In this document: piece by piece, positions 1-64,000 of the stretch
Position numbering within the stretch: the stretch's first letter is position 1
How the letters are laid out: the number at the start of each line of letters is the position of its first letter
Source: Clostridiales bacterium
Lineage (GTDB): Bacteria; Bacillota; Clostridia; Christensenellales; Aristaeellaceae
Reading direction: 5' to 3'
Length of the DNA: 64,000 nt
Assembly: GCA_017569285.1 (NCBI GenBank)
Contig: CP069419.1
Span: 1,240,001 to 1,304,000 of the forward strand
Translations under genes and position numbers: made by a program
The notes under the pieces: model-generated
The model's input: only the letters and a program-made list of their open reading frames with translations
Database searches by the model: none
What the model was told of the DNA's origin: nothing

Positions 1-1445
1 TTAAAGTCGTCTTCTTCAACTGTTACAGTGGGTGTTTCAGGATAATAGATCGGAGCCCCTGGCACTTCATCCGGGTCTGTCTGCGTACTGGAGGGCGCTG
101 TGATCGTGTAGGGTAATTGTCCTGCTTCCACCTGAAGGAGATCTGTATTGAAAATAACTTCGACTCCTCTGTTATTCAGGTAATAATATTCAGCAGTGAT
201 ATCATAGATCGTTACCGTGCGGAACTTAGCTACAACCACCATATCGCCGTTGACAACGGTGTCGGCGGTCACTTCTGTGTCAGTGCCCTTAATAACCCAC
301 TTTTCGAAGGCTTTACCCGCCACGAAAGGATCCTGGGGCATCGTAGCGATGGCTTCGCCTCCCGTGCGGAAGAACTGAGACAACCGTTCCTGTTCTTCTC
401 CACCATTCTCAACAATAAAGGTGACGGAGAACATATCAATAAATTGTGCGTCAAGAACGAGATCAGAGGTAACCTCTTCGCCTCCGACATATTCTGTTTC
501 ATCGACATACCAGCCTTCAAACTGCTTGCCTTCAATTACAGGGTCAGCAGGCAAAATCAGTTCGTCACCTATATAATATGTACCGGTCTGGTAAACATCG
601 TCACCTGTCTTAAATGTAACGGTAAATACATTTTGGTCATATGCTGCCCAGACAGCTGTATCTTCGCTAACAGCCACCTGATTGTTATAATCTTCGTTAG
701 TATTAGTCTTTTTATCGTAGTAGACCCATTTGCCAGTATACCCGGCCTTTTCGGGTACAGCAGGAAGGTCATTGACGCAGTAGTGGGTATCCGCATCAAC
801 GGTCCTTATTGTTACAGTCTCAGTTTTATCCGCATTTGTATAGAATGTGATGGTATAAGTAATCCTTTTATAACCAGCAACAATATCCAGATCATTCCCG
901 ACAACATAATCACTGGTCACTTGTTCGCCTGCGCTCCACTCAGCACTCTGGCCGGTTTGAGTTGCAATACCTATCCCCCAATAGCCATCTTTATAATCAT
1001 CACGAGCCGGAACAGCAGGAAGATCTCCGATTGCTTCACCGTCAGGGACCTGTTTGGTTTCAATCACGTCTCCGTTATGGTTCCGGAAGCGGACTTCCCA
1101 ACCGTACTTGGGCACGAATTCCATGTCAGAAGTAGGTCTATACTGTGTCGAGAACCATACCCCAACAGCTTCGCAGTACCAGCCTATGAATTGCTGGCCT
1201 TCCGGCGCCGGATCAGGATCAGGAGCTGGATTATTGATCATATTGCCCGCCGGGACAAAATTATCACCTGCGGGTATATCCTTAAATGAGATATGGTAGG
1301 TCCCAGCACCTGCGCGCAACGGTTGGCTGGTGATGCGGCCTTCGCCTGCCGCGAATGCGCCTGCCGGAATCATCTGGAAGATCATCATCAGGGACATGAC
1401 AATCGCCAGAAGCCTTTTCTTCATGCTGTAGTACTCGTTATTCAT
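1..1445 (-). CDS. Exported InlB B-repeat (Listeria-Bacteroides repeat) surface protein, partial
   Basis: The reverse strand is open from the window edge to an ATG at 1445, giving about 481 residues with the C-terminus missing. AGGAGG lies 9 bases before the ATG; an internal ATG at 1424 starts the signal-peptide core (MKKRLLAIVMSLMMIF, then AFAAG). The mature part carries at least four repeats of the InlB B-repeat type, recognisable by F-x-G/K-W followed by a Y/V-rich strand (GQQFIGW, GYTGKW, GKQFEGW, GKAFEKW). Such repeats occur in secreted and cell-wall proteins of Bacillota and usually mediate surface display or protein contact. A cell-wall anchor, if any, would lie beyond the window. It is 89 bp downstream of another exported protein on the same strand, so the two may be co-transcribed. 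Binding partner unknown. Confidence 0.85.
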   Translation of the reverse strand, partial: MNNEYYSMKKRLLAIVMSLMMIFQMIPAGAFAAGEGRITSQPLRAGAGTYHISFKDIPAGDNFVPAGNMINNPAPDPDPAPEGQQFIGWYCEAVGVWFSTQYRPTSDMEFVPKYGWEVRFRNHNGDVIETKQVPDGEAIGDLPAVPARDDYKDGYWGIGIATQTGQSAEWSAGEQVTSDYVVGNDLDIVAGYKRITYTITFYTNADKTETVTIRTVDADTHYCVNDLPAVPEKAGYTGKWVYYDKKTNTNEDYNNQVAVSEDTAVWAAYDQNVFTVTFKTGDDVYQTGTYYIGDELILPADPVIEGKQFEGWYVDETEYVGGEEVTSDLVLDAQFIDMFSVTFIVENGGEEQERLSQFFRTGGEAIATMPQDPFVAGKAFEKWVIKGTDTEVTADTVVNGDMVVVAKFRTVTIYDITAEYYYLNNRGVEVIFNTDLLQVEAGQLPYTITAPSSTQTDPDEVPGAPIYYPETPTVTVEEDDF

Positions 1446-1534
1446 TACCCGCATCCTCCTTGGATGTTTCGACGTCTCTATACGGTTTTACCCGGGGCGA
1501 TTTTCCCGTCCCGGGATAGCATGTTGATTCCTGG

Positions 1535-3109
1535 TCAATAGTAGTAGACTGACAGGCGCCAATCCCAACTCATACTTTCCGCCGACGCGCTGAACGTATA
1601 CGAATCCTCACACGCACCGCTGACATCCAGGAAGCCGGCTCCGTCATGCTTGTCGCATTCCCATTGATACCTGATCTCAAATCCGTCAAAGCCTTCAATC
1701 CGGCTGGTCAGGGTCACAGGCTCCCCAACACGGACTGTTTTCCTGCGGGAGGTAAAGATCGTCACCTTCATGTTGGCCGTGGGATCTTCCGCTTCTTCCT
1801 CAGCAGGAACTTCTTCCCCTGTTCCATCAGGTTCTTCTTCTATGGGCTTTTCCTCTGCAACGTCATCTGTTGGCAGCAGATAGGAACGAATATCCTCGAT
1901 GAAGATATATCCTTCTGTTTCGCCGACAATGACCTTCACCCAATCATCTTCAACCTCAATCACTACGATTTCGGTATCCTTTTCCACATCCGCAATGATG
2001 GGAGACATACCGTCCGCTGCTTCACGAAGGCTTACGATCTCCTGGTCCGGATCGGTCAGGACAATCCTGGTATATTCATCCAGCCCGAGAGGCGTTTCAT
2101 ACTCTTCGAGTTCCTCAAGGCTTGGGGTTTTCACGTTTTCAGTTTTTTCAACTTTGGGTTCTTCTGCAGCATTCTTCTTCTCAATAGGCTCATTTATGAT
2201 TATTTCTTCTCTGGCAGGCTCTTCTCCTGCAGGATCCTCGTCTTCAGTCTCTTCAGCCTCGGGTTCTTCTGCTTCGGATTCCTCAACTGCAGGTTCCTGG
2301 ATTTCGGGTTCTTCTGCCACAGGCTCTTCGACTTCGGATTCCTCGATCGCAGGTTCCTCGACTACGGGCTCTTCAGCTTCAGGCTCTTCAGCTTCAGACT
2401 CCTCGGCTGCAGGCTCCTGGACTGCGTGTTCCTCAGCCACAGGCTCTTTGGCTTCGGCTTCCTCTGCTGCAGGTTCCTCAACTTCAGGCTCTTCAGCTTC
2501 AGACTCCTCGACTGCAGGCTCCTGGGCTTCGGATTCTTCTGCCACAGGCTCTTCGACTGCCGATTCCTCGATCACAGGTTCCTCGACTTCGGGTTCTTCT
2601 GCTTTGGGCTCCTCAACTGCAGGTTCATCGGCTTCGGTTTCCAGTTCGGGAACAATATAGTTCAGGAGCGAAGTGGTTCCGTCTTCCAGGCGGAAACGGA
2701 TTTCCTTGCCGATCAGTTCGCTTCCGGGCACAATCAGGAGCGTCTGGGAATCGATTTCAATCCGGGTCCACTTTTCGTCGGCCTGGCCGGGATTTTTCAT
2801 TTCCCAAATGACACTTCCGACAAGCTTCGGTTCTACCACAGCCGTCAGGAAAATCTTCCCGTCCCGTTGGGCCGCGGCAATACGGGCAGTATACGTTACT
2901 TTTTCTTCTTCCGGTTCAGCGGCAGGCCCTTCAGCGGGATTTTCCGTAACTTCTTCCGCTGGTTCGGTTTCCTGGACAAATTCTGCCACCGGAGCCAGGT
3001 CCGTGGGCGTGGCAACACTGTCCTCTGCCAGAATAGATACAGGCAGCAGGCCCGCGATCATCACAAGTACGCAGGTGATTGCTGTCCACTGTTTCAAAGT
3101 CTTTTTCAT
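1535..3109 (-). CDS. Exported protein with Glu/Pro repeat, SH3-like and Ig-like domains
   Basis: 524 residues, starting at the ATG at 3109, which has GGGAGG 7 bases upstream; the frame stays open further upstream but without a ribosome site. Residues 1-28 are a Sec signal peptide (ends VSILA). A middle region, roughly residues 150-330, is an imperfect EEP-x-x-EEP/EES repeat, strongly acidic and probably extended. It is followed by an SH3-like segment (about 345-410, with DDWVKVIVGETEGYI) and a C-terminal Ig-like domain containing YQWECDK. The C-terminus ends in SWDWRLSVYYY, with no LPxTG. The acidic stretch looks like a spacer holding the C-terminal domains away from the cell. Function unknown; the SH3-like part may bind peptidoglycan, which is inference. 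Confidence 0.85.
   Translation of the reverse strand: MKKTLKQWTAITCVLVMIAGLLPVSILAEDSVATPTDLAPVAEFVQETEPAEEVTENPAEGPAAEPEEEKVTYTARIAAAQRDGKIFLTAVVEPKLVGSVIWEMKNPGQADEKWTRIEIDSQTLLIVPGSELIGKEIRFRLEDGTTSLLNYIVPELETEADEPAVEEPKAEEPEVEEPVIEESAVEEPVAEESEAQEPAVEESEAEEPEVEEPAAEEAEAKEPVAEEHAVQEPAAEESEAEEPEAEEPVVEEPAIEESEVEEPVAEEPEIQEPAVEESEAEEPEAEETEDEDPAGEEPAREEIIINEPIEKKNAAEEPKVEKTENVKTPSLEELEEYETPLGLDEYTRIVLTDPDQEIVSLREAADGMSPIIADVEKDTEIVVIEVEDDWVKVIVGETEGYIFIEDIRSYLLPTDDVAEEKPIEEEPDGTGEEVPAEEEAEDPTANMKVTIFTSRRKTVRVGEPVTLTSRIEGFDGFEIRYQWECDKHDGAGFLDVSGACEDSYTFSASAESMSWDWRLSVYYY
2207..2640 (-). repeat. Glu/Pro-coding imperfect tandem repeats
   Basis: Within the coding sequence, units of roughly 15 and 30 bp encode EEP or EES followed by small and acidic residues. 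Neighbouring units differ by point changes, as expected for a slippage-prone spacer repeat. It is coding, with no regular unique spacers, so it is not a CRISPR array. Confidence 0.8.
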
Positions 3110-3557
3110 CGTTCTTCCTCCCATGCCGGTAAACTTGAATTTATCGTCAAATTCGTCCTTTATACGCTTTTGCATGTATAATATAGTACATTCAGTCCAT
3201 CAGTTGTCCAACTAAATACAGTCAAATTCAACGTTTCAACCCTCTTTGGGGTAATTTTTTTGGCTTTTCCGAAAAAAAGTCAAAAACCTTACATTTCGTC
3301 TTTATTATATGCATAAATAGTTGCACAGATTGTTACATACATCTTGATGCACATTGTTTTTGCAGAAAAATTATGCATAAAATTGTTATTTTTTATTTTT
3401 GAGTAACTTAAATTCTGCTCTTAAGGGCTTTTCTCTGACTTGCAAACGAAATCCGTTTTGTGTTGTTTCTTCTTGTAAATACTAGCCGCCGGCTCCATTT
3501 ATGGCGCCGGCGGCGGGTACATGTGGATTGGAATTTCGGTTACATGGCTCGTGTTTT
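3110..3557. other. A+T-rich intergenic region
   Basis: About 450 bp without a believable gene. The left part holds the promoter region of the leftward exported protein (TATATTATA-like -10 near 3178-3188, no clear -35). The middle is unusually A+T rich compared with the rest of the window. The right part holds the hairpin after pyrG. A 65-codon minus-strand frame (3482-3679) overlaps the pyrG end and looks spurious. Confidence 0.6.
3485..3514 (-). terminator. Hairpin downstream of pyrG
   Basis: A perfect 9-bp stem (GCCGCCGGC, 3485-3493, with GCCGGCGGC, 3506-3514) lies about 45 bp after the pyrG stop. No clean U-run follows on the minus strand, so it may end or stabilise the transcript rather than be a classic intrinsic terminator. 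Confidence 0.5.
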
Positions 3558-5159
3558 TCATTCTTTCTGAATTGCTGCTCCGATGAACCCCAGGAAGAGG
3601 GGATGGGGGCGGTTCGGGCGGCTCTTGAATTCGGGGTGGAACTGAACGCCGATGAAGAAGTCTTCGCTTGGGATTTCAACAGTCTCCACCAGGCGGCCGT
3701 CCGGGGAAAGTCCGGAGAGACAGAGGCCGGCGGCCTGGAGGGTATCCCGGTATTCGTTGGCGAATTCGTAGCGGTGGCGGTGGCGCTCGCTGATTTCTTC
3801 CTTTTTGTAGAAGCCGGCGATTTTCGTATCAGGGCGGAGGATGCACGGGTATTTGCCCAGGCGCAGGGTACCGCCCTTGTCGATCTCGTCGTTCTGGCCC
3901 GGCATGAAGTTGATCACCTGGTAGGAAGAGGTTTCATCAAACTCATGGGAGTTTGCGCCAGAGAGGTGTGCGCAGTTCCGGGCGTACTCGATCACGGCAA
4001 TCTGCATGCCCAGGCAGATGCCGAAGTATGGGAGATGGTGCTCCCGGGCATATTGGGCAGTGAGGATCATGCCCTCGATGCCGCGGCCGCCGAATCCGCC
4101 GGGGACGATCACGCCATGGAGGGGCGCCATTGTGCTTTTTATGTTTTCTTTTGTGAGTGTTTCGGAATCGATCCAGGTGATTTCCACCCGGGCGTCCAGC
4201 GCGTATCCGGCATGGCGGAGCGCCTCCGCCACGGACAGGTAGGCGTCATGCAGCTGGACGTATTTCCCCACCAGGCCGATCTTTACCGTCTTGTTCTGGT
4301 GGCGGACGCGCTCCACCATCTCCCGCCAGTCCTTCAGGTCCGGCTGCGGGGCGTCAATATGCAGCTCCCGGCAGACAATTCCGGAGAGGTGGGCTTCCTC
4401 GAGCATGAGGGGAGCCGCATAGAGGATCGGGAGCGTGACGTTCTCGATCACGCAGTCGGGTTTGACGTTGCAGAAGTGGGCGATCTTGGTGAAGATCGAT
4501 CCGTCGGTAATCTTCTCGTCCACCCGCAGGACGATAATGTTCGGGTTGATGCCCATTCCCTGCAGTTCCTTGACGGAGTGCTGGGTGGGTTTGGATTTGT
4601 GCTCCCCGCTGGCCTTCAGGTACGGGACGAGGGTCACGTGGACGTACAGGGAGTTCTCCCTTCCGACCTCCAGGCCTACCTGGCGGATGGCTTCGATGAA
4701 CGGCTGGCTTTCAATGTCGCCGATCGTGCCGCCGATTTCGGTGATCACCACATCCGCGTCCGTCTTTTCGCCGACGCGGTAGATGAAACGCTTGATTTCA
4801 TCCGTGATATGCGGAATCGTCTGCACGGTGCTGCCCAGGTAGCCGCCTTCCCGCTCCTTCCGGATCACGTTGGAGTAGACCTTGCCGGTGGTCAGGTTGG
4901 AATACTTGTTCAGGTCCTCGTCAATAAACCGCTCATAATGGCCCAGGTCTAGGTCGGTTTCCGCGCCGTCCTCGGTCACGTACACCTCGCCGTGCTGGTA
5001 GGGGCTCATCGTCCCGGGGTCCACATTGATATACGGGTCCAGTTTCTGGGCCGCAACCTTCAGGCCCCGGGCCTTCAGCAGGCGCCCCAGGGATGCCGCC
5101 GTAATTCCCTTTCCCAGTCCGGATACCACACCGCCGGTTACAAAGATATACTTCGTCAT
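3558..5159 (-). CDS. pyrG: CTP synthase
   Basis: 533 residues, the usual length for PyrG, which makes CTP from UTP, ATP and glutamine in the cytosol. The ATG at 5159 has GGAGGAG upstream and starts the canonical [18 protein letters not shown]; the frame is open upstream but that part is not PyrG. The N-terminal synthase domain has the P-loop [10 protein letters not shown]. The C-terminal class I glutamine amidotransferase domain has the nucleophile loop FGICLGMQ and the His/Glu pair in FHPE. All key motifs look intact. It is the last gene of a leftward run of glutamine-related genes and has its own promoter and a terminator-like leader, so attenuation is likely. The G-reiteration mechanism known from Bacillus pyrG is not supported, because the predicted start is not a run of G. 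Confidence 0.97.
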
Positions 5160-5202
5160 ACTGCTCTCCTCCGCATCATCGGTCCGCGCCATTGCTTTCC
5201 GC

Positions 5203-5261
5203 CCAAAAAATAAAAACAAAAAGAAAGGGCAAGAGCGCCGTTTGCACGGCGCCCTTGCCTT
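5203..5261 (-). terminator. Terminator-like attenuator in the pyrG leader
   Basis: On the minus strand a stem of about 13 bp with one mismatch (arms 5227-5240 and 5247-5260, 6-base loop) is followed by a long U-rich run (5203-5226). It begins within a few bases of the transcription start predicted from the pyrG promoter at 5271-5299, and pyrG starts about 45 bp beyond it. Transcripts from that promoter would therefore stop before pyrG unless the hairpin is prevented. Confidence 0.75.
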
Positions 5262-5270
5262 GTTGGGGAT

Positions 5271-5299
5271 ATCTTACACCCGGGCCGCGGGCATGTCAA
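5271..5299 (-). promoter_or_regulatory. pyrG promoter
   Basis: On the minus strand, TTGACA (5294-5299), a 17-bp spacer and TAAGAT (5271-5276). The predicted start is near 5264, directly ahead of the attenuator hairpin. Confidence 0.8.
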
Positions 5300-5300
5300 T

Positions 5301-5322
5301 ATTCCGCATGCATTCCCGCTGT
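5301..5322. promoter_or_regulatory. Shared upstream motif, pyrG copy
   Basis: 22-bp sequence ending ATTCCCGCTGT on the + strand, 1 bp from the pyrG -35. It aligns without gaps to copies at 14971-14992 (17 of 22 identical) and 15017-15038. Probably a binding site for a shared regulator. Confidence 0.6.
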
Positions 5323-5394
5323 ACTGGTTTGGATTGGGTTTGTTGGGGTTGTTGCCGTTGTTGTCGCTGCTGTTGTTGTTTTTGTCTTTGGCTG

Positions 5395-6588
5395 TTATTT
5401 CAGGGATTCCAGCAGGCGGTACATGCGTTCCGCGGCGGTCCTGGTCTCGTCGGCGTGGCCGAAGGCGGACAGGCGGAAGAAACCTTCCCCGCAGGGGCCG
5501 AAGCCTTCCCCGGGGGTGCCCACCACCTGGATGTCGTTCAGCATCCGGTCGAAGAATTCCCAGCTGCCCATGCCTTTGGGGCAGCGCATCCAGACGTAGG
5601 GCGCGTTCTTCCCGCCCCAGTATTCGATACCGGCTTTGTCCAGCGCGTCCATGAGGACCCGGGCATTGTTCTTGTAATAGTGGATATTCTTTTTGATCTG
5701 CTCCTGGCCTTCCGGGGTGAATACGGCAGTGCCGCCCTTCTGGATAATGTAGGAAACGCCGTTCGTTTTCGTGGTGCGGTTGCGCACCCACATCGCGTTC
5801 AGGTTCATGCCGCCGCGCTCCAGGTCCAGGGGGATCACGGTGTAGCCCAGGCGGGTGCCGGTGAATCCGGCGGTCTTGGACAGGGAGCAGATCTCAATCG
5901 CGCAGGTGCGTGCGCCCTCGATTTCAAAAATGCTGTGGGGCAGGCGGTCATCCTCGATGAACGCTTCGTATGCCGCATCAAAGAGGATTACCGCGCCGCA
6001 GGCATTGGCCCAGTCCACCCATTTCTTCAGTTGTTCCCGGGAGTAGACGGCGCCGGTGGGGTTGTTCGGGGAGCACAGGTAAATCAGGTCGGCGTCCGGA
6101 TTTTCCTCCGGGGTCGGCAGGAAACCGTTCTCCGGTCCGGCGGACAGCGTGGTGATCCTCCGCCCGGCCATGATGTTCGCGTCCAGGTAGGCGGGATACG
6201 CCGGCTCCATGATGCAGGCGGCCGATTCACGGCTGAACAGGTCCAGGATATCGCCCAGCTCATCGCTCGCGCCGCTGGAGACAAACACCTCCGCCGTCTG
6301 CAGGGAGATGCCCCGACCGGCGTAGTAGTTTGCCACCGCTTCCCGGAAGAAGGGCATGCCGGGTTCCGGCGTATAGCCCTGGAAGCGCTCCGCACTTCCC
6401 TGGTCGTCCGCCGCTTCGTGCAGGGCTTTCACCGCCGCGTCGCACAGCGGCAGGGATACGTCCCCGATGCCGAGCCGGTACACCGGTTCGCCGGGATGGG
6501 CTTCCTTGTATGCCTTCACCTTCTGGCCGATCCGGTAGAAAAGGTAGGATTCCTTCAGCTTCGCGTAGTTGTCGTTGACCTTGATCAT
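5395..6588 (-). CDS. dapL: LL-diaminopimelate aminotransferase
   Basis: 397 residues from the ATG at 6588 (AAGGAG upstream), the normal DapL length. It is a fold-type I PLP enzyme converting tetrahydrodipicolinate to LL-diaminopimelate in one step, using glutamate, for lysine and peptidoglycan. Visible features: YRLGIGDVSLPL near the N-terminus, SSGASDELGDIL, CSPNNPTG, the aspartate in LFDAAYE, and the PLP lysine in SLSKTAGFTGTRLGY. It lies 44 bp after glmS on the same strand; both feed peptidoglycan synthesis and both depend on glutamate or glutamine. A close aminotransferase of other specificity cannot be fully excluded, but the motifs and length fit DapL well. Confidence 0.92.
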   Translation of the reverse strand: MIKVNDNYAKLKESYLFYRIGQKVKAYKEAHPGEPVYRLGIGDVSLPLCDAAVKALHEAADDQGSAERFQGYTPEPGMPFFREAVANYYAGRGISLQTAEVFVSSGASDELGDILDLFSRESAACIMEPAYPAYLDANIMAGRRITTLSAGPENGFLPTPEENPDADLIYLCSPNNPTGAVYSREQLKKWVDWANACGAVILFDAAYEAFIEDDRLPHSIFEIEGARTCAIEICSLSKTAGFTGTRLGYTVIPLDLERGGMNLNAMWVRNRTTKTNGVSYIIQKGGTAVFTPEGQEQIKKNIHYYKNNARVLMDALDKAGIEYWGGKNAPYVWMRCPKGMGSWEFFDRMLNDIQVVGTPGEGFGPCGEGFFRLSAFGHADETRTAAERMYRLLESLK

Positions 6589-6632
6589 CCTGGTAGTCTC
6601 CTTGGTTTTTCCTTTTGGGGATTTTGGGGATG

Positions 6633-8501
6633 TTATTCCACCGTTACGCTCTTGGCCAGGTTCCGGGGCTTGTCCACGTCCAGGCCGCGGTTGACGCTGG
6701 TGTAGTAGCCAAGCAGCTGCAGCGGCACCACCGCGAGGGACGCGGTGAAGTGCTCGTCCGTCTTCGGGATGTAGACGGTGAAGTTCGCGGTATCCTCGAC
6801 GGAGAAGTTGCCGTTGGTGGTCACGCCCATCAGGAAAGCGCCGCGGCTCTTGCACTCCACCATGTTGGACACGGTCTTCTCGTACAGGCCGGACTGGGTC
6901 AGCACACCGATGACCAGCGTGTTGTTTTCGATCAGGGAGATCGTGCCGTGCTTCAGCTCGCCGGCTGCATAGGCTTCGGAATGGATATAGCTGATTTCCT
7001 TCATCTTCAGGCTGCCTTCCAAGCTGATCGCGTAGTCCAGCCCGCGGCCGATGAAGAAGATATCATGGGCGTTGGCGATCTTGGAGGAGAACCACTGCAG
7101 GCGTTCCTTCTCGTCCAGCACCCGGCGGATCTTCTCCGGCAGGGTCAGCATTTCCCCGGTGTAGCGCGTGTATTCCTCATCCGTAATCTCCCCGCGGACG
7201 CCGGCCATGTGGATGGCCAGCGCATAGGCCGCCACCAGCTGGGCGCTGTAGGCCTTGGTGGTCGCGACGGCAATCTCCGGGCCGGCCATGGTGTAGAGTA
7301 CATGGTCCGCCTCCCGGGCGATGGTGGAGCCGATTACGTTCACGATGGCCAGGGTCTTCGCGCCGCGCTCCTTCGCCACGCGCAGCGCGGCCAGGCTGTC
7401 CGCCGTCTCGCCGGACTGGGAGATGACGATTACCAGCGTGTTTGCCACCATCGGGGCGTTTCTGTATCTGAATTCGGATGCAAGTTCCACCCGAACCGGT
7501 ATTTTGGCGATATCTTCGATGACATATTGGGCAGCCATCCCCACATGCCAGGCAGATCCGCATGCGACGATATCCACCTGCGGGATGGCTTTGATCTCCT
7601 CGTCCGTCAGTCCTGCCGCGCTCAGGTCGATCCGCCCGTCGTGAATCAGGGAGCTGAGGGTATCGCGGACGGCTTCCGGCTGCTCGTGGATCTCCTTGAG
7701 CATGAAGTGCTCGTATCCGCCCTTCTCCGCCGCGGCCGCGTCCCAGGTGATCTCCGTCAGCGGAAGCTCCACCTCGTCGCCGTTCAGGTCGTAGAAGCGG
7801 ATCTGCCCGGGGGAGATCCGCGCGGCCTGCAGGTTGTCGATGTAGTACACGCTGCGGGTGAACTTCAGGATGGCCGGAACGTCCGAGGCCAGGTATGCCT
7901 CATCGTCCGAGGCGCCGATGATCAGGGGAGAATCCTTGCGGGCGGCGAAGATCTCATCCGGGTAGTCCTTGAACATCAGGGCCAGGGCATAGCTTCCGCG
8001 CACCCGGACCATGGTCCGGGTAATCGCGTCAATCGGCCCGATCTTATATTTTTTATAGTAGTAGTCCACCAGCTTCACCACCACCTCGGTGTCGGTGTCG
8101 CTGTAGAAGGAGTATCCGTGCCGGAGGAGTTTTTCCTTCAGCTCGATATAGTTTTCGATAATCCCGTTGTGGACGCCGGCCACGTCAGATTCCACCGCAC
8201 CGCAGGCGGAGCCCGTGCAGTTGCCGCTCACATGCGGGTGCGCATTGGTCATGCTCGGATCCCCGTGGGTCGCCCAGCGGGTATGGCCGATTCCGCAGCA
8301 GCCCGGCAGGGCGCGTCCCTGGTCCGTCTTGTCCGCCAGGTGGTACAGCTTGCCCGTGGCCTTCACAATCTCCGCCAGTTCCGAGCCGTTCCGCACCGCC
8401 AGTCCCGCGGAATCATACCCGCGGTATTCCAGCTTTTCCAGTCCTTCCAGGAGAATCGGGGCGGCCTGCCGCCTTCCGGTATATCCTACGATTCCGCACA
8501 T
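6633..8501 (-). CDS. glmS: Glutamine-fructose-6-phosphate aminotransferase (isomerizing)
   Basis: 622 residues. Starts MCGIVGYTG, with Cys2 as the nucleophile of the class II glutaminase domain after Met removal; the ATG at 8501 has GGAG upstream. Further motifs: LEYRGYDSAG, GHTRWATHG and HNGIIENY. Two SIS sugar-isomerase domains follow (EIHEQP..., SQSGETADS, and the C-terminal KSVTVE ending). It makes glucosamine-6-phosphate for cell-wall amino sugars. It follows gltB by 51 bp on the same strand, which leaves no room for a glmS ribozyme, so control by that riboswitch can be ruled out here. A short insert (around residues 90-105, with NCTGSACG) lies between two glutaminase motifs and does not disturb them. 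Confidence 0.96.
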   Translation of the reverse strand: MCGIVGYTGRRQAAPILLEGLEKLEYRGYDSAGLAVRNGSELAEIVKATGKLYHLADKTDQGRALPGCCGIGHTRWATHGDPSMTNAHPHVSGNCTGSACGAVESDVAGVHNGIIENYIELKEKLLRHGYSFYSDTDTEVVVKLVDYYYKKYKIGPIDAITRTMVRVRGSYALALMFKDYPDEIFAARKDSPLIIGASDDEAYLASDVPAILKFTRSVYYIDNLQAARISPGQIRFYDLNGDEVELPLTEITWDAAAAEKGGYEHFMLKEIHEQPEAVRDTLSSLIHDGRIDLSAAGLTDEEIKAIPQVDIVACGSAWHVGMAAQYVIEDIAKIPVRVELASEFRYRNAPMVANTLVIVISQSGETADSLAALRVAKERGAKTLAIVNVIGSTIAREADHVLYTMAGPEIAVATTKAYSAQLVAAYALAIHMAGVRGEITDEEYTRYTGEMLTLPEKIRRVLDEKERLQWFSSKIANAHDIFFIGRGLDYAISLEGSLKMKEISYIHSEAYAAGELKHGTISLIENNTLVIGVLTQSGLYEKTVSNMVECKSRGAFLMGVTTNGNFSVEDTANFTVYIPKTDEHFTASLAVVPLQLLGYYTSVNRGLDVDKPRNLAKSVTVE

Positions 8502-8552
8502 ATTCCCAGCTCCTTTGCACGCCGCGCGGTTTTTCTTTTATACTATATACTA

Positions 8553-11500
8553 TTATGCACGATTTAAATATTCAAGATATTCATCCGAAATAATCATCCG
8601 GAAATCCCTGATTCGCTCCGCAAAGTGTTCCAGGATCGCTTCGGCCTTTCGGGATCCGGTCGCCTGCACATGCATCTGCAGCAGGCGCCGCAGCTCGCCT
8701 TCCCGCTCCGCGGAGACAGGATACACGTGCGCATGGCCGTTGTTCATGCGCTTTTCCAGCATGCCGTCCTCATCCAGCACCCAGGCGATGCCGCCGCTCA
8801 TGCCCGCGGCGAAGTTGTCGCCCACCGGGCCGAGCACGGCCACCCGGCCGCCGGTCATGTACTCGCATCCGTGGTCGCCCACGCCTTCAACGACCGCCCA
8901 GGCGCCGCTGTTGCGCACCGCGAAGCGCTCGCCGGCTCTTCCGGCGATGAAGGTATATCCGCTGGTCGCGCCATACAGCGCCACGTTGCCGATCAGGATA
9001 TCCTCCGGCTTCCACACGCTGTCCGCCGACGGGCACACCGCCAGCGTTCCGCCGGACAGGCCCTTGCCCAGGTAGTCATTGGAGGTTCCGTACAGGGTAA
9101 TCTTCTGTCCCTCCGGCAGGAAGGCGCCGAAGGACTGGCCGCCGCAGCCCTGTGCCTGGATCGTCCGTTCGCCCTTCAGCATCGTGCCGAAGGCCCGGTC
9201 GGTGGTGGACAGGTGGACGTGGTCCTGGTACAGCCGCGCGTCCGCGCGCTCGGCAAGATGGAAGTCGTGCTTCGCTTCCGGCCGCATATGCGTGTTCCGG
9301 GCAAAACCCACCAGGGCGGAAAGGTCCGCCGGCGTCCCGGGCTTCTGGGCCAGCAGGTCGCTCCGGCCCACCAGCTCGTCCACGGTCCGCGCGCCGAGCT
9401 TCGCCATGATCTTCCGCATATCCTCCGCGATATACAGCATGAACCGTTCCACATATTCCGGTTTCCCGATAAAGCGCTTGCGCAGCTCCGGGTTCTGCGT
9501 CGCAATGCCGAACGGGCAGGTGCCCAGCTGGCATACACGCATCATCCGGCATCCCATGGTCACCAGCGGCGCCGTCGCGAAGCCGAACTGCTCCGCGCCC
9601 AGCAGCAGCGCGACCATCACGTCATGGCCGGTCATCAGCTTTCCGTCGGTTTCCAGGGTCACCTTCTGACGCAGCCGGTTCCGGCACAGCACCTGGTGGG
9701 CTTCCGCCAGGCCGATCTCCCAGGGCAGGCCCGCGTGGTGCACGCTGCTCAGCGGCGCCGCGCCGGTGCCGCCCTCGCCGCCGGAAATCAGGATGCCGCC
9801 GGCGCCGGCCTTCGCCACGCCGCTGGCAATCGTGCCCACCCCGGTGGTGGAGACGAGCTTCACGGTCACCTTCGCCTGCTCGTTGGCGCACTGCAGGTCG
9901 TAAATCAGCTCCGCGAGGTCTTCAATGGAATAGATGTCATGGTGCGGAGGCGGGGAGATCAGGGAGATTCCCGGGGTCGAGCAGCGGGTCTTCGCCACGC
10001 TCTCTGTCACCTTCGCGCCGGGCAGGTGTCCGCCCTCACCGGGTTTCGCGCCCTGCGCCATCTTGATCTGGATTTCCTTCGCGCTCAGCAGGTATTCCCG
10101 CGTCACGCCGAACCGTCCGCTGGCCACCTGCTTGATGGCAGAGTTCAGCTCCGTGCCGAAGCGCTCGGGCAGTTCGCCGCCCTCGCCGCTGTTGGAGCGC
10201 CCGCCCAGGCGGTTCATCGCGCGGGCCAGGCACTCATGGGCTTCCTGCGAGATGGAGCCGTAGCTCATCGCGCCGGTGCGGAAGCGCTTCACAATCTCTC
10301 TTGCGCTTTCCACCTCGTCCAGCGGGATCTCCCGGCACATGTCATACCGGAAGGTCAGCATGGACCGGATCGTCCGCGGGCCCTCGTTTTCCACCCGCGC
10401 GGCATATATTTCAAATGTTTCCGGGCTGTCCGTCCACACCGCCTGCTGCAGCAGGTGGATCGTCTCCGGGCTGTACAGGTGCTCCTCGGTGCCTTCCCCG
10501 CCGCGCAGGCGGTGGCTGCCGACGGCCGGCAGGCCGTCGATGGATCCGCCGTACGCCGCCTGGTGGTGGTACCGGCTGTCCTCTTCGGTTTTGTTCAGGT
10601 CCGTGCCGCCCAGCACGCACGGGGTATTCGTAAAGTAGGTGTCCACATACGCCTCGTCCAGGCCCACCGCCTCAAACAGCTGCGCGCTCTGGTACGCCTG
10701 CAGGGTGGAAACGCCCATCTTCGAGGCAATCTTCAGCACGCCGGCAGTCAGCGCCTTGTTGTACCGGCGCACCGCCTCTTCCGGTTCAAAGTGCACCTGT
10801 CCGGCTTCGCACAGGGCACGCACGCACTCGTGCGCCAGGTACGGGTTCACCGCCCGTGCGCCGTAGGCCACCAGCAGCGCCAGCTGGTGCACGTCCCGCG
10901 GCTCGCCGCTTTCCAGCACCACTGATACCGCCGTCCGCTTCTTCACGCGGATCAGGTGCTGTTCCAGCCCGGATACCGCCAGCAGGGACGGGATCGCCAG
11001 GTGCTCCGCGTCCACGCCCCGGTCGGACAGGATCAGGATATTCATCCCGTCCGCGCAGGCCCGGTCGCATTCCGCGAAGAACCCGGCCAGCGCGTCCCGG
11101 AGTTTTTCTTTCTTATTATATAAAAGGGAAATGGTCCGCACCCGGAAGTCCGGGCTGTCAATCGTGCGGATCCGTTCCAGTTCCTCCTCTGTCAGCACCG
11201 GAGAAGGCAGTTCCAGCACCGTGCAGTTGTCCGCCCCGGCGTCCAGCAGGTTGCCGTCGTCGCCGATGTACACGGAGCAGTCGGTCTTGATCTCCTCCCG
11301 CAGCGCGTCAATCGGCGGGTTGGTCACCTGCGCGAAGCGCTGGCGGAAATAGTCATACAGCGGCGGGTGCGTCTTCGACAGCGCCGCCACCGGTACATCC
11401 GCGCCCATGGAGCCGATCGGTTCGGCGGCGTTTTCGGCCATCGGGAGAATGATATCCCGCAGGTCTTCCCACGTATACCGGAAGGCACGGCACAGCCGCG

Positions 11501-12869
11501 TGCGCTCTTCAGCGCTGCGCGCCTCCGCTTTTCCTGTCTGCTCCGGCAGGTCTTCCAGGCGGATCAGCTTCTTCATCCATTCGCCGTATGGGTGCTGCCC
11601 GGCATAGAAGGTCTTCAACTCTTTGCTTTCCCGCAGTTTGCCGCTGGCAAGATCCGCCTCCAGCACTTCGCCGCCGGTCAGCTTCCACCGGCGCACGATA
11701 TGCGCGCTTTCCTCCGGCAGCACGCCCGCCTCGGAGGAAAGGATCAGCCGCCGGTCATCCGTCAGCGCGCAGCGCAGCGGGCGCAGGCCGTTCCGGTCCA
11801 GGGACGCGCATACGCGCTCACCGTCGGAGTACAGGATGGCCGCCGGGCCGTCCCAGGGTTCCATCATCGTGGCATAGTAGCGGTAGAGGTCCCTCCACGG
11901 GCTCTCCTCCCGCTGGTGCTGCCAGGGCTCCGGCAGCAGGATCATGCCCGCCAGCGGAAGCGGGAAGCCGTTCATCGCCAGGAACTCCAGAGTGTTGTCC
12001 AGCATCTGGCTGTCGCTTCCGTCGTCCGAAACCACCGGAAGCACCCGGCGCATTTCCCCGCCCATCACGGCGGAGCGCATGGTTTCTTCGCGGGCCTTCA
12101 TGCGGTCATGGTTGCCGCGGATCGTATTGATTTCGCCGTTGTGCAGCAGCATCCGCTGGGGATGCGCCTTGCTCCAGCTCGGGAACGTATTGGTCGAGAA
12201 CCGGGAATGCACCATGGCCATCCGGCTCGTATAGCGCACGTCCTGCAGGTCGTCATAAAAGGAACGAAGCTGGTTCACCAGCATCATTCCCTTGTAGACA
12301 ATGGTCCGTGCGCTCAGGGAGCAGATATACGTGTCCGTATTCTGTTTTTCAAATGTCCTCCGCAGGACATAGAGATGCCGTTCAAAGTCCGCGCCGGCGT
12401 AAATGCCCGCCGGACGGCGCAAAAAGCACTGCCGGATCCGCGGCATGGTCCGCCGCGCGCCGGCGCCCAGCTGGGCCGGGTGGCAGGGCACGTCGCGCCA
12501 GCCGGCAGCCGGGATTCCTTCCGCCGCCGTCAGCTGTTCAAAGATCGCGCAGGCTTCCTGCATGCCGGTTTCATCCTCCGGCAGGAAGAACATGCCGACG
12601 CCGTAGTCGCCGGCCTTCCCCAGCGGGATGCCTTCCTCCTGCGCCCACGCCGCGAACAGCGTGTGCGGGAGTTCCGTCATGATGCCGACGCCGTCCCCGG
12701 TCGTTCCGGGCGCGTCGCTGCCGGCACGGTGGGCCAGGCGCTCCACGATGGCGAGCGCCTGCTCCACGGTGCGGTGGGTATATTTACCTTCCAGGTCCGC
12801 CACGGCGCCCACGCCGCAGCTGTCGTGTTCCAATTCTTCCCGGTACAGCGGAAATTGCCGGTCCCGCAT
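8553..12869 (-). CDS. gltB: Glutamate synthase large subunit
   Basis: About 1,438 residues from the ATG at 12869 (GGGAGG 11 bases upstream). A TTG at 12926 is in frame but has no ribosome site. GltB uses glutamine and 2-oxoglutarate to make two glutamates. The N-terminal glutaminase nucleophile is Cys18 (HDSCGVG), exposed after removal of a short propeptide. Also visible are the FMN/2-oxoglutarate synthase domain (GGRSNSGEGGE, GAKPGEGG, SGGEGGTGAAP), the iron-sulfur cysteines C-x5-C-x4-C (CRMMRVCQLGTC) and the C-terminal GXGXG beta-helix domain. The small subunit gene gltD is not in the window, so the electron donor must be encoded elsewhere or be different. It is 70 bp after the ANTAR regulator, giving glnA-regulator-gltB as in clostridial nitrogen operons. 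Confidence 0.96.
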   Translation of the reverse strand: MRDRQFPLYREELEHDSCGVGAVADLEGKYTHRTVEQALAIVERLAHRAGSDAPGTTGDGVGIMTELPHTLFAAWAQEEGIPLGKAGDYGVGMFFLPEDETGMQEACAIFEQLTAAEGIPAAGWRDVPCHPAQLGAGARRTMPRIRQCFLRRPAGIYAGADFERHLYVLRRTFEKQNTDTYICSLSARTIVYKGMMLVNQLRSFYDDLQDVRYTSRMAMVHSRFSTNTFPSWSKAHPQRMLLHNGEINTIRGNHDRMKAREETMRSAVMGGEMRRVLPVVSDDGSDSQMLDNTLEFLAMNGFPLPLAGMILLPEPWQHQREESPWRDLYRYYATMMEPWDGPAAILYSDGERVCASLDRNGLRPLRCALTDDRRLILSSEAGVLPEESAHIVRRWKLTGGEVLEADLASGKLRESKELKTFYAGQHPYGEWMKKLIRLEDLPEQTGKAEARSAEERTRLCRAFRYTWEDLRDIILPMAENAAEPIGSMGADVPVAALSKTHPPLYDYFRQRFAQVTNPPIDALREEIKTDCSVYIGDDGNLLDAGADNCTVLELPSPVLTEEELERIRTIDSPDFRVRTISLLYNKKEKLRDALAGFFAECDRACADGMNILILSDRGVDAEHLAIPSLLAVSGLEQHLIRVKKRTAVSVVLESGEPRDVHQLALLVAYGARAVNPYLAHECVRALCEAGQVHFEPEEAVRRYNKALTAGVLKIASKMGVSTLQAYQSAQLFEAVGLDEAYVDTYFTNTPCVLGGTDLNKTEEDSRYHHQAAYGGSIDGLPAVGSHRLRGGEGTEEHLYSPETIHLLQQAVWTDSPETFEIYAARVENEGPRTIRSMLTFRYDMCREIPLDEVESAREIVKRFRTGAMSYGSISQEAHECLARAMNRLGGRSNSGEGGELPERFGTELNSAIKQVASGRFGVTREYLLSAKEIQIKMAQGAKPGEGGHLPGAKVTESVAKTRCSTPGISLISPPPHHDIYSIEDLAELIYDLQCANEQAKVTVKLVSTTGVGTIASGVAKAGAGGILISGGEGGTGAAPLSSVHHAGLPWEIGLAEAHQVLCRNRLRQKVTLETDGKLMTGHDVMVALLLGAEQFGFATAPLVTMGCRMMRVCQLGTCPFGIATQNPELRKRFIGKPEYVERFMLYIAEDMRKIMAKLGARTVDELVGRSDLLAQKPGTPADLSALVGFARNTHMRPEAKHDFHLAERADARLYQDHVHLSTTDRAFGTMLKGERTIQAQGCGGQSFGAFLPEGQKITLYGTSNDYLGKGLSGGTLAVCPSADSVWKPEDILIGNVALYGATSGYTFIAGRAGERFAVRNSGAWAVVEGVGDHGCEYMTGGRVAVLGPVGDNFAAGMSGGIAWVLDEDGMLEKRMNNGHAHVYPVSAEREGELRRLLQMHVQATGSRKAEAILEHFAERIRDFRMIISDEYLEYLNRA

Positions 12870-12939
12870 GGCTGCTTTCGCCTCCCTGCTTCCGCCGAGA
12901 GCGAAAGCAACTGTGATCTTTTTCAAAGCCGAGCAGGAA

Positions 12940-13473
12940 TCATCCCAGGCTCCGGATGATCTTTTCCGCGTATTCCGTCATTTTCATTCCGTGGTCCATC
13001 GCGAACCTTTGCAATGTCCGGTGCGCTTCGGCTTCACTGATTCCGTGCCGCCGCATCAGCAGCTCCTTTGCCTGCTCCACGATCTGTTTGTCCGCCCCGG
13101 TCCGTTTCGGCATCCGCATCCGGTGCATCTGGGTCAGCATTTCCACTGATCCAATCACCGTCTGCCCCGAAACCGGCAGGGCCAGCCTGAATATTTCCGG
13201 TGATTCGCATTCCTCCAGCACGGGTTCCCGGGCAATCAGCAGGATATGCACCCGGTCGCCGTAATCCCATACCAGGTCATCCGGCCTGCAGTCGGCCATC
13301 CGGCCCGCCAGGATCAGCAGGCCGTCCTCCGTCTCGTTCAGTGCGCGCCGGAGCTCGCCGGCGTTGCTGCAGATCCTGAATACCGGGTGTCCGGAGGAAG
13401 CGAGCAGCCGTGACAGCTGCTCCCGGCTCTGCTCTGTGCTGCCCGCAATGATGATGCGTGCCACTGGCTTCAC
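12940..13473 (-). CDS. ANTAR-domain regulator, NitR-like
   Basis: 177 residues. The first possible start is GTG at 13473, because an in-frame stop lies two codons upstream; the ribosome site is weak. Residues 1-115 look like a response-regulator receiver but lack the phospho-acceptor aspartate (LLILAGRM where LDxxM is usual). Residues 125-175 form a clear ANTAR domain (IVEQAKELLMRRHGISEAEA, then the TEYAEKI helix), which binds paired RNA hairpins and prevents intrinsic termination. In Clostridium saccharobutylicum a protein of this type (NitR) lies between glnA and the glutamate synthase genes, the same order as here. Likely role: antitermination in nitrogen-assimilation genes, with glnA and perhaps pyrG leaders as targets. 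How it senses nitrogen is unknown. Confidence 0.88.
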   Translation of the reverse strand: MKPVARIIIAGSTEQSREQLSRLLASSGHPVFRICSNAGELRRALNETEDGLLILAGRMADCRPDDLVWDYGDRVHILLIAREPVLEECESPEIFRLALPVSGQTVIGSVEMLTQMHRMRMPKRTGADKQIVEQAKELLMRRHGISEAEAHRTLQRFAMDHGMKMTEYAEKIIRSLG

Positions 13474-13534
13474 CCCGCTTCATTTATATGTCTCCGAACT
13501 CTCGTATCCGGGCAGGTTCCTCCCGCCCGTCTGC

Positions 13535-14866
13535 TCAGTACATGACCAGGTACCGGTCAATCTCCCACTTGCTTACATGGGTGCGGTACGCGTCCCATTC
13601 CTTCTTCTTGCCTTCCACGTACTGGCTCAGCACATGCTCGCCCAGCGTCGCGCAGATAACTTCATCCTTCTGCAGGCATTCCACCGCTTCGATCAGCGTG
13701 CCGGGCAGGGACTGGATTCCCTTGGCCTCGCGGGTCGCCGCGTCCATGGCGAAGATGTTCTCGGTCGTTTCTTCCGGCGGGGTCATGCCCTTTTCGATGC
13801 CGTCCAGGCCGGCCGCCAGGCAGACCGCCATGTTCAGGTAGGGGTTGGTGCTCGGATCCGGGCAGCGCAGCTCCACGCGGGTTCCGTTTCCGCGGGCGGC
13901 GGGAATCCGGATCAGGGCGCTGCGGTTGCTGGCGCTCCATGCCATGTAGCAGGGGGCTTCATAGCCGGGAACCAGCCGCTTGTAACTGTTCACCAGCGGG
14001 TTGGTCACCGCCGCCATGCCGCGGATATGCGCCAGGATGCCGGCGATGAAAGCGTAGGCTTCCTTGCTCAGGCCGCGCTTGTCGGAAGGATCGGCAAAGA
14101 CGTTCTTTCCGTCCTTGAACAGGCTCATGTTGGTGTGCATGCCGCTTCCGTTGATGCCGAACACGGGCTTGGGCATGAACGTCGCATGCATGCCGTTCTT
14201 CTGGGCCAGCGTCTTCACCGCCAGCTTGAATGTCATAATGTTGTCCGCCGCGGTCAGCGCGTCGGTATACCGGAAGTCAATCTCGTGCTGGCCGGCTGCC
14301 ACTTCGTGGTGGCTGGCTTCAATTTCAAAGCCCATCCGTTCCAGCGCCATGCAGATCTCGCGCCGGGTGCCTTCGCCGTGGTCCAGCGGTCCGAGGTCGA
14401 AGTATCCGGCTTCGTCGGACGTCGTGGTCGTGGGCTTGCCCTGCTCGTCCGTCTGGAAGAGGAAGAACTCCATCTCCGGACCGACGTTGAAGGAATATCC
14501 CATCTTCGCGGCCTTTTCCAGCACGCCCTTCAGCACGTTCCGGGGATCGCCCGCGAAGGGGGATCCGTCGGGGTTGTGCACGTCGCAGATCATCCGGGCC
14601 ACTTTGCCCTGCTGCGGCCGCCACGGCAGGATCGCGAAGGTGTCCAGGTCCGGATAGAGGTACTGGTCGCTTTCATTGATCCGCACGAAGCCTTCGATGG
14701 AACTGCCGTCAATCATGATCTGGTTGTTCACAGCCTTCTCAATCTGGCTGGCGGTGATCGCCACGTTCTTCAGCTGGCCGAAAATATCGGTGAACTGCAT
14801 CCGGATGAACTCCACGTCATCCTCCCGCACCATGCGGATGATATCTTCCTTGCTGTACTTGCTCAT
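13535..14866 (-). CDS. glnA: Glutamine synthetase type I
   Basis: 443 residues, the size of the GSI-alpha class found in Gram-positives. The ATG at 14866 follows AAGGAGG and begins [16 protein letters not shown]. The enzyme joins ammonia to glutamate using ATP. Motifs: the N-terminal beta-grasp domain ([10 protein letters not shown]), the latch region [10 protein letters not shown], metal-binding [24 protein letters not shown], the [13 protein letters not shown] glutamate-binding loop and [11 protein letters not shown]. No adenylylation-type insert is visible, in line with the alpha class, which is usually feedback-inhibited. First gene of the leftward nitrogen operon, with a strong promoter and a terminator in its short leader. 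Confidence 0.97.
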
Positions 14867-14885
14867 ATCCGGGGCCTCCTTTACG

Positions 14886-14928
14886 AAATAAAAAGCGGCA
14901 GGGGTGTGTTCACCGCAGCACCCTTGCC
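14886..14928 (-). terminator. Terminator-like attenuator in the glnA leader
   Basis: On the minus strand a stem of about 10 bp with one mismatch (arms 14897-14906 and 14919-14928) is followed by GCTTTTTATTT. It lies between the glnA promoter and the glnA ribosome site, and starts within about 5 bases of the predicted transcription start. Its 5' arm (CAAGGCAAGGG) matches the start of the pyrG leader hairpin. Confidence 0.75.
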
Positions 14929-14939
14929 TTGATGGGCGA

Positions 14940-14968
14940 ATATTATCACCGGATCCCGGCCGTGTCAA
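14940..14968 (-). promoter_or_regulatory. glnA promoter
   Basis: On the minus strand, TTGACA (14963-14968), a 17-bp spacer and TAATAT (14940-14945). The predicted start is near 14933. Confidence 0.85.
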
Positions 14969-14970
14969 TA

Positions 14971-14992
14971 GTCCCGATTGTATTCCCGCTGT
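14971..14992. promoter_or_regulatory. Shared upstream motif, glnA copy
   Basis: 22-bp sequence with core ATTGTATTCCCGCTGT on the + strand, 2 bp from the glnA -35. 19 of 22 positions match the copy before asnB at 15017-15038. Confidence 0.65.
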
Positions 14993-15016
14993 TTTCTTCC
15001 GCCGGGCGATCCGAAA

Positions 15017-15038
15017 GTCCGGATTGTATTTCCCCTGT
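15017..15038. promoter_or_regulatory. Shared upstream motif, asnB copy
   Basis: 22-bp sequence with core ATTGTATTTCCCCTGT, 8 bp before the asnB -35 and in the opposite orientation relative to that promoter, compared with the pyrG and glnA copies. The glnA and asnB copies start 46 bp apart in the divergent intergenic region. Confidence 0.6.
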
Positions 15039-15046
15039 ATCCCCGG

Positions 15047-15075
15047 TTGACAAGCCGGAAAACCGGTGCTAAAAT
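15047..15075 (+). promoter_or_regulatory. asnB promoter
   Basis: TTGACA (15047-15052), a 17-bp spacer and TAAAAT (15070-15075), followed by the T-box leader. Confidence 0.85.
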
Positions 15076-15081
15076 CCGTCC

Positions 15082-15379
15082 CAATTTAATACATCAAAGC
15101 GTTGCGGAAGAAAAGTACCCGGAACCCGCGGCATCCCAGAGAGCGGCGCGCATGGTGAGAGCGCTGTATGGGCGGTCCGGCGAAGAACCCTTCCAAGCCC
15201 AAACTGAACGTAACCGGAAACGGTTATCAGTAGGAGCGGCGTGACTGGCGGCACGTTATCCCCGCCGGGGCTTGTCAGAGCCCTGCAAGAGAAGCAAATC
15301 AGGTGGCACCACGGAGAGGCGGCCTTCGTCCTGAAATATATCAGAACGATAGCCGACCCTGTCAGGAGGTGCTTTTTCT
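15082..15379 (+). promoter_or_regulatory. T-box leader, probably tRNA-Asn specific
   Basis: The leader carries the T-box core AGGTGGCACCACGG at 15301-15314 and Stem I signatures upstream: AGTA (about 15105-15115), the AG-rich bulge CAGAGAGCGG and the apical-loop type GGTGAGAGCGCTGTATGG. On the 3' side of Stem I, GAAGAACCC places AAC (15186-15188) as specifier, matching asparagine and the downstream gene. After the core comes a hairpin at 15320-15355 but no terminator with a U-run ahead of the gene. GCACC in the core (15306-15310) can pair with GGTGC (15368-15372), part of the asnB ribosome site. Control may therefore be at translation initiation; T-box leaders of both kinds are known. Confidence 0.9.
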
Positions 15380-16975
15380 ATGTGTTCCATCTTTGGCGTA
15401 ACCGGTAAAAAATTCCCGGCGGACCTGCTTCAGACATGCTTCAACCGCACGATCTCCCGCGGCCCGGACATGAGCCGCTTCGAGCCCTACGGCCCGGAGG
15501 ACGATCCCCGTGGTTACCTGGGCTTCCACCGCCTGGCCATCATGGGCCTGAACGAGCGCGGCATGCAACCCTTCCGCCTCGGCGATGACATGGTGGTCTG
15601 CAACGGAGAGCTCTACGGCTTCCGTCCCCTGCGCGAACGGCTCATGGAAACGTACCCGATCCGGGGCGAGTCCGACTGCGAGATCCTCCTTCCCCTTTAT
15701 CATGAATACGGGGTGGAGATGTTCAAAACCCTGGATGCGGAATTCGCGCTCATCCTGTATGACAGCCAGAAGGACCAGCTGATCGCCGCCCGCGACCCCA
15801 TCGGCATCCGGCCCCTGTACTACGGGCGCTTTGCCGGCGGCGAGTGGGCCTTTGCCAGCGAGCCGAAAAACCTCGTCGGCCTGTGCGATGAGATCCTGCC
15901 CTTCCCGCCCGGACACTACTGGATGGGTGGGGAATTCATCCGTTACGCGGATCCCGCGTATGTCGGATACTTCACCATGAAAACCGAAGAGGAGGTCTGT
16001 CCGAAGCTGCGCCGCCTGCTGATCGACGGGGTGGAAAAGCGGCTGGACGCGGATGCGCCCGTCGGTTTCCTGCTCTCCGGCGGCCTGGATTCCTCCCTGG
16101 TCTGCGCCATCGCCCGGAAAACGCTCGGCAAGCCGATCCGCACCTTCGCCATCGGCATGGATGTGGACGCCATCGACCTGAAGTACGCCCGCATGGTGGC
16201 CGATTACATCGGCAGCGACCATACGGAGGTCATTATTTCGGAAAAGGACGTGCTGGAAGCCCTGCCCACCGTGGTGGAGCTGCTCGGCACCTGGGATATC
16301 ACCACCATCCGCGCGTCCATCGGCATGTACCTGGTCTGCAAATGGATCCATGAGAACACCGATGTCCGCGTGCTGCTCACCGGCGAGATTTCCGATGAGC
16401 TCTTCGGCTACAAATACACGGACTTCGCGCCCTCCGCCGCTGCCTTCCAGGAGGAGGCGGAAAAGCGCATCCGCGAGCTGCACGTCTATGACGTTCTCCG
16501 CGCCGACCGGTGCATTTCGTACAACAGCCTGGAGGCACGCGTTCCCTTCGGCGACCTGAAGTTCGTCCGCTACGCGATGAGCATCGATCCCGAGCTGAAG
16601 ATGAACCGCCACGATATGGGCAAATACCTCATCCGCAAAGCCTTCGCGGATGACCATATCCTGCCGGACGCGATCCTCTGGCGGCAGAAGGCCGCCTTCT
16701 CCGATGCCGTCGGCCACAGCATGGTGGACGACCTCAAGGCACACGCGGAGCAGAAGTATACCGATGAGGAATTCCGCCGGAAAGCCGCGCAGTATGATTA
16801 CTGCCCGCCCTTCACCAAGGAGAGCCTCCTCTACCGTGAATTGTTCGAGAAATTCTATCCCGGCCAGGCCCGCATGATCCCGGATTACTGGATGCCCAAC
16901 AAAACCTGGCCCGGGTGCAATGTGGATGATCCATCCGCCCGCGTGCTGAGCAACTACGGTGCCAGCGCGGTGTAA
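15380..16975 (+). CDS. asnB: Asparagine synthetase (glutamine-hydrolysing)
   Basis: 531 residues. Makes asparagine from aspartate, ATP and glutamine. Cys2 (MCSIFG) is the glutaminase nucleophile, with SRGPDM, LGFHRLAIM and NGELYGF completing that domain. The synthetase half has the pyrophosphatase loop LLSGGLDSSLV, IGMDVDAIDLKYARMVA and LTGEISDELFGYKY. AGGAGG lies 10 bases before the ATG. It is transcribed away from glnA and controlled by the T-box leader, which ties expression to uncharged tRNA-Asn. The asparagine specificity of the T-box supports biosynthetic AsnB rather than a peptide-modifying paralogue. Confidence 0.96.
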   Translation: MCSIFGVTGKKFPADLLQTCFNRTISRGPDMSRFEPYGPEDDPRGYLGFHRLAIMGLNERGMQPFRLGDDMVVCNGELYGFRPLRERLMETYPIRGESDCEILLPLYHEYGVEMFKTLDAEFALILYDSQKDQLIAARDPIGIRPLYYGRFAGGEWAFASEPKNLVGLCDEILPFPPGHYWMGGEFIRYADPAYVGYFTMKTEEEVCPKLRRLLIDGVEKRLDADAPVGFLLSGGLDSSLVCAIARKTLGKPIRTFAIGMDVDAIDLKYARMVADYIGSDHTEVIISEKDVLEALPTVVELLGTWDITTIRASIGMYLVCKWIHENTDVRVLLTGEISDELFGYKYTDFAPSAAAFQEEAEKRIRELHVYDVLRADRCISYNSLEARVPFGDLKFVRYAMSIDPELKMNRHDMGKYLIRKAFADDHILPDAILWRQKAAFSDAVGHSMVDDLKAHAEQKYTDEEFRRKAAQYDYCPPFTKESLLYRELFEKFYPGQARMIPDYWMPNKTWPGCNVDDPSARVLSNYGASAV

Positions 16976-17001
16976 TCCCGCTGTTCCGCAGGACACGTAT
17001 A

Positions 17002-18384
17002 TCAGCTTTCGGCTGTTTCATCGCCGCGTTCCGCACGGAACGCGGCCTGTTTTTTCCGCCAGGAAATATACCGGGCGAAGCAGCTGATGCCCGCCAACAT
17101 CCACGTGATCCCCGCGGTCAGCCAGATGGACATCACGCCGGCCGATGTGAAATTGATCAGCAGCAGCGGAAGCCCCACGCGTCCGGCAATCTCCACGATG
17201 CCGTTGATAAACGCGAAGAATGCGTCCCCGACGCCGTTCAGCACGCCGCGCGTGGCGTAGATCAGCCCCAGGAAAACATAGAACCAGCTGGTCGTCCGCA
17301 GGGCTGCGCGCCCGAGGTCGATCACCTCTGTCTCGCTCACAAACATGTTCACCAGGTTTCCGCCGAAGAACCGCATCATCAGCAGCATAACCCCGGCCAG
17401 TGCCGCGCTGGCCAGCGCGCTGTCGCGGAAGCCGCTGCGGATCCGCCCGGTTTTCCCGGCGCCCATGTTCTGCCCGCAGTAGGTGCTCAGCGCCATGCTC
17501 AGCGACCCGAAGGGCTGCTGCACCAGCTGTTCCAGCCGGTTGGTCGCGGTATATGCCGCCACGGCCACCGGCCCGAAGGTGTTCACCACGCGCTGCAGCG
17601 CCGTGGTGGAAATCGCGATCAGGCTCCACTGCAGCGCCAGCGGCAGGCCCAGTTTCACCGAACTGCTGATGATCTTCCGGTCCGGCTTCAGCATCTCGCG
17701 GCCCAGCCGGAAATAGGGATTCCGGCGGAACGCGTACAACAGCGAGCCGAACCCGGCCAGCAGCTGGGAAACCATCGTCGCAAGCGCCGCGCCGAATACG
17801 CCCAGGCCCAGGCTGCCCACAAACAGCAGGTCCAGGCATACGTTCAGCAGGCAGGAAACCACCAGGAAGATCAGCGGCGTCCGGCTGTCGCCCAGCGCCC
17901 GCTGCATGGAAGACGAGTAGTTGTAGATCGCGATCAGCGGGACCGACGCGGAGGTCATCCGCATATAGGTGATGGAATCCGGCAGGATCTCCTGCGGTGT
18001 TCCCATCCAGCCGAGCACCGTCGGCACCATGGAAAACGCGAGTCCCCCGGTCAGCAGCGAAGCGCCGATCATGATATACGCGGAGTTCGCGATCGCCCGC
18101 TGTACCATGTCGTGTTCCCGGGCTCCGAAGTACCGGGCAGTGATGATCCCGCAGCCCCCGCTGATTCCGTTGAAAATCGAGAAGAACAAAAAAGAAATCG
18201 AACCCGTTGCGCCCACCGCCGCCAGGGCATTCGCGCCCAGCAGCTGGCCGACGATCATCGAGTCCGCCATATTGTATGCCTGTTGGAATATATTGCCGAT
18301 CAGGAGGGGCAGCGCAAATTTGGCCAGGAGCAGCAGCGGTGCTCCCTCGGTCATGTCCATGGTAACGGATCTGCGCGTCCTCAT
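17002..18384 (-). CDS. MATE-family multidrug efflux transporter
   Basis: 460 residues with twelve predicted membrane segments in the two-bundle MATE layout. The start at 18384 (MRTRRSVTMDMTEG) has GGGGAGG upstream; an open extension upstream has no support. The N-terminal TEGAPLLLLAKFALPLLIGNIFQQ is characteristic. These proteins expel cationic or aromatic compounds using a sodium or proton gradient. Its promoter has the 19-bp spacer and dyad typical of MerR-type activation, and the ribosome site lies in the arm of a leader hairpin, so expression is probably inducible. Substrate not predictable. Confidence 0.9.
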   Translation of the reverse strand: MRTRRSVTMDMTEGAPLLLLAKFALPLLIGNIFQQAYNMADSMIVGQLLGANALAAVGATGSISFLFFSIFNGISGGCGIITARYFGAREHDMVQRAIANSAYIMIGASLLTGGLAFSMVPTVLGWMGTPQEILPDSITYMRMTSASVPLIAIYNYSSSMQRALGDSRTPLIFLVVSCLLNVCLDLLFVGSLGLGVFGAALATMVSQLLAGFGSLLYAFRRNPYFRLGREMLKPDRKIISSSVKLGLPLALQWSLIAISTTALQRVVNTFGPVAVAAYTATNRLEQLVQQPFGSLSMALSTYCGQNMGAGKTGRIRSGFRDSALASAALAGVMLLMMRFFGGNLVNMFVSETEVIDLGRAALRTTSWFYVFLGLIYATRGVLNGVGDAFFAFINGIVEIAGRVGLPLLLINFTSAGVMSIWLTAGITWMLAGISCFARYISWRKKQAAFRAERGDETAES

Positions 18385-18424
18385 GAGAATCCTCCCCGCC
18401 GGTTTTTCTCCCGGCGGGGAGATC
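18384..18424 (-). other. Leader hairpin covering the MATE ribosome site
   Basis: On the minus strand CTCCCCGCCGG and CCGGCGGGGAG form a stem of about 11 bp (about 18391-18421) separated by a short A-rich loop. The 3' arm includes GGGGAG of the Shine-Dalgarno sequence for the gene starting at 18384, so folding would hide it. Confidence 0.6.
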
Positions 18425-18452
18425 ATAAACCCTTGAGTTGACTCTAAGTCAA
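18422..18452 (-). promoter_or_regulatory. MerR-type promoter of the MATE gene
   Basis: On the minus strand TTGACT (18447-18452), a 19-bp spacer with the dyad TTGACTTAGAGTCAA, then TATGAT (18422-18427). The overlong spacer with a central dyad is the hallmark of MerR-family activation. No merR gene is in the window. Confidence 0.7.
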
Positions 18453-18483
18453 TATCTTTCCAGCGATTTGTCCATACAAATAA

Positions 18484-18511
18484 CGGCCGGGAGGGTTTTC
18501 CCCTCCCGGCA
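18484..18511 (-). terminator. Hairpin after msrA
   Basis: GCCGGGAGGG, a short loop and CCCTCCCGGC lie just downstream of the msrA stop on the minus strand, followed by a weak T-containing stretch. Likely terminates msrA. Confidence 0.6.
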
Positions 18512-18528
18512 GTATTCATGATGCAATA

Positions 18529-19017
18529 TTACTTCTTCAGATTCAGCAGGCCCAGCGGGATATGGCAGTATCCGCCCGGGTTTTTCTCCAGGTACTTCTG
18601 GTGGTACTCCTCCGCCGGGAAGAAGTTCACCAGCTTTCCGGTCTCCACCGCCAGCGGCTGCCCGGCCTTTTCCTGTTCCTTTTTCATGTGCGCCTCAATC
18701 ACCGGCACCTGGCTTTCCTCCGTCCAGTAAATCCCGGTGCGGTACTGGATACCCTCATCATGGCCCTGTTTGTTCACGGATGTCGGGTCAATCACCATAA
18801 AATAGTCATCCAGCAGTTCCTCCAGGGTGATCCGGCTTTCGTCATAGTCAATCCGCACGGTTTCCGCGTGGCCGCTGTCCGCGCATACGTCCTGGTAGGT
18901 CGGTGCCTGCTCCGGGCCGTTCGCGTACCCGGTCTCCGTCCGGACCACTCCGTCAAACTGGTCAAAAAAACGCTGGACGCCCCAGAAGCATCCCCCGGCC
19001 AGGTAAATCGTCTTCAT
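18529..19017 (-). CDS. msrA: Peptide methionine-(S)-S-oxide reductase
   Basis: 162 residues, the compact MsrA form. It reduces methionine-S-sulfoxide in proteins or free methionine. The catalytic motif GCFWG is at residues 9-13 with Cys10; also visible are TGYANG, GHAETVRIDYD, DPTSVNKQGHDEGIQYRTGIY and the C-terminal FFPAEEYHQKYL. No fused MsrB domain and no signal peptide, so it acts in the cytosol. AGGAAAC precedes the start. It stands alone between two hairpins. Confidence 0.95.
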   Translation of the reverse strand: MKTIYLAGGCFWGVQRFFDQFDGVVRTETGYANGPEQAPTYQDVCADSGHAETVRIDYDESRITLEELLDDYFMVIDPTSVNKQGHDEGIQYRTGIYWTEESQVPVIEAHMKKEQEKAGQPLAVETGKLVNFFPAEEYHQKYLEKNPGGYCHIPLGLLNLKK

Positions 19018-19239
19018 CCTGTTTCCTCCCGTCCGTTTTCGGATACTCCCTGTATATCATCATGCCGGCCCGCGGTCAATGGTTTTTTCTGTATCCAGTT
19101 CAAAAATGCCGGTGGCAATTCCCGGCCGTCCGGATTATAATAATCTTATCAGATGAGTACTTTCCATATCCCTGCATCCCGCGTTTTTTCATCATTCCCG
19201 TTTTTCCTGCCGGCAGAACGGAATACGGAGGAACCTCAC

Positions 19240-20355
19240 ATGGAAGAATCACCCCGCAGGCAGTCCATCACCCGGATCGTCATCACCGGCGGTCCCTGTG
19301 CCGGAAAAACGACCGCCATGAGCTGGATCCAGAACGCGTTTACCCAGAAGGGCTACCTGGTCCTTTTTGTGGATGAAACCGCCACCCAGCTGAGCAACGG
19401 CGGTGCGCCGTGGCGGCTGACCCGCAACAACCGGGAATACCAGTACCGGGTCACCCAGCTGATGCTGGCCAAGGAAGAGGTTTTCACCGGAATTGCCCGG
19501 ACCTTTGATGCGGAAAAAGTCCTGATCGTCTGTGACCGCGGTGCCCTGGACAACCGTGCCTATATGACCGCGGAGGAATTCCGCTATGTGCTGGATAAGC
19601 TGAACACCAGCGAAGTGGAGCTCCGGGACCACTACGACGCGGTCTTCCATCTCGTTACCGCCGCCAAAGGCGCGGAAGAATTCTATACCCACGCGAACAA
19701 CGCCGCCCGCTATGAAACCCCGGAGGAAGCCGTCAAATCCGATGACGCCCTGATCGCCGCGTGGACCGGGCATCCCCATCTCCGGGTCATTGACAACCGG
19801 TATGATTTTGATGAAAAGATGCTGGCCCTGATCCGGGAGATTTCCGCTTTCCTGGGAGAACCGAAGCCGCTGGAAACCCGGCGGAAATATCTCATCGGAT
19901 ATCCGGATCTGCAGATGCTCGAAAGCCGTCCCAACTGCGAGCGGGTGGAGATCATGCAGGCCTACCTGCGGAGCGATATTCCGGGCGAAGTCATCCGAAT
20001 CCGCCAGCGCGGCACGGACGGCAGCTATGTGTATTTCAAAACCCGCAAGCGGGAAATCGAGGGCGGGAAACGGATTGAGCTGGAAGAGCGCCTGACCCGT
20101 CGGGAATTCCAGGACCTGATGCAGCAGGCCGATCCGGATTACCGGATCATCCGCAAGGAGCGTTACTGCCTCAGCGAGAACGGCCTTTATTACAACATCG
20201 ATATTTACCCCCAGTGGAAGGACCAGGCGCTGATGGAAATTGAACTGTACAGCATCGATGAGAAGGTCTGCTTCCCGGAGGGCATCCGCGTCATCCGTGA
20301 GGTTTCCGGGGAGAAGGAGTTTACCAACCCCGCGATTGCCCGGAAACCGCGCTGA
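19240..20355 (+). CDS. P-loop ATPase/kinase fused to a CYTH-like domain
   Basis: 371 residues from the ATG at 19240 (CGGAGG upstream). The N-terminal half is a small P-loop NTPase (GGPCAGKTTA, residues about 17-26; VDETAT after the first strand; VLIVCDRGALDNRAYM) of the NadR/AAA_28 type. The C-terminal half (about 195-371) looks like a CYTH/triphosphate-tunnel domain, rich in charged strands (VIRIRQRG, FKTRKREIEGGKRIELEERL, LMEIELYSIDEK). The same fold pair occurs in the eukaryotic Ttd14 GTPase family. CYTH domains bind triphosphate compounds, so it may phosphorylate or sense a nucleotide. Substrate unknown. Transcribed alone. Confidence 0.75.
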   Translation: MEESPRRQSITRIVITGGPCAGKTTAMSWIQNAFTQKGYLVLFVDETATQLSNGGAPWRLTRNNREYQYRVTQLMLAKEEVFTGIARTFDAEKVLIVCDRGALDNRAYMTAEEFRYVLDKLNTSEVELRDHYDAVFHLVTAAKGAEEFYTHANNAARYETPEEAVKSDDALIAAWTGHPHLRVIDNRYDFDEKMLALIREISAFLGEPKPLETRRKYLIGYPDLQMLESRPNCERVEIMQAYLRSDIPGEVIRIRQRGTDGSYVYFKTRKREIEGGKRIELEERLTRREFQDLMQQADPDYRIIRKERYCLSENGLYYNIDIYPQWKDQALMEIELYSIDEKVCFPEGIRVIREVSGEKEFTNPAIARKPR

Positions 20356-20400
20356 GCCGGATCCGCAATCGCTTTTTTTCTGTATACAATCGAAGGATTA

Positions 20401-20429
20401 TTGAACTCTGCGCTTCCCTATGGTATTGT
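20401..20429 (+). promoter_or_regulatory. Promoter of the FMN-enzyme/guaA pair
   Basis: TTGAAC (20401-20406), a 17-bp spacer and TATTGT (20424-20429), 50 bp before the next start codon. Confidence 0.6.
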
Positions 20430-20478
20430 ATGCGCGTATTTTTTCATGATTTATTCCGGTGAAAGGCAGGGGAAGAAA

Positions 20479-21369
20479 ATGTTCAGCGATCCCGCAGGAA
20501 ACTCCGTCGCCATCGCAAGGCAGTACATGGATTCCCTCCTGGTGGAAAGCCGCGTTGCCGGCGCTGTCCGCCCGGATACCGTTTTCTCCTTCCTGGGAGA
20601 AACATTCCGCACACCGATCATGACCGCCGCGCTCAGCCACATCGACCTGGCCGGCATGGCAGAGGGTGCGCGGCAGGCCGGCGCCTGTGTCAGCATCGGC
20701 ATGGGCGGCAATGAGGAATTTGCCGGCGTGCTGGCCACCGGCGCGAAGGTCATCAAGATCATCAAGCCCTACGCGGATGCGGAGGCCATCCGGAGCCGGA
20801 TCGCCTTTGCGGAGGAAAACGGTGCGCTGGCGGTCGGCATGGATATCGAGCACGCCGTCAATACGGATGACGCGGAGGATTCCGTGGTGGTCGGCCTGCA
20901 GATGAAGCAGCCCACTCTGGAGGAGCTTGGCGCATACATCCGTTCCACCCGGCTGCCTTTCCTGGTCAAGGGTGTGCTCAGCGCGCACGATGCGGTCGTC
21001 TGCCGCGATCTCGGCGCCGCGGGCGCCATTCTCAGCCACCACAACGGGCTGCTGAAATACGCGGTTCCGCCCGTCATGCTGCTGCCGGAAATCCGCAAAG
21101 CTGTCGGCCCGGACTTCCTGCTCATCGCCGACGGCGGAATCGAATCCGGCTTTGACGCGTTCAAGGCGCTGGCCCGCGGGGCGGACGCCGTCACCATGGG
21201 CAAGGCGCTGATGGGTCCCCTGAAGGAGAAGGGGGCTGCCGGTGTCCGCGAGACACTGGAAAAAGCCACTGTCCAGCTTCAGGCCATGATGATCCGTACC
21301 GGTACGCCAGACCTTGCCCACATGGACCCGTCGGTCATCTGGGAGCCCGTCCCGTACCGCCATGGCTGA
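20479..21369 (+). CDS. FMN-dependent alpha-hydroxy-acid oxidase-like protein
   Basis: 296 residues, starting at the ATG at 20479 with AGGGGAAG upstream. The fold is a TIM barrel of the alpha-hydroxy-acid dehydrogenase family: N-terminal LGETFRTPIMTAA, FLVKGVLSAHDAV with the FMN-contacting lysine, and the phosphate-binding end LIADGGIESGFDAFKALARGADAVTMGKA. It is shorter than the usual 350-400 residues. Where lactate and glycolate oxidases have HGGRQLD it reads HHNGLLKYA: the histidine is kept but the substrate-carboxylate arginine is lost. A different substrate is likely. Located 37 bp before guaA on the same strand; the link may only be co-transcription. Confidence 0.8.
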   Translation: MFSDPAGNSVAIARQYMDSLLVESRVAGAVRPDTVFSFLGETFRTPIMTAALSHIDLAGMAEGARQAGACVSIGMGGNEEFAGVLATGAKVIKIIKPYADAEAIRSRIAFAEENGALAVGMDIEHAVNTDDAEDSVVVGLQMKQPTLEELGAYIRSTRLPFLVKGVLSAHDAVVCRDLGAAGAILSHHNGLLKYAVPPVMLLPEIRKAVGPDFLLIADGGIESGFDAFKALARGADAVTMGKALMGPLKEKGAAGVRETLEKATVQLQAMMIRTGTPDLAHMDPSVIWEPVPYRHG

Positions 21370-21406
21370 TATCCGATTCTGATTCTGAATCCTGGAGGAA
21401 TGATTT

Positions 21407-22948
21407 ATGCAGAGGGAAACCGTTCTGATCCTGGACTTCGGCGGCCAGTATACCCAGCTGATTGCCCGCCGCGTCCGCGAATGCCACGTCTATTCGGAAG
21501 TCGTCCCGTGGAACCTTCCGCTGGCAGATATCCTGGCCCGCAGTCCGAAGGGCATCATCCTCTCCGGCGGTCCGTCCAGCGTCCGGGACGAAGACGCGCC
21601 CCGGATCGATCCCGCGCTGTATGACGCCGGCATCCCGGTCATGGGAATCTGCTACGGCATGCAGCTCACCGCCGACCTGCTCGGCGGCCGTGTGGAAAAG
21701 GCAAAGGAGCGGGAATACGGCCGGATCACCGTCCGGAAAAAGGAAAACACCGCCCTCTTCGGCGGAATGAAGCCGACCTCCGGCTGCTGGATGAGCCATA
21801 CCTGGCAGGTCTGCGCCTGCCCGCCCGGCTTTGAAATCGTCGCGGAAACGGACAACTGCGCCATCGCCGCAATGGTCAATGAGGAAAAGAAAATCTGCTG
21901 CGTCCAGTTTCACCCGGAAGTCACCCATACCGAGGACGGCAGCATGCTGATCCGCAACTTCCTGTTCCGCTACTGCGGCTGCTCCGGTGACTGGACGATG
22001 AACGCCTTTGCCGAAACCGCCATTCAGCAGATCCGGGATGCGGTCGGTGAAAACGGCACTGTGCTGCTGGCGCTGTCCGGCGGCGTGGATTCCTCCGTTG
22101 TGGCCGCCCTGATCTACCGGGCCATCGGAAGCCGCCTTACCTGTGTGTTTGTCGACCACGGCCTGCTCCGCAAGGGCGAGAGCGACCAGGTCGTTCATGT
22201 ATTCAGCCACCTGTTCCCGGTCCGCTTCGTCCGGGCGGACGCGTCCGAGCGGTTCTTCCGCGACCTGAAGGGCATCACCGAGCCGGAAGAAAAACGGCAT
22301 ATCATCGGCCGGGATTTCATTGAGGTCTTCAAGGAAGAAGCCCAGAAGCTCGGAAAGCTGGACTACTTCGCCCAGGGCACCATCTATCCGGATGTGATCG
22401 AGAGCGGCCAGGGCACCAACGCAGCCGTCATCAAGAGCCACCACAATGTGGGCGGCCTGCCGAAGGAGCTGGGCTTCACCGAGCTCATTGAGCCCCTCCG
22501 CATGCTCTTCAAGGATGAGGTCCGCGTCCTGGGCGAGGCCCTCGGCCTCCCGCGGGAACTGGTCTGGCGCCAGCCCTTCCCCGGTCCCGGCCTGGCCATC
22601 CGCATCATCGGGGAAGTCACCCCGGAAAAGGCGGAGATCGTCCGGGAGAGCGACGCAATCTTCCGGGAGGAGATTGCCGCCGCCGGCCTGGACCGCCATG
22701 TCAACCAGTACTTCACCGTGCTCACCGGCATCCAGAGCGTCGGCGTCATGGGCGATGAACGCACCTATGACTACACCATCGCCCTGCGCGCCGTCACCAC
22801 GGACGACTTCATGACCGCCGACTGGGCCCGCCTCCCCTATGACCTCATCGCACGGATCTCTTCCCGCATCGTCAATGAGGTTCCGCATGCAAGCAGAGTG
22901 GTATTGGACGTTACGACTAAGCCTCCGGCAAGTATCGAGTGGGAGTGA
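21407..22948 (+). CDS. guaA: GMP synthase (glutamine-hydrolysing)
   Basis: 513 residues, the standard fused form. It converts XMP to GMP using ATP and glutamine. The N-terminal class I glutaminase domain has [25 protein letters not shown] with the nucleophilic cysteine, and [11 protein letters not shown]. The ATP-pyrophosphatase domain starts [17 protein letters not shown], and the dimerisation domain ends [10 protein letters not shown], the family's canonical C-terminus. AGGAGG precedes the ATG at 21407. It adds a sixth glutamine-metabolism gene to the neighbourhood. Followed not by a gene but by about 540 bp of hairpin-rich repeats and then a strong terminator. Confidence 0.97.
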
Positions 22949-23490
22949 GCGTCTGCGATTGACAAGCCGCAGGCGAAGTCAGAGCAGGTAACGCCACCCC
23001 TGTTACAGGAGCCCGCGATTGACGAGTGCGAAGCACGAAGTCAGAGCGGTTGCGACGATCACAGGGAATAGATTTTTCGACCGCCTGCGGGCGAAGAACC
23101 GATGACCGCCTGTGGCGGAAATCTCATCGGTTCTGAGGTCAGCCGAAAGGGAGTGGTCTCCACGGTTGTGGAGCCACGACCATTGAGGATGCGGAGGAAA
23201 TCTCATCGATTTCATTCTCAACCGAAAAGGAGCACTGCCGCGCGCGGTGCGTGAGAGTCGTGACCACGACTCCGCGGTGCGCGTGCGATTCCTTGCTCCC
23301 CGGTGGGGAGTTGCGGCCATTGAGCTTGCGGGGAATGAGGGAAGCGTTGCCCCAGTGGGGCATCCTGCGAGGCAGGAAGCGACCCGAATGAGTCAACCGA
23401 AGCAAGCGATGCGACCGCTCCAAGGGAGCAGCGCGCCGACTGAGGTTGCGGAGCAAAGGCCAAGCCTCGCACACTACGTCAGAGTTATTA
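22949..23490 (+). repeat. Hairpin-rich degenerate repeat region after guaA
   Basis: About 540 bp with no ORF that has a ribosome site. Direct repeats: GCGATTGAC..GAAGTCAGAGC at 22955-22985 and 23015-23047; ATTGAG..TGCGG-type at 23182-23196, 23319-23333 and 23439-23453; CAACCGAA-type near 23138, 23217 and 23391. Perfect hairpins: 23095-23105/23124-23134 (11 bp, enclosing 23106-23110/23114-23118), 23158-23163/23168-23173, 23255-23262/23265-23272, 23296-23301/23305-23310, 23349-23353/23357-23361, 23363-23368/23372-23377 and 23417-23421/23425-23429. Four of these have 3-base loops. Either a cluster of interspersed palindromic repeats or a structured RNA; identity unknown. Confidence 0.7.
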
Positions 23491-23494
23491 ACCC

Positions 23495-23527
23495 CCCGGA
23501 TCCCGTCTACGGGATCCGGGATTTTTT
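23495..23527 (+). terminator. Intrinsic terminator
   Basis: 11-bp perfect stem (CCCGGATCCCG at 23495-23505 with 23510-23520), 4-base loop and six T. It closes the guaA/repeat transcript. Confidence 0.92.
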
Positions 23528-23585
23528 ATGCCAAGCCCCATACCAGCGGTTGAATTATTTCCCATAAAATTGTACTAACTGTGTC

Positions 23586-23614
23586 TTCAAAAAGCCACGG
23601 GATCCCTTTATAAT
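23586..23614 (+). promoter_or_regulatory. Promoter of the XRE regulator/ABC exporter pair
   Basis: TTCAAA (23586-23591), a 17-bp spacer and TATAAT (23609-23614), 30 bp before the start codon. Confidence 0.7.
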
Positions 23615-23643
23615 GTTTTCATCAGACGGAGGGAGGCCGGGAG

Positions 23644-24711
23644 ATGGAAACCAGGATCGCGGAAAACATCCGGGCATACCGGAAACAGCGGGGGCTGACA
23701 CAGGAACAGTTGGCGGAGGTACTGAGGGTATCCGTCGGCGCGGTGTATAAGTGGGAATCCAGATCCTCCCTGCCCGAACTGCGGCTGATTATGGAGATGG
23801 CGGATTTCTTTGACGTTTCCGTGGACACGCTGCTGGGATACCAGATGAAGGACAACCGGCTGGAAGCGATGGTGGACCGCCTGTGGAAGGCCACCGGTAC
23901 CAAGGATTATGATACCCTTTCAGAAGCGGAAAAGGCAATTCAGAAGTATCCCCATTCCTTTGACGTTGTGTGGGCCGGAGCCTTTCTTTATTACACGTTC
24001 GGTGCAGAAACCAAAAAAGAAGCATGGATCCGCCGCGCAATCGAACTACTGGAAAGAACGCTCCTCCTGCTGCCCCAGTGTACCGATCCCCGGCTGAATG
24101 AATCCATCCTTTATGGCCGGATCGCAGATATGTATGTCATTCTGGGTGAAACGGACAAAGCGCTGGAGCTGCTGAAAAGCCACAACGCGGGGGGACAGTA
24201 TGACGATACCATCGGCTTCATCCTGGTTTCAGAATGCAAAAAGCCGGAAGAAGCGGGCGTCTATCTGGAAAGGGCTTTCCTGCGGTCCGTTTCTTCGCTG
24301 ATCCGAAGTGTCATGGGATACGTACTGCTGCTGGATGCGCGCGGAGATGACGTCTCCGGAAAAGAGATGATCCGCTGGGCGGTTCCCACGCTGGAAGGGC
24401 TGAAAAAGACGCAGGAACCCTGTTTCCTGGACCGATACAACGCTGTTCTGCTGGCCGCCCTGGCCGGATTCCAGATAAAGTCAGGGGAAAAGGAGGAAGC
24501 GGTCCGCTCCCTCCGGCAGGCCTGTGCCCTGGCCCGCTCCTTTGACGCCGCACCGAATTATGAAATGAACCGGATCAAATTTATCAGCAGGGTGGAAGCC
24601 GCCCACGATTCCCTCGGTGAAACAGCGATGGAAGCATTGGAAAACGCCCTTCAGTATCTGGATCCGGAACTGCGGGACTGCTGGAAAGAGGTGTCCGGAC
24701 ATGAAGAATAA
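23644..24711 (+). CDS. XRE-family regulator with TPR-like C-terminal domain
   Basis: 355 residues; GGGAGG precedes the ATG. Residues 5-60 are a Cro/C1-type helix-turn-helix (IRAYRKQRGLTQEQLAEVLRVSVGAVYKWE). The rest is all-helical with TPR-like pairs (AIELLERTLLLL, IADMYVILGETDKALELL, YLERAFLRS). This layout resembles peptide-sensing Rgg/PlcR-type regulators, although sensing is not proven. The stop codon overlaps the start of the ABC exporter by 11 bp, so the two are translationally coupled and the regulator probably controls its own transporter. It may answer to a small molecule or peptide that the exporter moves. Confidence 0.85.
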   Translation: METRIAENIRAYRKQRGLTQEQLAEVLRVSVGAVYKWESRSSLPELRLIMEMADFFDVSVDTLLGYQMKDNRLEAMVDRLWKATGTKDYDTLSEAEKAIQKYPHSFDVVWAGAFLYYTFGAETKKEAWIRRAIELLERTLLLLPQCTDPRLNESILYGRIADMYVILGETDKALELLKSHNAGGQYDDTIGFILVSECKKPEEAGVYLERAFLRSVSSLIRSVMGYVLLLDARGDDVSGKEMIRWAVPTLEGLKKTQEPCFLDRYNAVLLAALAGFQIKSGEKEEAVRSLRQACALARSFDAAPNYEMNRIKFISRVEAAHDSLGETAMEALENALQYLDPELRDCWKEVSGHEE

Positions 24712-26416
24712 GTCTCTGTTTCATCAGCTGAAAGAACAGTTTTTTCAGCATAACCGGTTTTCCTTCTCCATGGCGGCCAGTGTCTCCCTGCTGATGGGTT
24801 TCGGCGGGGTCGTCGTCTCGTGGATCCTGAAATCCCTGATTGATACCGCTTCCGGAACGGCCGGGGCGATATCCCTGCGGGAAAACCTGATGATCGTCGC
24901 CGCGTACCTGGTTTTCATGATTCTTTTCAGCATGCTGGATTACATATTTAAACCGGCTTTCATCCGGAAAGCCATGACGCAGTATAAGGATTTTGCCTTC
25001 CGGAAGCTGACGGAAAAAAGCATTTCCTCCTTCCGGGATGAAAGCACCGCGGCCTATCTGTCCGCCCTGACCAACGACGCCACCAGCGTGGAAGCAAATT
25101 ACCTGTCCAGCCTGATGGGCATGTTCACAAAGCTGGTGATGTTTTGCGGATCGGTTGCCCTGATGCTGCTGTACTCGCCCATCCTGACCGCGGTAGCGGT
25201 CGGCGTGACGATCCTTCCCCTGGCCGCGTCCCTGCTGGCGGGCCGCAGGATGGAAGCGGCGGAAAAGCGGGTTTCCGGACAGAACATGGAATTCACAGCG
25301 GCTCTGACGGACTGCCTCAATGGATTCTCCGTCGTGAAGAGTTTCCGGGCGGAGAAAGAGATTTTCCGGCTTTTTGCCGGATATAACCGGGCGCTGGAAA
25401 ACGAAAAGCTCAGCAAGCGGCGAATCCAGGCATTCATTGGAATGATCGGCGCACTGGCCGGGATGGGCGCGCAGTTTGGCGTTTTTGTTGCGGGCGCTTA
25501 CCTTGCCCTGACCGGACAGGGAATGACAGCCGGTACCATCATCATGTTTGTGAACCTGATGAATTTCATGATTCAGCCTGCGTCCGACCTGCCGGGGCTG
25601 CTGGCCGGCCGGAAAGCAGCGCTGGGGCTGATCCGTAAGCTGGCGGATGAACTGGAAAAAAACTCGGAAGCCACGGGGACAGAGGAAATCCACAGGCTCT
25701 CCCGGGAAATCCGCCTGGAAGATGTCTCCTTCCGTTATGATGCGGAGAAAGAAGTGCTTCACAGCCTGGATGCAGCCTTCAGGGCGGGCGGCGCTTATGC
25801 GGTTGTCGGGGCCAGCGGCAGCGGGAAATCCACGCTGCTGAACCTGCTGATGTCCCCGGGTCTGGAATATACGGGAAGTATTCTGCTGGACGGAAAAGAA
25901 CTTCGGAGTATCCGGGCTGAATCTCTCTATGAACTGATCTCGGTAATCCAGCAGAATGTATTTGTGTTCAACGCATCCATCCGGGATAATGTGACCATGT
26001 TCCGTGATTTCCCGGAGGAAGTCCTGGACGATGTCATCCGGCGCGCACACCTGGACAGCCTCATTGCGGAGCGTGGCGAAAACACGCTGTGCGGAGAAAA
26101 CGGAAAGGGGTTCAGCGGCGGTGAAAAGCAGCGGATTTCCATTGCCCGGAGCCTGCTGAAAAAATCCTCCATCCTGCTGGCGGATGAAGCAACAGCAGCG
26201 CTGGACGCACAGACGGCCTGGCAGGTCTCCAATGACATCCTGGACCTGGTGGGGATCACCCGGATCGTGGTCACTCATTCGCTGGAGGAAGCCCTTCTGC
26301 GGCGGTATGACGGCATTCTGGTACTGAAAGACGGGCAGGTCACAGAATCCGGAACCTTCGAAGAGCTGATGGAAAGGAAAGGGTATTTCCACGCGCTCTT
26401 TACCGTGGCGCAATAA
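24701..26416 (+). CDS. ABC exporter half-transporter (fused membrane and ATPase domains)
   Basis: 571 residues from the ATG at 24701 (GAGGTG upstream), overlapping the preceding stop. Residues 1-310 hold about six membrane segments of a type IV ABC exporter; residues 335-571 are the nucleotide-binding domain: Walker A GASGSGKST, Q-loop VIQQN, signature FSGGEKQRIS (SGGE form), Walker B ILLADEATAAL and the switch histidine in VVTHS. All catalytic residues are present, so it can work as a homodimer. No peptidase C39 domain, hence not a double-glycine leader processor. Probably exports a drug, lipid or peptide sensed by the upstream regulator. Confidence 0.92.
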   Translation: MKNKSLFHQLKEQFFQHNRFSFSMAASVSLLMGFGGVVVSWILKSLIDTASGTAGAISLRENLMIVAAYLVFMILFSMLDYIFKPAFIRKAMTQYKDFAFRKLTEKSISSFRDESTAAYLSALTNDATSVEANYLSSLMGMFTKLVMFCGSVALMLLYSPILTAVAVGVTILPLAASLLAGRRMEAAEKRVSGQNMEFTAALTDCLNGFSVVKSFRAEKEIFRLFAGYNRALENEKLSKRRIQAFIGMIGALAGMGAQFGVFVAGAYLALTGQGMTAGTIIMFVNLMNFMIQPASDLPGLLAGRKAALGLIRKLADELEKNSEATGTEEIHRLSREIRLEDVSFRYDAEKEVLHSLDAAFRAGGAYAVVGASGSGKSTLLNLLMSPGLEYTGSILLDGKELRSIRAESLYELISVIQQNVFVFNASIRDNVTMFRDFPEEVLDDVIRRAHLDSLIAERGENTLCGENGKGFSGGEKQRISIARSLLKKSSILLADEATAALDAQTAWQVSNDILDLVGITRIVVTHSLEEALLRRYDGILVLKDGQVTESGTFEELMERKGYFHALFTVAQ

Positions 26417-26438
26417 TCACCTTGAATGGGTGATGCAT

Positions 26439-26465
26439 ACCACCGGCTTTGCCGGTGGTTTTTTT
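26439..26465 (+). terminator. Intrinsic terminator after the ABC exporter
   Basis: ACCACCGGC, loop TTT, GCCGGTGGT (9-bp perfect stem) followed by a run of T. Confidence 0.93.
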
Positions 26466-26471
26466 ACACAC

Positions 26472-26520
26472 TTGACAGCTAATTCAAATTAGCTTATGAT
26501 AAGGCTAATCCGAATTAGCC
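26472..26520 (+). promoter_or_regulatory. Promoter with two TetR-type operators
   Basis: TTGACA (26472-26477), 17-bp spacer and TATGAT (26495-26500). A dyad GCTAATTCAAATTAGC (26478-26493) fills the spacer, and a near-identical GCTAATCCGAATTAGC (26504-26519, within an 18-bp dyad 26503-26520) follows the -10. The centres are 26 bp apart. This fits autorepression by the TetR protein encoded next. Confidence 0.85.
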
Positions 26521-26537
26521 ATCACAGGAGGATGAGT

Positions 26538-27164
26538 ATGGATACGAAGAGCAGGATCCTGGATGAGGCGCTGTCGCTTTTCTCTGAAAAGGGCTATGCC
26601 AATGTCTTTGTCAGTGAAATCGCTGAACGGGTCGGAATCAAAGCCCCGTCCCTGTATAAGCACTTTGAAAGCAAACAGGCCATATTTGACGCGCTCATCC
26701 GGGAAATGAACAATAAATTCCTGAAGCAGGCCGGTATGCTGCACATCCAGGGGAATGACGCCGCCCGGGACGCGGCGATCTATAAAAAACTTTCCGAAGA
26801 ACAGCTGATCCGTCTCGGAACAGATCTGTTCATGTATTTTCTCCATGATGACTATACCCGGAAATTCCGGAAGATGCTTACGATGGCGGCGTATCACGAC
26901 AGGGAGCTGTCGGAAGCATATATGAAGCATTATGTGGACGATCCCCTGTCCTACCAGGGCCTGCTCCTCGGCCTGATGGTCCAGGAAGGTGTGCTTCATA
27001 CAGACAATGCGGAGATCATGACGCTGCACTTTTATGCGCCGATCTATATGCTGCTTACAGCCTGCGACCGGGATCCTTCCCGGGAAAAGGGAGCCGTTGA
27101 AATCCTGGAAAAACATATCCGCCAGTTCAACCGGCTGTACGGGCGGAAGGCGGATCAGCAGTAA
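26538..27164 (+). CDS. TetR/AcrR-family repressor
   Basis: 208 residues. The ATG at 26538 is 6 bases after AGGAGG; an ATG at 26532 is too close. The N-terminal helix-turn-helix is typical: ILDEALSLFSEKGYANVFVSEIAERVGIKAPSLYKHFESKQAIFDAL. The C-terminal ligand domain is helical without a recognisable ligand signature. The gene lies directly behind two matching dyad operators and leads a three-gene set (repressor, flavodoxin-fold oxidoreductase, membrane protein). Most likely it represses this set until a small, perhaps redox-active or toxic, compound binds. Confidence 0.92.
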   Translation: MDTKSRILDEALSLFSEKGYANVFVSEIAERVGIKAPSLYKHFESKQAIFDALIREMNNKFLKQAGMLHIQGNDAARDAAIYKKLSEEQLIRLGTDLFMYFLHDDYTRKFRKMLTMAAYHDRELSEAYMKHYVDDPLSYQGLLLGLMVQEGVLHTDNAEIMTLHFYAPIYMLLTACDRDPSREKGAVEILEKHIRQFNRLYGRKADQQ

Positions 27165-27188
27165 ATCGTTACAGGGGGAATATTCATC

Positions 27189-27887
27189 ATGAAAATCGTC
27201 ATGATTCATGGCCAGAACCATAAAGGAAGCACTTATCATATCGGCCGGATGGTTGCCGGAAAAATAGGCCCGGAGGAAACCCCTGTGGAGTTTTTCCTTC
27301 CCCGGGATCTGAATCATTTCTGCACCGGGTGTTACGCCTGCGTGGAAGATGTAACAAAATGCCCGTTTTATGAAGAAAAGAACCGGATTATGCGCGAGGT
27401 TGAATCCGCGGATATCCTGATCTTCACAACCCCCACCTACTGCCTGCGGGAATCGGCGCCCATGAAAAGTTTCCTGGACCTTACCTTCAATTACTGGATG
27501 TCCCACAGGCCGCGAAAATGCATGTTCAGCAAAAAGGCAATCGTCATATCAACCGCCGCGGGAAGCGGAGCGAAGAAGGCGGTCCGGTCTGTGGCGAACG
27601 CTTTGTTTTACTGGGGGATTCCGCGCGTATGGACCTGTGGAATCTGCGTCCAGGCGATGAACTGGGACGGCATCAGGGACCGGAAAAAGCAGAAGATCGA
27701 AAAAGCCGCCTCCCGGATCGCCGCGAAGGTATTACGGAATGATCATGTAAAAGCAGGCCTGCGGACAAAGGCGCTTTTCATGCTGATGCGGATGATGCAG
27801 AAAGCGAACCTCGGCTCCGGTGAGGCGGACAGGTCTTACTGGGAAAGCAATGGCTGGCTGGCCAAAGAGAGACCCTGGAGAAACTGA
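27189..27887 (+). CDS. NAD(P)H-dependent flavodoxin-fold oxidoreductase
   Basis: 232 residues, 24 bp behind the TetR gene, GGGGG upstream. The N-terminus has the flavodoxin-like FMN phosphate loop (MIHGQNHKGSTYHIGRMV). A cysteine motif CTGCYACVEDVTKCP follows, common in the iron-sulfur-flavoprotein/multimeric flavodoxin WrbA-like group. The IFTTPTYCLRESAPMKSFLD stretch is also typical. It likely reduces quinones, nitro- or azo-type compounds via FMN. Whether the cysteines bind a cluster cannot be told. Control by the adjacent TetR suggests induction by the compound it detoxifies. Confidence 0.85.
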   Translation: MKIVMIHGQNHKGSTYHIGRMVAGKIGPEETPVEFFLPRDLNHFCTGCYACVEDVTKCPFYEEKNRIMREVESADILIFTTPTYCLRESAPMKSFLDLTFNYWMSHRPRKCMFSKKAIVISTAAGSGAKKAVRSVANALFYWGIPRVWTCGICVQAMNWDGIRDRKKQKIEKAASRIAAKVLRNDHVKAGLRTKALFMLMRMMQKANLGSGEADRSYWESNGWLAKERPWRN

Positions 27888-27935
27888 TCAGATTATAATT
27901 TCACGGCAGTTCTGCCGGGCTTGCAGGAGGCATTG

Positions 27936-28556
27936 ATGAACAGAACCGTATCCATGGCCGGCGCAGCGCTGGTCACAGTGACCGTCTTCCTTTTCGCGTT
28001 ATTCCTTCTCCTGGATTTCCACTTCGGTTTCTATCTGGTCTGCATGTTCCTGCCCGTCGGCTATATCATGATGGCGGCGGGACTGCATCATGAAAGCGGC
28101 CGCGACCGGAAGGCGGCCGCCAATGCCGGCCTGGTGCTTGCCGGGGTCTATGCGGTGCTGGTCCTGCTGGTTTACTTTGCCCAGACCACCACCGTCCGGA
28201 CAGATACGCTGAACGACCAGGCTTCCCGGATCCTCAATTTCCGGCGGGGCGGCCTGATCTTCAACTATGACCTGCTGGGATATGGCATGATGGCGCTTTC
28301 CACGTTCTTCATCGGCCTGTCCATGAAGCCGGAAAACAAAACGGATCAGTGGCTCAAGCGCCTGCTGATCATTCACGGAGTCTTCTTCCCCGGCTGCTTC
28401 TTTATGCCCATGACCGGTATGTTTACCGCCATGGCAGATGGAGAAAGCGGGAACGGCGGAACCGTTGCGCTGCTCCTCTGGTGTCTCTTCTTTATTCCGG
28501 TCGGGGTTCTGGCTTACCGGCATTTCCGCATGAGCCGGGAAAACACTTCGGACTGA
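27936..28556 (+). CDS. Small integral membrane protein, unknown function
   Basis: 206 residues from the ATG at 27936, 5 bases after AGGAGG. Six hydrophobic segments are visible (for example ALVTVTVFLFALFLLLDF, FYLVCMFLPVGYIMMAAG, AGLVLAGVYAVLVLLVYFA). No catalytic motif recognised. It is 48 bp behind the oxidoreductase and probably in the TetR-controlled transcript. I do not recognise the family. Confidence 0.75.
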   Translation: MNRTVSMAGAALVTVTVFLFALFLLLDFHFGFYLVCMFLPVGYIMMAAGLHHESGRDRKAAANAGLVLAGVYAVLVLLVYFAQTTTVRTDTLNDQASRILNFRRGGLIFNYDLLGYGMMALSTFFIGLSMKPENKTDQWLKRLLIIHGVFFPGCFFMPMTGMFTAMADGESGNGGTVALLLWCLFFIPVGVLAYRHFRMSRENTSD

Positions 28557-28602
28557 GGCACGCCCGGCCGCATCCGTTTCCGCCATCGATCAGAGAATAA
28601 AA

Positions 28603-28643
28603 AAGCCCCGGAAACCCAGCTGTCACGCGGGTTTCCGGGGCTT
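28603..28643. terminator. Bidirectional terminator
   Basis: 15-bp perfect stem (28603-28617 with 28629-28643) with A-rich and T-rich flanks, between convergent genes. Confidence 0.9.
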
Positions 28644-28648
28644 CATAT

Positions 28649-30793
28649 TTACATCCGGGACTGCACCATTGTCAGCGCAATCCGCTTTTTCTGCTCATCA
28701 ACGCTGACCACCCATACCTTCACGATGTCCCCGACCTTCACGACCTCCGATGGATGCCGGATAAACTTCTCCGCCATCCGGCTGATGTGCACCAGGCCGT
28801 CCTGGTGAACGCCGATATCCACAAACGCGCCGAAGTCGATCACGTTGCGCACCGTGCCTGTCAGCTCCATCCCGGGTTTCAGGTCCTTCATCTCCAGCAC
28901 GTCCGTGCGCAGCACCGGCCGGGGCAGCTCGTCCCGGGGGTCCCGGCCGGGCTTTGCCAGTTCCGAAAGCATATCGTTCAGCGTCGGCAGGCCGACCCCG
29001 ATTTCCGCCGCCAGCTTCTCATGACCGTACCGGTTTGCCCGCAGGATCACGTCCGCTGCGCCGCCCCGGATTTCCTTCATGTCGTAGCCCAGCTTCTCCA
29101 GCAGCAGTTTCGCCGCGTCATAGCTTTCCGGGTGCACCGCGGTGGCGTCCAGCGGGTTTTTGCTGTCCATCACCCGCAGGAAGCCCGCGCACTGCTCAAA
29201 GGCTTTCGGTCCCAGCTTCGGCACCTTTTTCAGCGCCGCCCGGCTGGCGATTCCGTTTTCCTCCCGGTACGCCACGATATTCTTCGCCAGCGCCGGCCCG
29301 ATGCCCGCCACATGGCTCAGCAGCTCCGCGGAAGCCGTGCTGACCTCCACGCCCACCTGGTTCACGCACTGTTCCACCACGCCGTCCAGCGCCGCGGTCA
29401 GTTCATTCTGTTTCAGGTCGTGCTGGTACTGCCCCACGCCGATCGCCTTGGGATCGATCTTCACCAGCTCGGCCAGCGGGTCCTGCATCCGGCGGGCAAT
29501 GGAAACCGCGCTGCGCTGGGTCACGTCAAAGTCCGGGAATTCCTCCGCCGCCAGCTTGCTGGCGCTGTAGACCGAGGCGCCCGCCTCGCTGACAATCATG
29601 TAGGCCGTGCCCGGCATTTCCGGCAGCAGGGATACGATAAACTGCTCACTCTCCCGGCTGGCGGTTCCGTTGCCGATGGCGATGGCTGTGATCCCGTATT
29701 TCTTCACAAACCCCTTGATCAGCTTCGCGGAAGCCGCTTTTCCGGCTTCGTTCCCGGGCAGGGTGAAGTATCCGACGCCGGTGTCCAGCACCTTGCCGTT
29801 CTCGTCCACCACCGCCAGCTTGCAGCCCGTCCGGAAGCCCGGGTCCACGCCCAGGGTCACCTTGCCCTTGATCGGCGGCTGCATCAGCAGCTGGTGCAGG
29901 TTGTCGCTGAATACCTTGATAGCGCTCACGTTGGCCCGGTCGGTCAGGTCGTTCCGGATTTCCCGCTCCAGGGACGGGAACACCAGCCGTTCCCAGGCGT
30001 CCGCGCAGGCTTCCGCCACCTGTCCGGCGGCCTCGGTACTGTTCCGCACAAAGGCCTTCCGGATCAGCTCCAGCGCCTTCTCGTCCGGCACCTCCAGCGC
30101 CACCTTCAGGAACTCCTCCCGTTCGCCCCGGTTTACCGCCAGGATCCGGTGGGGCGCAATGGTCCGCACCGGCTCCCGGAAGTCATAGTACATGCTGTAT
30201 ACGCTGTCCTCTTCCTTCGCGGCCTTGCTGCGCAGCACGCCCTCCCGGTTCAGCAGCGTCCGCAGTTCCTTCCGGATCTCCGCGCTGTCGCTCACCGTTT
30301 CCGCCAGGATATCCCGTGCGCCGGCCAGCGCCGTCTCCGCGTCCGGCACGTCCTTTTCCGCGTCGATGTACTTCGCCGCTTCCGCTGCGGGATCCCCGGC
30401 CTGCTGCAGCATCAGCCACAGGGCCAGCGGTTCCAGACCCCGTTCCTTGGCCACGGTGGCCCGGGTCCGCCGTTTCGGCCGGTAAGGCCGGTAAATATCC
30501 TCCAGTTCGCTCAGCGTAACCGCCCGGGCCAGCTGCGCTTTCAGCTCATCCGTCATCACGCCCTGCTCTTCCAGGGAAGCTGCGATTTCCTCCCGGCGCT
30601 TCTCCAGGTTCCGCAGGTATTCCAGCCGTTCCGCCAGCTCCCGCAGCACCTGGTCATCCAGCGACCCGGTCGCTTCCTTCCGGTACCGGGCGATAAAGGG
30701 AATCGTGTTCCCCGCGTCCAGCAGATCCACGGCCGCCTGCACCTGCTGCGGCCGCAGCTTGAATTCTCCCGCCAGCCTGTTCACAAAATCCAT
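28649..30793 (-). CDS. tex: Tex family S1 RNA-binding transcription accessory protein
   Basis: 714 residues from the ATG at 30793 (AAGGAG upstream). Tex is a conserved cytosolic nucleic-acid-binding protein linked to transcription and RNA turnover. Domains in order: N-terminal Tex helices (IPFIARYRKEATGSLDD), a YqgF/RuvC-like domain (VTLGVDPGFRTGCKLAVVDENG), a helix-hairpin-helix pair (IGPALAKNIVAYREENG) and a C-terminal S1 domain (ELTGTVRNVIDFGAFVDIGVHQDGLVHIS). Standard length, intact. Third in a leftward run behind MATE and queH. Confidence 0.96.
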   Translation of the reverse strand: MDFVNRLAGEFKLRPQQVQAAVDLLDAGNTIPFIARYRKEATGSLDDQVLRELAERLEYLRNLEKRREEIAASLEEQGVMTDELKAQLARAVTLSELEDIYRPYRPKRRTRATVAKERGLEPLALWLMLQQAGDPAAEAAKYIDAEKDVPDAETALAGARDILAETVSDSAEIRKELRTLLNREGVLRSKAAKEEDSVYSMYYDFREPVRTIAPHRILAVNRGEREEFLKVALEVPDEKALELIRKAFVRNSTEAAGQVAEACADAWERLVFPSLEREIRNDLTDRANVSAIKVFSDNLHQLLMQPPIKGKVTLGVDPGFRTGCKLAVVDENGKVLDTGVGYFTLPGNEAGKAASAKLIKGFVKKYGITAIAIGNGTASRESEQFIVSLLPEMPGTAYMIVSEAGASVYSASKLAAEEFPDFDVTQRSAVSIARRMQDPLAELVKIDPKAIGVGQYQHDLKQNELTAALDGVVEQCVNQVGVEVSTASAELLSHVAGIGPALAKNIVAYREENGIASRAALKKVPKLGPKAFEQCAGFLRVMDSKNPLDATAVHPESYDAAKLLLEKLGYDMKEIRGGAADVILRANRYGHEKLAAEIGVGLPTLNDMLSELAKPGRDPRDELPRPVLRTDVLEMKDLKPGMELTGTVRNVIDFGAFVDIGVHQDGLVHISRMAEKFIRHPSEVVKVGDIVKVWVVSVDEQKKRIALTMVQSRM

Positions 30794-30836
30794 GCGTTGT
30801 CTGCTCCTTGTCCTGAAAATGATCTCCGGTTTTCCG

Positions 30837-31448
30837 TCAGTCCGCCTGGTCATGGTTCATCGAATACCGGCATCCGCAGTAGTCCTGCCGGTACAGCCCG
30901 TATTCCTTCGACAGCTCCAGCGACCGCAGGTATCCGTTCTTTTTCTTGAAATCCGCAAAGAGGTATTTCACCCCGTGCTTCTTTCCCGCTTCCTCCCCGA
31001 TCCGGTTCACGTTGTCCGCATTCTTGTGGGGGCTCACGGAAAGCGTCGTCGTAAAATACTCAAATCCGTGTTCCTTTGCCCGGGCCGCCGTATAGTCCAG
31101 CCGCAGTCCAAAGCAGGCCAGGCACCGTTCCCCGCCCTCCGGCGCGTCCGCCATGGCCGGGGCAAACGCCTCAAAGGCCGCGTTGTCATACCCGCAGGGC
31201 AGCAGCGGGATTTCTCCCGGCAGCAGTTCCAGCAGGCGCTTCTGCTCGTTCAGCCGGTGCAGGTATTCCGCCTCCGGCTCAATATTGGGATTGTAATACA
31301 GCAGCGTCACCCGGAAATGCTCCGTCAGCCGCTCCAGCACCGCGCTGGAGCACGGGCCGCAGCAGCTGTGCAGCAGCAGCGTCGGCCGACGGCCTTCCAG
31401 CCGCGCGATTTCCGCTTCCATCTCCCGCTGGTAGTTTCGTTTCTCCAT
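30837..31448 (-). CDS. queH: Epoxyqueuosine reductase QueH
   Basis: 203 residues. QueH (DUF208) reduces epoxyqueuosine to queuosine in the tRNA wobble position; it replaces QueG in many Clostridia. Cysteine motifs for the iron-sulfur and metal sites are visible: LHSCCGPCSS (about 26-35), CLACFGLRL and CGCRYS near the C-terminus. GGAGAAAGG precedes the ATG. 43 bp before tex and 30 bp after a MATE gene, so probably one transcript, though no functional link is obvious. Confidence 0.93.
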   Translation of the reverse strand: MEKRNYQREMEAEIARLEGRRPTLLLHSCCGPCSSAVLERLTEHFRVTLLYYNPNIEPEAEYLHRLNEQKRLLELLPGEIPLLPCGYDNAAFEAFAPAMADAPEGGERCLACFGLRLDYTAARAKEHGFEYFTTTLSVSPHKNADNVNRIGEEAGKKHGVKYLFADFKKKNGYLRSLELSKEYGLYRQDYCGCRYSMNHDQAD

Positions 31449-31478
31449 GCCCTTTCTCCTTACACCTTCCTGAACCCC

Positions 31479-32834
31479 TTACGGCTGCGCGGCCTCCCGG
31501 CTTTTCCGCACCAGCACGCTGCGGGAATACCGGATCAGCAGCAGCGTGGAGCACAGGATCCATCCCACCGGATACGCCAGCGCGACCGCGATAAATCCCG
31601 CGCCCAGCGCTTTGGTCACGGCCAGGTAGATCTGCCGGAACACCACAAAGGAGGCCAGCATGATCACCGTCGGCATGGTGGCGTCCCCGACGCCGCGCAG
31701 GGCCCCCGCGTAAATCTGGTTAAAGCACACCGCAATATAGAACGGCGTCACAATCCGGATAAACCGGATGCCGTATTCCACCACTTCTTCCTCCGGAGAG
31801 AAAAAGCCCATCAGCGGCCGGGCCAGCACAAATACCAGCAGGCCCAGCACAACCGTGGAAATCAGGCTCATCAGCGTCGCCGTCCGGACCCCTTCCCTTG
31901 CCCGGGCCGGCTGCCTTGCGCCCCAGTTCTGGCCAACAAACGTCGTGGAGGACATGGAGATGCTCTGCACCGGGATCAGGGCAAAGGCGTCGATCTTGCC
32001 GTATACGCCGTAACCGGCCATGCATGCCGAGCCGAACGCGTTGATGTAGCTCTGCACAAACACGTTGGAAAAGGACGTCACCGCCGCCTGGATGCTGCTG
32101 GGCAGCCCCAGTTTCAGGATCATGGACAGGGATTTCCGGTCGATTCGCACCTTCCGCCAGCGGATTCCGTAGTCCCCCTTTTCCCTTGTCAGGGTCAGGA
32201 GGATCAGGGCGGCGGAGAGGATCTGCGCCAGCACCGTCGCGTAGGCCACCCCGTCCACGCCCATGCCGAAAGCCAGCACAAACAGCAGGTCCAGGCCGGT
32301 ATTCAGCAGCGCGGATATGATCAGGAAGACCAGCGGTCTCCGGGAATCCCCGACTGCCCGCAGGATTCCGCTTCCCAGGTTATAGAACAGGATTCCGGAG
32401 ATCCCCGAAAAATAGATGGACAGGTAGGCGCCGGATTCCGGCATCACGTCTTCCGGGGTCTGCATGAACCGCAGCATCGGATCAATGATCAGCCGGCCCA
32501 GGGCCGTCGCGATCAGGCTGATGATAAACGTCAGCGCCACCGTCGTATGCACCGCTTTGCCCAGGCCTTCCCGGTCATGGGCGCCGTAGCGCTGGGAAAT
32601 GACAACAGACGCGCCTGTGGCTAGGCCCGCGCAGAAACCCACAATCGTGTTGATGATCGGCCCGGTGGAGCCCACCGCCGCCTGAGCCTGCTGCCCCACA
32701 AACTGCCCGACCACCAGCGTGTCCACGGTATTGTAAAGCTGCTGGAACAGGAGCCCGATCGCCATCGGAACGGAAAACCGCAGCATATGCGTCCAGATGT
32801 TTCCCTCGGTCATGTCCAGGTCCAGCCGCGCCAA
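31479..32834 (-). CDS. MATE-family efflux transporter (second copy)
   Basis: 451 residues. TTG at 32834 is chosen because GGGAGG lies 7 bases upstream; the ATG 7 codons later lacks good spacing. The N-terminal MTEGNIWTHMLRFSVPMAIGLLFQQLYNTVDTLVVGQFVG is typical MATE. Twelve membrane segments. It differs clearly from the MATE protein at 17002-18384, so it is not a recent local duplication. Possible substrates are cationic drugs or metabolites. Confidence 0.9.
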   Translation of the reverse strand: MARLDLDMTEGNIWTHMLRFSVPMAIGLLFQQLYNTVDTLVVGQFVGQQAQAAVGSTGPIINTIVGFCAGLATGASVVISQRYGAHDREGLGKAVHTTVALTFIISLIATALGRLIIDPMLRFMQTPEDVMPESGAYLSIYFSGISGILFYNLGSGILRAVGDSRRPLVFLIISALLNTGLDLLFVLAFGMGVDGVAYATVLAQILSAALILLTLTREKGDYGIRWRKVRIDRKSLSMILKLGLPSSIQAAVTSFSNVFVQSYINAFGSACMAGYGVYGKIDAFALIPVQSISMSSTTFVGQNWGARQPARAREGVRTATLMSLISTVVLGLLVFVLARPLMGFFSPEEEVVEYGIRFIRIVTPFYIAVCFNQIYAGALRGVGDATMPTVIMLASFVVFRQIYLAVTKALGAGFIAVALAYPVGWILCSTLLLIRYSRSVLVRKSREAAQP

Positions 32835-32876
32835 TCCGATCCCTCCCCGGCCAGCCCCTCCGGCCGTGCCAGGTCC

Positions 32877-32904
32877 ATTATATCATCCGTTTTTTCCATG
32901 GCAA
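32877..32904 (-). promoter_or_regulatory. Promoter of the MATE-queH-tex operon
   Basis: On the minus strand TTGCCA (32899-32904), 16-bp spacer, TATAAT (32877-32882). Confidence 0.65.
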
Positions 32905-32946
32905 GCCGTCCGGGGCAGTTTTCGGCATCTCCGGATGAATCAAGGG

Positions 32947-32988
32947 TTTTCATTCGCATATGTTTCTGGTAAAATACGGGCATATGCG
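32947..32988 (+). promoter_or_regulatory. Promoter and operator-like inverted repeat before the sugar-oxidation operon
   Basis: TTTTCA (32947-32952), 17-bp spacer and TAAAAT (32970-32975). CGCATATG (32955-32962) and CATATGCG (32981-32988) form an inverted repeat that brackets the -10, a layout typical of a repressor site. No regulator gene is adjacent. Confidence 0.55.
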
Positions 32989-33056
32989 GAATATACAGTT
33001 TCAGATCCGGCGGGGCGTCCCCGCATCATCATCAAATCAATCCGGGAGAACGAGCT

Positions 33057-34271
33057 ATGAGTGAAAACAAAGTATTCGGAACCTGTTTCCGGAATGATCC
33101 GGACCGTCCCCTGGTCTACGGGGAAATGAACCTCATCAATCCGCCCCGCCAGCGCCTCCGGGGGGAGCCGAAAAAGGAAGGCATCCCCGTGGAGCCGGTC
33201 ATCGTCGGCTTCTGCGGCACGGACCACGAGCTGATGATGATGGGAAAGCGCGGGCAGCTCGGTCCCAAGTTTCCGGAAGGCCAGGACCGGCTCATCAACG
33301 GCCATGAGGGCGTCGTCTGGGTGCCTTCGCAGAACCGGTTTGCCATCGTGCTCATCCGGGGCGGTGACAGCATCGACCCCACCCGGTATACGGAGGATGA
33401 AAGCTATTTTGAATACGGCTGCGACCAGGCGGACGGCCTTTTCTGCGACCGGATGTACGTCAATCCGGACATGCTCCTGGAAATCCCGGACGGCCATGTC
33501 CATAACGGCCGGCTGGACCTGGGCTTCGCCAAGAAGATGGTGTTCCCGGATCCCTTTGCCTGCATGCTCTTCCAGCTGGAGCGCATGGAGGACCTGGGCT
33601 CCGCCCACTGGTTCCGCCAGACCGCCCGCCGCCTGGGCTGCGGGGAAGAGGAAGCCCGGGTCGCCGCGAAGGATGAAATCTTCGAGCGCACGGTGATCTT
33701 CGGCCTGGGAACCACCGGCATGTTCATCGGGGATATCATCCGCCAGGCCCACCCGGACGCGAAGATCGTGTTCGTCGCCCGCAGCCCGGAGGACAGCCCC
33801 AAGGTGCAGTTTGCCCTGAAGCAGGCCGGCGGCGTCTATGTCCGCAGCTGCCACGACCGGCCGGAAGACCTGGCCGCGGATATCTGCAGGGCCCTCGGCG
33901 GCCGGGCCACCACCTTCATCGGGGTCAGCGGCTCCTCCGCGGAGCATGAAATTGCCTTCACCCACCGGGTCCTCGGCTGCAACGGCCTGTACAACAGCTT
34001 TTCCCTCGGGCCGAAAATCACCTTTGACACCATGCCCTTCGGCTTTGAAAACCACCTGATTTTCGGTTCCATCAATTTCCGCCAGGACCATATGGAAAAA
34101 GCCATCCGGATGCTGGCCGAAAGCCCTTATGACCAGATTGTGGAGCTGATCGGCCGGGACGAGTTCGCCGCCGATCCCATCGGCGCCTATGAGAACAAAA
34201 TCTACTGCAAAAACGCCCCGATGAAAACCGCCGTCATCTGGAACCCAGGCAAAATCATTATGGAAGGCTGA
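33057..34271 (+). CDS. Zinc-type MDR dehydrogenase (sugar 1-dehydrogenase-like)
   Basis: 404 residues, GGGAG upstream. Medium-chain dehydrogenase/reductase: zinc-site residues in GFCGTDHELM and NGHEGVV, Rossmann motif VIFGLGTTGMFIG near residue 220. Longer than the usual 340-360 residues, with an N-terminal part like that of glucose-dehydrogenase types. It starts a plus-strand set with a second zinc dehydrogenase, a lactonase-like amidohydrolase and a GH2 enzyme. That order suggests oxidation of a free sugar at C1 to a lactone. The sugar is not identifiable from sequence alone. Confidence 0.8.
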   Translation: MSENKVFGTCFRNDPDRPLVYGEMNLINPPRQRLRGEPKKEGIPVEPVIVGFCGTDHELMMMGKRGQLGPKFPEGQDRLINGHEGVVWVPSQNRFAIVLIRGGDSIDPTRYTEDESYFEYGCDQADGLFCDRMYVNPDMLLEIPDGHVHNGRLDLGFAKKMVFPDPFACMLFQLERMEDLGSAHWFRQTARRLGCGEEEARVAAKDEIFERTVIFGLGTTGMFIGDIIRQAHPDAKIVFVARSPEDSPKVQFALKQAGGVYVRSCHDRPEDLAADICRALGGRATTFIGVSGSSAEHEIAFTHRVLGCNGLYNSFSLGPKITFDTMPFGFENHLIFGSINFRQDHMEKAIRMLAESPYDQIVELIGRDEFAADPIGAYENKIYCKNAPMKTAVIWNPGKIIMEG

Positions 34272-34285
34272 GGAGGCATTCTTTC

Positions 34286-35311
34286 ATGAAAGCGATCTGC
34301 ATTACCCAACCCTTTGAAACGGAAATCCGGGATATCCCGATGCCCGTTCCGGAAGCCGGGGAAGCCCTGCTCCGGATCCTGTACTGCGGAATCTGCGGGG
34401 CGGACGTCGCCAGCTTCACCGGCAACCAGCCTTTCACCACCTATCCCCGGATTCCGGGCCATGAATTTTCCGCCCAGGTTGTTTCCGTCCCGGATAACGA
34501 CCGGGGCCTGAAGCCCGGGGACCTGGTCACCTGCAACCCGTATTTCAACTGCGGCGCCTGCTATGCCTGCCGGAAAGGCCGGGTCAATGCCTGCATGGAC
34601 AACCAGACCATGGGTGTCCAGCGGGACGGCGCCTTCTGTGAATATATCCGCATGCCCCTGGAGCGGATCATCCCCGGCGGCGGGCTGAATGCCCGCCAGC
34701 TGGCGCTGATCGAGCCCTTCGCCATCAGCCGCCATGCCATCAGCCGCGGCGATATCCAGCCCGGCGACCGGGTGCTGGTGGTGGGCGCCGGCCCCATCGG
34801 CCTGTTCGCGCTGCTGGCCGCCAAGTCCAAGGGCGCGGAGGTCACTGTCTGCGACCTGCTGCAGGGCCGGCTGGATAAAGCCCTGCACTTCGGTGCGGAC
34901 CATGTGGTCACCTCCGGTGCCGCGGATGAAGCGCAGCAGCTGGCCGCCATCACCGGCGGCAGCGGCTTCGATGTGTGCGTGGAAGCCTGCGGCCAGTCCG
35001 TCACCTTCCTGAAATGCATTGAGCAGGCCTGCCACGGCGCTTCCGTCATCCTCATCGGCAACGGCAAGAAGGAAACCACCTTCCTCCATTCCATCCTGCT
35101 GAAAAAGGAACTGAATGTCTACGGCAGCCGCAACGCCTATACCGCGGATTTCGAGGCGCTGATCCGCCTGGTTTCCTCCGGCGCCGTCCCCGTTACGGAT
35201 ATGGTCAGCGCGGAGTATGATTACAAGGACGCCGCGGCCGCCTTTGACGCCCTGTCCCATAACGACGGAAGCCTGGAAAAAGTGCTCCTTCGTTTCTCTG
35301 ATCCTGCCTGA
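34286..35311 (+). CDS. Zinc-binding alcohol dehydrogenase, L-galactonate 5-dehydrogenase-like
   Basis: 341 residues, 14 bp behind the previous gene, GAGGAGG upstream. Classic zinc MDR: catalytic zinc residues in YCGICGADV and PGHEFSA; structural zinc loop CNPYFNCGACYACRKGRVNAC; Rossmann motif VLVVGAGPIGLFAL. It resembles the sorbitol/threonine/L-galactonate dehydrogenase branch. Next to a lactonase-like gene, and near a fructuronate/tagaturonate-reductase-type gene, oxidation of a sugar acid at C5 is attractive. This is inference from context. Confidence 0.8.
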   Translation: MKAICITQPFETEIRDIPMPVPEAGEALLRILYCGICGADVASFTGNQPFTTYPRIPGHEFSAQVVSVPDNDRGLKPGDLVTCNPYFNCGACYACRKGRVNACMDNQTMGVQRDGAFCEYIRMPLERIIPGGGLNARQLALIEPFAISRHAISRGDIQPGDRVLVVGAGPIGLFALLAAKSKGAEVTVCDLLQGRLDKALHFGADHVVTSGAADEAQQLAAITGGSGFDVCVEACGQSVTFLKCIEQACHGASVILIGNGKKETTFLHSILLKKELNVYGSRNAYTADFEALIRLVSSGAVPVTDMVSAEYDYKDAAAAFDALSHNDGSLEKVLLRFSDPA

Positions 35312-35334
35312 CGTCCGGAAGGAGGTTCCGCCCC

Positions 35335-36204
35335 ATGATCGATGCGCATGCCCATCTCTGGCTGGAACAGAACGGGGTTGTGGACGGCCTGCCCGTATAT
35401 GCCCTGGGCGGCGGCCGCAGCCAATTCGGCCGGGAAGTCCGCCAGATGCTGCCCCCCGCGATGACGGACGGGGTCAACAGTGCGGAGCGTTTCCTTTCCC
35501 ATATGGATTTTTCCCGGGTAGGCGGCGCCGTCATCACCCAGGAGTATATCGATGGAAACCAGGATGCCTACCTCCGGGAGGTCCGCCGGGAATACCCGGA
35601 CCGTTTCCGGGTCTGCGCCCTGTATGAGGAAAACGGCGTTCCGGATACCGACGGAATGGACGGCATCAAGATCTGCGGAAGCCGCCTGGCGGATCCGGAC
35701 CTGCTTCACCACGCCGCCGTCTTTGAGGAAGCAGACCGCCGCGGCCTGTTCATCGGCATCGATCTGGCGGACGGCAGCCTGCAGACCGGCGCGCTGCGGG
35801 AGCTGGCCCTGGAACATCCGTCGCTCCGGATTGCCATCGGCCACTTCGGCATGGTCACCCGCCCGGGATGGGAGGAACAGATCCGCCTGGCCTGCCTGCC
35901 GAACGTTTCCGTCGAATCCGGCGGAATCACCTGGCTTTTCAATGAGGAGTATTATCCCTATCCGTCCGCGGTCCGGGCCATCCTCACCGCCCGGGATATC
36001 TGCGGCATGGACAAGCTGATGTGGGGCTCGGATTACCCGCGCACCATGACCGCCATCACCTACCGCATGAGCTGGGACTTCATCGACAGATCCCCGCTCC
36101 TGACGGACGGGGAAAAGCGTCTCCTGTTCCATGAAAATGCCGCCAGATTCTATCGTTTCGGAACACTGCCGGACCTGCCGGTGATTCACCACATGGCAGA
36201 ATAA
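35335..36204 (+). CDS. Amidohydrolase-2 family protein, probable sugar lactonase
   Basis: 289 residues, AAGGAGG upstream. The N-terminal metal motif DAHAHLW, the central IGHFGM histidine and the C-terminal MWGSDYPRT aspartate match the amidohydrolase_2 (COG3618) family, which includes L-fuconolactone, L-rhamnono-lactone and 2-pyrone-4,6-dicarboxylate lactonases. Between two dehydrogenases and a glycosidase, opening a sugar lactone is the simplest role. A decarboxylase of the same family is a less likely alternative. Confidence 0.8.
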   Translation: MIDAHAHLWLEQNGVVDGLPVYALGGGRSQFGREVRQMLPPAMTDGVNSAERFLSHMDFSRVGGAVITQEYIDGNQDAYLREVRREYPDRFRVCALYEENGVPDTDGMDGIKICGSRLADPDLLHHAAVFEEADRRGLFIGIDLADGSLQTGALRELALEHPSLRIAIGHFGMVTRPGWEEQIRLACLPNVSVESGGITWLFNEEYYPYPSAVRAILTARDICGMDKLMWGSDYPRTMTAITYRMSWDFIDRSPLLTDGEKRLLFHENAARFYRFGTLPDLPVIHHMAE

Positions 36205-36256
36205 ACCAAGGATTCGGAATCTCGGAACCCCGAACTCAGAAAACGGAGGGAATCAG

Positions 36257-38719
36257 ATGAACAGTATCTGCCTGGACCGCCAATGGACATTCCGGAAGGG
36301 ACTGCTGGATTCAATCGGCCAGCTGAAGTCGGATCCGGGAACAATCGTCAGCCTGCCCCACGACGGCATGATCGGCACCCCGGTCACGCCGGACGCGCCG
36401 GCCCGGTCGGATATGGGATATTTCACCGGCGGGCTCACCAGCTACACGAAGATGGTGGAGATCCCCCGCGAATGGGAAAACGGCTGTGTCGGCCTGCAGA
36501 TCGACGGGGCCATGATGAACGCCTCCGTGGAGATCAACGGCTGCAAGGCTGCCGTGCAGCATTACGGATACGCGCCGTTCTACGTGGACCTCACCGGCCT
36601 GGCGGAATTCGGCGCCGAAAACCGGATCACCGTCAATGTCAACACCAGCATGCAGCCCAACTCCCGCTGGTATACCGGCTCCGGGCTGTACCGGGGCGTG
36701 AAGCTCCTGCACGGCCCGAAGGTGCACCTCGCCCCGGACGGAATCTATGCCTTCACCCGGGAGATCGCGGACGGCCTGGCCTTCCTGGAGGTCCGGGCGG
36801 AGATCCGGAATGACGGAAGCACCAACCGCCTGGCGGAGGCTGAAGCGGTCCTGCTGGATGAACAGACAGGCGAAAAGGCCGCCGGGGCAAAACAGGTCAT
36901 CCAGGTCAATGCCGGCACCACCGGAACCGCCCGCATCCGGTTTTCCGTGGAAAACCCGAAGCTCTGGGACGCCGCGGAACCCAATCTGTACCGGGTCCGG
37001 GTGCAGGTCCGTGACCTGGGGGAATTCCGCACGCATCTGGAGGCGGATCCCGCCCCCACGGTGGATGAGGATAGCACGCTTTTCGGCATCCGGACCATTA
37101 CGGCGGATGCCCGGCGGGGACTGCAGGTCAATGGAAAGACCGTCAAGCTCAAGGGCGGCTGTGTGCATCATGACAACGGGCTCCTGGGTTCCGTCTCCCT
37201 TTATGAAACTGAAGCCCGGAAGGTCCGGAAGCTGAAAGAGCTGGGGTTCAATGCCGTCCGGACGGCCCATAACCCGCCCTCCGCGGCGCTGGTGGAAGCC
37301 TGCGACCGCTTGGGCATGTATATCTTTGACGAAGCGTTCGATGCCTGGGGCATCGCGAAGCGGGGTGGCGATTACAGCCAGTTCTTCGCGGACTGCTGGG
37401 AGAAGGACCTCACGGCCTTTGTCCGCCGGGACCGCTCCCATCCCAGCGTGATCCTCTGGTCCACGGGAAATGAAATCCCCGAGCGCGGCGGCCTGAACGA
37501 AGGATACCTGTGGTCCGGGCGCCTGGCGGATACCATCCGCCGCCTGGATGGAACCCGGCCGGTCAGCAACGGAATCTGCTCCTTCTGGAGCGGCCTGGAT
37601 GACAAGCTGGCGGAAGGCCAGAACCAGGCCCAGAACGCGGAAGGCAGCGGGGATCTCCTGTGGGAGAATGGAACCGAGCCTTTTGTCAACGGCCTGGACG
37701 TGGTCGGATACAACTATATGGAAGGCCTGTATGAGAAGGATCACGCGCTCTATCCGGACCGGGTGATCCTCGGGTCCGAGAACTTCCCGAAGGAGATCGG
37801 CTGCCACTGGCCTCTGGTGGAGGCGCTGCCGTACGTCATCGGCGAGTTCACCTGGACCGCCTGGGATTACCTGGGCGAAGCCGGAATCGGCAAAGCGGTC
37901 CGCTTCGCCGAAGATGATCCGGGGCTGCAGAAGGGCGCGTGGGCGCTGATGCCGCCGGACGGTTCCCCCTTCCCCTGGCGGACGGCCAACGACGCGGATT
38001 TTGATATCACCGGCCGGATGACGCCCCAGGGCGCGTACCGGAGCACCGTATGGGGAAATCCCGCAACCTTCCTGTATACCCGGAATCCGGAGGACTTCGG
38101 CCGTCGGGAACTGATCACCCCCTGGGGATTCCCGGTCCTGCTTTCCTGCTGGAACTATGCCGGCCGGGAAGGAAAGCCCGTGGAGCTGGTCGTTTTCTCC
38201 GGGGCGGAGGAAGTCGAGCTCCTCGTCAACGGGGAAAGCGTCGGCCGCAAGCCGGTTTCCCGGGACGGGGAAATGCCGGGCAGCGCCTGCTTTGAGGCCG
38301 TGTACCGCCCGGGCCGGGTGGAAGCGGTCAGTTATACCGGCGGCGCGGAAGTCAGCCGCGCGGTGCTGGAAACCACCGGAGCCCCGGCGCGGATCCGCCT
38401 GCTGCCCGAAAAGAATCAGATGCAGGTGGACGGGCATGACCTGGTTTATGTGAATATCCGGGTGGAGGACGCGGAAGGCCGGGTCGTGCCCGATGCGGAA
38501 ATCCGCCTCTCCGCCCAAACCGCGGGAGCGGGGTGGTTGGCCGCCTTCGGTACCGCCAACCCGGTCACCGCCGAAGACTATACGGATGGAAACACCGTCA
38601 GCTGGCGCGGCCGCGCCCAGGCGGTGCTCCGTGCCGGATATGACCCCGGCAGCCTTTCGCTCACGGTTTCGGCCGACGGCCTGGCGGCGGAAACCGTCCA
38701 GCTGGATGTAGTTTGCTGA
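36257..38719 (+). CDS. Glycoside hydrolase family 2 (beta-galactosidase-like)
   Basis: 820 residues, GGAGGG upstream. Domains in order: N-terminal sugar-binding jelly roll (RQWTFRKG...SLPHDG), Ig-like domain, TIM barrel (GGCVHHDNGLLG, FNAVRTAHNPPS, acid/base Glu in ILWSTGNEIPE, nucleophile Glu in VILGSENFPKE), then a DUF4982-like and a bacterial Ig-like domain at the C-terminus. No signal peptide, so it acts inside the cell on imported oligosaccharides. Substrate could be a beta-galactoside or similar; the family is broad. Its place behind the oxidation genes suggests it releases their sugar. Confidence 0.9.
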   Translation: MNSICLDRQWTFRKGLLDSIGQLKSDPGTIVSLPHDGMIGTPVTPDAPARSDMGYFTGGLTSYTKMVEIPREWENGCVGLQIDGAMMNASVEINGCKAAVQHYGYAPFYVDLTGLAEFGAENRITVNVNTSMQPNSRWYTGSGLYRGVKLLHGPKVHLAPDGIYAFTREIADGLAFLEVRAEIRNDGSTNRLAEAEAVLLDEQTGEKAAGAKQVIQVNAGTTGTARIRFSVENPKLWDAAEPNLYRVRVQVRDLGEFRTHLEADPAPTVDEDSTLFGIRTITADARRGLQVNGKTVKLKGGCVHHDNGLLGSVSLYETEARKVRKLKELGFNAVRTAHNPPSAALVEACDRLGMYIFDEAFDAWGIAKRGGDYSQFFADCWEKDLTAFVRRDRSHPSVILWSTGNEIPERGGLNEGYLWSGRLADTIRRLDGTRPVSNGICSFWSGLDDKLAEGQNQAQNAEGSGDLLWENGTEPFVNGLDVVGYNYMEGLYEKDHALYPDRVILGSENFPKEIGCHWPLVEALPYVIGEFTWTAWDYLGEAGIGKAVRFAEDDPGLQKGAWALMPPDGSPFPWRTANDADFDITGRMTPQGAYRSTVWGNPATFLYTRNPEDFGRRELITPWGFPVLLSCWNYAGREGKPVELVVFSGAEEVELLVNGESVGRKPVSRDGEMPGSACFEAVYRPGRVEAVSYTGGAEVSRAVLETTGAPARIRLLPEKNQMQVDGHDLVYVNIRVEDAEGRVVPDAEIRLSAQTAGAGWLAAFGTANPVTAEDYTDGNTVSWRGRAQAVLRAGYDPGSLSLTVSADGLAAETVQLDVVC

Positions 38720-38745
38720 GCCGGCATTTCATCCATCAATACAGC

Positions 38746-38785
38746 AAACGGCCCTGCCCCGGTTTTTGCCGGAACAGGGCCGTTT
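38746..38785. terminator. Bidirectional terminator between GH2 and GH36 genes
   Basis: AAACGGCCCTG (38746-38756) pairs with CAGGGCCGTTT (38775-38785), with T-runs on both strands' 3' sides. Confidence 0.9.
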
Positions 38786-38801
38786 TTGAATATCTTGTTT
38801 T

Positions 38802-40859
38802 TTATCCCAGGTGCACCGCGATTGCTTCAAACTCCGCCTTCAGCTGGACCCGGAGCGTTCCGCCTTCCAAGGTCACCCGGTTGCCTTCTGAGCACATCAC
38901 GCCCAGGATCTTTCCGGCGTCCGCCGGCAGCGTGATTTCCTCCGGAATCTCCCCGGCAAAGGTATGGATCACCGCCAGCGTCTCCCCGCCGGTCTTCCGG
39001 ACCACCGCCTGCCATCCGGCCGGATGGCGCCAGCTTTCCGATACGTTCCCGAAGAAGGCGCTCACGCCGTCGCGGATGATATGCCGCACCCGGCGGTAGA
39101 AGTCCGTTCCCTCCTCCACCTTCCGCCACTGCTCCGCGGAAAGGTGGTGGATATCCCCGGAAAGGCACATCACACCGAGGAAGGTGTTGACCAGGGAATA
39201 GTTGATCCGCCGGAGATCGTCCTCCGCCCGCAGCACCGCCCAGATCTGGCTCTGGGCCGGCAGGATCACCCGGTGCAGCGCCGCCGCGATGATCGGGATC
39301 TCCCGGCATTCATGGGCATCCGAGAAGGAAGCCATATCTGAAACCGCCATCAGGGAGGGTTCCAGCCGGTGGCCGCCGGAAGCGCAGTTCTCAATCACCA
39401 GTCCTGGGACCGCCTCCCGCAGCCGCCGGAAGAACCGGAGTGTCCCCTGCATGTTCTTCCGCAGGCCTTCCCCCAGTCCGTCCGGATCGTCGCAGCCGAT
39501 GCCGATGCAGTCGTTGTAGTCAATCTTGATATACCCGAACCCGCACCGCTTCAGGAGCCCGGCCACCCGCTCATCCAGGTACGCCTGCACCGCTTCCTTC
39601 CGCATGTCCAGGAACCGCCGGTTGTCCGTGTCGATCACATACCCGTTCCGGGTCAGGAGCATCTCCTCCCGCCGGAAGATTTCGGAATCCCTGGCGCAGG
39701 TCTCCGGTTCAAACCAGAGTCCCGGCACCATGCCGTGGGCCCGGATCATGTCCGCGGCAGCCTTCAGGCCCTCCGGGAACATCTCCGTCTCCTCCGGAAT
39801 CCAGTCCCCGCCGCAGTCGGACCAGCCTTCCCCGGGCTTCCGGTACCAGCCGGCATCAATCACGAGGTATTCCAGCCCCCGGCCGTCCAGGCATTCCGCG
39901 ATCTGCTTCAGGTTTTCATACGTCGGGTTGCCCCAGGTGGTGCAGTATTCGTTGAACATCACCGGCAGCTCCGCGTCCGGCCGGGGCATGTTCATCCGCT
40001 GGACAGTCAGCAGCCGCTGGGAAACCTCATCCAGCCCGCCGCATCCGGCCGTGATATACGCTTCCGGCGTGGCAAAGCATTCTCCCGGGGCAATGGTTTT
40101 GGTCCAGTGCCCGAAATCCCCGTCCGCCAGGGATGCCATCAGGTTCAGGCAGTCGTCGTGCCGGCGGATTTCCATCTGCCACGAAGACGGACAGGCCAGC
40201 TGGCACGCCCAGGTCACCCCGGCCTTCCGGTCTTCCAGGGCCGCAAAGGGGAAATAATCCCGCACCGGCATGGATCCCAGCTGGCCGAAGCGGCACAGCC
40301 GCAGGGCATGCCCGGTCCAGGACCGTTCCAGCATAGCCTCCTCAATGCTTTCGGTCTGGACCCGCCCCTCCGCGCTCCACATGCTGCGGATCCGGTGCAG
40401 GTACAGGGCGCCGGAAGCGTCGCCTGCGGTAAACGGCGTAATCCCGGCCAGGTTCATGCTGGACAGCAGGTCCAGCGTCACCGGCCGGTCGCCCGTGTTT
40501 TCAAACTCACAGGAAACAATCAGGGCCTGCAGCCCTTCCGCCCACCGGACCCGGTGGCGGACGGTCCGTCCCCGGTCATCCGCCACCGTGGTGATCACGG
40601 TGTTCCCTTCCTGTTTCTGCCCGGCCAGCTTCAGCGCGGACGATGCCGCGGTATCGGCCAGGGTATGCCCGTTTCCGTATCCGTTCGGCAGCGGATCTCC
40701 CAGCGCATGGATCTGGACCAGCGGCTCCGGCCGGTATTCCTTTTCCAGCACCCGGCCTTCCATGGCCTCCGGAACCAGCGTCATGCTCACCCGCTGCTCC
40801 GCATCCACGAAATAGCAAAGAATCATATCCCCGAACCGGTATTGACGATCGCACTTCAT
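38802..40859 (-). CDS. Alpha-galactosidase, glycoside hydrolase family 36
   Basis: 685 residues from the ATG at 40859 (GGGAGG upstream); the open frame before it is unsupported. A beta-supersandwich N-terminal domain is followed by a TIM barrel. The catalytic nucleophile is in YIKIDYNDCIG and the acid/base in SFSDAHECREIP; LVIDAGWY and GLWFEPE are further family marks. No signal peptide: intracellular removal of alpha-galactosyl groups from imported oligosaccharides such as those of galactomannan or raffinose type. Converges on the GH2 gene and shares its terminator; likely works with it. Confidence 0.92.
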   Translation of the reverse strand: MKCDRQYRFGDMILCYFVDAEQRVSMTLVPEAMEGRVLEKEYRPEPLVQIHALGDPLPNGYGNGHTLADTAASSALKLAGQKQEGNTVITTVADDRGRTVRHRVRWAEGLQALIVSCEFENTGDRPVTLDLLSSMNLAGITPFTAGDASGALYLHRIRSMWSAEGRVQTESIEEAMLERSWTGHALRLCRFGQLGSMPVRDYFPFAALEDRKAGVTWACQLACPSSWQMEIRRHDDCLNLMASLADGDFGHWTKTIAPGECFATPEAYITAGCGGLDEVSQRLLTVQRMNMPRPDAELPVMFNEYCTTWGNPTYENLKQIAECLDGRGLEYLVIDAGWYRKPGEGWSDCGGDWIPEETEMFPEGLKAAADMIRAHGMVPGLWFEPETCARDSEIFRREEMLLTRNGYVIDTDNRRFLDMRKEAVQAYLDERVAGLLKRCGFGYIKIDYNDCIGIGCDDPDGLGEGLRKNMQGTLRFFRRLREAVPGLVIENCASGGHRLEPSLMAVSDMASFSDAHECREIPIIAAALHRVILPAQSQIWAVLRAEDDLRRINYSLVNTFLGVMCLSGDIHHLSAEQWRKVEEGTDFYRRVRHIIRDGVSAFFGNVSESWRHPAGWQAVVRKTGGETLAVIHTFAGEIPEEITLPADAGKILGVMCSEGNRVTLEGGTLRVQLKAEFEAIAVHLG

Positions 40860-41002
40860 TTCGCAGTCCTCCCGCGGGGCTTCCGCCCCGGATTCCGGCC
40901 CGGCCCTGCCGTGCGGCATCGGCCGTTCCGGTGCTTTTCATTTTTGCCTGGCTTCAGCATACCACGGATCCGCGGCGGATAAAAGCCCCTTTCAAAGCGG
41001 AA

Positions 41003-41049
41003 CAGCCGGTTCTTTTCCCTGTCTTTCCGGCAGGTGAAAGAACCGGCTG
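41003..41049 (-). terminator. Long inverted repeat downstream of the TRAP/reductase operon
   Basis: 13-bp perfect stem (41003-41015 with 41037-41049) with a small nested CCTG/CAGG stem in the loop. No clear U-run follows. Probably stabilises or ends the leftward transcript. Confidence 0.55.
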
Positions 41050-41067
41050 CCCGTCTGGATGAATCGG

Positions 41068-42678
41068 TCAGTCCAGGTATTTCCGGAGGGTCGTCCGCAC
41101 CGCTCCGGTTCCGGCGGGTTCCTCCCGGAAATACTCCTCAATGCGCGCGGCCAGGGGCGTCCGGGTCAGGTCGCTTCCGAAAATCAGGGAGTTCGCCAGG
41201 ATCGGCTTCAGTTTGTTTCCCGCGGTTTCCGGCTTTCCAAGTTCGATTCCCTGCAGCTGCTTCTGCAGGTCTTCCAGCAGCGGATCGCTGGACAGGGGCA
41301 TCTCGTTCCCTTCGTCGTCCACGCCCAGCAGATAGCGCAGCCAGCCCGCGATCACCAGCGGCAGCGCCACCAGCTGGTTCATGGAACGCCCTTCCGCCGC
41401 GTAGCTCCGGATGGTTTCCCCGAAGCGGATACCCACCTTCTGCGAAGTATCCGTGGCAATCCGCTGCGGCGCGTCCGGCATAAACGGGTTCGGCAGCCGC
41501 TGTTCCACCACCTCGTCGATAAACGCCCGGGGGCTCAGGATTCCGGGATCGGTCACCACCGGCAGGCCTTCCGTATAGCCCAGGCGGCGCACCAGCTTCA
41601 CCAGGTCCCCGTCCTTCATTTCCTCACAGATCAGCGTATAGCCCAGCAGGCATCCGTACACCGCCAGCGCGGTATGCAGGGGGTTCAGGCATGTAGTCAC
41701 CTTCATCCGTTCCGTCCGGTTCACGGTATCCCGGTCGGTAAAGTACACCCCGGCCTTTTCCAGCGGCGGCCGCCCGTTGGGAAAACGGTCCTCCACCACC
41801 AGGTACTGCGGCTTTTCCGCGTTGACGAACGGGGCCACAAACGTCCCGCGGGGTGTCTGGATCGGCGCCATATCCTCGATTCCGGCGTCCGCGAGCATCT
41901 GCTGCACGGCCGGCGCGGGGCGCGGCGTAATCTTGTCAATCATGCTCCAGGGGAACGAAACCCGGGTTTCATCCGTCAGCCAGGCGATAAAGTCCCAGGA
42001 TACGAATCCCCGTTTCCACCAGGTCTCCGCCACCTCCAGGATGCTGCTCCGGAGTTTCTCGCCGTTATGGCTGCAGTTGTCCATGCTCACCACCGCCAGC
42101 GGCGCTTTCCCGTTCATGTAGCGGTACAGCAGCAGGGCGGTCACGGTGGTCATGGCATGGCGGGGATGTCCGGGCCCTTTTTCCAGGTCCTCCGCCACCG
42201 CCGGCAAGTAGGATCCGTTGATCTGCCGCAGGGCGTATCCCTTTTCGGTAATCGTGAAGGAAACCATCTGCAGGGACGGGGCGGCAAAGATTTCGCGCAG
42301 CCGTTTCCAGTCCGCCTTTTCCCCCGGCTGGGCCACCAGCGCTTCCGATACGGAGGCGATGATCTCCTTGTCGATGGTCGCGTCGGCGTTCAGCGTAACG
42401 CTCATGGTCAGGTTGTCGTATCCGCCGTAGATCATGCGGATATTGTCCACATCAAAGGTATCCGCGGCGATGATGCCGCATTCCGCGTCACCGCTGTCCA
42501 GCAGGCGCTGCTGCAGCGCGGCAATGAACGCCCGGAAGATATTGCCGGCCCCGAAATGCACCCATACCGGGGTTTTTCGGGTTTTTTCCCGCATGGCCGC
42601 GATATCAAACGCCGGCAGCCTGACTCCGGCCTGTTCCCACGCGGCGGTATCCCGGAGGCTGCTCAGATTTACTTTCAT
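41068..42678 (-). CDS. Mannitol dehydrogenase-family hexuronate reductase (UxuB/UxaB type)
   Basis: 536 residues from the ATG at 42678 (GGAGAG upstream); a much longer upstream open frame overlaps dctM and is not real. Polyol long-chain dehydrogenase: N-terminal VHFGAGNIFRAFI nucleotide-binding motif, AVVSMDNCSHNG, and catalytic lysine region RMKVTTCLNPLHTALA. This branch includes fructuronate reductase (UxuB) and tagaturonate reductase (UxaB), which turn keto-uronates into aldonates. It is the last gene of the operon dctP-dctQ-dctM, so uronate-type substrates are likely imported by the TRAP system. Confidence 0.85.
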   Translation of the reverse strand: MKVNLSSLRDTAAWEQAGVRLPAFDIAAMREKTRKTPVWVHFGAGNIFRAFIAALQQRLLDSGDAECGIIAADTFDVDNIRMIYGGYDNLTMSVTLNADATIDKEIIASVSEALVAQPGEKADWKRLREIFAAPSLQMVSFTITEKGYALRQINGSYLPAVAEDLEKGPGHPRHAMTTVTALLLYRYMNGKAPLAVVSMDNCSHNGEKLRSSILEVAETWWKRGFVSWDFIAWLTDETRVSFPWSMIDKITPRPAPAVQQMLADAGIEDMAPIQTPRGTFVAPFVNAEKPQYLVVEDRFPNGRPPLEKAGVYFTDRDTVNRTERMKVTTCLNPLHTALAVYGCLLGYTLICEEMKDGDLVKLVRRLGYTEGLPVVTDPGILSPRAFIDEVVEQRLPNPFMPDAPQRIATDTSQKVGIRFGETIRSYAAEGRSMNQLVALPLVIAGWLRYLLGVDDEGNEMPLSSDPLLEDLQKQLQGIELGKPETAGNKLKPILANSLIFGSDLTRTPLAARIEEYFREEPAGTGAVRTTLRKYLD

Positions 42679-42737
42679 TTTTCTTCTCTCCAAAGCACGG
42701 GTGCCCGGATCCCGGGCACCCGTGAATACAGTCAGGT

Positions 42738-44039
42738 TTACAGGGTCGCCCCGGTCAGGGCCGGCAGCCAGAGGCTGATCGCTGGAATGAAGGAGATCAG
42801 CAGCAGGGCAGCCAGCATGCACAGGTAGAACGGCAGCGTCGCGCGGACCACGTTTTCCATCGGGCGCTTGGCCACCGCCGATCCGATGAACAGCACCGCG
42901 CCCACCGGTGGCGTCAGCAGGCCGATACCGCAGTTCAGCACCATCATGATGCCGAACTGGACCGGGTGCAGGCCGGCGCTCATCGCTACCGGCAGCAGGA
43001 TCGGCGTCGCGATCAGGATGATCGGCGCCATGTCCATAATCATGCCCAGCACCAGCAGGATCAGGTTCAGCAGCAGGATCACCACGATGGGGTTGCTGGA
43101 GATGCCCGTAATCAGCGCGGCGGCTTTCGCCGGCACATGCAGCAGCGTCAGGTTGTTGCCGAACGCGGCGCTCATGGCGATCAGGATCAGCACGATGGAA
43201 AGCGTGCCCACGCAGCTCTCCAGGCCCTTCCACACGCCCCGCCAGTTCAGGCCCTTGTAGATGAATACGGATACAAACAGGGAATAGACCACCGCGATCG
43301 CGGCGGACTCGGTGGCGGTAAAGATGCCGCCCACCACGCCGAACACGACGATCAGGACCGCCGCCAGCGCCCAGAAGGACTGGATCAGCTGTTTTCCGAA
43401 CACCTTCAGGGAGAACTTGTCCCCCTTGGGGTACTTCCGCTTCACGGAAAGCACGTAGGAGCCGATCATCAGGGCCGCCGCCAGCAGCGCGCCGGGCAGG
43501 TAGCCGGCCATGAACAGGGCGCCCACGGAGATGCCGCCGGCGGTCATGGCATAAATCACCATGTTGTGGCTGGGCGGCACCAGCAGGCCTTCGCAGGAGG
43601 ACGTGATCGTCACCGCGGTGGAAAAGTCCGCGTCATATCCCTCGTCCACCATCATCGGGATGAGGATGGAGCCCAGGGAGGCGGTATCCGCCGCCGCGGA
43701 TCCGGAGATTCCCCCGAAGAAGTAGGAAGCCACAATATTCACCATGGCCAGTCCGCCGCGCATCCATCCGACCAGCGAATTGGCCAGTGCAATCAGCTTT
43801 TCCGATATACCCCCGGTTCCCATCAGCACCCCCATGGTAATGAAGAACGGAACCGCCATCAGGGAGAAGGACCACACACCCTTCACCATCTGCTGGGGCA
43901 GGGTCACCAGGTTCTGCCCCATGGAAATCATGCACAGCACGGTGGAGATTCCCACCGCGTATGCAATCGGGAAACGAATCAGCACCAGGAGCAGGAAACT
44001 GCCCAGCAGGATGATTGTCGACAGGGTTTCAGCATCCAT
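42738..44039 (-). CDS. dctM: TRAP transporter large permease
   Basis: 433 residues, about twelve membrane segments, GAGGAGGG upstream. DctM-family signatures: IRFPIAYAVGISTVLCM near the N-terminus, GGISGSAAADTASLGSILIPMM and NCGIGLLTPPVGAVLFIG. It couples sodium flow to uptake of organic acids delivered by the binding protein. Overlaps dctQ by 11 bp. Confidence 0.95.
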   Translation of the reverse strand: MDAETLSTIILLGSFLLLVLIRFPIAYAVGISTVLCMISMGQNLVTLPQQMVKGVWSFSLMAVPFFITMGVLMGTGGISEKLIALANSLVGWMRGGLAMVNIVASYFFGGISGSAAADTASLGSILIPMMVDEGYDADFSTAVTITSSCEGLLVPPSHNMVIYAMTAGGISVGALFMAGYLPGALLAAALMIGSYVLSVKRKYPKGDKFSLKVFGKQLIQSFWALAAVLIVVFGVVGGIFTATESAAIAVVYSLFVSVFIYKGLNWRGVWKGLESCVGTLSIVLILIAMSAAFGNNLTLLHVPAKAAALITGISSNPIVVILLLNLILLVLGMIMDMAPIILIATPILLPVAMSAGLHPVQFGIMMVLNCGIGLLTPPVGAVLFIGSAVAKRPMENVVRATLPFYLCMLAALLLISFIPAISLWLPALTGATL

Positions 44040-44577
44040 GCCCTTTTCCCTCCTCTGCTGTTTTTTTCACAACCAGGGCTTCCACATGCCTGAAAATCTG
44101 TTCCAGTTCAAAAATCACCATGCCGACGCCCGCCACCGGGATCGGCAGGTACTGCCAGAACTTGCTCAGCGTGGGAATCGCCACATACTTTCCGCGGATG
44201 CTCAGCGGGGAATTGCAGAACTTGATTCCGTAGATCACCAGGACCACGCCCAGCGCCAGCACTCCGATATCGGCAATCAGGTCGGATACGGTTTTCACCT
44301 TTTCCGGCAGGTACTTGTCAAAAGCGGTCATGCGGATATGCAGCCCGCGGCGGATGGCCAGCGTGGCGGAGAGCACCGCCATGTAGACCATCAGCGTCAG
44401 CACAATCTCTTCGCTCCACTTGGGGTCGGTAATAAACGGGATATACCGTCCGGCGACCGCCCACGTCGTAATGATGATATCCGCAACCAGCAGGAGCTTG
44501 CAGATAAACAGGATAATCCTGTGGGTCCAGTCAAACAATGGCTTGATTTTCTCAAGCGTCGTAAAGAAAGCCGGCAT
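44029..44577 (-). CDS. dctQ: TRAP transporter small permease
   Basis: 182 residues, four predicted membrane segments with the DctQ layout (WAVAGRYIPF, SEEIVLTLMVYMAVLSATLAIRRGLHIRM). AAAGGAG upstream. Its C-terminal coding end overlaps the dctM start, implying coupled translation. Forms the membrane unit with DctM. Confidence 0.93.
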   Translation of the reverse strand: MPAFFTTLEKIKPLFDWTHRIILFICKLLLVADIIITTWAVAGRYIPFITDPKWSEEIVLTLMVYMAVLSATLAIRRGLHIRMTAFDKYLPEKVKTVSDLIADIGVLALGVVLVIYGIKFCNSPLSIRGKYVAIPTLSKFWQYLPIPVAGVGMVIFELEQIFRHVEALVVKKTAEEGKGHGC

Positions 44578-44608
44578 CGGGAAACTCCTTTCATGCTAAA
44601 GCGGAAAA

Positions 44609-44636
44609 GGGGCGCAGGGGATTTCCCCTGCACCCC
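44609..44636 (-). other. Intercistronic hairpin between dctP and dctQ
   Basis: 12-bp stem (44609-44620 with 44625-44636, one wobble) with a short loop, followed on the minus strand by TTTT. Such a leaky terminator or stabilising hairpin would give more binding protein than permease. Confidence 0.7.
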
Positions 44637-44664
44637 TTCAATCATTGGATTCTCCGGATCCGGA

Positions 44665-45660
44665 TTACTGCATATCCAGGATCTGCTGGTACAGCTCCGC
44701 CTGGTCCGCGGTGTTGGCCTGGATGGTGGGCTGGCAGGCTTCCACCCAGGGAGCCTTGTCGGTGACCTCGATCACGGTCACGCCCATGTCCGCCAGCTTC
44801 TGGAAGGTTTCCGCTTCGATCTCGGCGACCTTTTCGCGGCAGACCTGGGAAGCGTACGCGGCCGCTTCCATGATCCAGCCCTGCTGTTCTTCATTCAGCT
44901 TGGCCCAGGCCGCATCCGTGATGATCAGCTGGATCGCGCCCAGGGTGTGGCCGTCCAGCAGCAGCGTGGGAGCGACTTCCGGGAAGGCCTTGGCGAAGTA
45001 GTTGGAAGTGGGCTGTTCAGCCGCGTCCACCATGCCGGTGTTCAGCGCGGAATACAGTTCGTTGAAGTTCACGGGGGTGGCCGTCGCGCCCAGGTTCTCC
45101 ACCATGCCGGTCATGACGGGGTCGGCGGAAACGCGGATCTTCAGGCCCTTCAGGTCTTCGATGGTCTTCACTTCGATGCCCTTCCGGATGAAGAAATGAC
45201 GGAAGCCTTCCTCACCGTAGCACAGGCCGCGCAGCGGCAGGCCCAGCGTCTGGGGCTCCATCAGGAAGTCCTTGGCCATTTCGCTGTCCGCGAACTTCCA
45301 GAAATGGTCTTCGTTCACAAAGGTGTAGGGGATGGACAGGAGCTTGGCCTTGTCGCAGCCGTACTGGGTCAGCGCGAACGCGGAGAAACGGCCGATGTCG
45401 GTGATGTTGCCGCCGCCCAGCAGGTTGTCCAGGATCTGGTCTTCAGAGCCCAGCACGCCGCCGGCCTGGATGTCGATCAGCACGCTGCCGCCGGAGATTT
45501 CTTCCACCTTGGCCTTGAAAGCCTTGGCAACTTCGCCCACGACGTTGCCTTCCAGGGGGTTGACTTCGGAATAGGTCAGGGTGACGGGTTCGTCAGCCAG
45601 TGCGCAGGCGCAGCTGAGCAGCATGGCCAGGGCGAGAACGAGTACGAGCATCTTTTTCAT
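44665..45660 (-). CDS. dctP: TRAP transporter solute-binding protein
   Basis: 331 residues from the ATG at 45660 (GGAGGAG upstream). Residues 1-22 form a signal peptide ending CACALA; cysteines near its end (LLSCACALA) could serve as a lipobox. DctP-family features: LKIRVSADPVMTGMV with the conserved carboxylate-binding arginine, NFNELYSALNTGMVDAAEQP. It captures an acidic sugar or organic acid outside the membrane and hands it to DctQM. With the UxuB/UxaB-type reductase downstream, a hexuronate is the best guess. Confidence 0.93.
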   Translation of the reverse strand: MKKMLVLVLALAMLLSCACALADEPVTLTYSEVNPLEGNVVGEVAKAFKAKVEEISGGSVLIDIQAGGVLGSEDQILDNLLGGGNITDIGRFSAFALTQYGCDKAKLLSIPYTFVNEDHFWKFADSEMAKDFLMEPQTLGLPLRGLCYGEEGFRHFFIRKGIEVKTIEDLKGLKIRVSADPVMTGMVENLGATATPVNFNELYSALNTGMVDAAEQPTSNYFAKAFPEVAPTLLLDGHTLGAIQLIITDAAWAKLNEEQQGWIMEAAAYASQVCREKVAEIEAETFQKLADMGVTVIEVTDKAPWVEACQPTIQANTADQAELYQQILDMQ

Positions 45661-45789
45661 GTTTCCACTCCTCCAAATATGAATAATGTTGTGTGACAGC
45701 TGCATTTGGTCGCGCTGCCTTTGTTGTGCCCTATGCTATTGGAATGGAAAATGAAATTCAAGCGAATGTCAAAAATGTGCTAATAATCC

Positions 45790-45832
45790 AAAAAAAATGA
45801 CAATTCCGGCTGGAAAACTTCAGCCGGAATTG
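45790..45832 (-). terminator. Intrinsic terminator after the sensory binding protein
   Basis: 12-bp perfect stem (45801-45812 with 45821-45832) followed on the minus strand by TCATTTTTTTT. Separates the two-component operon from the TRAP operon. Confidence 0.93.
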
Positions 45833-45838
45833 AAAGTA

Positions 45839-46852
45839 TCAGTCCTCCTGGATCCGCCGGATCATTTCCGCCCGGTCCCCGGTGAATTCCTCATAGATCG
45901 GGGCCACGGCGTCCTGGAATCGTTTCATTTCCTCCTCGCTCAGCTCGGTCACGATGCATCCGCTTTCCCGGACGACCGCTTCAGACCGCGCTTCCCGCTC
46001 CTTCCACAGCTCCCGCTCATACTGCGCGGATTCCGCCGCGCACTGCAGCACGATCTCCACGTATCCGTCCCCCAGCGCGGAGATTTCCTCCAGCGCGTTC
46101 TGGCTGATCAGCTGCGCTTCGGGCAGCCGGGAATGCGCATCCAGCAGGTAGTAGGGCGCCACCTCGTAATGCCCGGTGGCTTCATAGCTGGGCCAGTTGT
46201 TTTCCGCGCCGTCGATCTTCCCGGTCTGCAGCGCGGAGTAAACGGATTCGTAGGAGATTTTCACCGGCACCGCGCCCCAGAGGGACACCATCCGGCTGAG
46301 GAAGTCCGATTCCTGCACGCGGATCCGCAGGCGTTTGATATCGTCCAGGCTTGTAACCGGCGTTTTCGTGTAGATATTCCGGCTTCCGGCGTCAAACCAG
46401 CTCATGCCGGCCAGCCCGAAGGGCCGGATGCTCTCCAGCAGCTGCTTCCCGATTTCCCCGTCCAGCACCCGCCACATGTGCTCCGCGTCCTCAAACAGGT
46501 ACGGCAGCTGGAGGATCGATATTTCGGGAACAAACTCCGACAGGGTGCTCACCGAAAGCCGGGCAAAGTCGATCCCGCCGAACTGCATCTGGCGGAAAAC
46601 GCTGATCTCGTTTCCCAGCACGCTGTCCGGGAATACCCGGATCACAATTTTTCCGTCCGTCCGCTTCTCCACCAGCTCCGCAAAATAGTCTGCAGCCTGC
46701 GTGGTGGGATATCCCTTCGGCTGGTTGTCTGCGTACCGGAACATCAGCGCGGGCGGCTCTGGCTGGGTTTCCCGGGGAATCATCGCCCAGACCGCCAGGA
46801 AAACGGCCGCCGCCAGGAGCAGCACACCGAGCAGGATACCGATCCGTTTCAC
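45839..46852 (-). CDS. TRAP-type binding protein encoded with a two-component system
   Basis: 337 residues. An N-terminal hydrophobic segment (ILLGVLLLAAAVFLAVWAM) without a lipobox cysteine and with no clear cleavage site suggests it stays anchored. The rest is DctP-like: IKRLRIRVQESDFLSRMV, YESVYSALQTGKIDGAENNW. The start overlaps the response-regulator stop by 4 bp (ATGA), so the three genes kinase-regulator-binding protein are coupled. No permease follows. It is probably the ligand sensor that signals to the kinase, while the DctP in the next operon serves transport. Confidence 0.85.
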   Translation of the reverse strand: MKRIGILLGVLLLAAAVFLAVWAMIPRETQPEPPALMFRYADNQPKGYPTTQAADYFAELVEKRTDGKIVIRVFPDSVLGNEISVFRQMQFGGIDFARLSVSTLSEFVPEISILQLPYLFEDAEHMWRVLDGEIGKQLLESIRPFGLAGMSWFDAGSRNIYTKTPVTSLDDIKRLRIRVQESDFLSRMVSLWGAVPVKISYESVYSALQTGKIDGAENNWPSYEATGHYEVAPYYLLDAHSRLPEAQLISQNALEEISALGDGYVEIVLQCAAESAQYERELWKEREARSEAVVRESGCIVTELSEEEMKRFQDAVAPIYEEFTGDRAEMIRRIQED

Positions 46853-47640
46853 GATTCTTCCTCCTTGCTCCCCGGGGCGCTGTGGTTCCGGCGGTATTCC
46901 GTCGGCGTAACCCCCGTGGTTTTCTTGAATACCCGGGTATAGTAGTTCAGGCTCTCATATCCCACCGCGTTGGCGATTTCCGTCGCGGACAGGAAGGGGT
47001 CCTTCAGCAGTTCCTTGGACGCGCCGATGCGCAGTTCCGTCACATAGTCCACGAAATTGACCCCGAAGTTCTTCTTGAACAGCATGGAAAAGTAGGACGG
47101 GTTGATATGCAGGATATCGCTGATGGAATCAAGGCTGATATCCATCCGCATGTAATTGTGCTGCAGGTAGTTGCGCACGTTGGACATCAGCAGGCCGATC
47201 TTGTCCGCGGAGGAATGCTCCTCCAGCGAGGACGCGACGGAGGCCAGCGCTTCCAGCTGTTCCCGCGATTCCACCTGCCCCAGGCAGCGCCGGATGGACT
47301 TCACCGTGTCCGCTTCGTTCACCGGCTTCAGGATATAGTCGAACGCGCCCAGCTTCACCGCTTCGTAGGCGTAGTTGAACAGGCTGTACGCCGTCACAAA
47401 GATCACCTTCACGGAAGGATCCCGCTCGATGATCCGCTTCGCCGCGTTGATGCCGTTAATCCCCGGCATCTCGATGTCCATCAGGACCATGGAGGGTTTC
47501 CAGAATCCCGCCACGTCGATGGCCTGGCGCCCGCTTTCCGCCAGCCGGGTCTGGATCTGCGGGTCAAAATGGCGGTGCACGATTTCATCCAGCAGCTCGC
47601 GTTCGAACTGTTCATCGTCCGCAATCAGGATTTTGTTCAT
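46849..47640 (-). CDS. YesN-type response regulator with AraC DNA-binding domain
   Basis: 263 residues. Receiver domain with acidic pair DDE (8-10), phospho-acceptor Asp55 (VLMDIEMPG) and the conserved lysine in DYILKPV. The C-terminal 100 residues are an AraC/XylS double helix-turn-helix (ISDILHINPSYFSMLFKKNFGVNFVDYV, ATEIANAVGYESLNYYTRVFKKTTGVTPTEYR). Coupled by 4-bp overlaps to both neighbours. Likely activates the adjacent TRAP operon in response to its substrate. Confidence 0.95.
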   Translation of the reverse strand: MNKILIADDEQFERELLDEIVHRHFDPQIQTRLAESGRQAIDVAGFWKPSMVLMDIEMPGINGINAAKRIIERDPSVKVIFVTAYSLFNYAYEAVKLGAFDYILKPVNEADTVKSIRRCLGQVESREQLEALASVASSLEEHSSADKIGLLMSNVRNYLQHNYMRMDISLDSISDILHINPSYFSMLFKKNFGVNFVDYVTELRIGASKELLKDPFLSATEIANAVGYESLNYYTRVFKKTTGVTPTEYRRNHSAPGSKEEES

Positions 47641-49160
47641 GCCTCTCCCTCCGCTTCGCTCATGTCCGCCGCGGAGATCAGCGGCATCCGGATGCTGACG
47701 GTGGTCCCGCCCTCCGGCCGGTCCTCAATGCTCAGCCGGTTGCCTTCCCCGGCCAGCCGCAGCCGGGCCGCCACGTTGTACAGGCCGATATGCTCATCCG
47801 GCGGCGACTGCTGCTGCAGGTGTTCTTCCAGCCGCCGGATCACCTCCGGCGAAATCCCGACCCCGTCGTCCGACACGGAAACCCGGAGCTCTTCCCCGGC
47901 TTTCCGGATATCCACCGAAACCGTACCGCCCTCTTCCTTCGGCGCCACGCCGTGGTAGAACGCGTTTTCCACCAGGGGCTGGATCAGGAAGGAGGGAATC
48001 ATGGTTTCGGTCAGCTCGATTTCCGGGTCGATATGCCAGTCCATGCGGATCCGGTCCGCGAACCGGGCATGGTAAATCGCGTAGAAATCCCGGATGGTCT
48101 GCACCTCTTTGGACAGCGGAACGTAAGCGTCGTTGCTGCCCAGGGTATAGCGGAAAAAGCGGCTCAGGGAGCCAAGCAGTTCCACCGTTTCCGGGGCGTT
48201 TTCCCGCTTCGCGCGATAGCTGATCACGTTCAGCGTGTTGAACAGGAAATGCGGGTGGATCTGGCTGCGCAGCAGCTGCAGCTTTCCGGCGTCAACCCGA
48301 TTCTGCAGCTCCAGCGCTTCTGTTTCCTTGATGCGGAGTTTCCGCTCCATCTCTCCCTTTTCCCGCAGCAGGTCCATCTGTCCCTTCATGGACTGCTTCA
48401 TTTCGTTGAAGGTGGATGCCAGGCGGCCCATTTCATCCTGCCGGCGGTCGTCCACGTCGGGGATGTCGAAGTTCCCCTCGCTGATATTCCGGGAGGCTTT
48501 GGAAAGCTGGGAGATGGAAACCAGCAGCGAGCGGAGCCACAGGGCCAGCACAACGGTGGCAAGCAGCGCCGCCAGGGAGCTGGCCAGGTGCAGGGCGTTG
48601 TATTTCTTGCTCGTGGACGTCAGGGAAAAAACCTCGTCATGGCTGTCGAGGATGGTCTGCTCCAGCAGCTCCCGGCTGTACTGCGCTAGGTACTGGCCGC
48701 ACGGCGAGGCGGTGTCATAGTAAATCCGGCTCGCCGCGGACTTGTCGTTGTTCTCCAGCGCCTGCCGGATCTCATCCAGCCGTTCCACGTAGAAGGGATA
48801 GGTCGTCCGCACCGCGTGGAACAGCAGGAGGGTGTTCTCGCTCACCGCCCCGTCCCGGAACTTCAGGGAGGAAAGATGGTCCGACGCGGCTTTCATGCTG
48901 CTCCGGACCTCTTCATTCAGCGCGTCCGGATCCCCGTACTCCCAGTGGTACTCTTCCAGGGTCCCGATGCACTTTTCGGTTTCATGAAGGAACTGGCTGA
49001 TGGTCTGGATCTGCTCCGCGTTTTCTTCCATCGGCCGGAATACATGAAGGTTCTGGATCTGCGCGATGCTGATCTGGACCGCCGCGGAAACCAGCACCAG
49101 CGTCAGGAGCAGCAAAACTCTCCTGGAAAGGCTCATGCTGTGCCAGCCTAAGCGCTTCAT
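47637..49160 (-). CDS. YesM-type sensor histidine kinase
   Basis: 507 residues, AAGGAGG upstream. Membrane segments near residues 13-33 and 192-212 enclose an extracytoplasmic domain of about 160 residues. A HAMP segment follows (SKASRNISEGNFDIPDVDDRRQDE), then a short coiled coil, the HisKA_7TM-type phospho-acceptor HPHFLFNTLN and an HATPase domain with NAFYHG and DDGVGIS. This group usually pairs with AraC-type regulators and often uses a binding protein as ligand sensor, as the third gene suggests here. Confidence 0.95.
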   Translation of the reverse strand: MKRLGWHSMSLSRRVLLLLTLVLVSAAVQISIAQIQNLHVFRPMEENAEQIQTISQFLHETEKCIGTLEEYHWEYGDPDALNEEVRSSMKAASDHLSSLKFRDGAVSENTLLLFHAVRTTYPFYVERLDEIRQALENNDKSAASRIYYDTASPCGQYLAQYSRELLEQTILDSHDEVFSLTSTSKKYNALHLASSLAALLATVVLALWLRSLLVSISQLSKASRNISEGNFDIPDVDDRRQDEMGRLASTFNEMKQSMKGQMDLLREKGEMERKLRIKETEALELQNRVDAGKLQLLRSQIHPHFLFNTLNVISYRAKRENAPETVELLGSLSRFFRYTLGSNDAYVPLSKEVQTIRDFYAIYHARFADRIRMDWHIDPEIELTETMIPSFLIQPLVENAFYHGVAPKEEGGTVSVDIRKAGEELRVSVSDDGVGISPEVIRRLEEHLQQQSPPDEHIGLYNVAARLRLAGEGNRLSIEDRPEGGTTVSIRMPLISAADMSEAEGEA

Positions 49161-49212
49161 GTGCTTCCTCCTTCCTGTTCATCATTTCTGCACTTCCGAT
49201 TCCGGAACGGCT

Positions 49213-49761
49213 TTATCCCCGGGTTCCGGCCGGCCGGCATTTTTCTTCTCCCAGTCCCCGGACCACCGCCTGCCATACCGCTTCATCCGGCGCGTCCGCC
49301 TGTCCGTCGGGCAGCAGGAAAGCCCGCTGCGGGCTGGCATACAGGTAGATGCATCCCTTTTTCCGGTACGCGCTGTCCGCGTCCGACCACAGGACGGTGA
49401 CGGTCTCGCCCGCCTTGCGGTTGCTGACCACCGTAAAACCGTCCCCGCGGAGCGTCACCGTATAGACGGCCTTTCCCTTTTCGAGCTTCTGCTGCGCCGC
49501 CTGCCGGTTCACCTGTCCCAGGAATACCCCGAAATAAACCAGCGGAAGCCCGCAGCCCACCGCCAGCAGCACGGCGGCAATCAGCCCGCTCTGCGGTTTC
49601 CCGCTCAGCAGCGCGATGATGGCAAATGCCGTCATGATCACGGCAAACACCGCCGGCCGGACCCCGCGTTTTTTCCGGATCAGGGTATCAAAACACGCAA
49701 AGCGTCGGAACGTTCCGGCATCCAGTTGAACGGGAATCGTAATTTCCCGGGCATCCGCCAT
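49213..49761 (-). CDS. YcxB-like membrane protein
   Basis: 182 residues from the ATG at 49761 (AAAGG about 10 bases upstream); a GTG at 49770 is too close to it. Two adjacent membrane segments (AVFAVIMTAFAIIALLSG and LIAAVLLAVGCGLPLVYFG) are followed by a small cytosolic beta-rich domain (VYTVTLRGDGFTVVSN, GCIYLYASPQRAFLLP), the layout of the YcxB family. Function unknown in the family. 52 bp before the sensor kinase on the same strand, so possibly co-transcribed. Confidence 0.75.
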   Translation of the reverse strand: MADAREITIPVQLDAGTFRRFACFDTLIRKKRGVRPAVFAVIMTAFAIIALLSGKPQSGLIAAVLLAVGCGLPLVYFGVFLGQVNRQAAQQKLEKGKAVYTVTLRGDGFTVVSNRKAGETVTVLWSDADSAYRKKGCIYLYASPQRAFLLPDGQADAPDEAVWQAVVRGLGEEKCRPAGTRG

Positions 49762-49831
49762 ATCCTGCACATCCTTTTTCAGTTCCTGCCGCGTTTTTCC
49801 TGCGGCCGGTCTCGTTCGTTTTTTCCCTGCA

Positions 49832-49860
49832 AAAATATCTTACTTGCCCCGGAATGTCAA
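49832..49860 (-). promoter_or_regulatory. Promoter of the YcxB-like/two-component operon
   Basis: On the minus strand TTGACA (49855-49860), 17-bp spacer and TATTTT (49832-49837). Confidence 0.65.
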
Positions 49861-49969
49861 TAGCGGATTGCCGGGACGGGCGTTTCCGTTTCCCCGGGAA
49901 TGTGGTATGATGTCAGCAGCGCAGGGTCCCGGGCACGGAAACTGGGGCCGGGAAAACAGGGAGGATTTT

Positions 49970-51169
49970 ATGAGCAGTGTCAAGGAACGGTTCCTGAGAT
50001 ATGTACAGGTGGAAACCACCTCCTGTGAGGCAAACGAATGCTGCCCGTCCACCCCGGGCCAGAAGGTGCTGGGGGAACTGCTGGTCAGCGAAATGAACGC
50101 CATGGGGGTGCAGGGCGCCTGCATGGATGAGCACGGATATGTGTACGGCTTTATCCCCGCCCGGGGAAAGGCGGATGCCCCGGCCATCGGGCTGATCGCC
50201 CATATGGATACCTCCGACGCGGTTCCGGGCGCCACCCGGCCGCAGGTCATTCCCGCCTATGACGGCGGAACAATCCGCCTGGAAAACGGCGTCGAAATCA
50301 GCGGGTTCAGCTTCCTGGACAGCCTGAAAGGCCAGGAGCTGATCGTCACCTCCGGGGATTCCGTCCTCGGGGCGGACGACAAGGCCGGCGTGGCGGAAAT
50401 CATGGCCCTGTGTGAGCGGATGCTCGCGCCGGACGCGCCGGACCACGGAAAAATCTGCATTGCCTTCACGCCGGATGAGGAGATCGGCCGCGGGGCGGAC
50501 CTCTTCGACGTCCCGGGTTTCGGGGCGGATTTCGCCTACACCGTCGACGGCGGCGCCCTGGGCGAGCTGGAATACGAGTGCTTCAACGCCGCCTCCTGCA
50601 TCGTGCGGGTGAAGGGCATCAGCATCCATCCCGGCAGCGCGAAAAACCAGATGGTCAACGCGGCGCTCATCGCCATGGAGTTTGCCGGAATGCTCCCGCC
50701 CTGGGAGCGGCCCGAGCATACCGAGGGCTATGAGGGGTTCTACCACCTCACCGGTATGACCGGGAATGAGGAGTTCGCGGAGCTCCGGTACATCCTCCGG
50801 GATCATGACATCACGAAGCTGGAGGCCCGGAAGACCATGATGACCGCTGCCGCGGAAGTGCTGAACCGGCGGTACGGCGCCGGCACCGTGGCCATGGAGC
50901 TGAAGGATTCCTACCGGAACATGAAGGAGATCGTGGAACAGCATCCGGAGATCCTGGACCGGGCAAAAATGGCTTTCGAAGCCAACGGGATCGACCCGCT
51001 CGTCCAGCCGATCCGCGGCGGAACCGACGGCGCCCGCCTGTCGTACATGGGGCTCCCCTGCCCCAACCTGTCCACCGGCGGATACAACTTCCACGGGCGG
51101 AAGGAGCTGATCCCCGTCCCCGCCATGGAGAAGATGGTGGATGTGCTGGTTTCCCTGGTAAAAAGCTGA
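49970..51169 (+). CDS. pepT: Peptidase T (tripeptidase)
   Basis: 399 residues from the ATG at 49970 (GGGAGG upstream). M20 zinc aminopeptidase that removes the N-terminal residue of tripeptides in the cytosol. Zinc and catalytic motifs are complete: IAHMDTSD, LGADDKAGVAEIM, FTPDEEIGRGAD, the dimerisation-domain VKGISIHPGSAKNQMVNA, and the C-terminal PIRGGTDGARLSYMGLPCPNLSTGGYNFHG. Stands alone; its stop codon is inside the first arm of the terminator hairpin. Confidence 0.96.
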   Translation: MSSVKERFLRYVQVETTSCEANECCPSTPGQKVLGELLVSEMNAMGVQGACMDEHGYVYGFIPARGKADAPAIGLIAHMDTSDAVPGATRPQVIPAYDGGTIRLENGVEISGFSFLDSLKGQELIVTSGDSVLGADDKAGVAEIMALCERMLAPDAPDHGKICIAFTPDEEIGRGADLFDVPGFGADFAYTVDGGALGELEYECFNAASCIVRVKGISIHPGSAKNQMVNAALIAMEFAGMLPPWERPEHTEGYEGFYHLTGMTGNEEFAELRYILRDHDITKLEARKTMMTAAAEVLNRRYGAGTVAMELKDSYRNMKEIVEQHPEILDRAKMAFEANGIDPLVQPIRGGTDGARLSYMGLPCPNLSTGGYNFHGRKELIPVPAMEKMVDVLVSLVKS

Positions 51170-51192
51170 TGGGCATCGCCCATCCGTTTTTT
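51168..51192 (+). terminator. Intrinsic terminator of pepT
   Basis: GATGGGC, loop ATC, GCCCATC, followed by CGTTTTTTT. The stem starts within the stop codon. Confidence 0.9.
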
Positions 51193-51213
51193 TATTCTTC
51201 CGGATTCACGGGG

Positions 51214-51242
51214 TTGACAATTATATTACTATATAGTAATAT
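51214..51242 (+). promoter_or_regulatory. Promoter with perfect 20-bp palindromic operator
   Basis: TTGACA (51214-51219), 17-bp spacer and TAATAT (51237-51242). The perfect palindrome ATATTACTATATAGTAATAT (51223-51242) covers most of the spacer and the -10. A MarR-type dimer bound there would block polymerase; the MarR gene follows. Confidence 0.88.
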
Positions 51243-51266
51243 CCTATGTAGAAGGAGGAGATCGTC

Positions 51267-51722
51267 ATGATTTCACGCAGCGGGGATTACATTGCCCAGA
51301 TCCGCCTCATCGGCGGACGCGTATTTGAGAAGCTGCTTTCCGCATCCGGAGCGGTTCAGTTCAACGGTCCGCAGGGCAAAATCCTCGATGCTCTCTGGCA
51401 GCAGGACGGCCTTTCGGCCATCGAAATCGGCCGCCGGACCGGGCTGGCCAGCAGTACGCTCACCGGCATGCTGGACCGGATGGAGGATGCCGCCCTGGTG
51501 GTCCGGAAACGCTCTGCGGAGGACAGGCGCGTCATCCGGATCTTCCTCGGCCCGAAGGCCGTCCAGTGCCGGGAACAGTACACCGCTGTCTCGGAAAAGA
51601 TGACCGATATCTATTTCCGCGGTTTTGAGGAAAACGAGGTTGCCTCCTTTGAAAGCTTCCTCCTGCGCGTGCTGGAGAACGTGCGGGAGGCGGACCGGAA
51701 TCCAGGAAAAACAGATGGATGA
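51267..51722 (+). CDS. MarR-family regulator
   Basis: 151 residues, AAGGAGGAG upstream. Winged helix: LSAIEIGRRTGLASSTLTGMLDRMEDAALVVRKRSAEDRRVIRIFLG includes the recognition helix and the DRR wing motif. The first gene after a perfect palindromic operator overlapping its own promoter, so autorepression is likely. It leads a two-gene set with a flavin reductase, 25 bp downstream. Confidence 0.93.
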   Translation: MISRSGDYIAQIRLIGGRVFEKLLSASGAVQFNGPQGKILDALWQQDGLSAIEIGRRTGLASSTLTGMLDRMEDAALVVRKRSAEDRRVIRIFLGPKAVQCREQYTAVSEKMTDIYFRGFEENEVASFESFLLRVLENVREADRNPGKTDG

Positions 51723-51747
51723 GCCGCCGGCTCAGAAAGGAAAAAAC

Positions 51748-52332
51748 ATGAATAAAATCAGTAAAGCCCCCACCAACGATTTCTGCCCCCAGACCCTGTT
51801 CCTCTACGGAACCTATGATAAGGAAGGCCGGCCGGACTTCGGCCTCTTCTGCTGGTTCAGCTATATCTGGGATACCGATCTGGGCGTCATGGCCTGCATC
51901 GGCGGGGATAAGCTCACCAAGGAGAACATCCATCAGCAGAAGGTCTTTTCCGCCTGCCTCGTCACCGAAGCGCTCCTACCCCTGGCGGATTACCTCGGAA
52001 CCACCGACGGCCACAGCCCGGACAAAATGAAGCCCGTTGCGGGAATCGAAAAAGGCCGCGTGCTGCCCGTCCCGGTCCTCACCGCTTCCCCGGTGGCCTT
52101 TGAACTGGAAGTCAAACAGTTCCTGCCCATGGACGACGGCGAGGTGATGCTCTGCGCCATCCGCAATGTGCTCCAGGATGAAGCGCTGGACGATGATGCC
52201 GTCACCTCCGTGGAAAAGCTGGCCGCCGTCGCGCCGGTCTCCACCACCTGCGAACGCTATTTCGCCTGGAACGGCGGGGACCTGGGTGCCTGGGGCGAAC
52301 CTGCGAAAAAGTTCATTTCTGCGGGCCGGTAA
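51748..52332 (+). CDS. Flavin reductase-like (split beta-barrel FMN-binding) protein
   Basis: 194 residues from the ATG at 51748 (AAAGGAAA upstream). The sequence fits the flavin reductase/FMN-binding split-barrel family (PQTLFLYGTYDKEGRPDFGLFCW, VMACIGGDKLTKENIHQQKVFSACLV, FELEVKQFLPMDDGEVMLCAIRNVL). Probably reduces flavin or a small substrate with NAD(P)H. Under the MarR switch it may respond to phenolic or redox-active compounds. Specific role unknown. Confidence 0.85.
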   Translation: MNKISKAPTNDFCPQTLFLYGTYDKEGRPDFGLFCWFSYIWDTDLGVMACIGGDKLTKENIHQQKVFSACLVTEALLPLADYLGTTDGHSPDKMKPVAGIEKGRVLPVPVLTASPVAFELEVKQFLPMDDGEVMLCAIRNVLQDEALDDDAVTSVEKLAAVAPVSTTCERYFAWNGGDLGAWGEPAKKFISAGR

Positions 52333-52351
52333 TCCCGCCTCCGGAAACAGC

Positions 52352-52378
52352 AAAACCACCGGCAGTGCCGGTGGTTTT
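52352..52378. terminator. Bidirectional terminator
   Basis: 12-bp perfect stem AAAACCACCGGC (52352-52363) with 52367-52378, 3-base loop, between convergent genes. Confidence 0.92.
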
Positions 52379-52397
52379 GGTTTTCCCTCGGTTGTTT

Positions 52398-53336
52398 TCA
52401 GTTCTCCAGTTTCCGGCGGGCTGAGCGTTCCCAGCCGGCAAGCTCCAGCAGTCCCCAGGCCATCAAAGCATAGATCACCACCGGCGGAAGGCCGATCTCG
52501 CCCAGCGTGATCTTCCCGTCCAGCATGAATTCCTCCAGGATCGTCACCGCGCAGACCAGCAGGCCGAACATGGCCGCGCCCCAGTTGCGCTTTCCCTGCT
52601 TACGGCCGGCAATTGCGTACCATACCAGGATTCCTTCGGCGATCAGGTAGCAGAGCAGCTGCTCATAGCGGACAAACAGCCAGCGGATACTCTGGGCCCG
52701 CGCGCTTTCACAGATAATCTGCGCCAGGCACAGGTAGAATATCGTGCGCAGGAAGCACAGGCGGTCATCGCGGTTCCGCAGGGCAAAGATGGCAATCCGC
52801 AGGTACAGGATGCCTTCCAGCATGAATACCGCCAGGTAATACTCCGGAAAATCCGGGTTCCAGGCTTCATAAACCGCAAAGGGGAAAGGCAGCGCTTCCT
52901 CCAGGTAATCCCCGGTTCCCAGCGCGCCCAGCCAGTATTCCCCGAACCGGGCCAGCGCGGCCAGGAGCGCGCCGGATGCCGCGAACGCGTTCAGCGTCTT
53001 TCCCGGCTTCTGTCCCAGGATCCGGGCGGCCAGGAATACGCCGAAGCAGACGCCGGCTGCCCCGCCGTAGTAGGACAGCTCATCCGCCTTCAGGGAGAAC
53101 AGGTATTTCCCGAAACCGGTTTTGAAGATATAGGATGCGCGGAACAGGAAATACAGCAGCTTGGCGCCGACCAGCCCCAGGAGGATGCCCAGTCCCAGGG
53201 AAAGTCCCGCCAGCGCGGCGGCTTTTCCGCCTTCCAGCTTCATCCGCGTCCGGGCGGAAAGCCCGAACAGCGCAAAGCATACCGCAAAGCTTCCGGCAAG
53301 GAAAATCAGGTAGGCAGCCGGATTGGTGGTCATCAT
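52398..53336 (-). CDS. Lgt-like integral membrane protein, divergent (copy 2)
   Basis: 312 residues, six or more membrane segments, AAAGGA upstream. It has the overall shape of prolipoprotein diacylglyceryl transferase: SYYGGAAG matches the Lgt H/Y-G-G segment, and ARFGEYWLG lies where Lgt has GRxGNFxN (arginine kept, asparagine replaced), followed by a glutamate in FMLEG. The GNF-N-E signature and the HPTQLYE motif are not preserved. So it is probably not a working lipoprotein transferase but a paralogue with a new role. Last of a tight leftward operon, 6 bp after a phosphodiester-glycosidase gene. Confidence 0.7.
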   Translation of the reverse strand: MMTTNPAAYLIFLAGSFAVCFALFGLSARTRMKLEGGKAAALAGLSLGLGILLGLVGAKLLYFLFRASYIFKTGFGKYLFSLKADELSYYGGAAGVCFGVFLAARILGQKPGKTLNAFAASGALLAALARFGEYWLGALGTGDYLEEALPFPFAVYEAWNPDFPEYYLAVFMLEGILYLRIAIFALRNRDDRLCFLRTIFYLCLAQIICESARAQSIRWLFVRYEQLLCYLIAEGILVWYAIAGRKQGKRNWGAAMFGLLVCAVTILEEFMLDGKITLGEIGLPPVVIYALMAWGLLELAGWERSARRKLEN

Positions 53337-53342
53337 AATCCT

Positions 53343-54275
53343 TTATTCACCTTCCTCAAACCAGGCGCTGGCAAAATACACGATATCCGACAGCTTCCGG
53401 ACGTTCTGCTTGGTTTTCTGGGTCACATTGTTGTACCACTCGCCCAGGAAAACCAGCTGGGTGGAGCCGCCGCCATCCAGCACATACGCGTTGGTGCAGT
53501 CCGGTGCAAGGCTCAGCACCAGCTGCTTGAACTGCGCCATATTCGCGCCGTTCCGGGTGGCAATCACCTTGTAATGCAGCGGGCCTTCCTGGAGGATGCA
53601 CAGCCGGTCCTCCCGGCCGTCCGGGTCGGCGAACTGCGGGGAATGCTTGGCCGACATCAGGTAATCATCCTCGGTGGGCACGCCGTCAATCACCAGGGCC
53701 GGGCCGAACTGCAGGGCATTGATCACCTTTTTCCCGTCAATCTGCGTCTTGTCCATGGAAGCCAGGTCTTCACTGCCCCGGATGATGTGGAAATCCCCGG
53801 CTTCGTCAATCAGCAGCATATCCAGCCGCTGGTCCACCGTATCGCGGAAAATGGTTCCCTGGCGCAGGACGAATTTGGACGATTCGTTTCCGTGGAAGTC
53901 GCCGCAGTAATCGCCGTTCATGGCGAACACGGCGTTGACCCGCCGTGCGATCGTGGTGCCCACCACCCGGCGCTCCGAGATAAACGTGGTGGGTTCCGCG
54001 CTGGCGGTCCGGATCTGGGAGGGATCCCGGATCACGATATCGGCGATATAGTATTCCCGGTTGATCACGTCGCTCTGGGTCCGGAGGCTCCGCTCCACGC
54101 GGATCGTCGGATCCTCATAAACCAGCTTGTCCGAGGCGTACTGCTCATGGAGCGGGGCGCCGCCGCTCAGGTCAATCGGCAGGGGGCGGAATTCCCCTTC
54201 CGCCGCGGCACAAACGGAAACAGCCGCCAGTACGGCCGCCAGCAGGATGGCTGGGATGGTTTTCAGAACGCGCAT
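53343..54275 (-). CDS. Exported phosphodiester glycosidase (NAGPA domain), copy 2
   Basis: 310 residues. ATG at 54275 has GAGAGG 9 bases upstream; an in-frame ATG at 54299 is possible. Signal peptide ends VCAAA; no lipobox. The NAGPA (PF09992) domain is marked by VNAVFAMNGDYCGDF, ALQFGPALVIDG and YVLDGGGSTQLVFLGEW, ending SDIVYFASAWF. The family includes the human uncovering enzyme, which splits GlcNAc-phospho-mannose diesters. In bacteria it is thought to act on phosphodiester-linked glycopolymers. Substrate unknown. Confidence 0.88.
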   Translation of the reverse strand: MRVLKTIPAILLAAVLAAVSVCAAAEGEFRPLPIDLSGGAPLHEQYASDKLVYEDPTIRVERSLRTQSDVINREYYIADIVIRDPSQIRTASAEPTTFISERRVVGTTIARRVNAVFAMNGDYCGDFHGNESSKFVLRQGTIFRDTVDQRLDMLLIDEAGDFHIIRGSEDLASMDKTQIDGKKVINALQFGPALVIDGVPTEDDYLMSAKHSPQFADPDGREDRLCILQEGPLHYKVIATRNGANMAQFKQLVLSLAPDCTNAYVLDGGGSTQLVFLGEWYNNVTQKTKQNVRKLSDIVYFASAWFEEGE

Positions 54276-54301
54276 GGTATCAGCCTCTCTTCGTTTCATG
54301 A

Positions 54302-55207
54302 TCAGGGTTCCGGGTTTTCCTCCCCGTCCAGGGGAATCCAGCTGTTCGTTTTGAAGATTTCCCGCATCACCGTGTACCGGGGATGGTCCCTCCACCCGTT
54401 TCCCACCGATGACTTGGCAGTGGAATCGATCAGGGTGTCCGGAAGCGCGTCCCGCAGGCGCTGCACGGCTTCCGGGTCCGGCTTCTTGGTCGGGTTGTGG
54501 CTGTTGTACTGCGGAACCCACAGCCGTTCCAGCCATGTCATGGATTCAATCGGCGAGATGTCCGCAATCCGGTTGAAGCCGAGGTTCAGGTCTTTCAGGT
54601 TCACCAGGGCCGGCAGGGCGGATACGTCCCGGATATCGTTGTAGAACAGTTCCAGGTATTCCAGCCCTGTCAGCGAAGCAACCGGCGTAATATCCTGGAA
54701 CTGGTTGTCCACCAGGATCAGGATCTTCAGGTTGGGAAGGTCGTTCAGGAAGGAAAGGTCGTTCACCGCGTTATGCCCGATGTCCAGGGCCACCAGGTTT
54801 TTGCAGTATTTCAGCACGGAAAAATCCTCGTTCTTGTGGCGTGCCGAGCTGTCGCTGTGGGATGTGGAAAACGAAACGGCGTCCGTCCGCACCGTATGGT
54901 TCCCGACCACCATCGTCCATCCGAATTCCACCTCCGGGAACCGTTCCGCCAGCTGTTCAATCCGCTTCCGCGGAATCTTGGTGGAATACATGTCCACATG
55001 CTTCAGGTTGGGCAGCTGGGCCAGGAAGTCATAGAATTCCGGATATCCGCTGCCGGAAACCGCAACCTTCCCCAGGTCGATGCTTTCCGCGTCCGCCGGA
55101 ACCGTCAGCTTTCCGAAGGAGACCGTTTCGCCTCCCTCCGCCGTTCCCGCCGTCAGCGTCATGCAGAGAAGCAGTCCCGCCAGTATTGCGATCCATATCC
55201 TGCGCAT
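54302..55207 (-). CDS. Exported leucine-rich-repeat protein
   Basis: 301 residues, GGAGG upstream. Signal peptide (ILAGLLLCMTLTAGTAEG), then about five LRRs of the 22-residue SDS22-like type (LVALDIGHNAVNDLSFLNDL, LKILILVDNQFQDITPVASL, LEYLELFYNDIRDVSALPAL, LKDLNLGFNRIADISPIESM). A C-terminal tail carries many basic and proline residues. LRRs usually bind proteins. It sits between two NAGPA/Lgt-like pairs and could be the scaffold or recognition part of that system. Confidence 0.88.
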   Translation of the reverse strand: MRRIWIAILAGLLLCMTLTAGTAEGGETVSFGKLTVPADAESIDLGKVAVSGSGYPEFYDFLAQLPNLKHVDMYSTKIPRKRIEQLAERFPEVEFGWTMVVGNHTVRTDAVSFSTSHSDSSARHKNEDFSVLKYCKNLVALDIGHNAVNDLSFLNDLPNLKILILVDNQFQDITPVASLTGLEYLELFYNDIRDVSALPALVNLKDLNLGFNRIADISPIESMTWLERLWVPQYNSHNPTKKPDPEAVQRLRDALPDTLIDSTAKSSVGNGWRDHPRYTVMREIFKTNSWIPLDGEENPEP

Positions 55208-55220
55208 ACAATTCCTCCGG

Positions 55221-56222
55221 TCAGTCTTTCCCGCACCTGTCGGTTTTCATAATCAGGCGGCAGGCGCATACGGCCATGCAGACCGCCGCGGTCAGCATTA
55301 CCATCCAGCAAAGGTCCATCCGCATCCAGGTCAGGAATTTGATCTTGCTTTCCAGGGCGAATTCCATCGCCATGATTACGCCGCAGCACAGCAGGATGCC
55401 GGCCGACGGCACCGCGAAACGCCGGAAGGAGCGTTCCTCCCGGGGCGTACGAAGAATGCAGATTGCGATGATCAGCGCCATCGCGGGCAGGGCCAGCAGC
55501 TGGTTGATCTTCACAAATCCCCAGCGCAGCTCCAGGTCGATCCGGATGCTCTCCAGGAAGGTCTGCAGGGCTGCGTACAGTCCAAGGAACAGGAGCGCTT
55601 TCGTCCCGTCCCGGCGGGTCCGGATCCGCAGCAGCAGGATCAGGAATACGACCGCCGCAATTGCTTCGAGGAGGAATACCGGAAACCGCCACAGCTCGTC
55701 CGCGTCCAGCACGCCGAACGGAAACCGCTGGAAGAAGGAAGAGTCCTCCAGTTCAATCAAGGACCGGCCGAACATGGGGTCAAACCACTCTTCGATGTAT
55801 TCGCCCAGTCCGACCCCCGCCAGGCTTTCCGCGCACCGGGCTGCCGCCGTAAACAGCGCAAAGGGCGCCGCCGCGCCGTCCAGGATCCGGGCGGTCCCCT
55901 GGTGCGTAATCCGTCCGGTCAGCCACGCGGCAAGGACGATCCCGGCCATGGTGCCGTACAGCATATAACCTCCTTCCGTAAAATGGAAGAAGGTTTCAGC
56001 GCCCCGGTCGATAAACCAGGGCAGGGATACGAGGAAGTAAAGGATCCGCCCGCAGAGGACGGCCAGGGGAATCGCAAACAGGCCGAACCAGCTCGCCGTC
56101 TCCGCCTTCAGGCGGTGGCCGCGGCTCAGGAGCCTCATCAGCAGCAGGCTGGCCAGCGCACCGGCCGCCAATGCGAGCCCGTAGGGATAAAATGTGAATG
56201 CACCCGCATCAATCGTTGTCAT
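55221..56222 (-). CDS. Lgt-like integral membrane protein, divergent (copy 1)
   Basis: 333 residues, eight or so membrane segments. The ATG at 56222 is 3 bp after the previous stop, with GGGAG in that gene's end. Lgt-like layout: GGYMLYGTMAG for the H-G-G loop and AARCAESLAGVGLGEYIEEW where Lgt has GRxGNF. Neither the asparagine nor HPTQLYE is kept. More diverged than copy 2. Pairing of each Lgt-like gene directly after a NAGPA gene suggests the two products act together at the membrane. Not expected to make lipoproteins. Confidence 0.7.
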   Translation of the reverse strand: MTTIDAGAFTFYPYGLALAAGALASLLLMRLLSRGHRLKAETASWFGLFAIPLAVLCGRILYFLVSLPWFIDRGAETFFHFTEGGYMLYGTMAGIVLAAWLTGRITHQGTARILDGAAAPFALFTAAARCAESLAGVGLGEYIEEWFDPMFGRSLIELEDSSFFQRFPFGVLDADELWRFPVFLLEAIAAVVFLILLLRIRTRRDGTKALLFLGLYAALQTFLESIRIDLELRWGFVKINQLLALPAMALIIAICILRTPREERSFRRFAVPSAGILLCCGVIMAMEFALESKIKFLTWMRMDLCWMVMLTAAVCMAVCACRLIMKTDRCGKD

Positions 56223-56225
56223 GGA

Positions 56226-57152
56226 TTATTCTCCCGCCGCCGAAGCAAAATAGATGATATCCGAGATTCCCCGGCTGTTGGCGGTTTTGTTCACCATCTT
56301 GCCGTTGAGCAGCAGGTGGGCGGAGCCGCCGCCGTCCAGGTTGTAGGCCACCTTGCAGTCCGGCAGGATTTCGGGAATGAAATTTGCCAGTTCCTGAAGG
56401 TTGATGCCCACGCCGTTCCCGCCGTTGACCACCACGATCGCGTAGCGCAGGTGGTCCAGCTGGCAGATGCAGATCCGGGCGGTCGCCAGCTTGGCTTCAT
56501 GCTCCTTGGAGGTAATGGTCTGTACCTCGCCGTTGTTGATCAGGGCCGGGCCGAAAGTGAAGGAGTTGACGGCAATCCGTCCGGACGCCTCCAGTTCGGC
56601 CAGGAATGCCTGCATATCCCCGCTGGTCGCGTTGGGGATAATCGAAAAATCGCCTTCGCTGTCAATCACCAGCACGTCTCGGGGATATTTCTGCTGGTCC
56701 AGCGCGTCCCGGTAAAATACGCCCTGCCGGATAATATATCCGAAGTCGTAGGTATACTTGGCAAAATCCGCGTTCATCGCCACGACCGCGCGCGTGCGCT
56801 TGGTCATCACATTGGAGCGTTCCTGCTTCCGGCTGTCATAGCTGCCGTCGCTGAAATACGTCCGCAGCTGGCTGGCATCCGCAATCTCCACCGTCACCCA
56901 GGTAATCGTGGTCTTGTCCGCGCTGGACTTGGTTTTGCGGGTTCGGCTGTCCAGCTGGATATGGATGGATTCATCCTGGTATTCTTCCTTGGAAATCCAG
57001 CCGTCCGCCTTCATTTCATCGCCGAAAACATTCATGTCCATCGCCAGCGGATGCGTTTCCGCAAGGGACGCCGGAGACGACACGACCATCGCCATGGCCG
57101 CCAGCAGCAGCACCGTCACAATCCAGCGGATAATCTTCCCGGTCACAAGCAT
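56226..57152 (-). CDS. Exported phosphodiester glycosidase (NAGPA domain), copy 1
   Basis: 308 residues from the ATG at 57152 (AGGGAGG upstream). Signal peptide (IIRWIVTVLLLAAMAMVV, ends SLAET). NAGPA marks: RAVVAMNADFAKY, NSFTFGPALINNG, VAYNLDGGGSAHLLLNGKMV, ending SDIIYFASAAGE. Same C-terminal pattern as copy 2, so a duplication. First gene of the five-gene operon running to 52398, behind a TATAAT at 57178-57183. Confidence 0.88.
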   Translation of the reverse strand: MLVTGKIIRWIVTVLLLAAMAMVVSSPASLAETHPLAMDMNVFGDEMKADGWISKEEYQDESIHIQLDSRTRKTKSSADKTTITWVTVEIADASQLRTYFSDGSYDSRKQERSNVMTKRTRAVVAMNADFAKYTYDFGYIIRQGVFYRDALDQQKYPRDVLVIDSEGDFSIIPNATSGDMQAFLAELEASGRIAVNSFTFGPALINNGEVQTITSKEHEAKLATARICICQLDHLRYAIVVVNGGNGVGINLQELANFIPEILPDCKVAYNLDGGGSAHLLLNGKMVNKTANSRGISDIIYFASAAGE

Positions 57153-57177
57153 GTTCCTCCCTGTGAGCATTTGGTAA

Positions 57178-57183
57178 ATTATA
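57178..57183 (-). promoter_or_regulatory. -10 box of the NAGPA/Lgt-like operon
   Basis: TATAAT on the minus strand; the -35 (TTGCGG-like, 18 bp upstream) is weak, which suggests activator dependence or low expression. Confidence 0.5.
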
Positions 57184-57285
57184 CCATGACAAGCTTTGTC
57201 TCCGCAAGATAAAAGCGTCCGGAAGGCTTCTCCCCCGCCCGGCCGGATCGGCCCCTCCGCCGGCCGCCTTCCGCGGCCGGGCGGA

Positions 57286-57315
57286 TTGACATTTGGACGC
57301 CGGATGGGGTATGCT
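57286..57315 (+). promoter_or_regulatory. GH43 promoter
   Basis: TTGACA (57286-57291), 18-bp spacer and TATGCT (57310-57315), divergent from the NAGPA operon. Confidence 0.65.
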
Positions 57316-57340
57316 CCCGTCAGAAAAGGAGTAATCGGAT

Positions 57341-58858
57341 ATGGCAGAAAATATGGATTTCCAGATCTCCCCCGGCTTCAATCCCCTCACGGGAATGGAT
57401 TACCCGGATCCGGATGTCATCCGGGTCGGCGATACGTATTACATGATCAGTACGACCATGCATTTCTTCCCCGGCGGAGTGATCCTCAGATCCCATGACC
57501 TCATCCGCTGGGAAATCTGCACATACCTGTATGAAACCCTGGAGCATACGCCCGGGGAAATCCTGGAAGGGGAGCAGACCGCCTACGGCCACGGCATGTG
57601 GGCGGCTTCCCTGCGGTACCACAACGGCCGGTTCTATGCGGTCTTCATCGCCCATGAGTGGCCGAAAACCTTCCTCTTCACGGCGGACCGCATCGAAGGT
57701 CCCTGGAAAAAGCAGTATATCGGGGGAATCTACCACGATTCTTCCCTGCTGTTCGATGAGGACGGCCGGGTGTATATCGTGTACGGCAACCGGAATATCC
57801 GCCTGACGGAGCTGCACGAAGACCTCAGCGGCCCGAAGGAAGGCGGCCTGGACCGGATCATCGTCCGGGATGCCCCGGGGGATTTCCTCGGGTATGAAGG
57901 CTCCCACATCTACAAAATCAACGGGAAGTATGTCCTCCTGATGATCCATTCCCTGCAGGACCGGTGGTTCCGCGCGGAAGCCTGCTTTACCGCGGATTCA
58001 CTGGACGGGGAATGGACCGGCGGCGATGTGCTGGTTTCCGGCCTGGACGGGCTCAACAGCGGCGTGGCGCAGGGCGGCATCGTGGATACACCGGACGGCC
58101 GGTGGTTTGCCGTCCTCTTCCAGGACCGCGGCCCGGTCGGGCGGATTCCGGTCCTGGTTCCCGTCACCTGGAATGAATCCGGCTGTCCGGTTTTCGGTCC
58201 CGTAACAAAGGAAATTGCCAACACCTGCACCCGGCCGGACTGGGTTCCGGAACCCCTGGTTGCCGATGATGATTTCACCTCCCCCGCGCTGAAGAACGTC
58301 TGGCAGTTCAACCATGAGTCCCGGGAAGGCTGCTGGGAAACCGGAAACGGCGCCTATATCATCCGGACGGACAAAATCAGCCGGACCTTGGAGCATGCCC
58401 GGAATACCATCACCCAGCGCACCGTCCTTCCCGGCTGTGCGGCGGAGGTCACCGTGGACGCGTCCGCAATCCGGCCGGGGGATACCGCCGGCCTCTGCCT
58501 GCTCATCGGCAGCTACGGCCTGGCCGGAATCACCCGCGATGCCGGCGGGGTTGCGCTGGTCATGAAAGCCCGGAAGCCCGGGGAGAAGGAAGAAAAGGAG
58601 TACGCCCGGATCCCGTGGGACCGGGCGGAAGTCCGCCTGCGGGCCAATGTCCGCTTTGCCGGGCTGAAGGGCGAAGTGCAGTTTGAATACCGGGACGCGG
58701 CCGGATGGAAGCCGCTGGGGCCCGTCCATCCCATGGCCTTTGCACTGGATCATTTCACCGGCTGCCGGTTCGGGCTGTTCCTGTACGCGGCGGAAGAAAC
58801 CGGCGGAAGCGCCGCTTTCCGCGAATTTACCTACCGGGTTCACAATCCGTCCTGCTGA
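57341..58858 (+). CDS. Glycoside hydrolase family 43
   Basis: 505 residues, AAAGGAG upstream. Five-bladed propeller of GH43: general base Asp in DYPDPDVIR, pKa-modulating Asp in IYHDSSLLFDEDG, acid Glu in LGYEGSHIYK. The C-terminal 200 residues form a beta-sandwich of the GH43 C2/DUF1349 type (VAEVTVDA.., GLCLLIGSYGL). No signal peptide, so it acts in the cytosol on arabinosyl or xylosyl oligosaccharides. Lone gene inside the surface-system locus, transcribed against both neighbours. Confidence 0.9.
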   Translation: MAENMDFQISPGFNPLTGMDYPDPDVIRVGDTYYMISTTMHFFPGGVILRSHDLIRWEICTYLYETLEHTPGEILEGEQTAYGHGMWAASLRYHNGRFYAVFIAHEWPKTFLFTADRIEGPWKKQYIGGIYHDSSLLFDEDGRVYIVYGNRNIRLTELHEDLSGPKEGGLDRIIVRDAPGDFLGYEGSHIYKINGKYVLLMIHSLQDRWFRAEACFTADSLDGEWTGGDVLVSGLDGLNSGVAQGGIVDTPDGRWFAVLFQDRGPVGRIPVLVPVTWNESGCPVFGPVTKEIANTCTRPDWVPEPLVADDDFTSPALKNVWQFNHESREGCWETGNGAYIIRTDKISRTLEHARNTITQRTVLPGCAAEVTVDASAIRPGDTAGLCLLIGSYGLAGITRDAGGVALVMKARKPGEKEEKEYARIPWDRAEVRLRANVRFAGLKGEVQFEYRDAAGWKPLGPVHPMAFALDHFTGCRFGLFLYAAEETGGSAAFREFTYRVHNPSC

Positions 58859-58880
58859 ATAAGCATCTGCCCCGGGCGCA

Positions 58881-58912
58881 AAAAACCAGGCTGAACTGTC
58901 AGCCTGGTTTTT
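58881..58912. terminator. Bidirectional terminator
   Basis: 14-bp perfect stem (58881-58894 with 58899-58912), 4-base loop, with A- and T-runs built into its arms, between convergent GH43 and PIG-L genes. Confidence 0.92.
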
Positions 58913-58934
58913 TCATAGCCCCGTTTCCGGTGGA

Positions 58935-60152
58935 TCACGGGATATTCTCCATGAAATCGTTCTTCCCCTGGTCCGGCCCCACCGCGGTATAGTACAGGCC
59001 AAAGGCCGTATTGTCGTGGTCGCCCACCGGTTTGAACTCATAGTGGCCGATTTTGACCTGGGAAACATGGTAAAGGAACGCTTCCCCGGCAATATCAAAC
59101 CCCGTTTTCCCGCCGAATGATTCCAGCGGCTGGGTCCAGTCCATGGACACCTTATTCTTTTCATACTCGTGCAGGTAAAGCTTCTTCACCTGCCAGGTCC
59201 CGTATTCTTTGGCCGACTCCGGATATTTCCGGCTGTTGGCCGCATACTTGATGCAGGTCTTGGCGGAATCCGCCGTCGCTTTATGCGCGCTGTGCCCGTA
59301 CTCGCCGCCTTCCCCGTGGGTCACCACCACCTCCGGTTTGAATTTCCGGAAGCATTCCGTCACCAGGCGGTGCACCCGTGTTTTTCCCTTCCACAGGGTA
59401 TACTGCCTGGCCAGGTTTTTATGGCCGTTCTTGTCATGAAGCCCGATGAAATACGGATAATACCGCATCCCGCAGTGCCAGGCGGACTGCAGCAGTTCCA
59501 GCTGGCGTTCCTCATATTCCGGCGTCATCATGGCCAGCTGCACCTTGTAGCCGCGGTCGGCATACACCGGCATCAGCCCGGCAAACCAGAGCACTTCATC
59601 ATCCGGGTGGCAGGCCAGCAGCATCATGTCCGCCTTGTCCAGGTCCTGCCAGTCCTGGACCTCTTCCGGTTTCTTTCCCTCGCCGAACAGCTGCAGCTCC
59701 GCAATCCGCAGCCGCTCCCTGCTCGTCGTCAGGATCCGGATCCGGTTCACCGGCTCCTCCAGCGGATGCCAGTTGCTCAGGTATTTGCTCTGCCCGATGG
59801 TTTTCCATTCCCCGTCCGCGCCCGCGGTTTGCAGGTCATAGGAATAATCCTGGTTGAACCGGTCGTACAGCATCACCGAAACGCCGTAGATCGGCTCCGG
59901 GCTGTCAATGGTCAGGAAACCGTTCTTTTCCTTCAGCGCAAAGTAGGTGCTGACGTCGCCGTCCGTCATCAGCTGGAAGGTGTTCTTTTTGCTTTCCTTG
60001 GAGTTGCCGCCCCAGGTGCATCCGGCAGTGATTTCCTCCGCATACGGCTCGGCCTCCGGTGGTTCGGCCGTTCCCCCGGGAATCATCGTCACCAGCAGCA
60101 GGAAAAGCAGGAATCCCGAAACCAGCCGGCGGGCATATCCGTTCATGCTCAT
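58935..60152 (-). CDS. Exported PIG-L family deacetylase with N-terminal discoidin-like domain
   Basis: 405 residues from the ATG at 60152, which overlaps the CotH stop by ATGA. Signal peptide (SGFLLFLLLVTMIPGGTA). Residues about 30-165 look like an F5/8-type carbohydrate-binding domain (FQLMTDGDVSTYFALKE). The PIG-L catalytic domain has the zinc motif ACHPDDEVLW and the second histidine in THGEGGEYGHSAH. This family removes N-acetyl groups from GlcNAc-containing compounds. Here it probably acts on a cell-surface glycan. Confidence 0.9.
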   Translation of the reverse strand: MSMNGYARRLVSGFLLFLLLVTMIPGGTAEPPEAEPYAEEITAGCTWGGNSKESKKNTFQLMTDGDVSTYFALKEKNGFLTIDSPEPIYGVSVMLYDRFNQDYSYDLQTAGADGEWKTIGQSKYLSNWHPLEEPVNRIRILTTSRERLRIAELQLFGEGKKPEEVQDWQDLDKADMMLLACHPDDEVLWFAGLMPVYADRGYKVQLAMMTPEYEERQLELLQSAWHCGMRYYPYFIGLHDKNGHKNLARQYTLWKGKTRVHRLVTECFRKFKPEVVVTHGEGGEYGHSAHKATADSAKTCIKYAANSRKYPESAKEYGTWQVKKLYLHEYEKNKVSMDWTQPLESFGGKTGFDIAGEAFLYHVSQVKIGHYEFKPVGDHDNTAFGLYYTAVGPDQGKNDFMENIP

Positions 60153-61834
60153 TTTCCGCCACCCCATTCCCCGTTCAGGAAGTGATACCGCTTCTCCAGG
60201 TAATTCTTCAGGAACCGGACGTTCTCGCTGAATGAGCCGCCCGTCTGGGCTACCGTACTCGATACGTCCGGGCGCAGCCAGCGCTGGCGGTCCATCGCCG
60301 CGGAATCCTCAATGGACTTGGCCAGGCGGTCGATGGACTGGATGCCCGTTTCCCCGGCTTCGCGTTTGCCCAGCAGTACCTCCACGGCAGGCCGGGCCTT
60401 TTCCTGCCAGAGCTCCGCCACTTTCTGCCGGAAGTCCTCATGCCGGTACAGGGCCGGATACCAGGCGGTCTTGTCGCCCTTGGCGATCCACAGGTATTCC
60501 GGGTTCAGCACATACTTGGCGTTATGCTTCGCGGCATAGGAGCCGAAGGTGCTGTCATAGTCCCACGCGGGCCCGGCATAAATCTTCCCGCTGATGCTGT
60601 CCTGCGGCTTGTAGAAATACTGGCTGGAGGAATTCCCGTCGTAGTTTTCACTGATTTCTTCAACCATGTACTTCAGGGCCAGGGATTCCTCGTCCGCAAT
60701 TTCCGTATAGTGTTTCCCGCTTTCCGGATCCTTTCCGTCCGATGCCATAATGGCGTTTTCAAACGACTGCATCAGGGCGGAAATATACTTCATCTGTGCG
60801 GATGATATGTATTCTGGTGATTTGGACACCAAGACCCCGCCCTTTTTCGTAGTATAGGCGCTGGCTTCCATTCCGTAGCGCACCGGATAGCTTTCGTATT
60901 CGATCAGGTAGCCTCCGGTAATATCCTCCGGATCCACCGGAATACTGTACGCTTTGTAATGGCCTTTGGTTGATGCCTTTTTGCCGACCAGTTTGTTTTT
61001 CTCCAGGGGCTCGCTGTTCACCTTTTCGGTTGCCTTTTCCAGGTCGGCAAACGCAACCCGGTCATTGTCAATCTCCACCTTTTCGGAAAAGAGGTACAGT
61101 CCCCGGTACTCGTGGTTGATGTACAGCTCCGCAGCGGTATGCTCCGGGGTGTAATCCAGGCCGATGGCCGCGGCCAGGTCCAGCACCGCCTGGTTCCGCA
61201 GGTAGGACTTGTCCCGGTAATTGCCGGTCAGAATCCATTTCTTGGCCTTGCCCATTCCCAGGAGGTCGGTTCCTTTGGCCAGCTTGATCTGGTAATTCTT
61301 CTTTTTGAACTGCATGGAGGAATTCCCGCGGGTCTTTACATGCTCCAGCTCGCCGTCATACTGGACGCTTCCGTCCGGGCCGCGGAACACAAGGTACCCG
61401 GGTTCCTTATTGTCCTTTTTCGCTTCGATTTTCTTCAGGCTGCCGCTCGCCGTGGTCACATACACCGCCGGCAGGTTTGCCGATCCCCGCATCACCTGCA
61501 GGCTGGCCCTGGTCTTTCCGATTTTGATCTGGTATTTTCCGGGTTTGATGATCCCGGCCCCGTCTCCGCTCTGCACCGAACGGGAGCCGAATGTGAACGG
61601 TACCCCGTCCGCGAGGCCGAATTTAAGGTCTTCCGTCTTCAGGTTTCCCGGAAGATACAGCGTATAGCCTTTTCCTTCATTCCTGTTGAATGTAATCGCG
61701 TCTGCCGTCAGCTCCCCGTCCGGTGAAATCCAGACCTCCGGTCCGCCGGAAGCCGCATGCGCTGCCCCCAGGCAGGCCAGCAGCGCCGCCAGGATCCACA
61801 GGAAAACCCGGATCCTGAATCCCCGTACTGTCAT
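60149..61834 (-). CDS. Exported CotH-family kinase-like protein
   Basis: 561 residues, GGGAGGG upstream. Signal peptide (FLWILAALLACLGAAHA). CotH domain from about residue 155: VKTRGNSSMQFKKKNYQIKL, KKWILTGNYRDKSYLRN, ELYINHEYRGLYLFSEKVEID, DITGGYLIEYES, and the metal motif AGPAWDYDSTFG. CotH proteins are atypical kinases that phosphorylate secreted or coat proteins. Coupled by 4-bp ATGA overlaps to both neighbours, so made in step with NAGPA 3 and the PIG-L enzyme. A spore-coat role is not implied by the context. Confidence 0.92.
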   Translation of the reverse strand: MTVRGFRIRVFLWILAALLACLGAAHAASGGPEVWISPDGELTADAITFNRNEGKGYTLYLPGNLKTEDLKFGLADGVPFTFGSRSVQSGDGAGIIKPGKYQIKIGKTRASLQVMRGSANLPAVYVTTASGSLKKIEAKKDNKEPGYLVFRGPDGSVQYDGELEHVKTRGNSSMQFKKKNYQIKLAKGTDLLGMGKAKKWILTGNYRDKSYLRNQAVLDLAAAIGLDYTPEHTAAELYINHEYRGLYLFSEKVEIDNDRVAFADLEKATEKVNSEPLEKNKLVGKKASTKGHYKAYSIPVDPEDITGGYLIEYESYPVRYGMEASAYTTKKGGVLVSKSPEYISSAQMKYISALMQSFENAIMASDGKDPESGKHYTEIADEESLALKYMVEEISENYDGNSSSQYFYKPQDSISGKIYAGPAWDYDSTFGSYAAKHNAKYVLNPEYLWIAKGDKTAWYPALYRHEDFRQKVAELWQEKARPAVEVLLGKREAGETGIQSIDRLAKSIEDSAAMDRQRWLRPDVSSTVAQTGGSFSENVRFLKNYLEKRYHFLNGEWGGGK

Positions 61835-63081
61835 TCTTTTCCCTCCCGGATGCCGATCATCCCGTTGACGGTCCGCAGGTCCTTCTCCTTGACCCCTGCC
61901 GGCCGGTTGATCACATCATCCATAAAGATCATACAGGTGGTATTGCCGCCGTCCAGGTTCACCGCCTCAACGGCGCCCAGTTCAATCAGTTTGTCCGCCA
62001 GCCAGGTGATGGTGACCCCCACCGCGTCCTTCCGGCGGCCCAGGACGTCCACGGCCAGGATGGTCCCGTCCGCGGTGATCCCCATGGCCATCCGCGGGGC
62101 CCGGTCCGTGGTCCGCCACTTTTTCAGGTCCGGGCACACCGTGCCGTTCTCCACCAGGATCGGGCCGAAGGCAAATGTGCTCACGACGCCCATGTCCAGG
62201 TATTCCTGCGCGGTGTGCGAATCCGATTCATATGTTTTCATGTGCCCGTCGTCAAAAAGGGCAATCAGGTCCAGGGGCGGCCATACCCGGCTGTCCCCTT
62301 TTTTCGTTTTTTCGGACCAGACCCGGCCGTTCCGGATCACAATGCCCGTTGTCTGCTTGTTCAGCATCCGGTATCCGAAGAAATCGTCGGAAAACGCGAA
62401 TACGGCCTTGTGGTCCCGGACAATCGTCGTCGGTTTGGAAAGGAACGTGCCGGATTTGGTCATTTTCTCCGGCGGCGCTTCATTCACCATCGCGCCGAAA
62501 AACGCCGGTTCCCGGTAGCGGATGGCCGCTTCCAGCCACTGGTGCGGCACGGATTTGTCCACACGCTGCCGGACCTCCACATGGATATCCCGGCTCACAT
62601 AGCTCCATACCCCGGCCTTCCGGTCCGCGTAGACGTAGGGCTTCTCCGCGTCATAGAACCCTTCCTCATCCAGCGGGATCTTCGTCTTCCCGGCCGGTTC
62701 AGGCATAAGGAACCGGGCCGGCGCCTTCCCGTTGCTGCTGTCGGCCGCCGCCCGCTTCTTTCCGTCCTTTCCGATGCAGTTATCCGAAAAAATCAGTTCC
62801 TGCAGTTCGGGGGTGGCGATTCCCGTCTGCCGGAGTCCGTTCTTTTTCTGGAGCTGCCGGATTCGTTCCACTGTGTTTTTGTTATAGTCATCCCCAAAGT
62901 TCCGGGAGGTAATGTAGCCGAGGTCAAACAATCTTTCCTTCAGCGCCGTCACGTCCGGGCCGCTGTCTCCTTTTTTCAGCTCCCGGTAGGAAGCCTCCGC
63001 GAAAACCCCGGTAACAATCACCGCCAGCAGCAATAACACGGCCACGGCCGCCGCTGCCGGGAGCGCTTTATATTTCTTCAT
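61831..63081 (-). CDS. Exported phosphodiester glycosidase with peptidoglycan-binding domain (copy 3)
   Basis: 416 residues, GCAGG upstream. N-terminal membrane/signal segment (AAAAVAVLLLLAVIVTGVFAEA), then a PG_binding_1 domain (LKKGDSGPDVTALKERLFDLGYI...TGIATPELQELIF), then the NAGPA domain (KAVFAFSDDFFGY, STFAFGPILVENG, VEAVNLDGGNTTCMIFMDD). It ends VNGMIGIREGKE. The wall-binding module places the enzyme at the peptidoglycan, supporting action on a wall-linked polymer. Second gene of the 63846-58935 operon. Confidence 0.9.
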   Translation of the reverse strand: MKKYKALPAAAAVAVLLLLAVIVTGVFAEASYRELKKGDSGPDVTALKERLFDLGYITSRNFGDDYNKNTVERIRQLQKKNGLRQTGIATPELQELIFSDNCIGKDGKKRAAADSSNGKAPARFLMPEPAGKTKIPLDEEGFYDAEKPYVYADRKAGVWSYVSRDIHVEVRQRVDKSVPHQWLEAAIRYREPAFFGAMVNEAPPEKMTKSGTFLSKPTTIVRDHKAVFAFSDDFFGYRMLNKQTTGIVIRNGRVWSEKTKKGDSRVWPPLDLIALFDDGHMKTYESDSHTAQEYLDMGVVSTFAFGPILVENGTVCPDLKKWRTTDRAPRMAMGITADGTILAVDVLGRRKDAVGVTITWLADKLIELGAVEAVNLDGGNTTCMIFMDDVINRPAGVKEKDLRTVNGMIGIREGKE

Positions 63082-63093
63082 TTTTCTGCCTGC

Positions 63094-63846
63094 TTATTCG
63101 TTCACAATAATCCGGACCTTGGCATTCTCGATGGTATAGTGGGTTTCGGCCTGGATCGGCTCATCGCCGCTCCGGATGGTGATCCTTCCGCCGATAATCT
63201 CCACATAACCCAGGGAGGATTTTTCCTTATTGGTGCTCTTGATGCCGTCCTTGCCCGCGTTGATCTCGATCTCGCCGCCGGCAATCTGCACGCTGTCCTT
63301 CCCCTTGATGCCGTGCCGGACAGCTTCCACCACAATCTTCCCGCCGCGGATGACCAGGGTGTCCTTGGACGCGATTCCGTCCACCCGTCCGCCGGTCACC
63401 TGCAGGCTTCCGCTTCCCTCAATCACAAGGTCTGCCGCGGAAAACAGCACCGCGCTCGGATCCTCATCCGGATCCGCGTTGCTCTGCGGTCCGTCGGAAA
63501 TAATGTTCTCTGTTCCTTCCGCCAGGGAGATCACCGCCTGCCGGCCGCACCTTTCCACTTCGATGGCCGCGCTCGCCTTGTTGTGGATTTCCACCCCGCT
63601 CAGGACAAGGACAACGTCGCCCTTTTCCTTCACGTCCACATGAATCTGCCCGTCGGTCAGTGTGCCGGAGAGCACGTAGGTTCCGGGTTTTTCAATCCGG
63701 ACCACCCCGTTGTCAAAGGACACGCCCTCTGTTTCCTGCTCCAGCCCCATGTCTGAAAAAGAAACAACAGCCGCGTCTTCTCCAAGGACAGGTACTGCTG
63801 CGAACAGCATGATCACCAGCAGGATAATCACGCTTTTCTTCATCAT
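63094..63846 (-). CDS. Exported carbohydrate-binding beta-helix protein (Cthe_2159-like, DUF4353)
   Basis: 250 residues, GGAGG upstream. Signal peptide (VIILLVIMLFAAVPVLGED). The repeated GGxIxIxA/GxDGIKS turns (GGKIVVEAVRHGIKGKDSVQIAGGEIEIN, split by DGI motifs) are those of the Cthe_2159 beta-helix family. Its Clostridium thermocellum founder binds cellulose and polygalacturonate. First gene of the operon, 12 bp before NAGPA 3. May serve as the glycan-binding partner of the enzymes that follow. Confidence 0.88.
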   Translation of the reverse strand: MMKKSVIILLVIMLFAAVPVLGEDAAVVSFSDMGLEQETEGVSFDNGVVRIEKPGTYVLSGTLTDGQIHVDVKEKGDVVLVLSGVEIHNKASAAIEVERCGRQAVISLAEGTENIISDGPQSNADPDEDPSAVLFSAADLVIEGSGSLQVTGGRVDGIASKDTLVIRGGKIVVEAVRHGIKGKDSVQIAGGEIEINAGKDGIKSTNKEKSSLGYVEIIGGRITIRSGDEPIQAETHYTIENAKVRIIVNE

Positions 63847-63926
63847 CCGGGTTCCTCCATTCCTCCATATTCTGCCGGTCCTGCCGTTCGTTCCGGGCAG
63901 GGGGCAGAACGATATTCTCCAGATTA

Positions 63927-63955
63927 AATATATATGATTCAGTTTTCTATGTCAA
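63927..63955 (-). promoter_or_regulatory. Promoter of the beta-helix/NAGPA/CotH/PIG-L operon
   Basis: On the minus strand TTGACA (63950-63955), 17-bp spacer and TATATT (63927-63932), about 80 bp before the first gene. Confidence 0.85.
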
Positions 63956-64000
63956 TGGACACCCGTTTCGGCAGGCAGATCCTGGGTTTGCGGAAATCCC

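Follow-up and report, generated by a model that had tools for sequence, protein, structure and literature searches.

Lgt-like membrane proteins paired with exported phosphodiester glycosidases in a family of uncultured gut Clostridia

The NAGPA/DUF2233 family of phosphodiester glycosidases (PF09992) includes the vertebrate uncovering enzyme (6pki), BACOVA_00430 (3ohg) and Slr0280 (5h3k), and vertebrate NAGPA acts on alpha-linked GlcNAc-1-phosphate. In the lipoprotein enzyme Lgt (PF01790; 5azb/5azc), a phosphatidylglycerol (PG):prolipoprotein diacylglyceryl transferase, R143, N146, G154 and R239 form the essential set. In E. coli Lgt, N146A and R239A both fail (PMC13251419), and R239Q fails to complement (PMC4728403). 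Second Lgt-family copies in which N146 is replaced by cysteine are represented by MSMEG_5408 and a Leptospira homologue (PMC13251419). Multi-component transmembrane glycosylation systems that combine a GT-A with GtrA, such as CsbB-GtcA-YfhO and its relatives, yield C55-P-sugars (PMC8035078), and a C55-P-sugar is itself a sugar-1-phosphodiester. In B. subtilis, UshA and UpsH are carrier-lipid liberating hydrolases, and UshA is proposed to release undecaprenyl phosphate from sugar (PMC11898649). Among the papers searched, none connects Lgt with a phosphodiester glycosidase and none connects GtrA with NAGPA.

The window, a stretch of 64,000 nucleotides from a Clostridiales bacterium, carries an operon in which the two families meet. 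Five minus-strand genes follow one another in the order NAGPA, Lgt-like (LL), leucine-rich repeat (LRR), NAGPA, LL, with spacers of 3, 13, 26 and 6 bp; the open reading frames bear out the gene order, coordinates, strand and short gaps described in an earlier, sequence-only reading of this DNA (Table 1). The mechanically called frame of NAGPA-2 extends 5' into the LRR gene, and the ATG at 54275 is its likely start. A relative (L164) has the identical five-gene order between different flanking genes. Comparison of the two orthologous operons gives dN of 0.10-0.25 against dS of 1.2-2.0 and no stop codons, indicating that the genes are not decaying. A role in anti-phage defence was considered and rejected, as the PADLOC models gave no meaningful match to the five operon proteins, only a single weak one of 15 bits.

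Table 1. Genes of the NAGPA-LL operon, in window coordinates
Gene	Coordinates	Strand	Length (aa)	Description
NAGPA-1	56226..57152	-	308	Exported phosphodiester-glycosidase family; operon gene 1; PF09992 E 4.9e-20; RBS GGGAGG
LL-1	55221..56222	-	333	Polytopic membrane protein, partner of NAGPA-1; PF01790 E 3.9e-25
LRR	54302..55207	-	301	Exported leucine-rich-repeat protein; LRR_4 E 1.6e-26
NAGPA-2	53343..54275	-	310	Second exported phosphodiester-glycosidase-family protein; no lipobox; PF09992 E 1.6e-16
LL-2	52398..53336	-	312	Second membrane protein, partner of NAGPA-2; PF01790 E 2e-6, above the Pfam cut-off

Profile searches place both pairs in the proposed families. The window NAGPA proteins score 72.9 and 61.4 bits with PF09992 (threshold 25), and the LL proteins score 27.8 and 89 bits with PF01790, against a gathering score of 24.9. 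Kinship with Lgt, as the sequence-only reading had it, is upheld by a profile of LL proteins (A1), which matches E. coli Lgt (5azb) over its full length at E 1e-26; LL-2 scores 234.7 bits against this profile across positions 8-308. An AF2 model of LL-1, of low confidence (pLDDT 62.5, pTM 0.65), has nine long helices, and Foldseek ranks 5azb first among its matches (probability 1.00, E 3e-3, TM 0.42-0.49); a VIA-align Z of 10.5 lies within the range of unrelated helical bundles, which score alike. The transmembrane plan of the first seven helices resembles that of Lgt. LL differs by two extra C-terminal helices, although the canonical Lgt of the same genome is also C-terminally extended.

The pairing seen in the window recurs throughout the host family. 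In the genome itself, each of the five non-canonical Lgt-family genes immediately follows a NAGPA gene, whereas the sole canonical lgt does not; chance would produce five of five with a probability of order 1e-13, given nine NAGPA genes among ~2,900 genes, a total estimated from genome size. A scan of genome contigs with a single protein found three loci, and family-wide gene finding relied on six-frame profile searches. Across 60 genomes of the family, which consists of uncultured gut Clostridia, NAGPA stands directly upstream of 63 of the 71 assessable LL genes, mostly at a spacing of a few base pairs, compared with none of 30 canonical lgt genes, so that the neighbourhood count favours the joint function suggested earlier. 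Eight LL genes have no NAGPA directly upstream, and in one of these, the first copy in L116, R143, N146 and E243 are lost as well. Up to five or six copies of the cassette occur per genome. Searches reaching beyond the family, through 200 genomes at the level of the order, 291 at that of the class and 299 at that of the phylum, gave no full-length LL match outside it; these samples include the genome itself and its relatives, and the result holds at the cut-offs used, which weaker relatives may escape.

Co-divergence of the two proteins further supports a joint function. Distances among NAGPA proteins track those among their LL partners (r = 0.70; 66 pairs from 34 genomes), compared with a mean r of 0.19 and a maximum of 0.44 in 2,000 within-genome partner swaps. 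A pairing that merely echoes one ancestral operon, duplicated and spread without joint function, would be consistent with the single origin of LL (one clade, support 100/100) and with the M1 peptidase and GT2-GtrA flanks shared by some copies. This is nonetheless highly improbable: across 77 loci the flanks otherwise vary and NAGPA and LL alone are near-constant, dN is far below dS, and adjacency and within-genome co-divergence persist despite very deep divergence (19-43% LL identity to the window copy). That the two genes have been kept and have diverged together makes it very likely that NAGPA and LL share one undescribed job at the cell surface.

The active-site region suggests how LL departs from Lgt. 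The GNF-N and HPTQLYE signatures are missing from the LL proteins, as the sequence-only reading had claimed, but its description of these proteins as degenerate was mistaken, since two positions carry specific, conserved replacing residues and LL has a conserved active-site residue set of its own. The position of N146 is occupied by E in 62/70 LL proteins and that of R239 by Q in 59/70, leaving the essential set of lipoprotein Lgt incomplete, while R143 (62/70), E243 (64/70) and R246 (65/70) are kept; positions of the Y26, R143, G154, E202, E243 and R246 type are mostly retained. In LL-1, R143, N146, R239, E243 and R246 correspond to R129, E132, Q220, E224 and R227, and in LL-2, numbered from the ATG at 53333, to R129, E132, Q205, E209 and R212. 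A different group of second Lgt-family copies in the host family (GCF...GCCYG, L054-L060) resembles the MSMEG_5408 type in having N146 replaced; both differ from LL in carrying C rather than E, in retaining R239 and in having no NAGPA neighbour.

The glycosidase partners are recognisable members of their own family, with its fold and NLDGGxS core. NAGPA-1 matches vertebrate NAGPA structures in profile comparison, and its structure model (m929349839929) finds 6pki as best match (Foldseek E 2e-14); R226, D273, G274 and G275 are invariant in the NAGPA alignment (A2). Unlike the described enzymes, these proteins are bacterial and exported, and a dedicated membrane partner gene follows. The genome has nine NAGPA genes, of which four are unpaired; LL-paired NAGPA proteins, including NAGPA-2, form a clade that excludes these four (SH-aLRT 99). 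NAGPA-1 likely has a cleavable signal peptide and no lipobox. A lipobox occurs in 0 of the 66 LL-paired proteins, in agreement with the earlier observation on the exported partners, and the idea of a lipoprotein partner was therefore rejected.

These results bear on two readings in which LL remains a transferase. In the first, LL genes would be additional Lgts of the ordinary lipoprotein kind, possibly serving a particular subset of lipoproteins, that lie near glycan genes by chance; the PF01790 scores above the Pfam cut-off would suit this. Such a reading is most improbable given a separate canonical Lgt, partners without a lipobox, the replacement of N146 and R239, pairing far above chance, and scores below the NCBIfam lgt equivalog cut-off (TIGR00544; 58.1 bits for LL-1 against 118.9, and no match for LL-2). 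Alternatively, LL might still use PG as a diacylglyceryl transferase, with a non-lipobox acceptor such as a sugar or glycan end that NAGPA prepares or trims, giving a lipid-anchored surface glycan. The full-length Lgt profile match, the largely retained Y26- to R246-type positions, a partner from a glycan-active family and the lack of a lipobox in every partner are all consistent with such a transferase. It is nevertheless unlikely, because residues essential in E. coli are replaced in nearly all LL proteins, one of them by the very glutamine that does not complement, and no Lgt is known to us to modify a glycan.

LL might instead be an Lgt paralogue without catalytic activity whose sole role is to anchor NAGPA in the membrane, with the glycosidase alone active. 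By a rough heuristic, most LL-paired NAGPA proteins look cleavable (AxA-type site in 44/66), whereas the majority of LL-free NAGPA proteins look membrane-anchored, as if the membrane part came from LL. Together with the exchange of two essential positions, and with a strict pairing and co-divergence that suit a binding partner, this speaks for an anchor. An inert protein would hardly be expected to conserve the replacing E and Q alongside R143, E243 and R246, a set whose counterparts in E. coli Lgt are polar and buried and which is needless for a pure anchor, and nine helices would make an expensive one. The anchor reading is accordingly judged unlikely, a little more so than a transferase with a glycan acceptor.

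Neighbouring genes point to lipid-phosphate-linked sugars as the theme of the NAGPA-LL pair, for which the sequence-only reading had tentatively suggested the building or trimming of a phosphodiester-linked surface polymer. Near 19/77 LL loci there is a GT2-GtrA fusion, a protein predicted to synthesise and flip sugar-phosphate-undecaprenol; in 17 of them it stands directly upstream of NAGPA. It is absent from the window operon and adjoins only about a quarter of pairs, but the one such fusion in the genome (C1:413305) shares its strand with a NAGPA-LL pair and lies 2-3 kb upstream of it. In other families of Clostridia, GT2-GtrA adjoins relatives of the paired NAGPA at 7 of 19 loci, and LL adjoins none of them. 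The arrangement recalls CsbB-GtcA-YfhO, with GT-A and GtrA, here fused, beside a gene for an extracytoplasmic sugar-active protein; it differs in that NAGPA, or NAGPA with LL in the host family, occupies the position where a GT-C transferase would be expected, and not in all copies. Among genes shared as neighbours of LL loci, no GT-C transferase stood out.

The preferred reading, with a probability of roughly 0.4, is that NAGPA and LL form a two-component unit in which LL is the lipid-binding membrane partner and NAGPA acts on lipid-phosphate-linked sugars. LL would be an Lgt paralogue in which the lipid-binding fold persists along with the phosphate-binding arginine, while two residues required for diacylglyceryl transfer to cysteine have been exchanged. 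At the outer face of the cytoplasmic membrane, it would most likely bind or present a phosphate-linked lipid, most plausibly the undecaprenyl-phosphate sugar that GT2-GtrA may make and flip, and the exported NAGPA would work on the sugar-1-phosphodiester, either hydrolysing it or transferring its sugar onto an acceptor at the surface. Hydrolysis would have the outcome proposed for UshA, release of undecaprenyl phosphate, although UshA and UpsH have unrelated folds and act at the cytoplasmic face. Beta-linked lipid sugars are expected from GT2 enzymes, and the mismatch with the alpha linkage cut by vertebrate NAGPA weakens this specific substrate proposal. Also against this reading, NAGPA proteins of LL-free families evidently function without LL.

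The LRR protein, which the sequence-only reading noted in the window operon, is only partly borne out as a constant part of the system. LRR genes occur in about 10 of about 79 loci, several on the opposite strand, and an obligate role was rejected on this count. At one of these loci, a paralogue of the window locus within the same genome (L018:7900-9768), LRR and NAGPA are fused in one gene (LRR_4 + NAGPA). The LRR protein may pick the target in some copies.

Lgt is regarded as a single-purpose, near-universal enzyme and drug target, yet in a single bacterial family a rewired version has multiplied, and almost all of its copies are tied to a family of glycosidases acting on phosphate-linked sugars. 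LL genes pass the Pfam cut-off for Lgt and are likely to be miscalled as lipoprotein transferases in annotation. It is a tentative and rather doubtful proposal that LL is the first Lgt-fold enzyme to have moved into glycan or carrier-lipid metabolism, forming with NAGPA an extracytoplasmic enzyme of two subunits, directed at lipid-phosphate-linked sugars, that replaces the GT-C transferase of known systems and exists in several paralogous specificities per genome. If the pair does act on undecaprenyl-phosphate sugars, it would represent a new route by which the carrier lipid is used or freed extracellularly, and would offer an example in which to study how a lipoprotein enzyme changes its chemistry.

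The five leftward genes read from sequence alone (NAGPA, Lgt-like, LRR, NAGPA, Lgt-like) are confirmed, coordinates and Pfam agreeing for all five; the intergenic gaps are 3, 13, 26, and 6 bp. The same five-gene order recurs in a relative from an uncultured Clostridia metagenome assembly (L164), where protein identity is ~68-83% and the flanking genes differ. Because dN (0.10-0.25) is far below dS (1.2-2.0) between the two operons and internal stops are absent, all five genes are under purifying selection.

Positions of the NAGPA and Lgt-like (LL) genes and neighboring features in the window and in the genome that carries it (C1 coordinates)
Feature	Position	Strand	Pfam
NAGPA	56226-57152	leftward	agrees
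Lgt-like (LL-1)	55221-56222	leftward	agrees
LRR	54302-55207	leftward	agrees
NAGPA	53343-54275	leftward	agrees
Lgt-like (LL-2)	52398-53336	leftward	agrees
Second operon	58935-63846	leftward	
Lgt-family genes directly behind NAGPA	C1:1292623, 1295455, 1345506, 409547, 1364793		

The second operon encodes a PIG-L deacetylase (with what we read as an F5/8-like N-terminus), a CotH kinase, a PG_binding plus NAGPA protein, and a Cthe_2159 carbohydrate-binding protein. Its NAGPA falls outside the paired NAGPA clade, and relatives of its PIG-L gene adjoin LL genes at L101, L115, L116, and L119.

The 3.27 Mb genome (window at C1:1240001-1304000) harbors six Lgt-family genes, one of them canonical (C1:31343, E 3e-64); the other five all lie directly behind one of its nine NAGPA genes. 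In one pair, an LRR region and NAGPA form a single gene (L018:7900-9768, or G000 C1:1362900-1364768) with LL next; a CapA-like gene precedes this locus and one for a metallo-beta-lactamase-fold protein comes after it. The fusion and its LL at C1:1364 kb tie the window's LRR protein to the NAGPA-LL pair. An unpaired NAGPA is grouped with DUF4956, VTC, and Cthe_2159 genes at L020:8288-12209.

The pairing holds across the family. A PF01790 search of 60 genomes, followed by reading the neighborhoods of divergent matches, yields 73 LL genes, 71 of them assessable once two at contig ends are left out. NAGPA is directly upstream on the same strand in 63/71, mostly within a few bp (one NAGPA is cut by a contig end), whereas none of 30 canonical lgt loci, three of them cut short, has NAGPA within 1.5 kb. 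Among the exceptions, a CapA-like gene separates the pair (L087), LRR precedes and NAGPA follows LL (L119), a PIG-L gene follows LL (L101), or LL stands alone (L065, L089). The first LL copy at L116 (L116:3995-5011) has lost R143, N146, and E243 (E. coli Lgt numbering), lacks its own upstream NAGPA, and adjoins a PIG-L gene; it is apparently a decaying or altered paralogue. A third Lgt-family group (L054-L060) carries a GCF...GCCYG motif and N146C, retains R239, and has no NAGPA neighbors (0/7 within 4 kb).

NAGPA distances track those of their LL partners (r = 0.70; 66 pairs, 34 genomes); 2,000 partner swaps restricted to paralogues within one genome, a restriction that preserves species history, average r = 0.19 and never exceed 0.44. 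Together with the pairing counts, this gives good support to the joint function proposed from the sequence, on much stronger evidence than was then available. LL is monophyletic relative to the family's canonical Lgt (support 100/100) and stays one clade after outside Lgts are added (SH-aLRT 96). The paired NAGPAs form a clade (SH-aLRT 99) that leaves out the genome's four unpaired ones but takes in a small number of additional NAGPAs found at LL loci. A family-built profile recovers no full-length LL outside the family in samples drawn from the order (200 genomes), the class (291), and the phylum (299); the family has few genomes in these samples, and the strict cut-offs could miss distant forms. 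Named relatives are uncultured Clostridia, two from sheep rumen.

Profile comparison pairs LL with E. coli Lgt (5azb) along its length (E 1e-26). A low-confidence structure model (pLDDT 62.5, built on six sequences) also has 5azb as its best match, but unrelated helical bundles reach similar structural scores. The sequence-only reading called these proteins degenerate; they are instead rewired. In an alignment that includes 30 canonical family Lgts, 70 LL proteins mostly retain R143 (62/70), G154 (54/70), E202 (59/70), E243 (64/70), and R246 (65/70), yet N146 and R239, invariant in canonical Lgt, become E in 62/70 and Q in 59/70; E151 is variable. In E. coli, N146A and R239A do not support growth (PMC13251419), and R239A/E/H/K/Q all fail (PMC4728403). 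LL-1 scores 58 bits against the NCBIfam lgt equivalog, below the cut-off of 119, and LL-2 has no match. A canonical Lgt is also present, and no lipobox occurs in 66 NAGPA partners, as the first reading had noticed for the window; LL may still be a diacylglyceryl transferase with a new acceptor. LL may also be a plain membrane anchor: by a rough heuristic, most LL-free NAGPAs have a predicted anchor and most LL-paired ones a predicted cleavable signal.

Besides NAGPA and LL, no gene common to most LL loci was found. Recurrent neighbors include CapA-like, M1 peptidase, PIG-L deacetylase, metallo-beta-lactamase-fold, LRR, and DUF6273-like proteins (the last by our own reading, not Pfam). A fused GT2-GtrA gene (PF00535 + PF04138) is near 19/77 LL loci, in 17 as the gene immediately preceding NAGPA on its strand, and the genome's only such fusion precedes the C1:410 kb pair by a few genes. 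Undecaprenyl-phosphate sugars, which are sugar-1-phosphodiesters, are made and flipped by GT-A plus GtrA proteins (PMC8035078). The NAGPA structure model matches vertebrate NAGPA (E 2e-14).

We favor a two-component extracytoplasmic unit in which LL would bind the lipid phosphate and NAGPA would act on the sugar-1-phosphodiester; complex, substrate, and reaction are inferred. The chief objections are that most pairs, the window's included, have no adjoining GT2-GtrA, and that GT2 enzymes should yield beta-linked products, whereas vertebrate NAGPA is specific for alpha linkages.

VTC- and DUF4956-like genes seem, by eye from N-termini, to adjoin GT2-GtrA and NAGPA at L193 and L196. Outside the family, GT2-GtrA adjoins relatives of the paired NAGPAs in 7/19 loci read (L192, L193, L196, L199, L200, L201, and L206, in other Clostridia families), and LL in 0/19; we found no published description of this conserved two-gene unit. 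The unit of NAGPA and GT2-GtrA therefore probably came first, with LL joining it later within the family.
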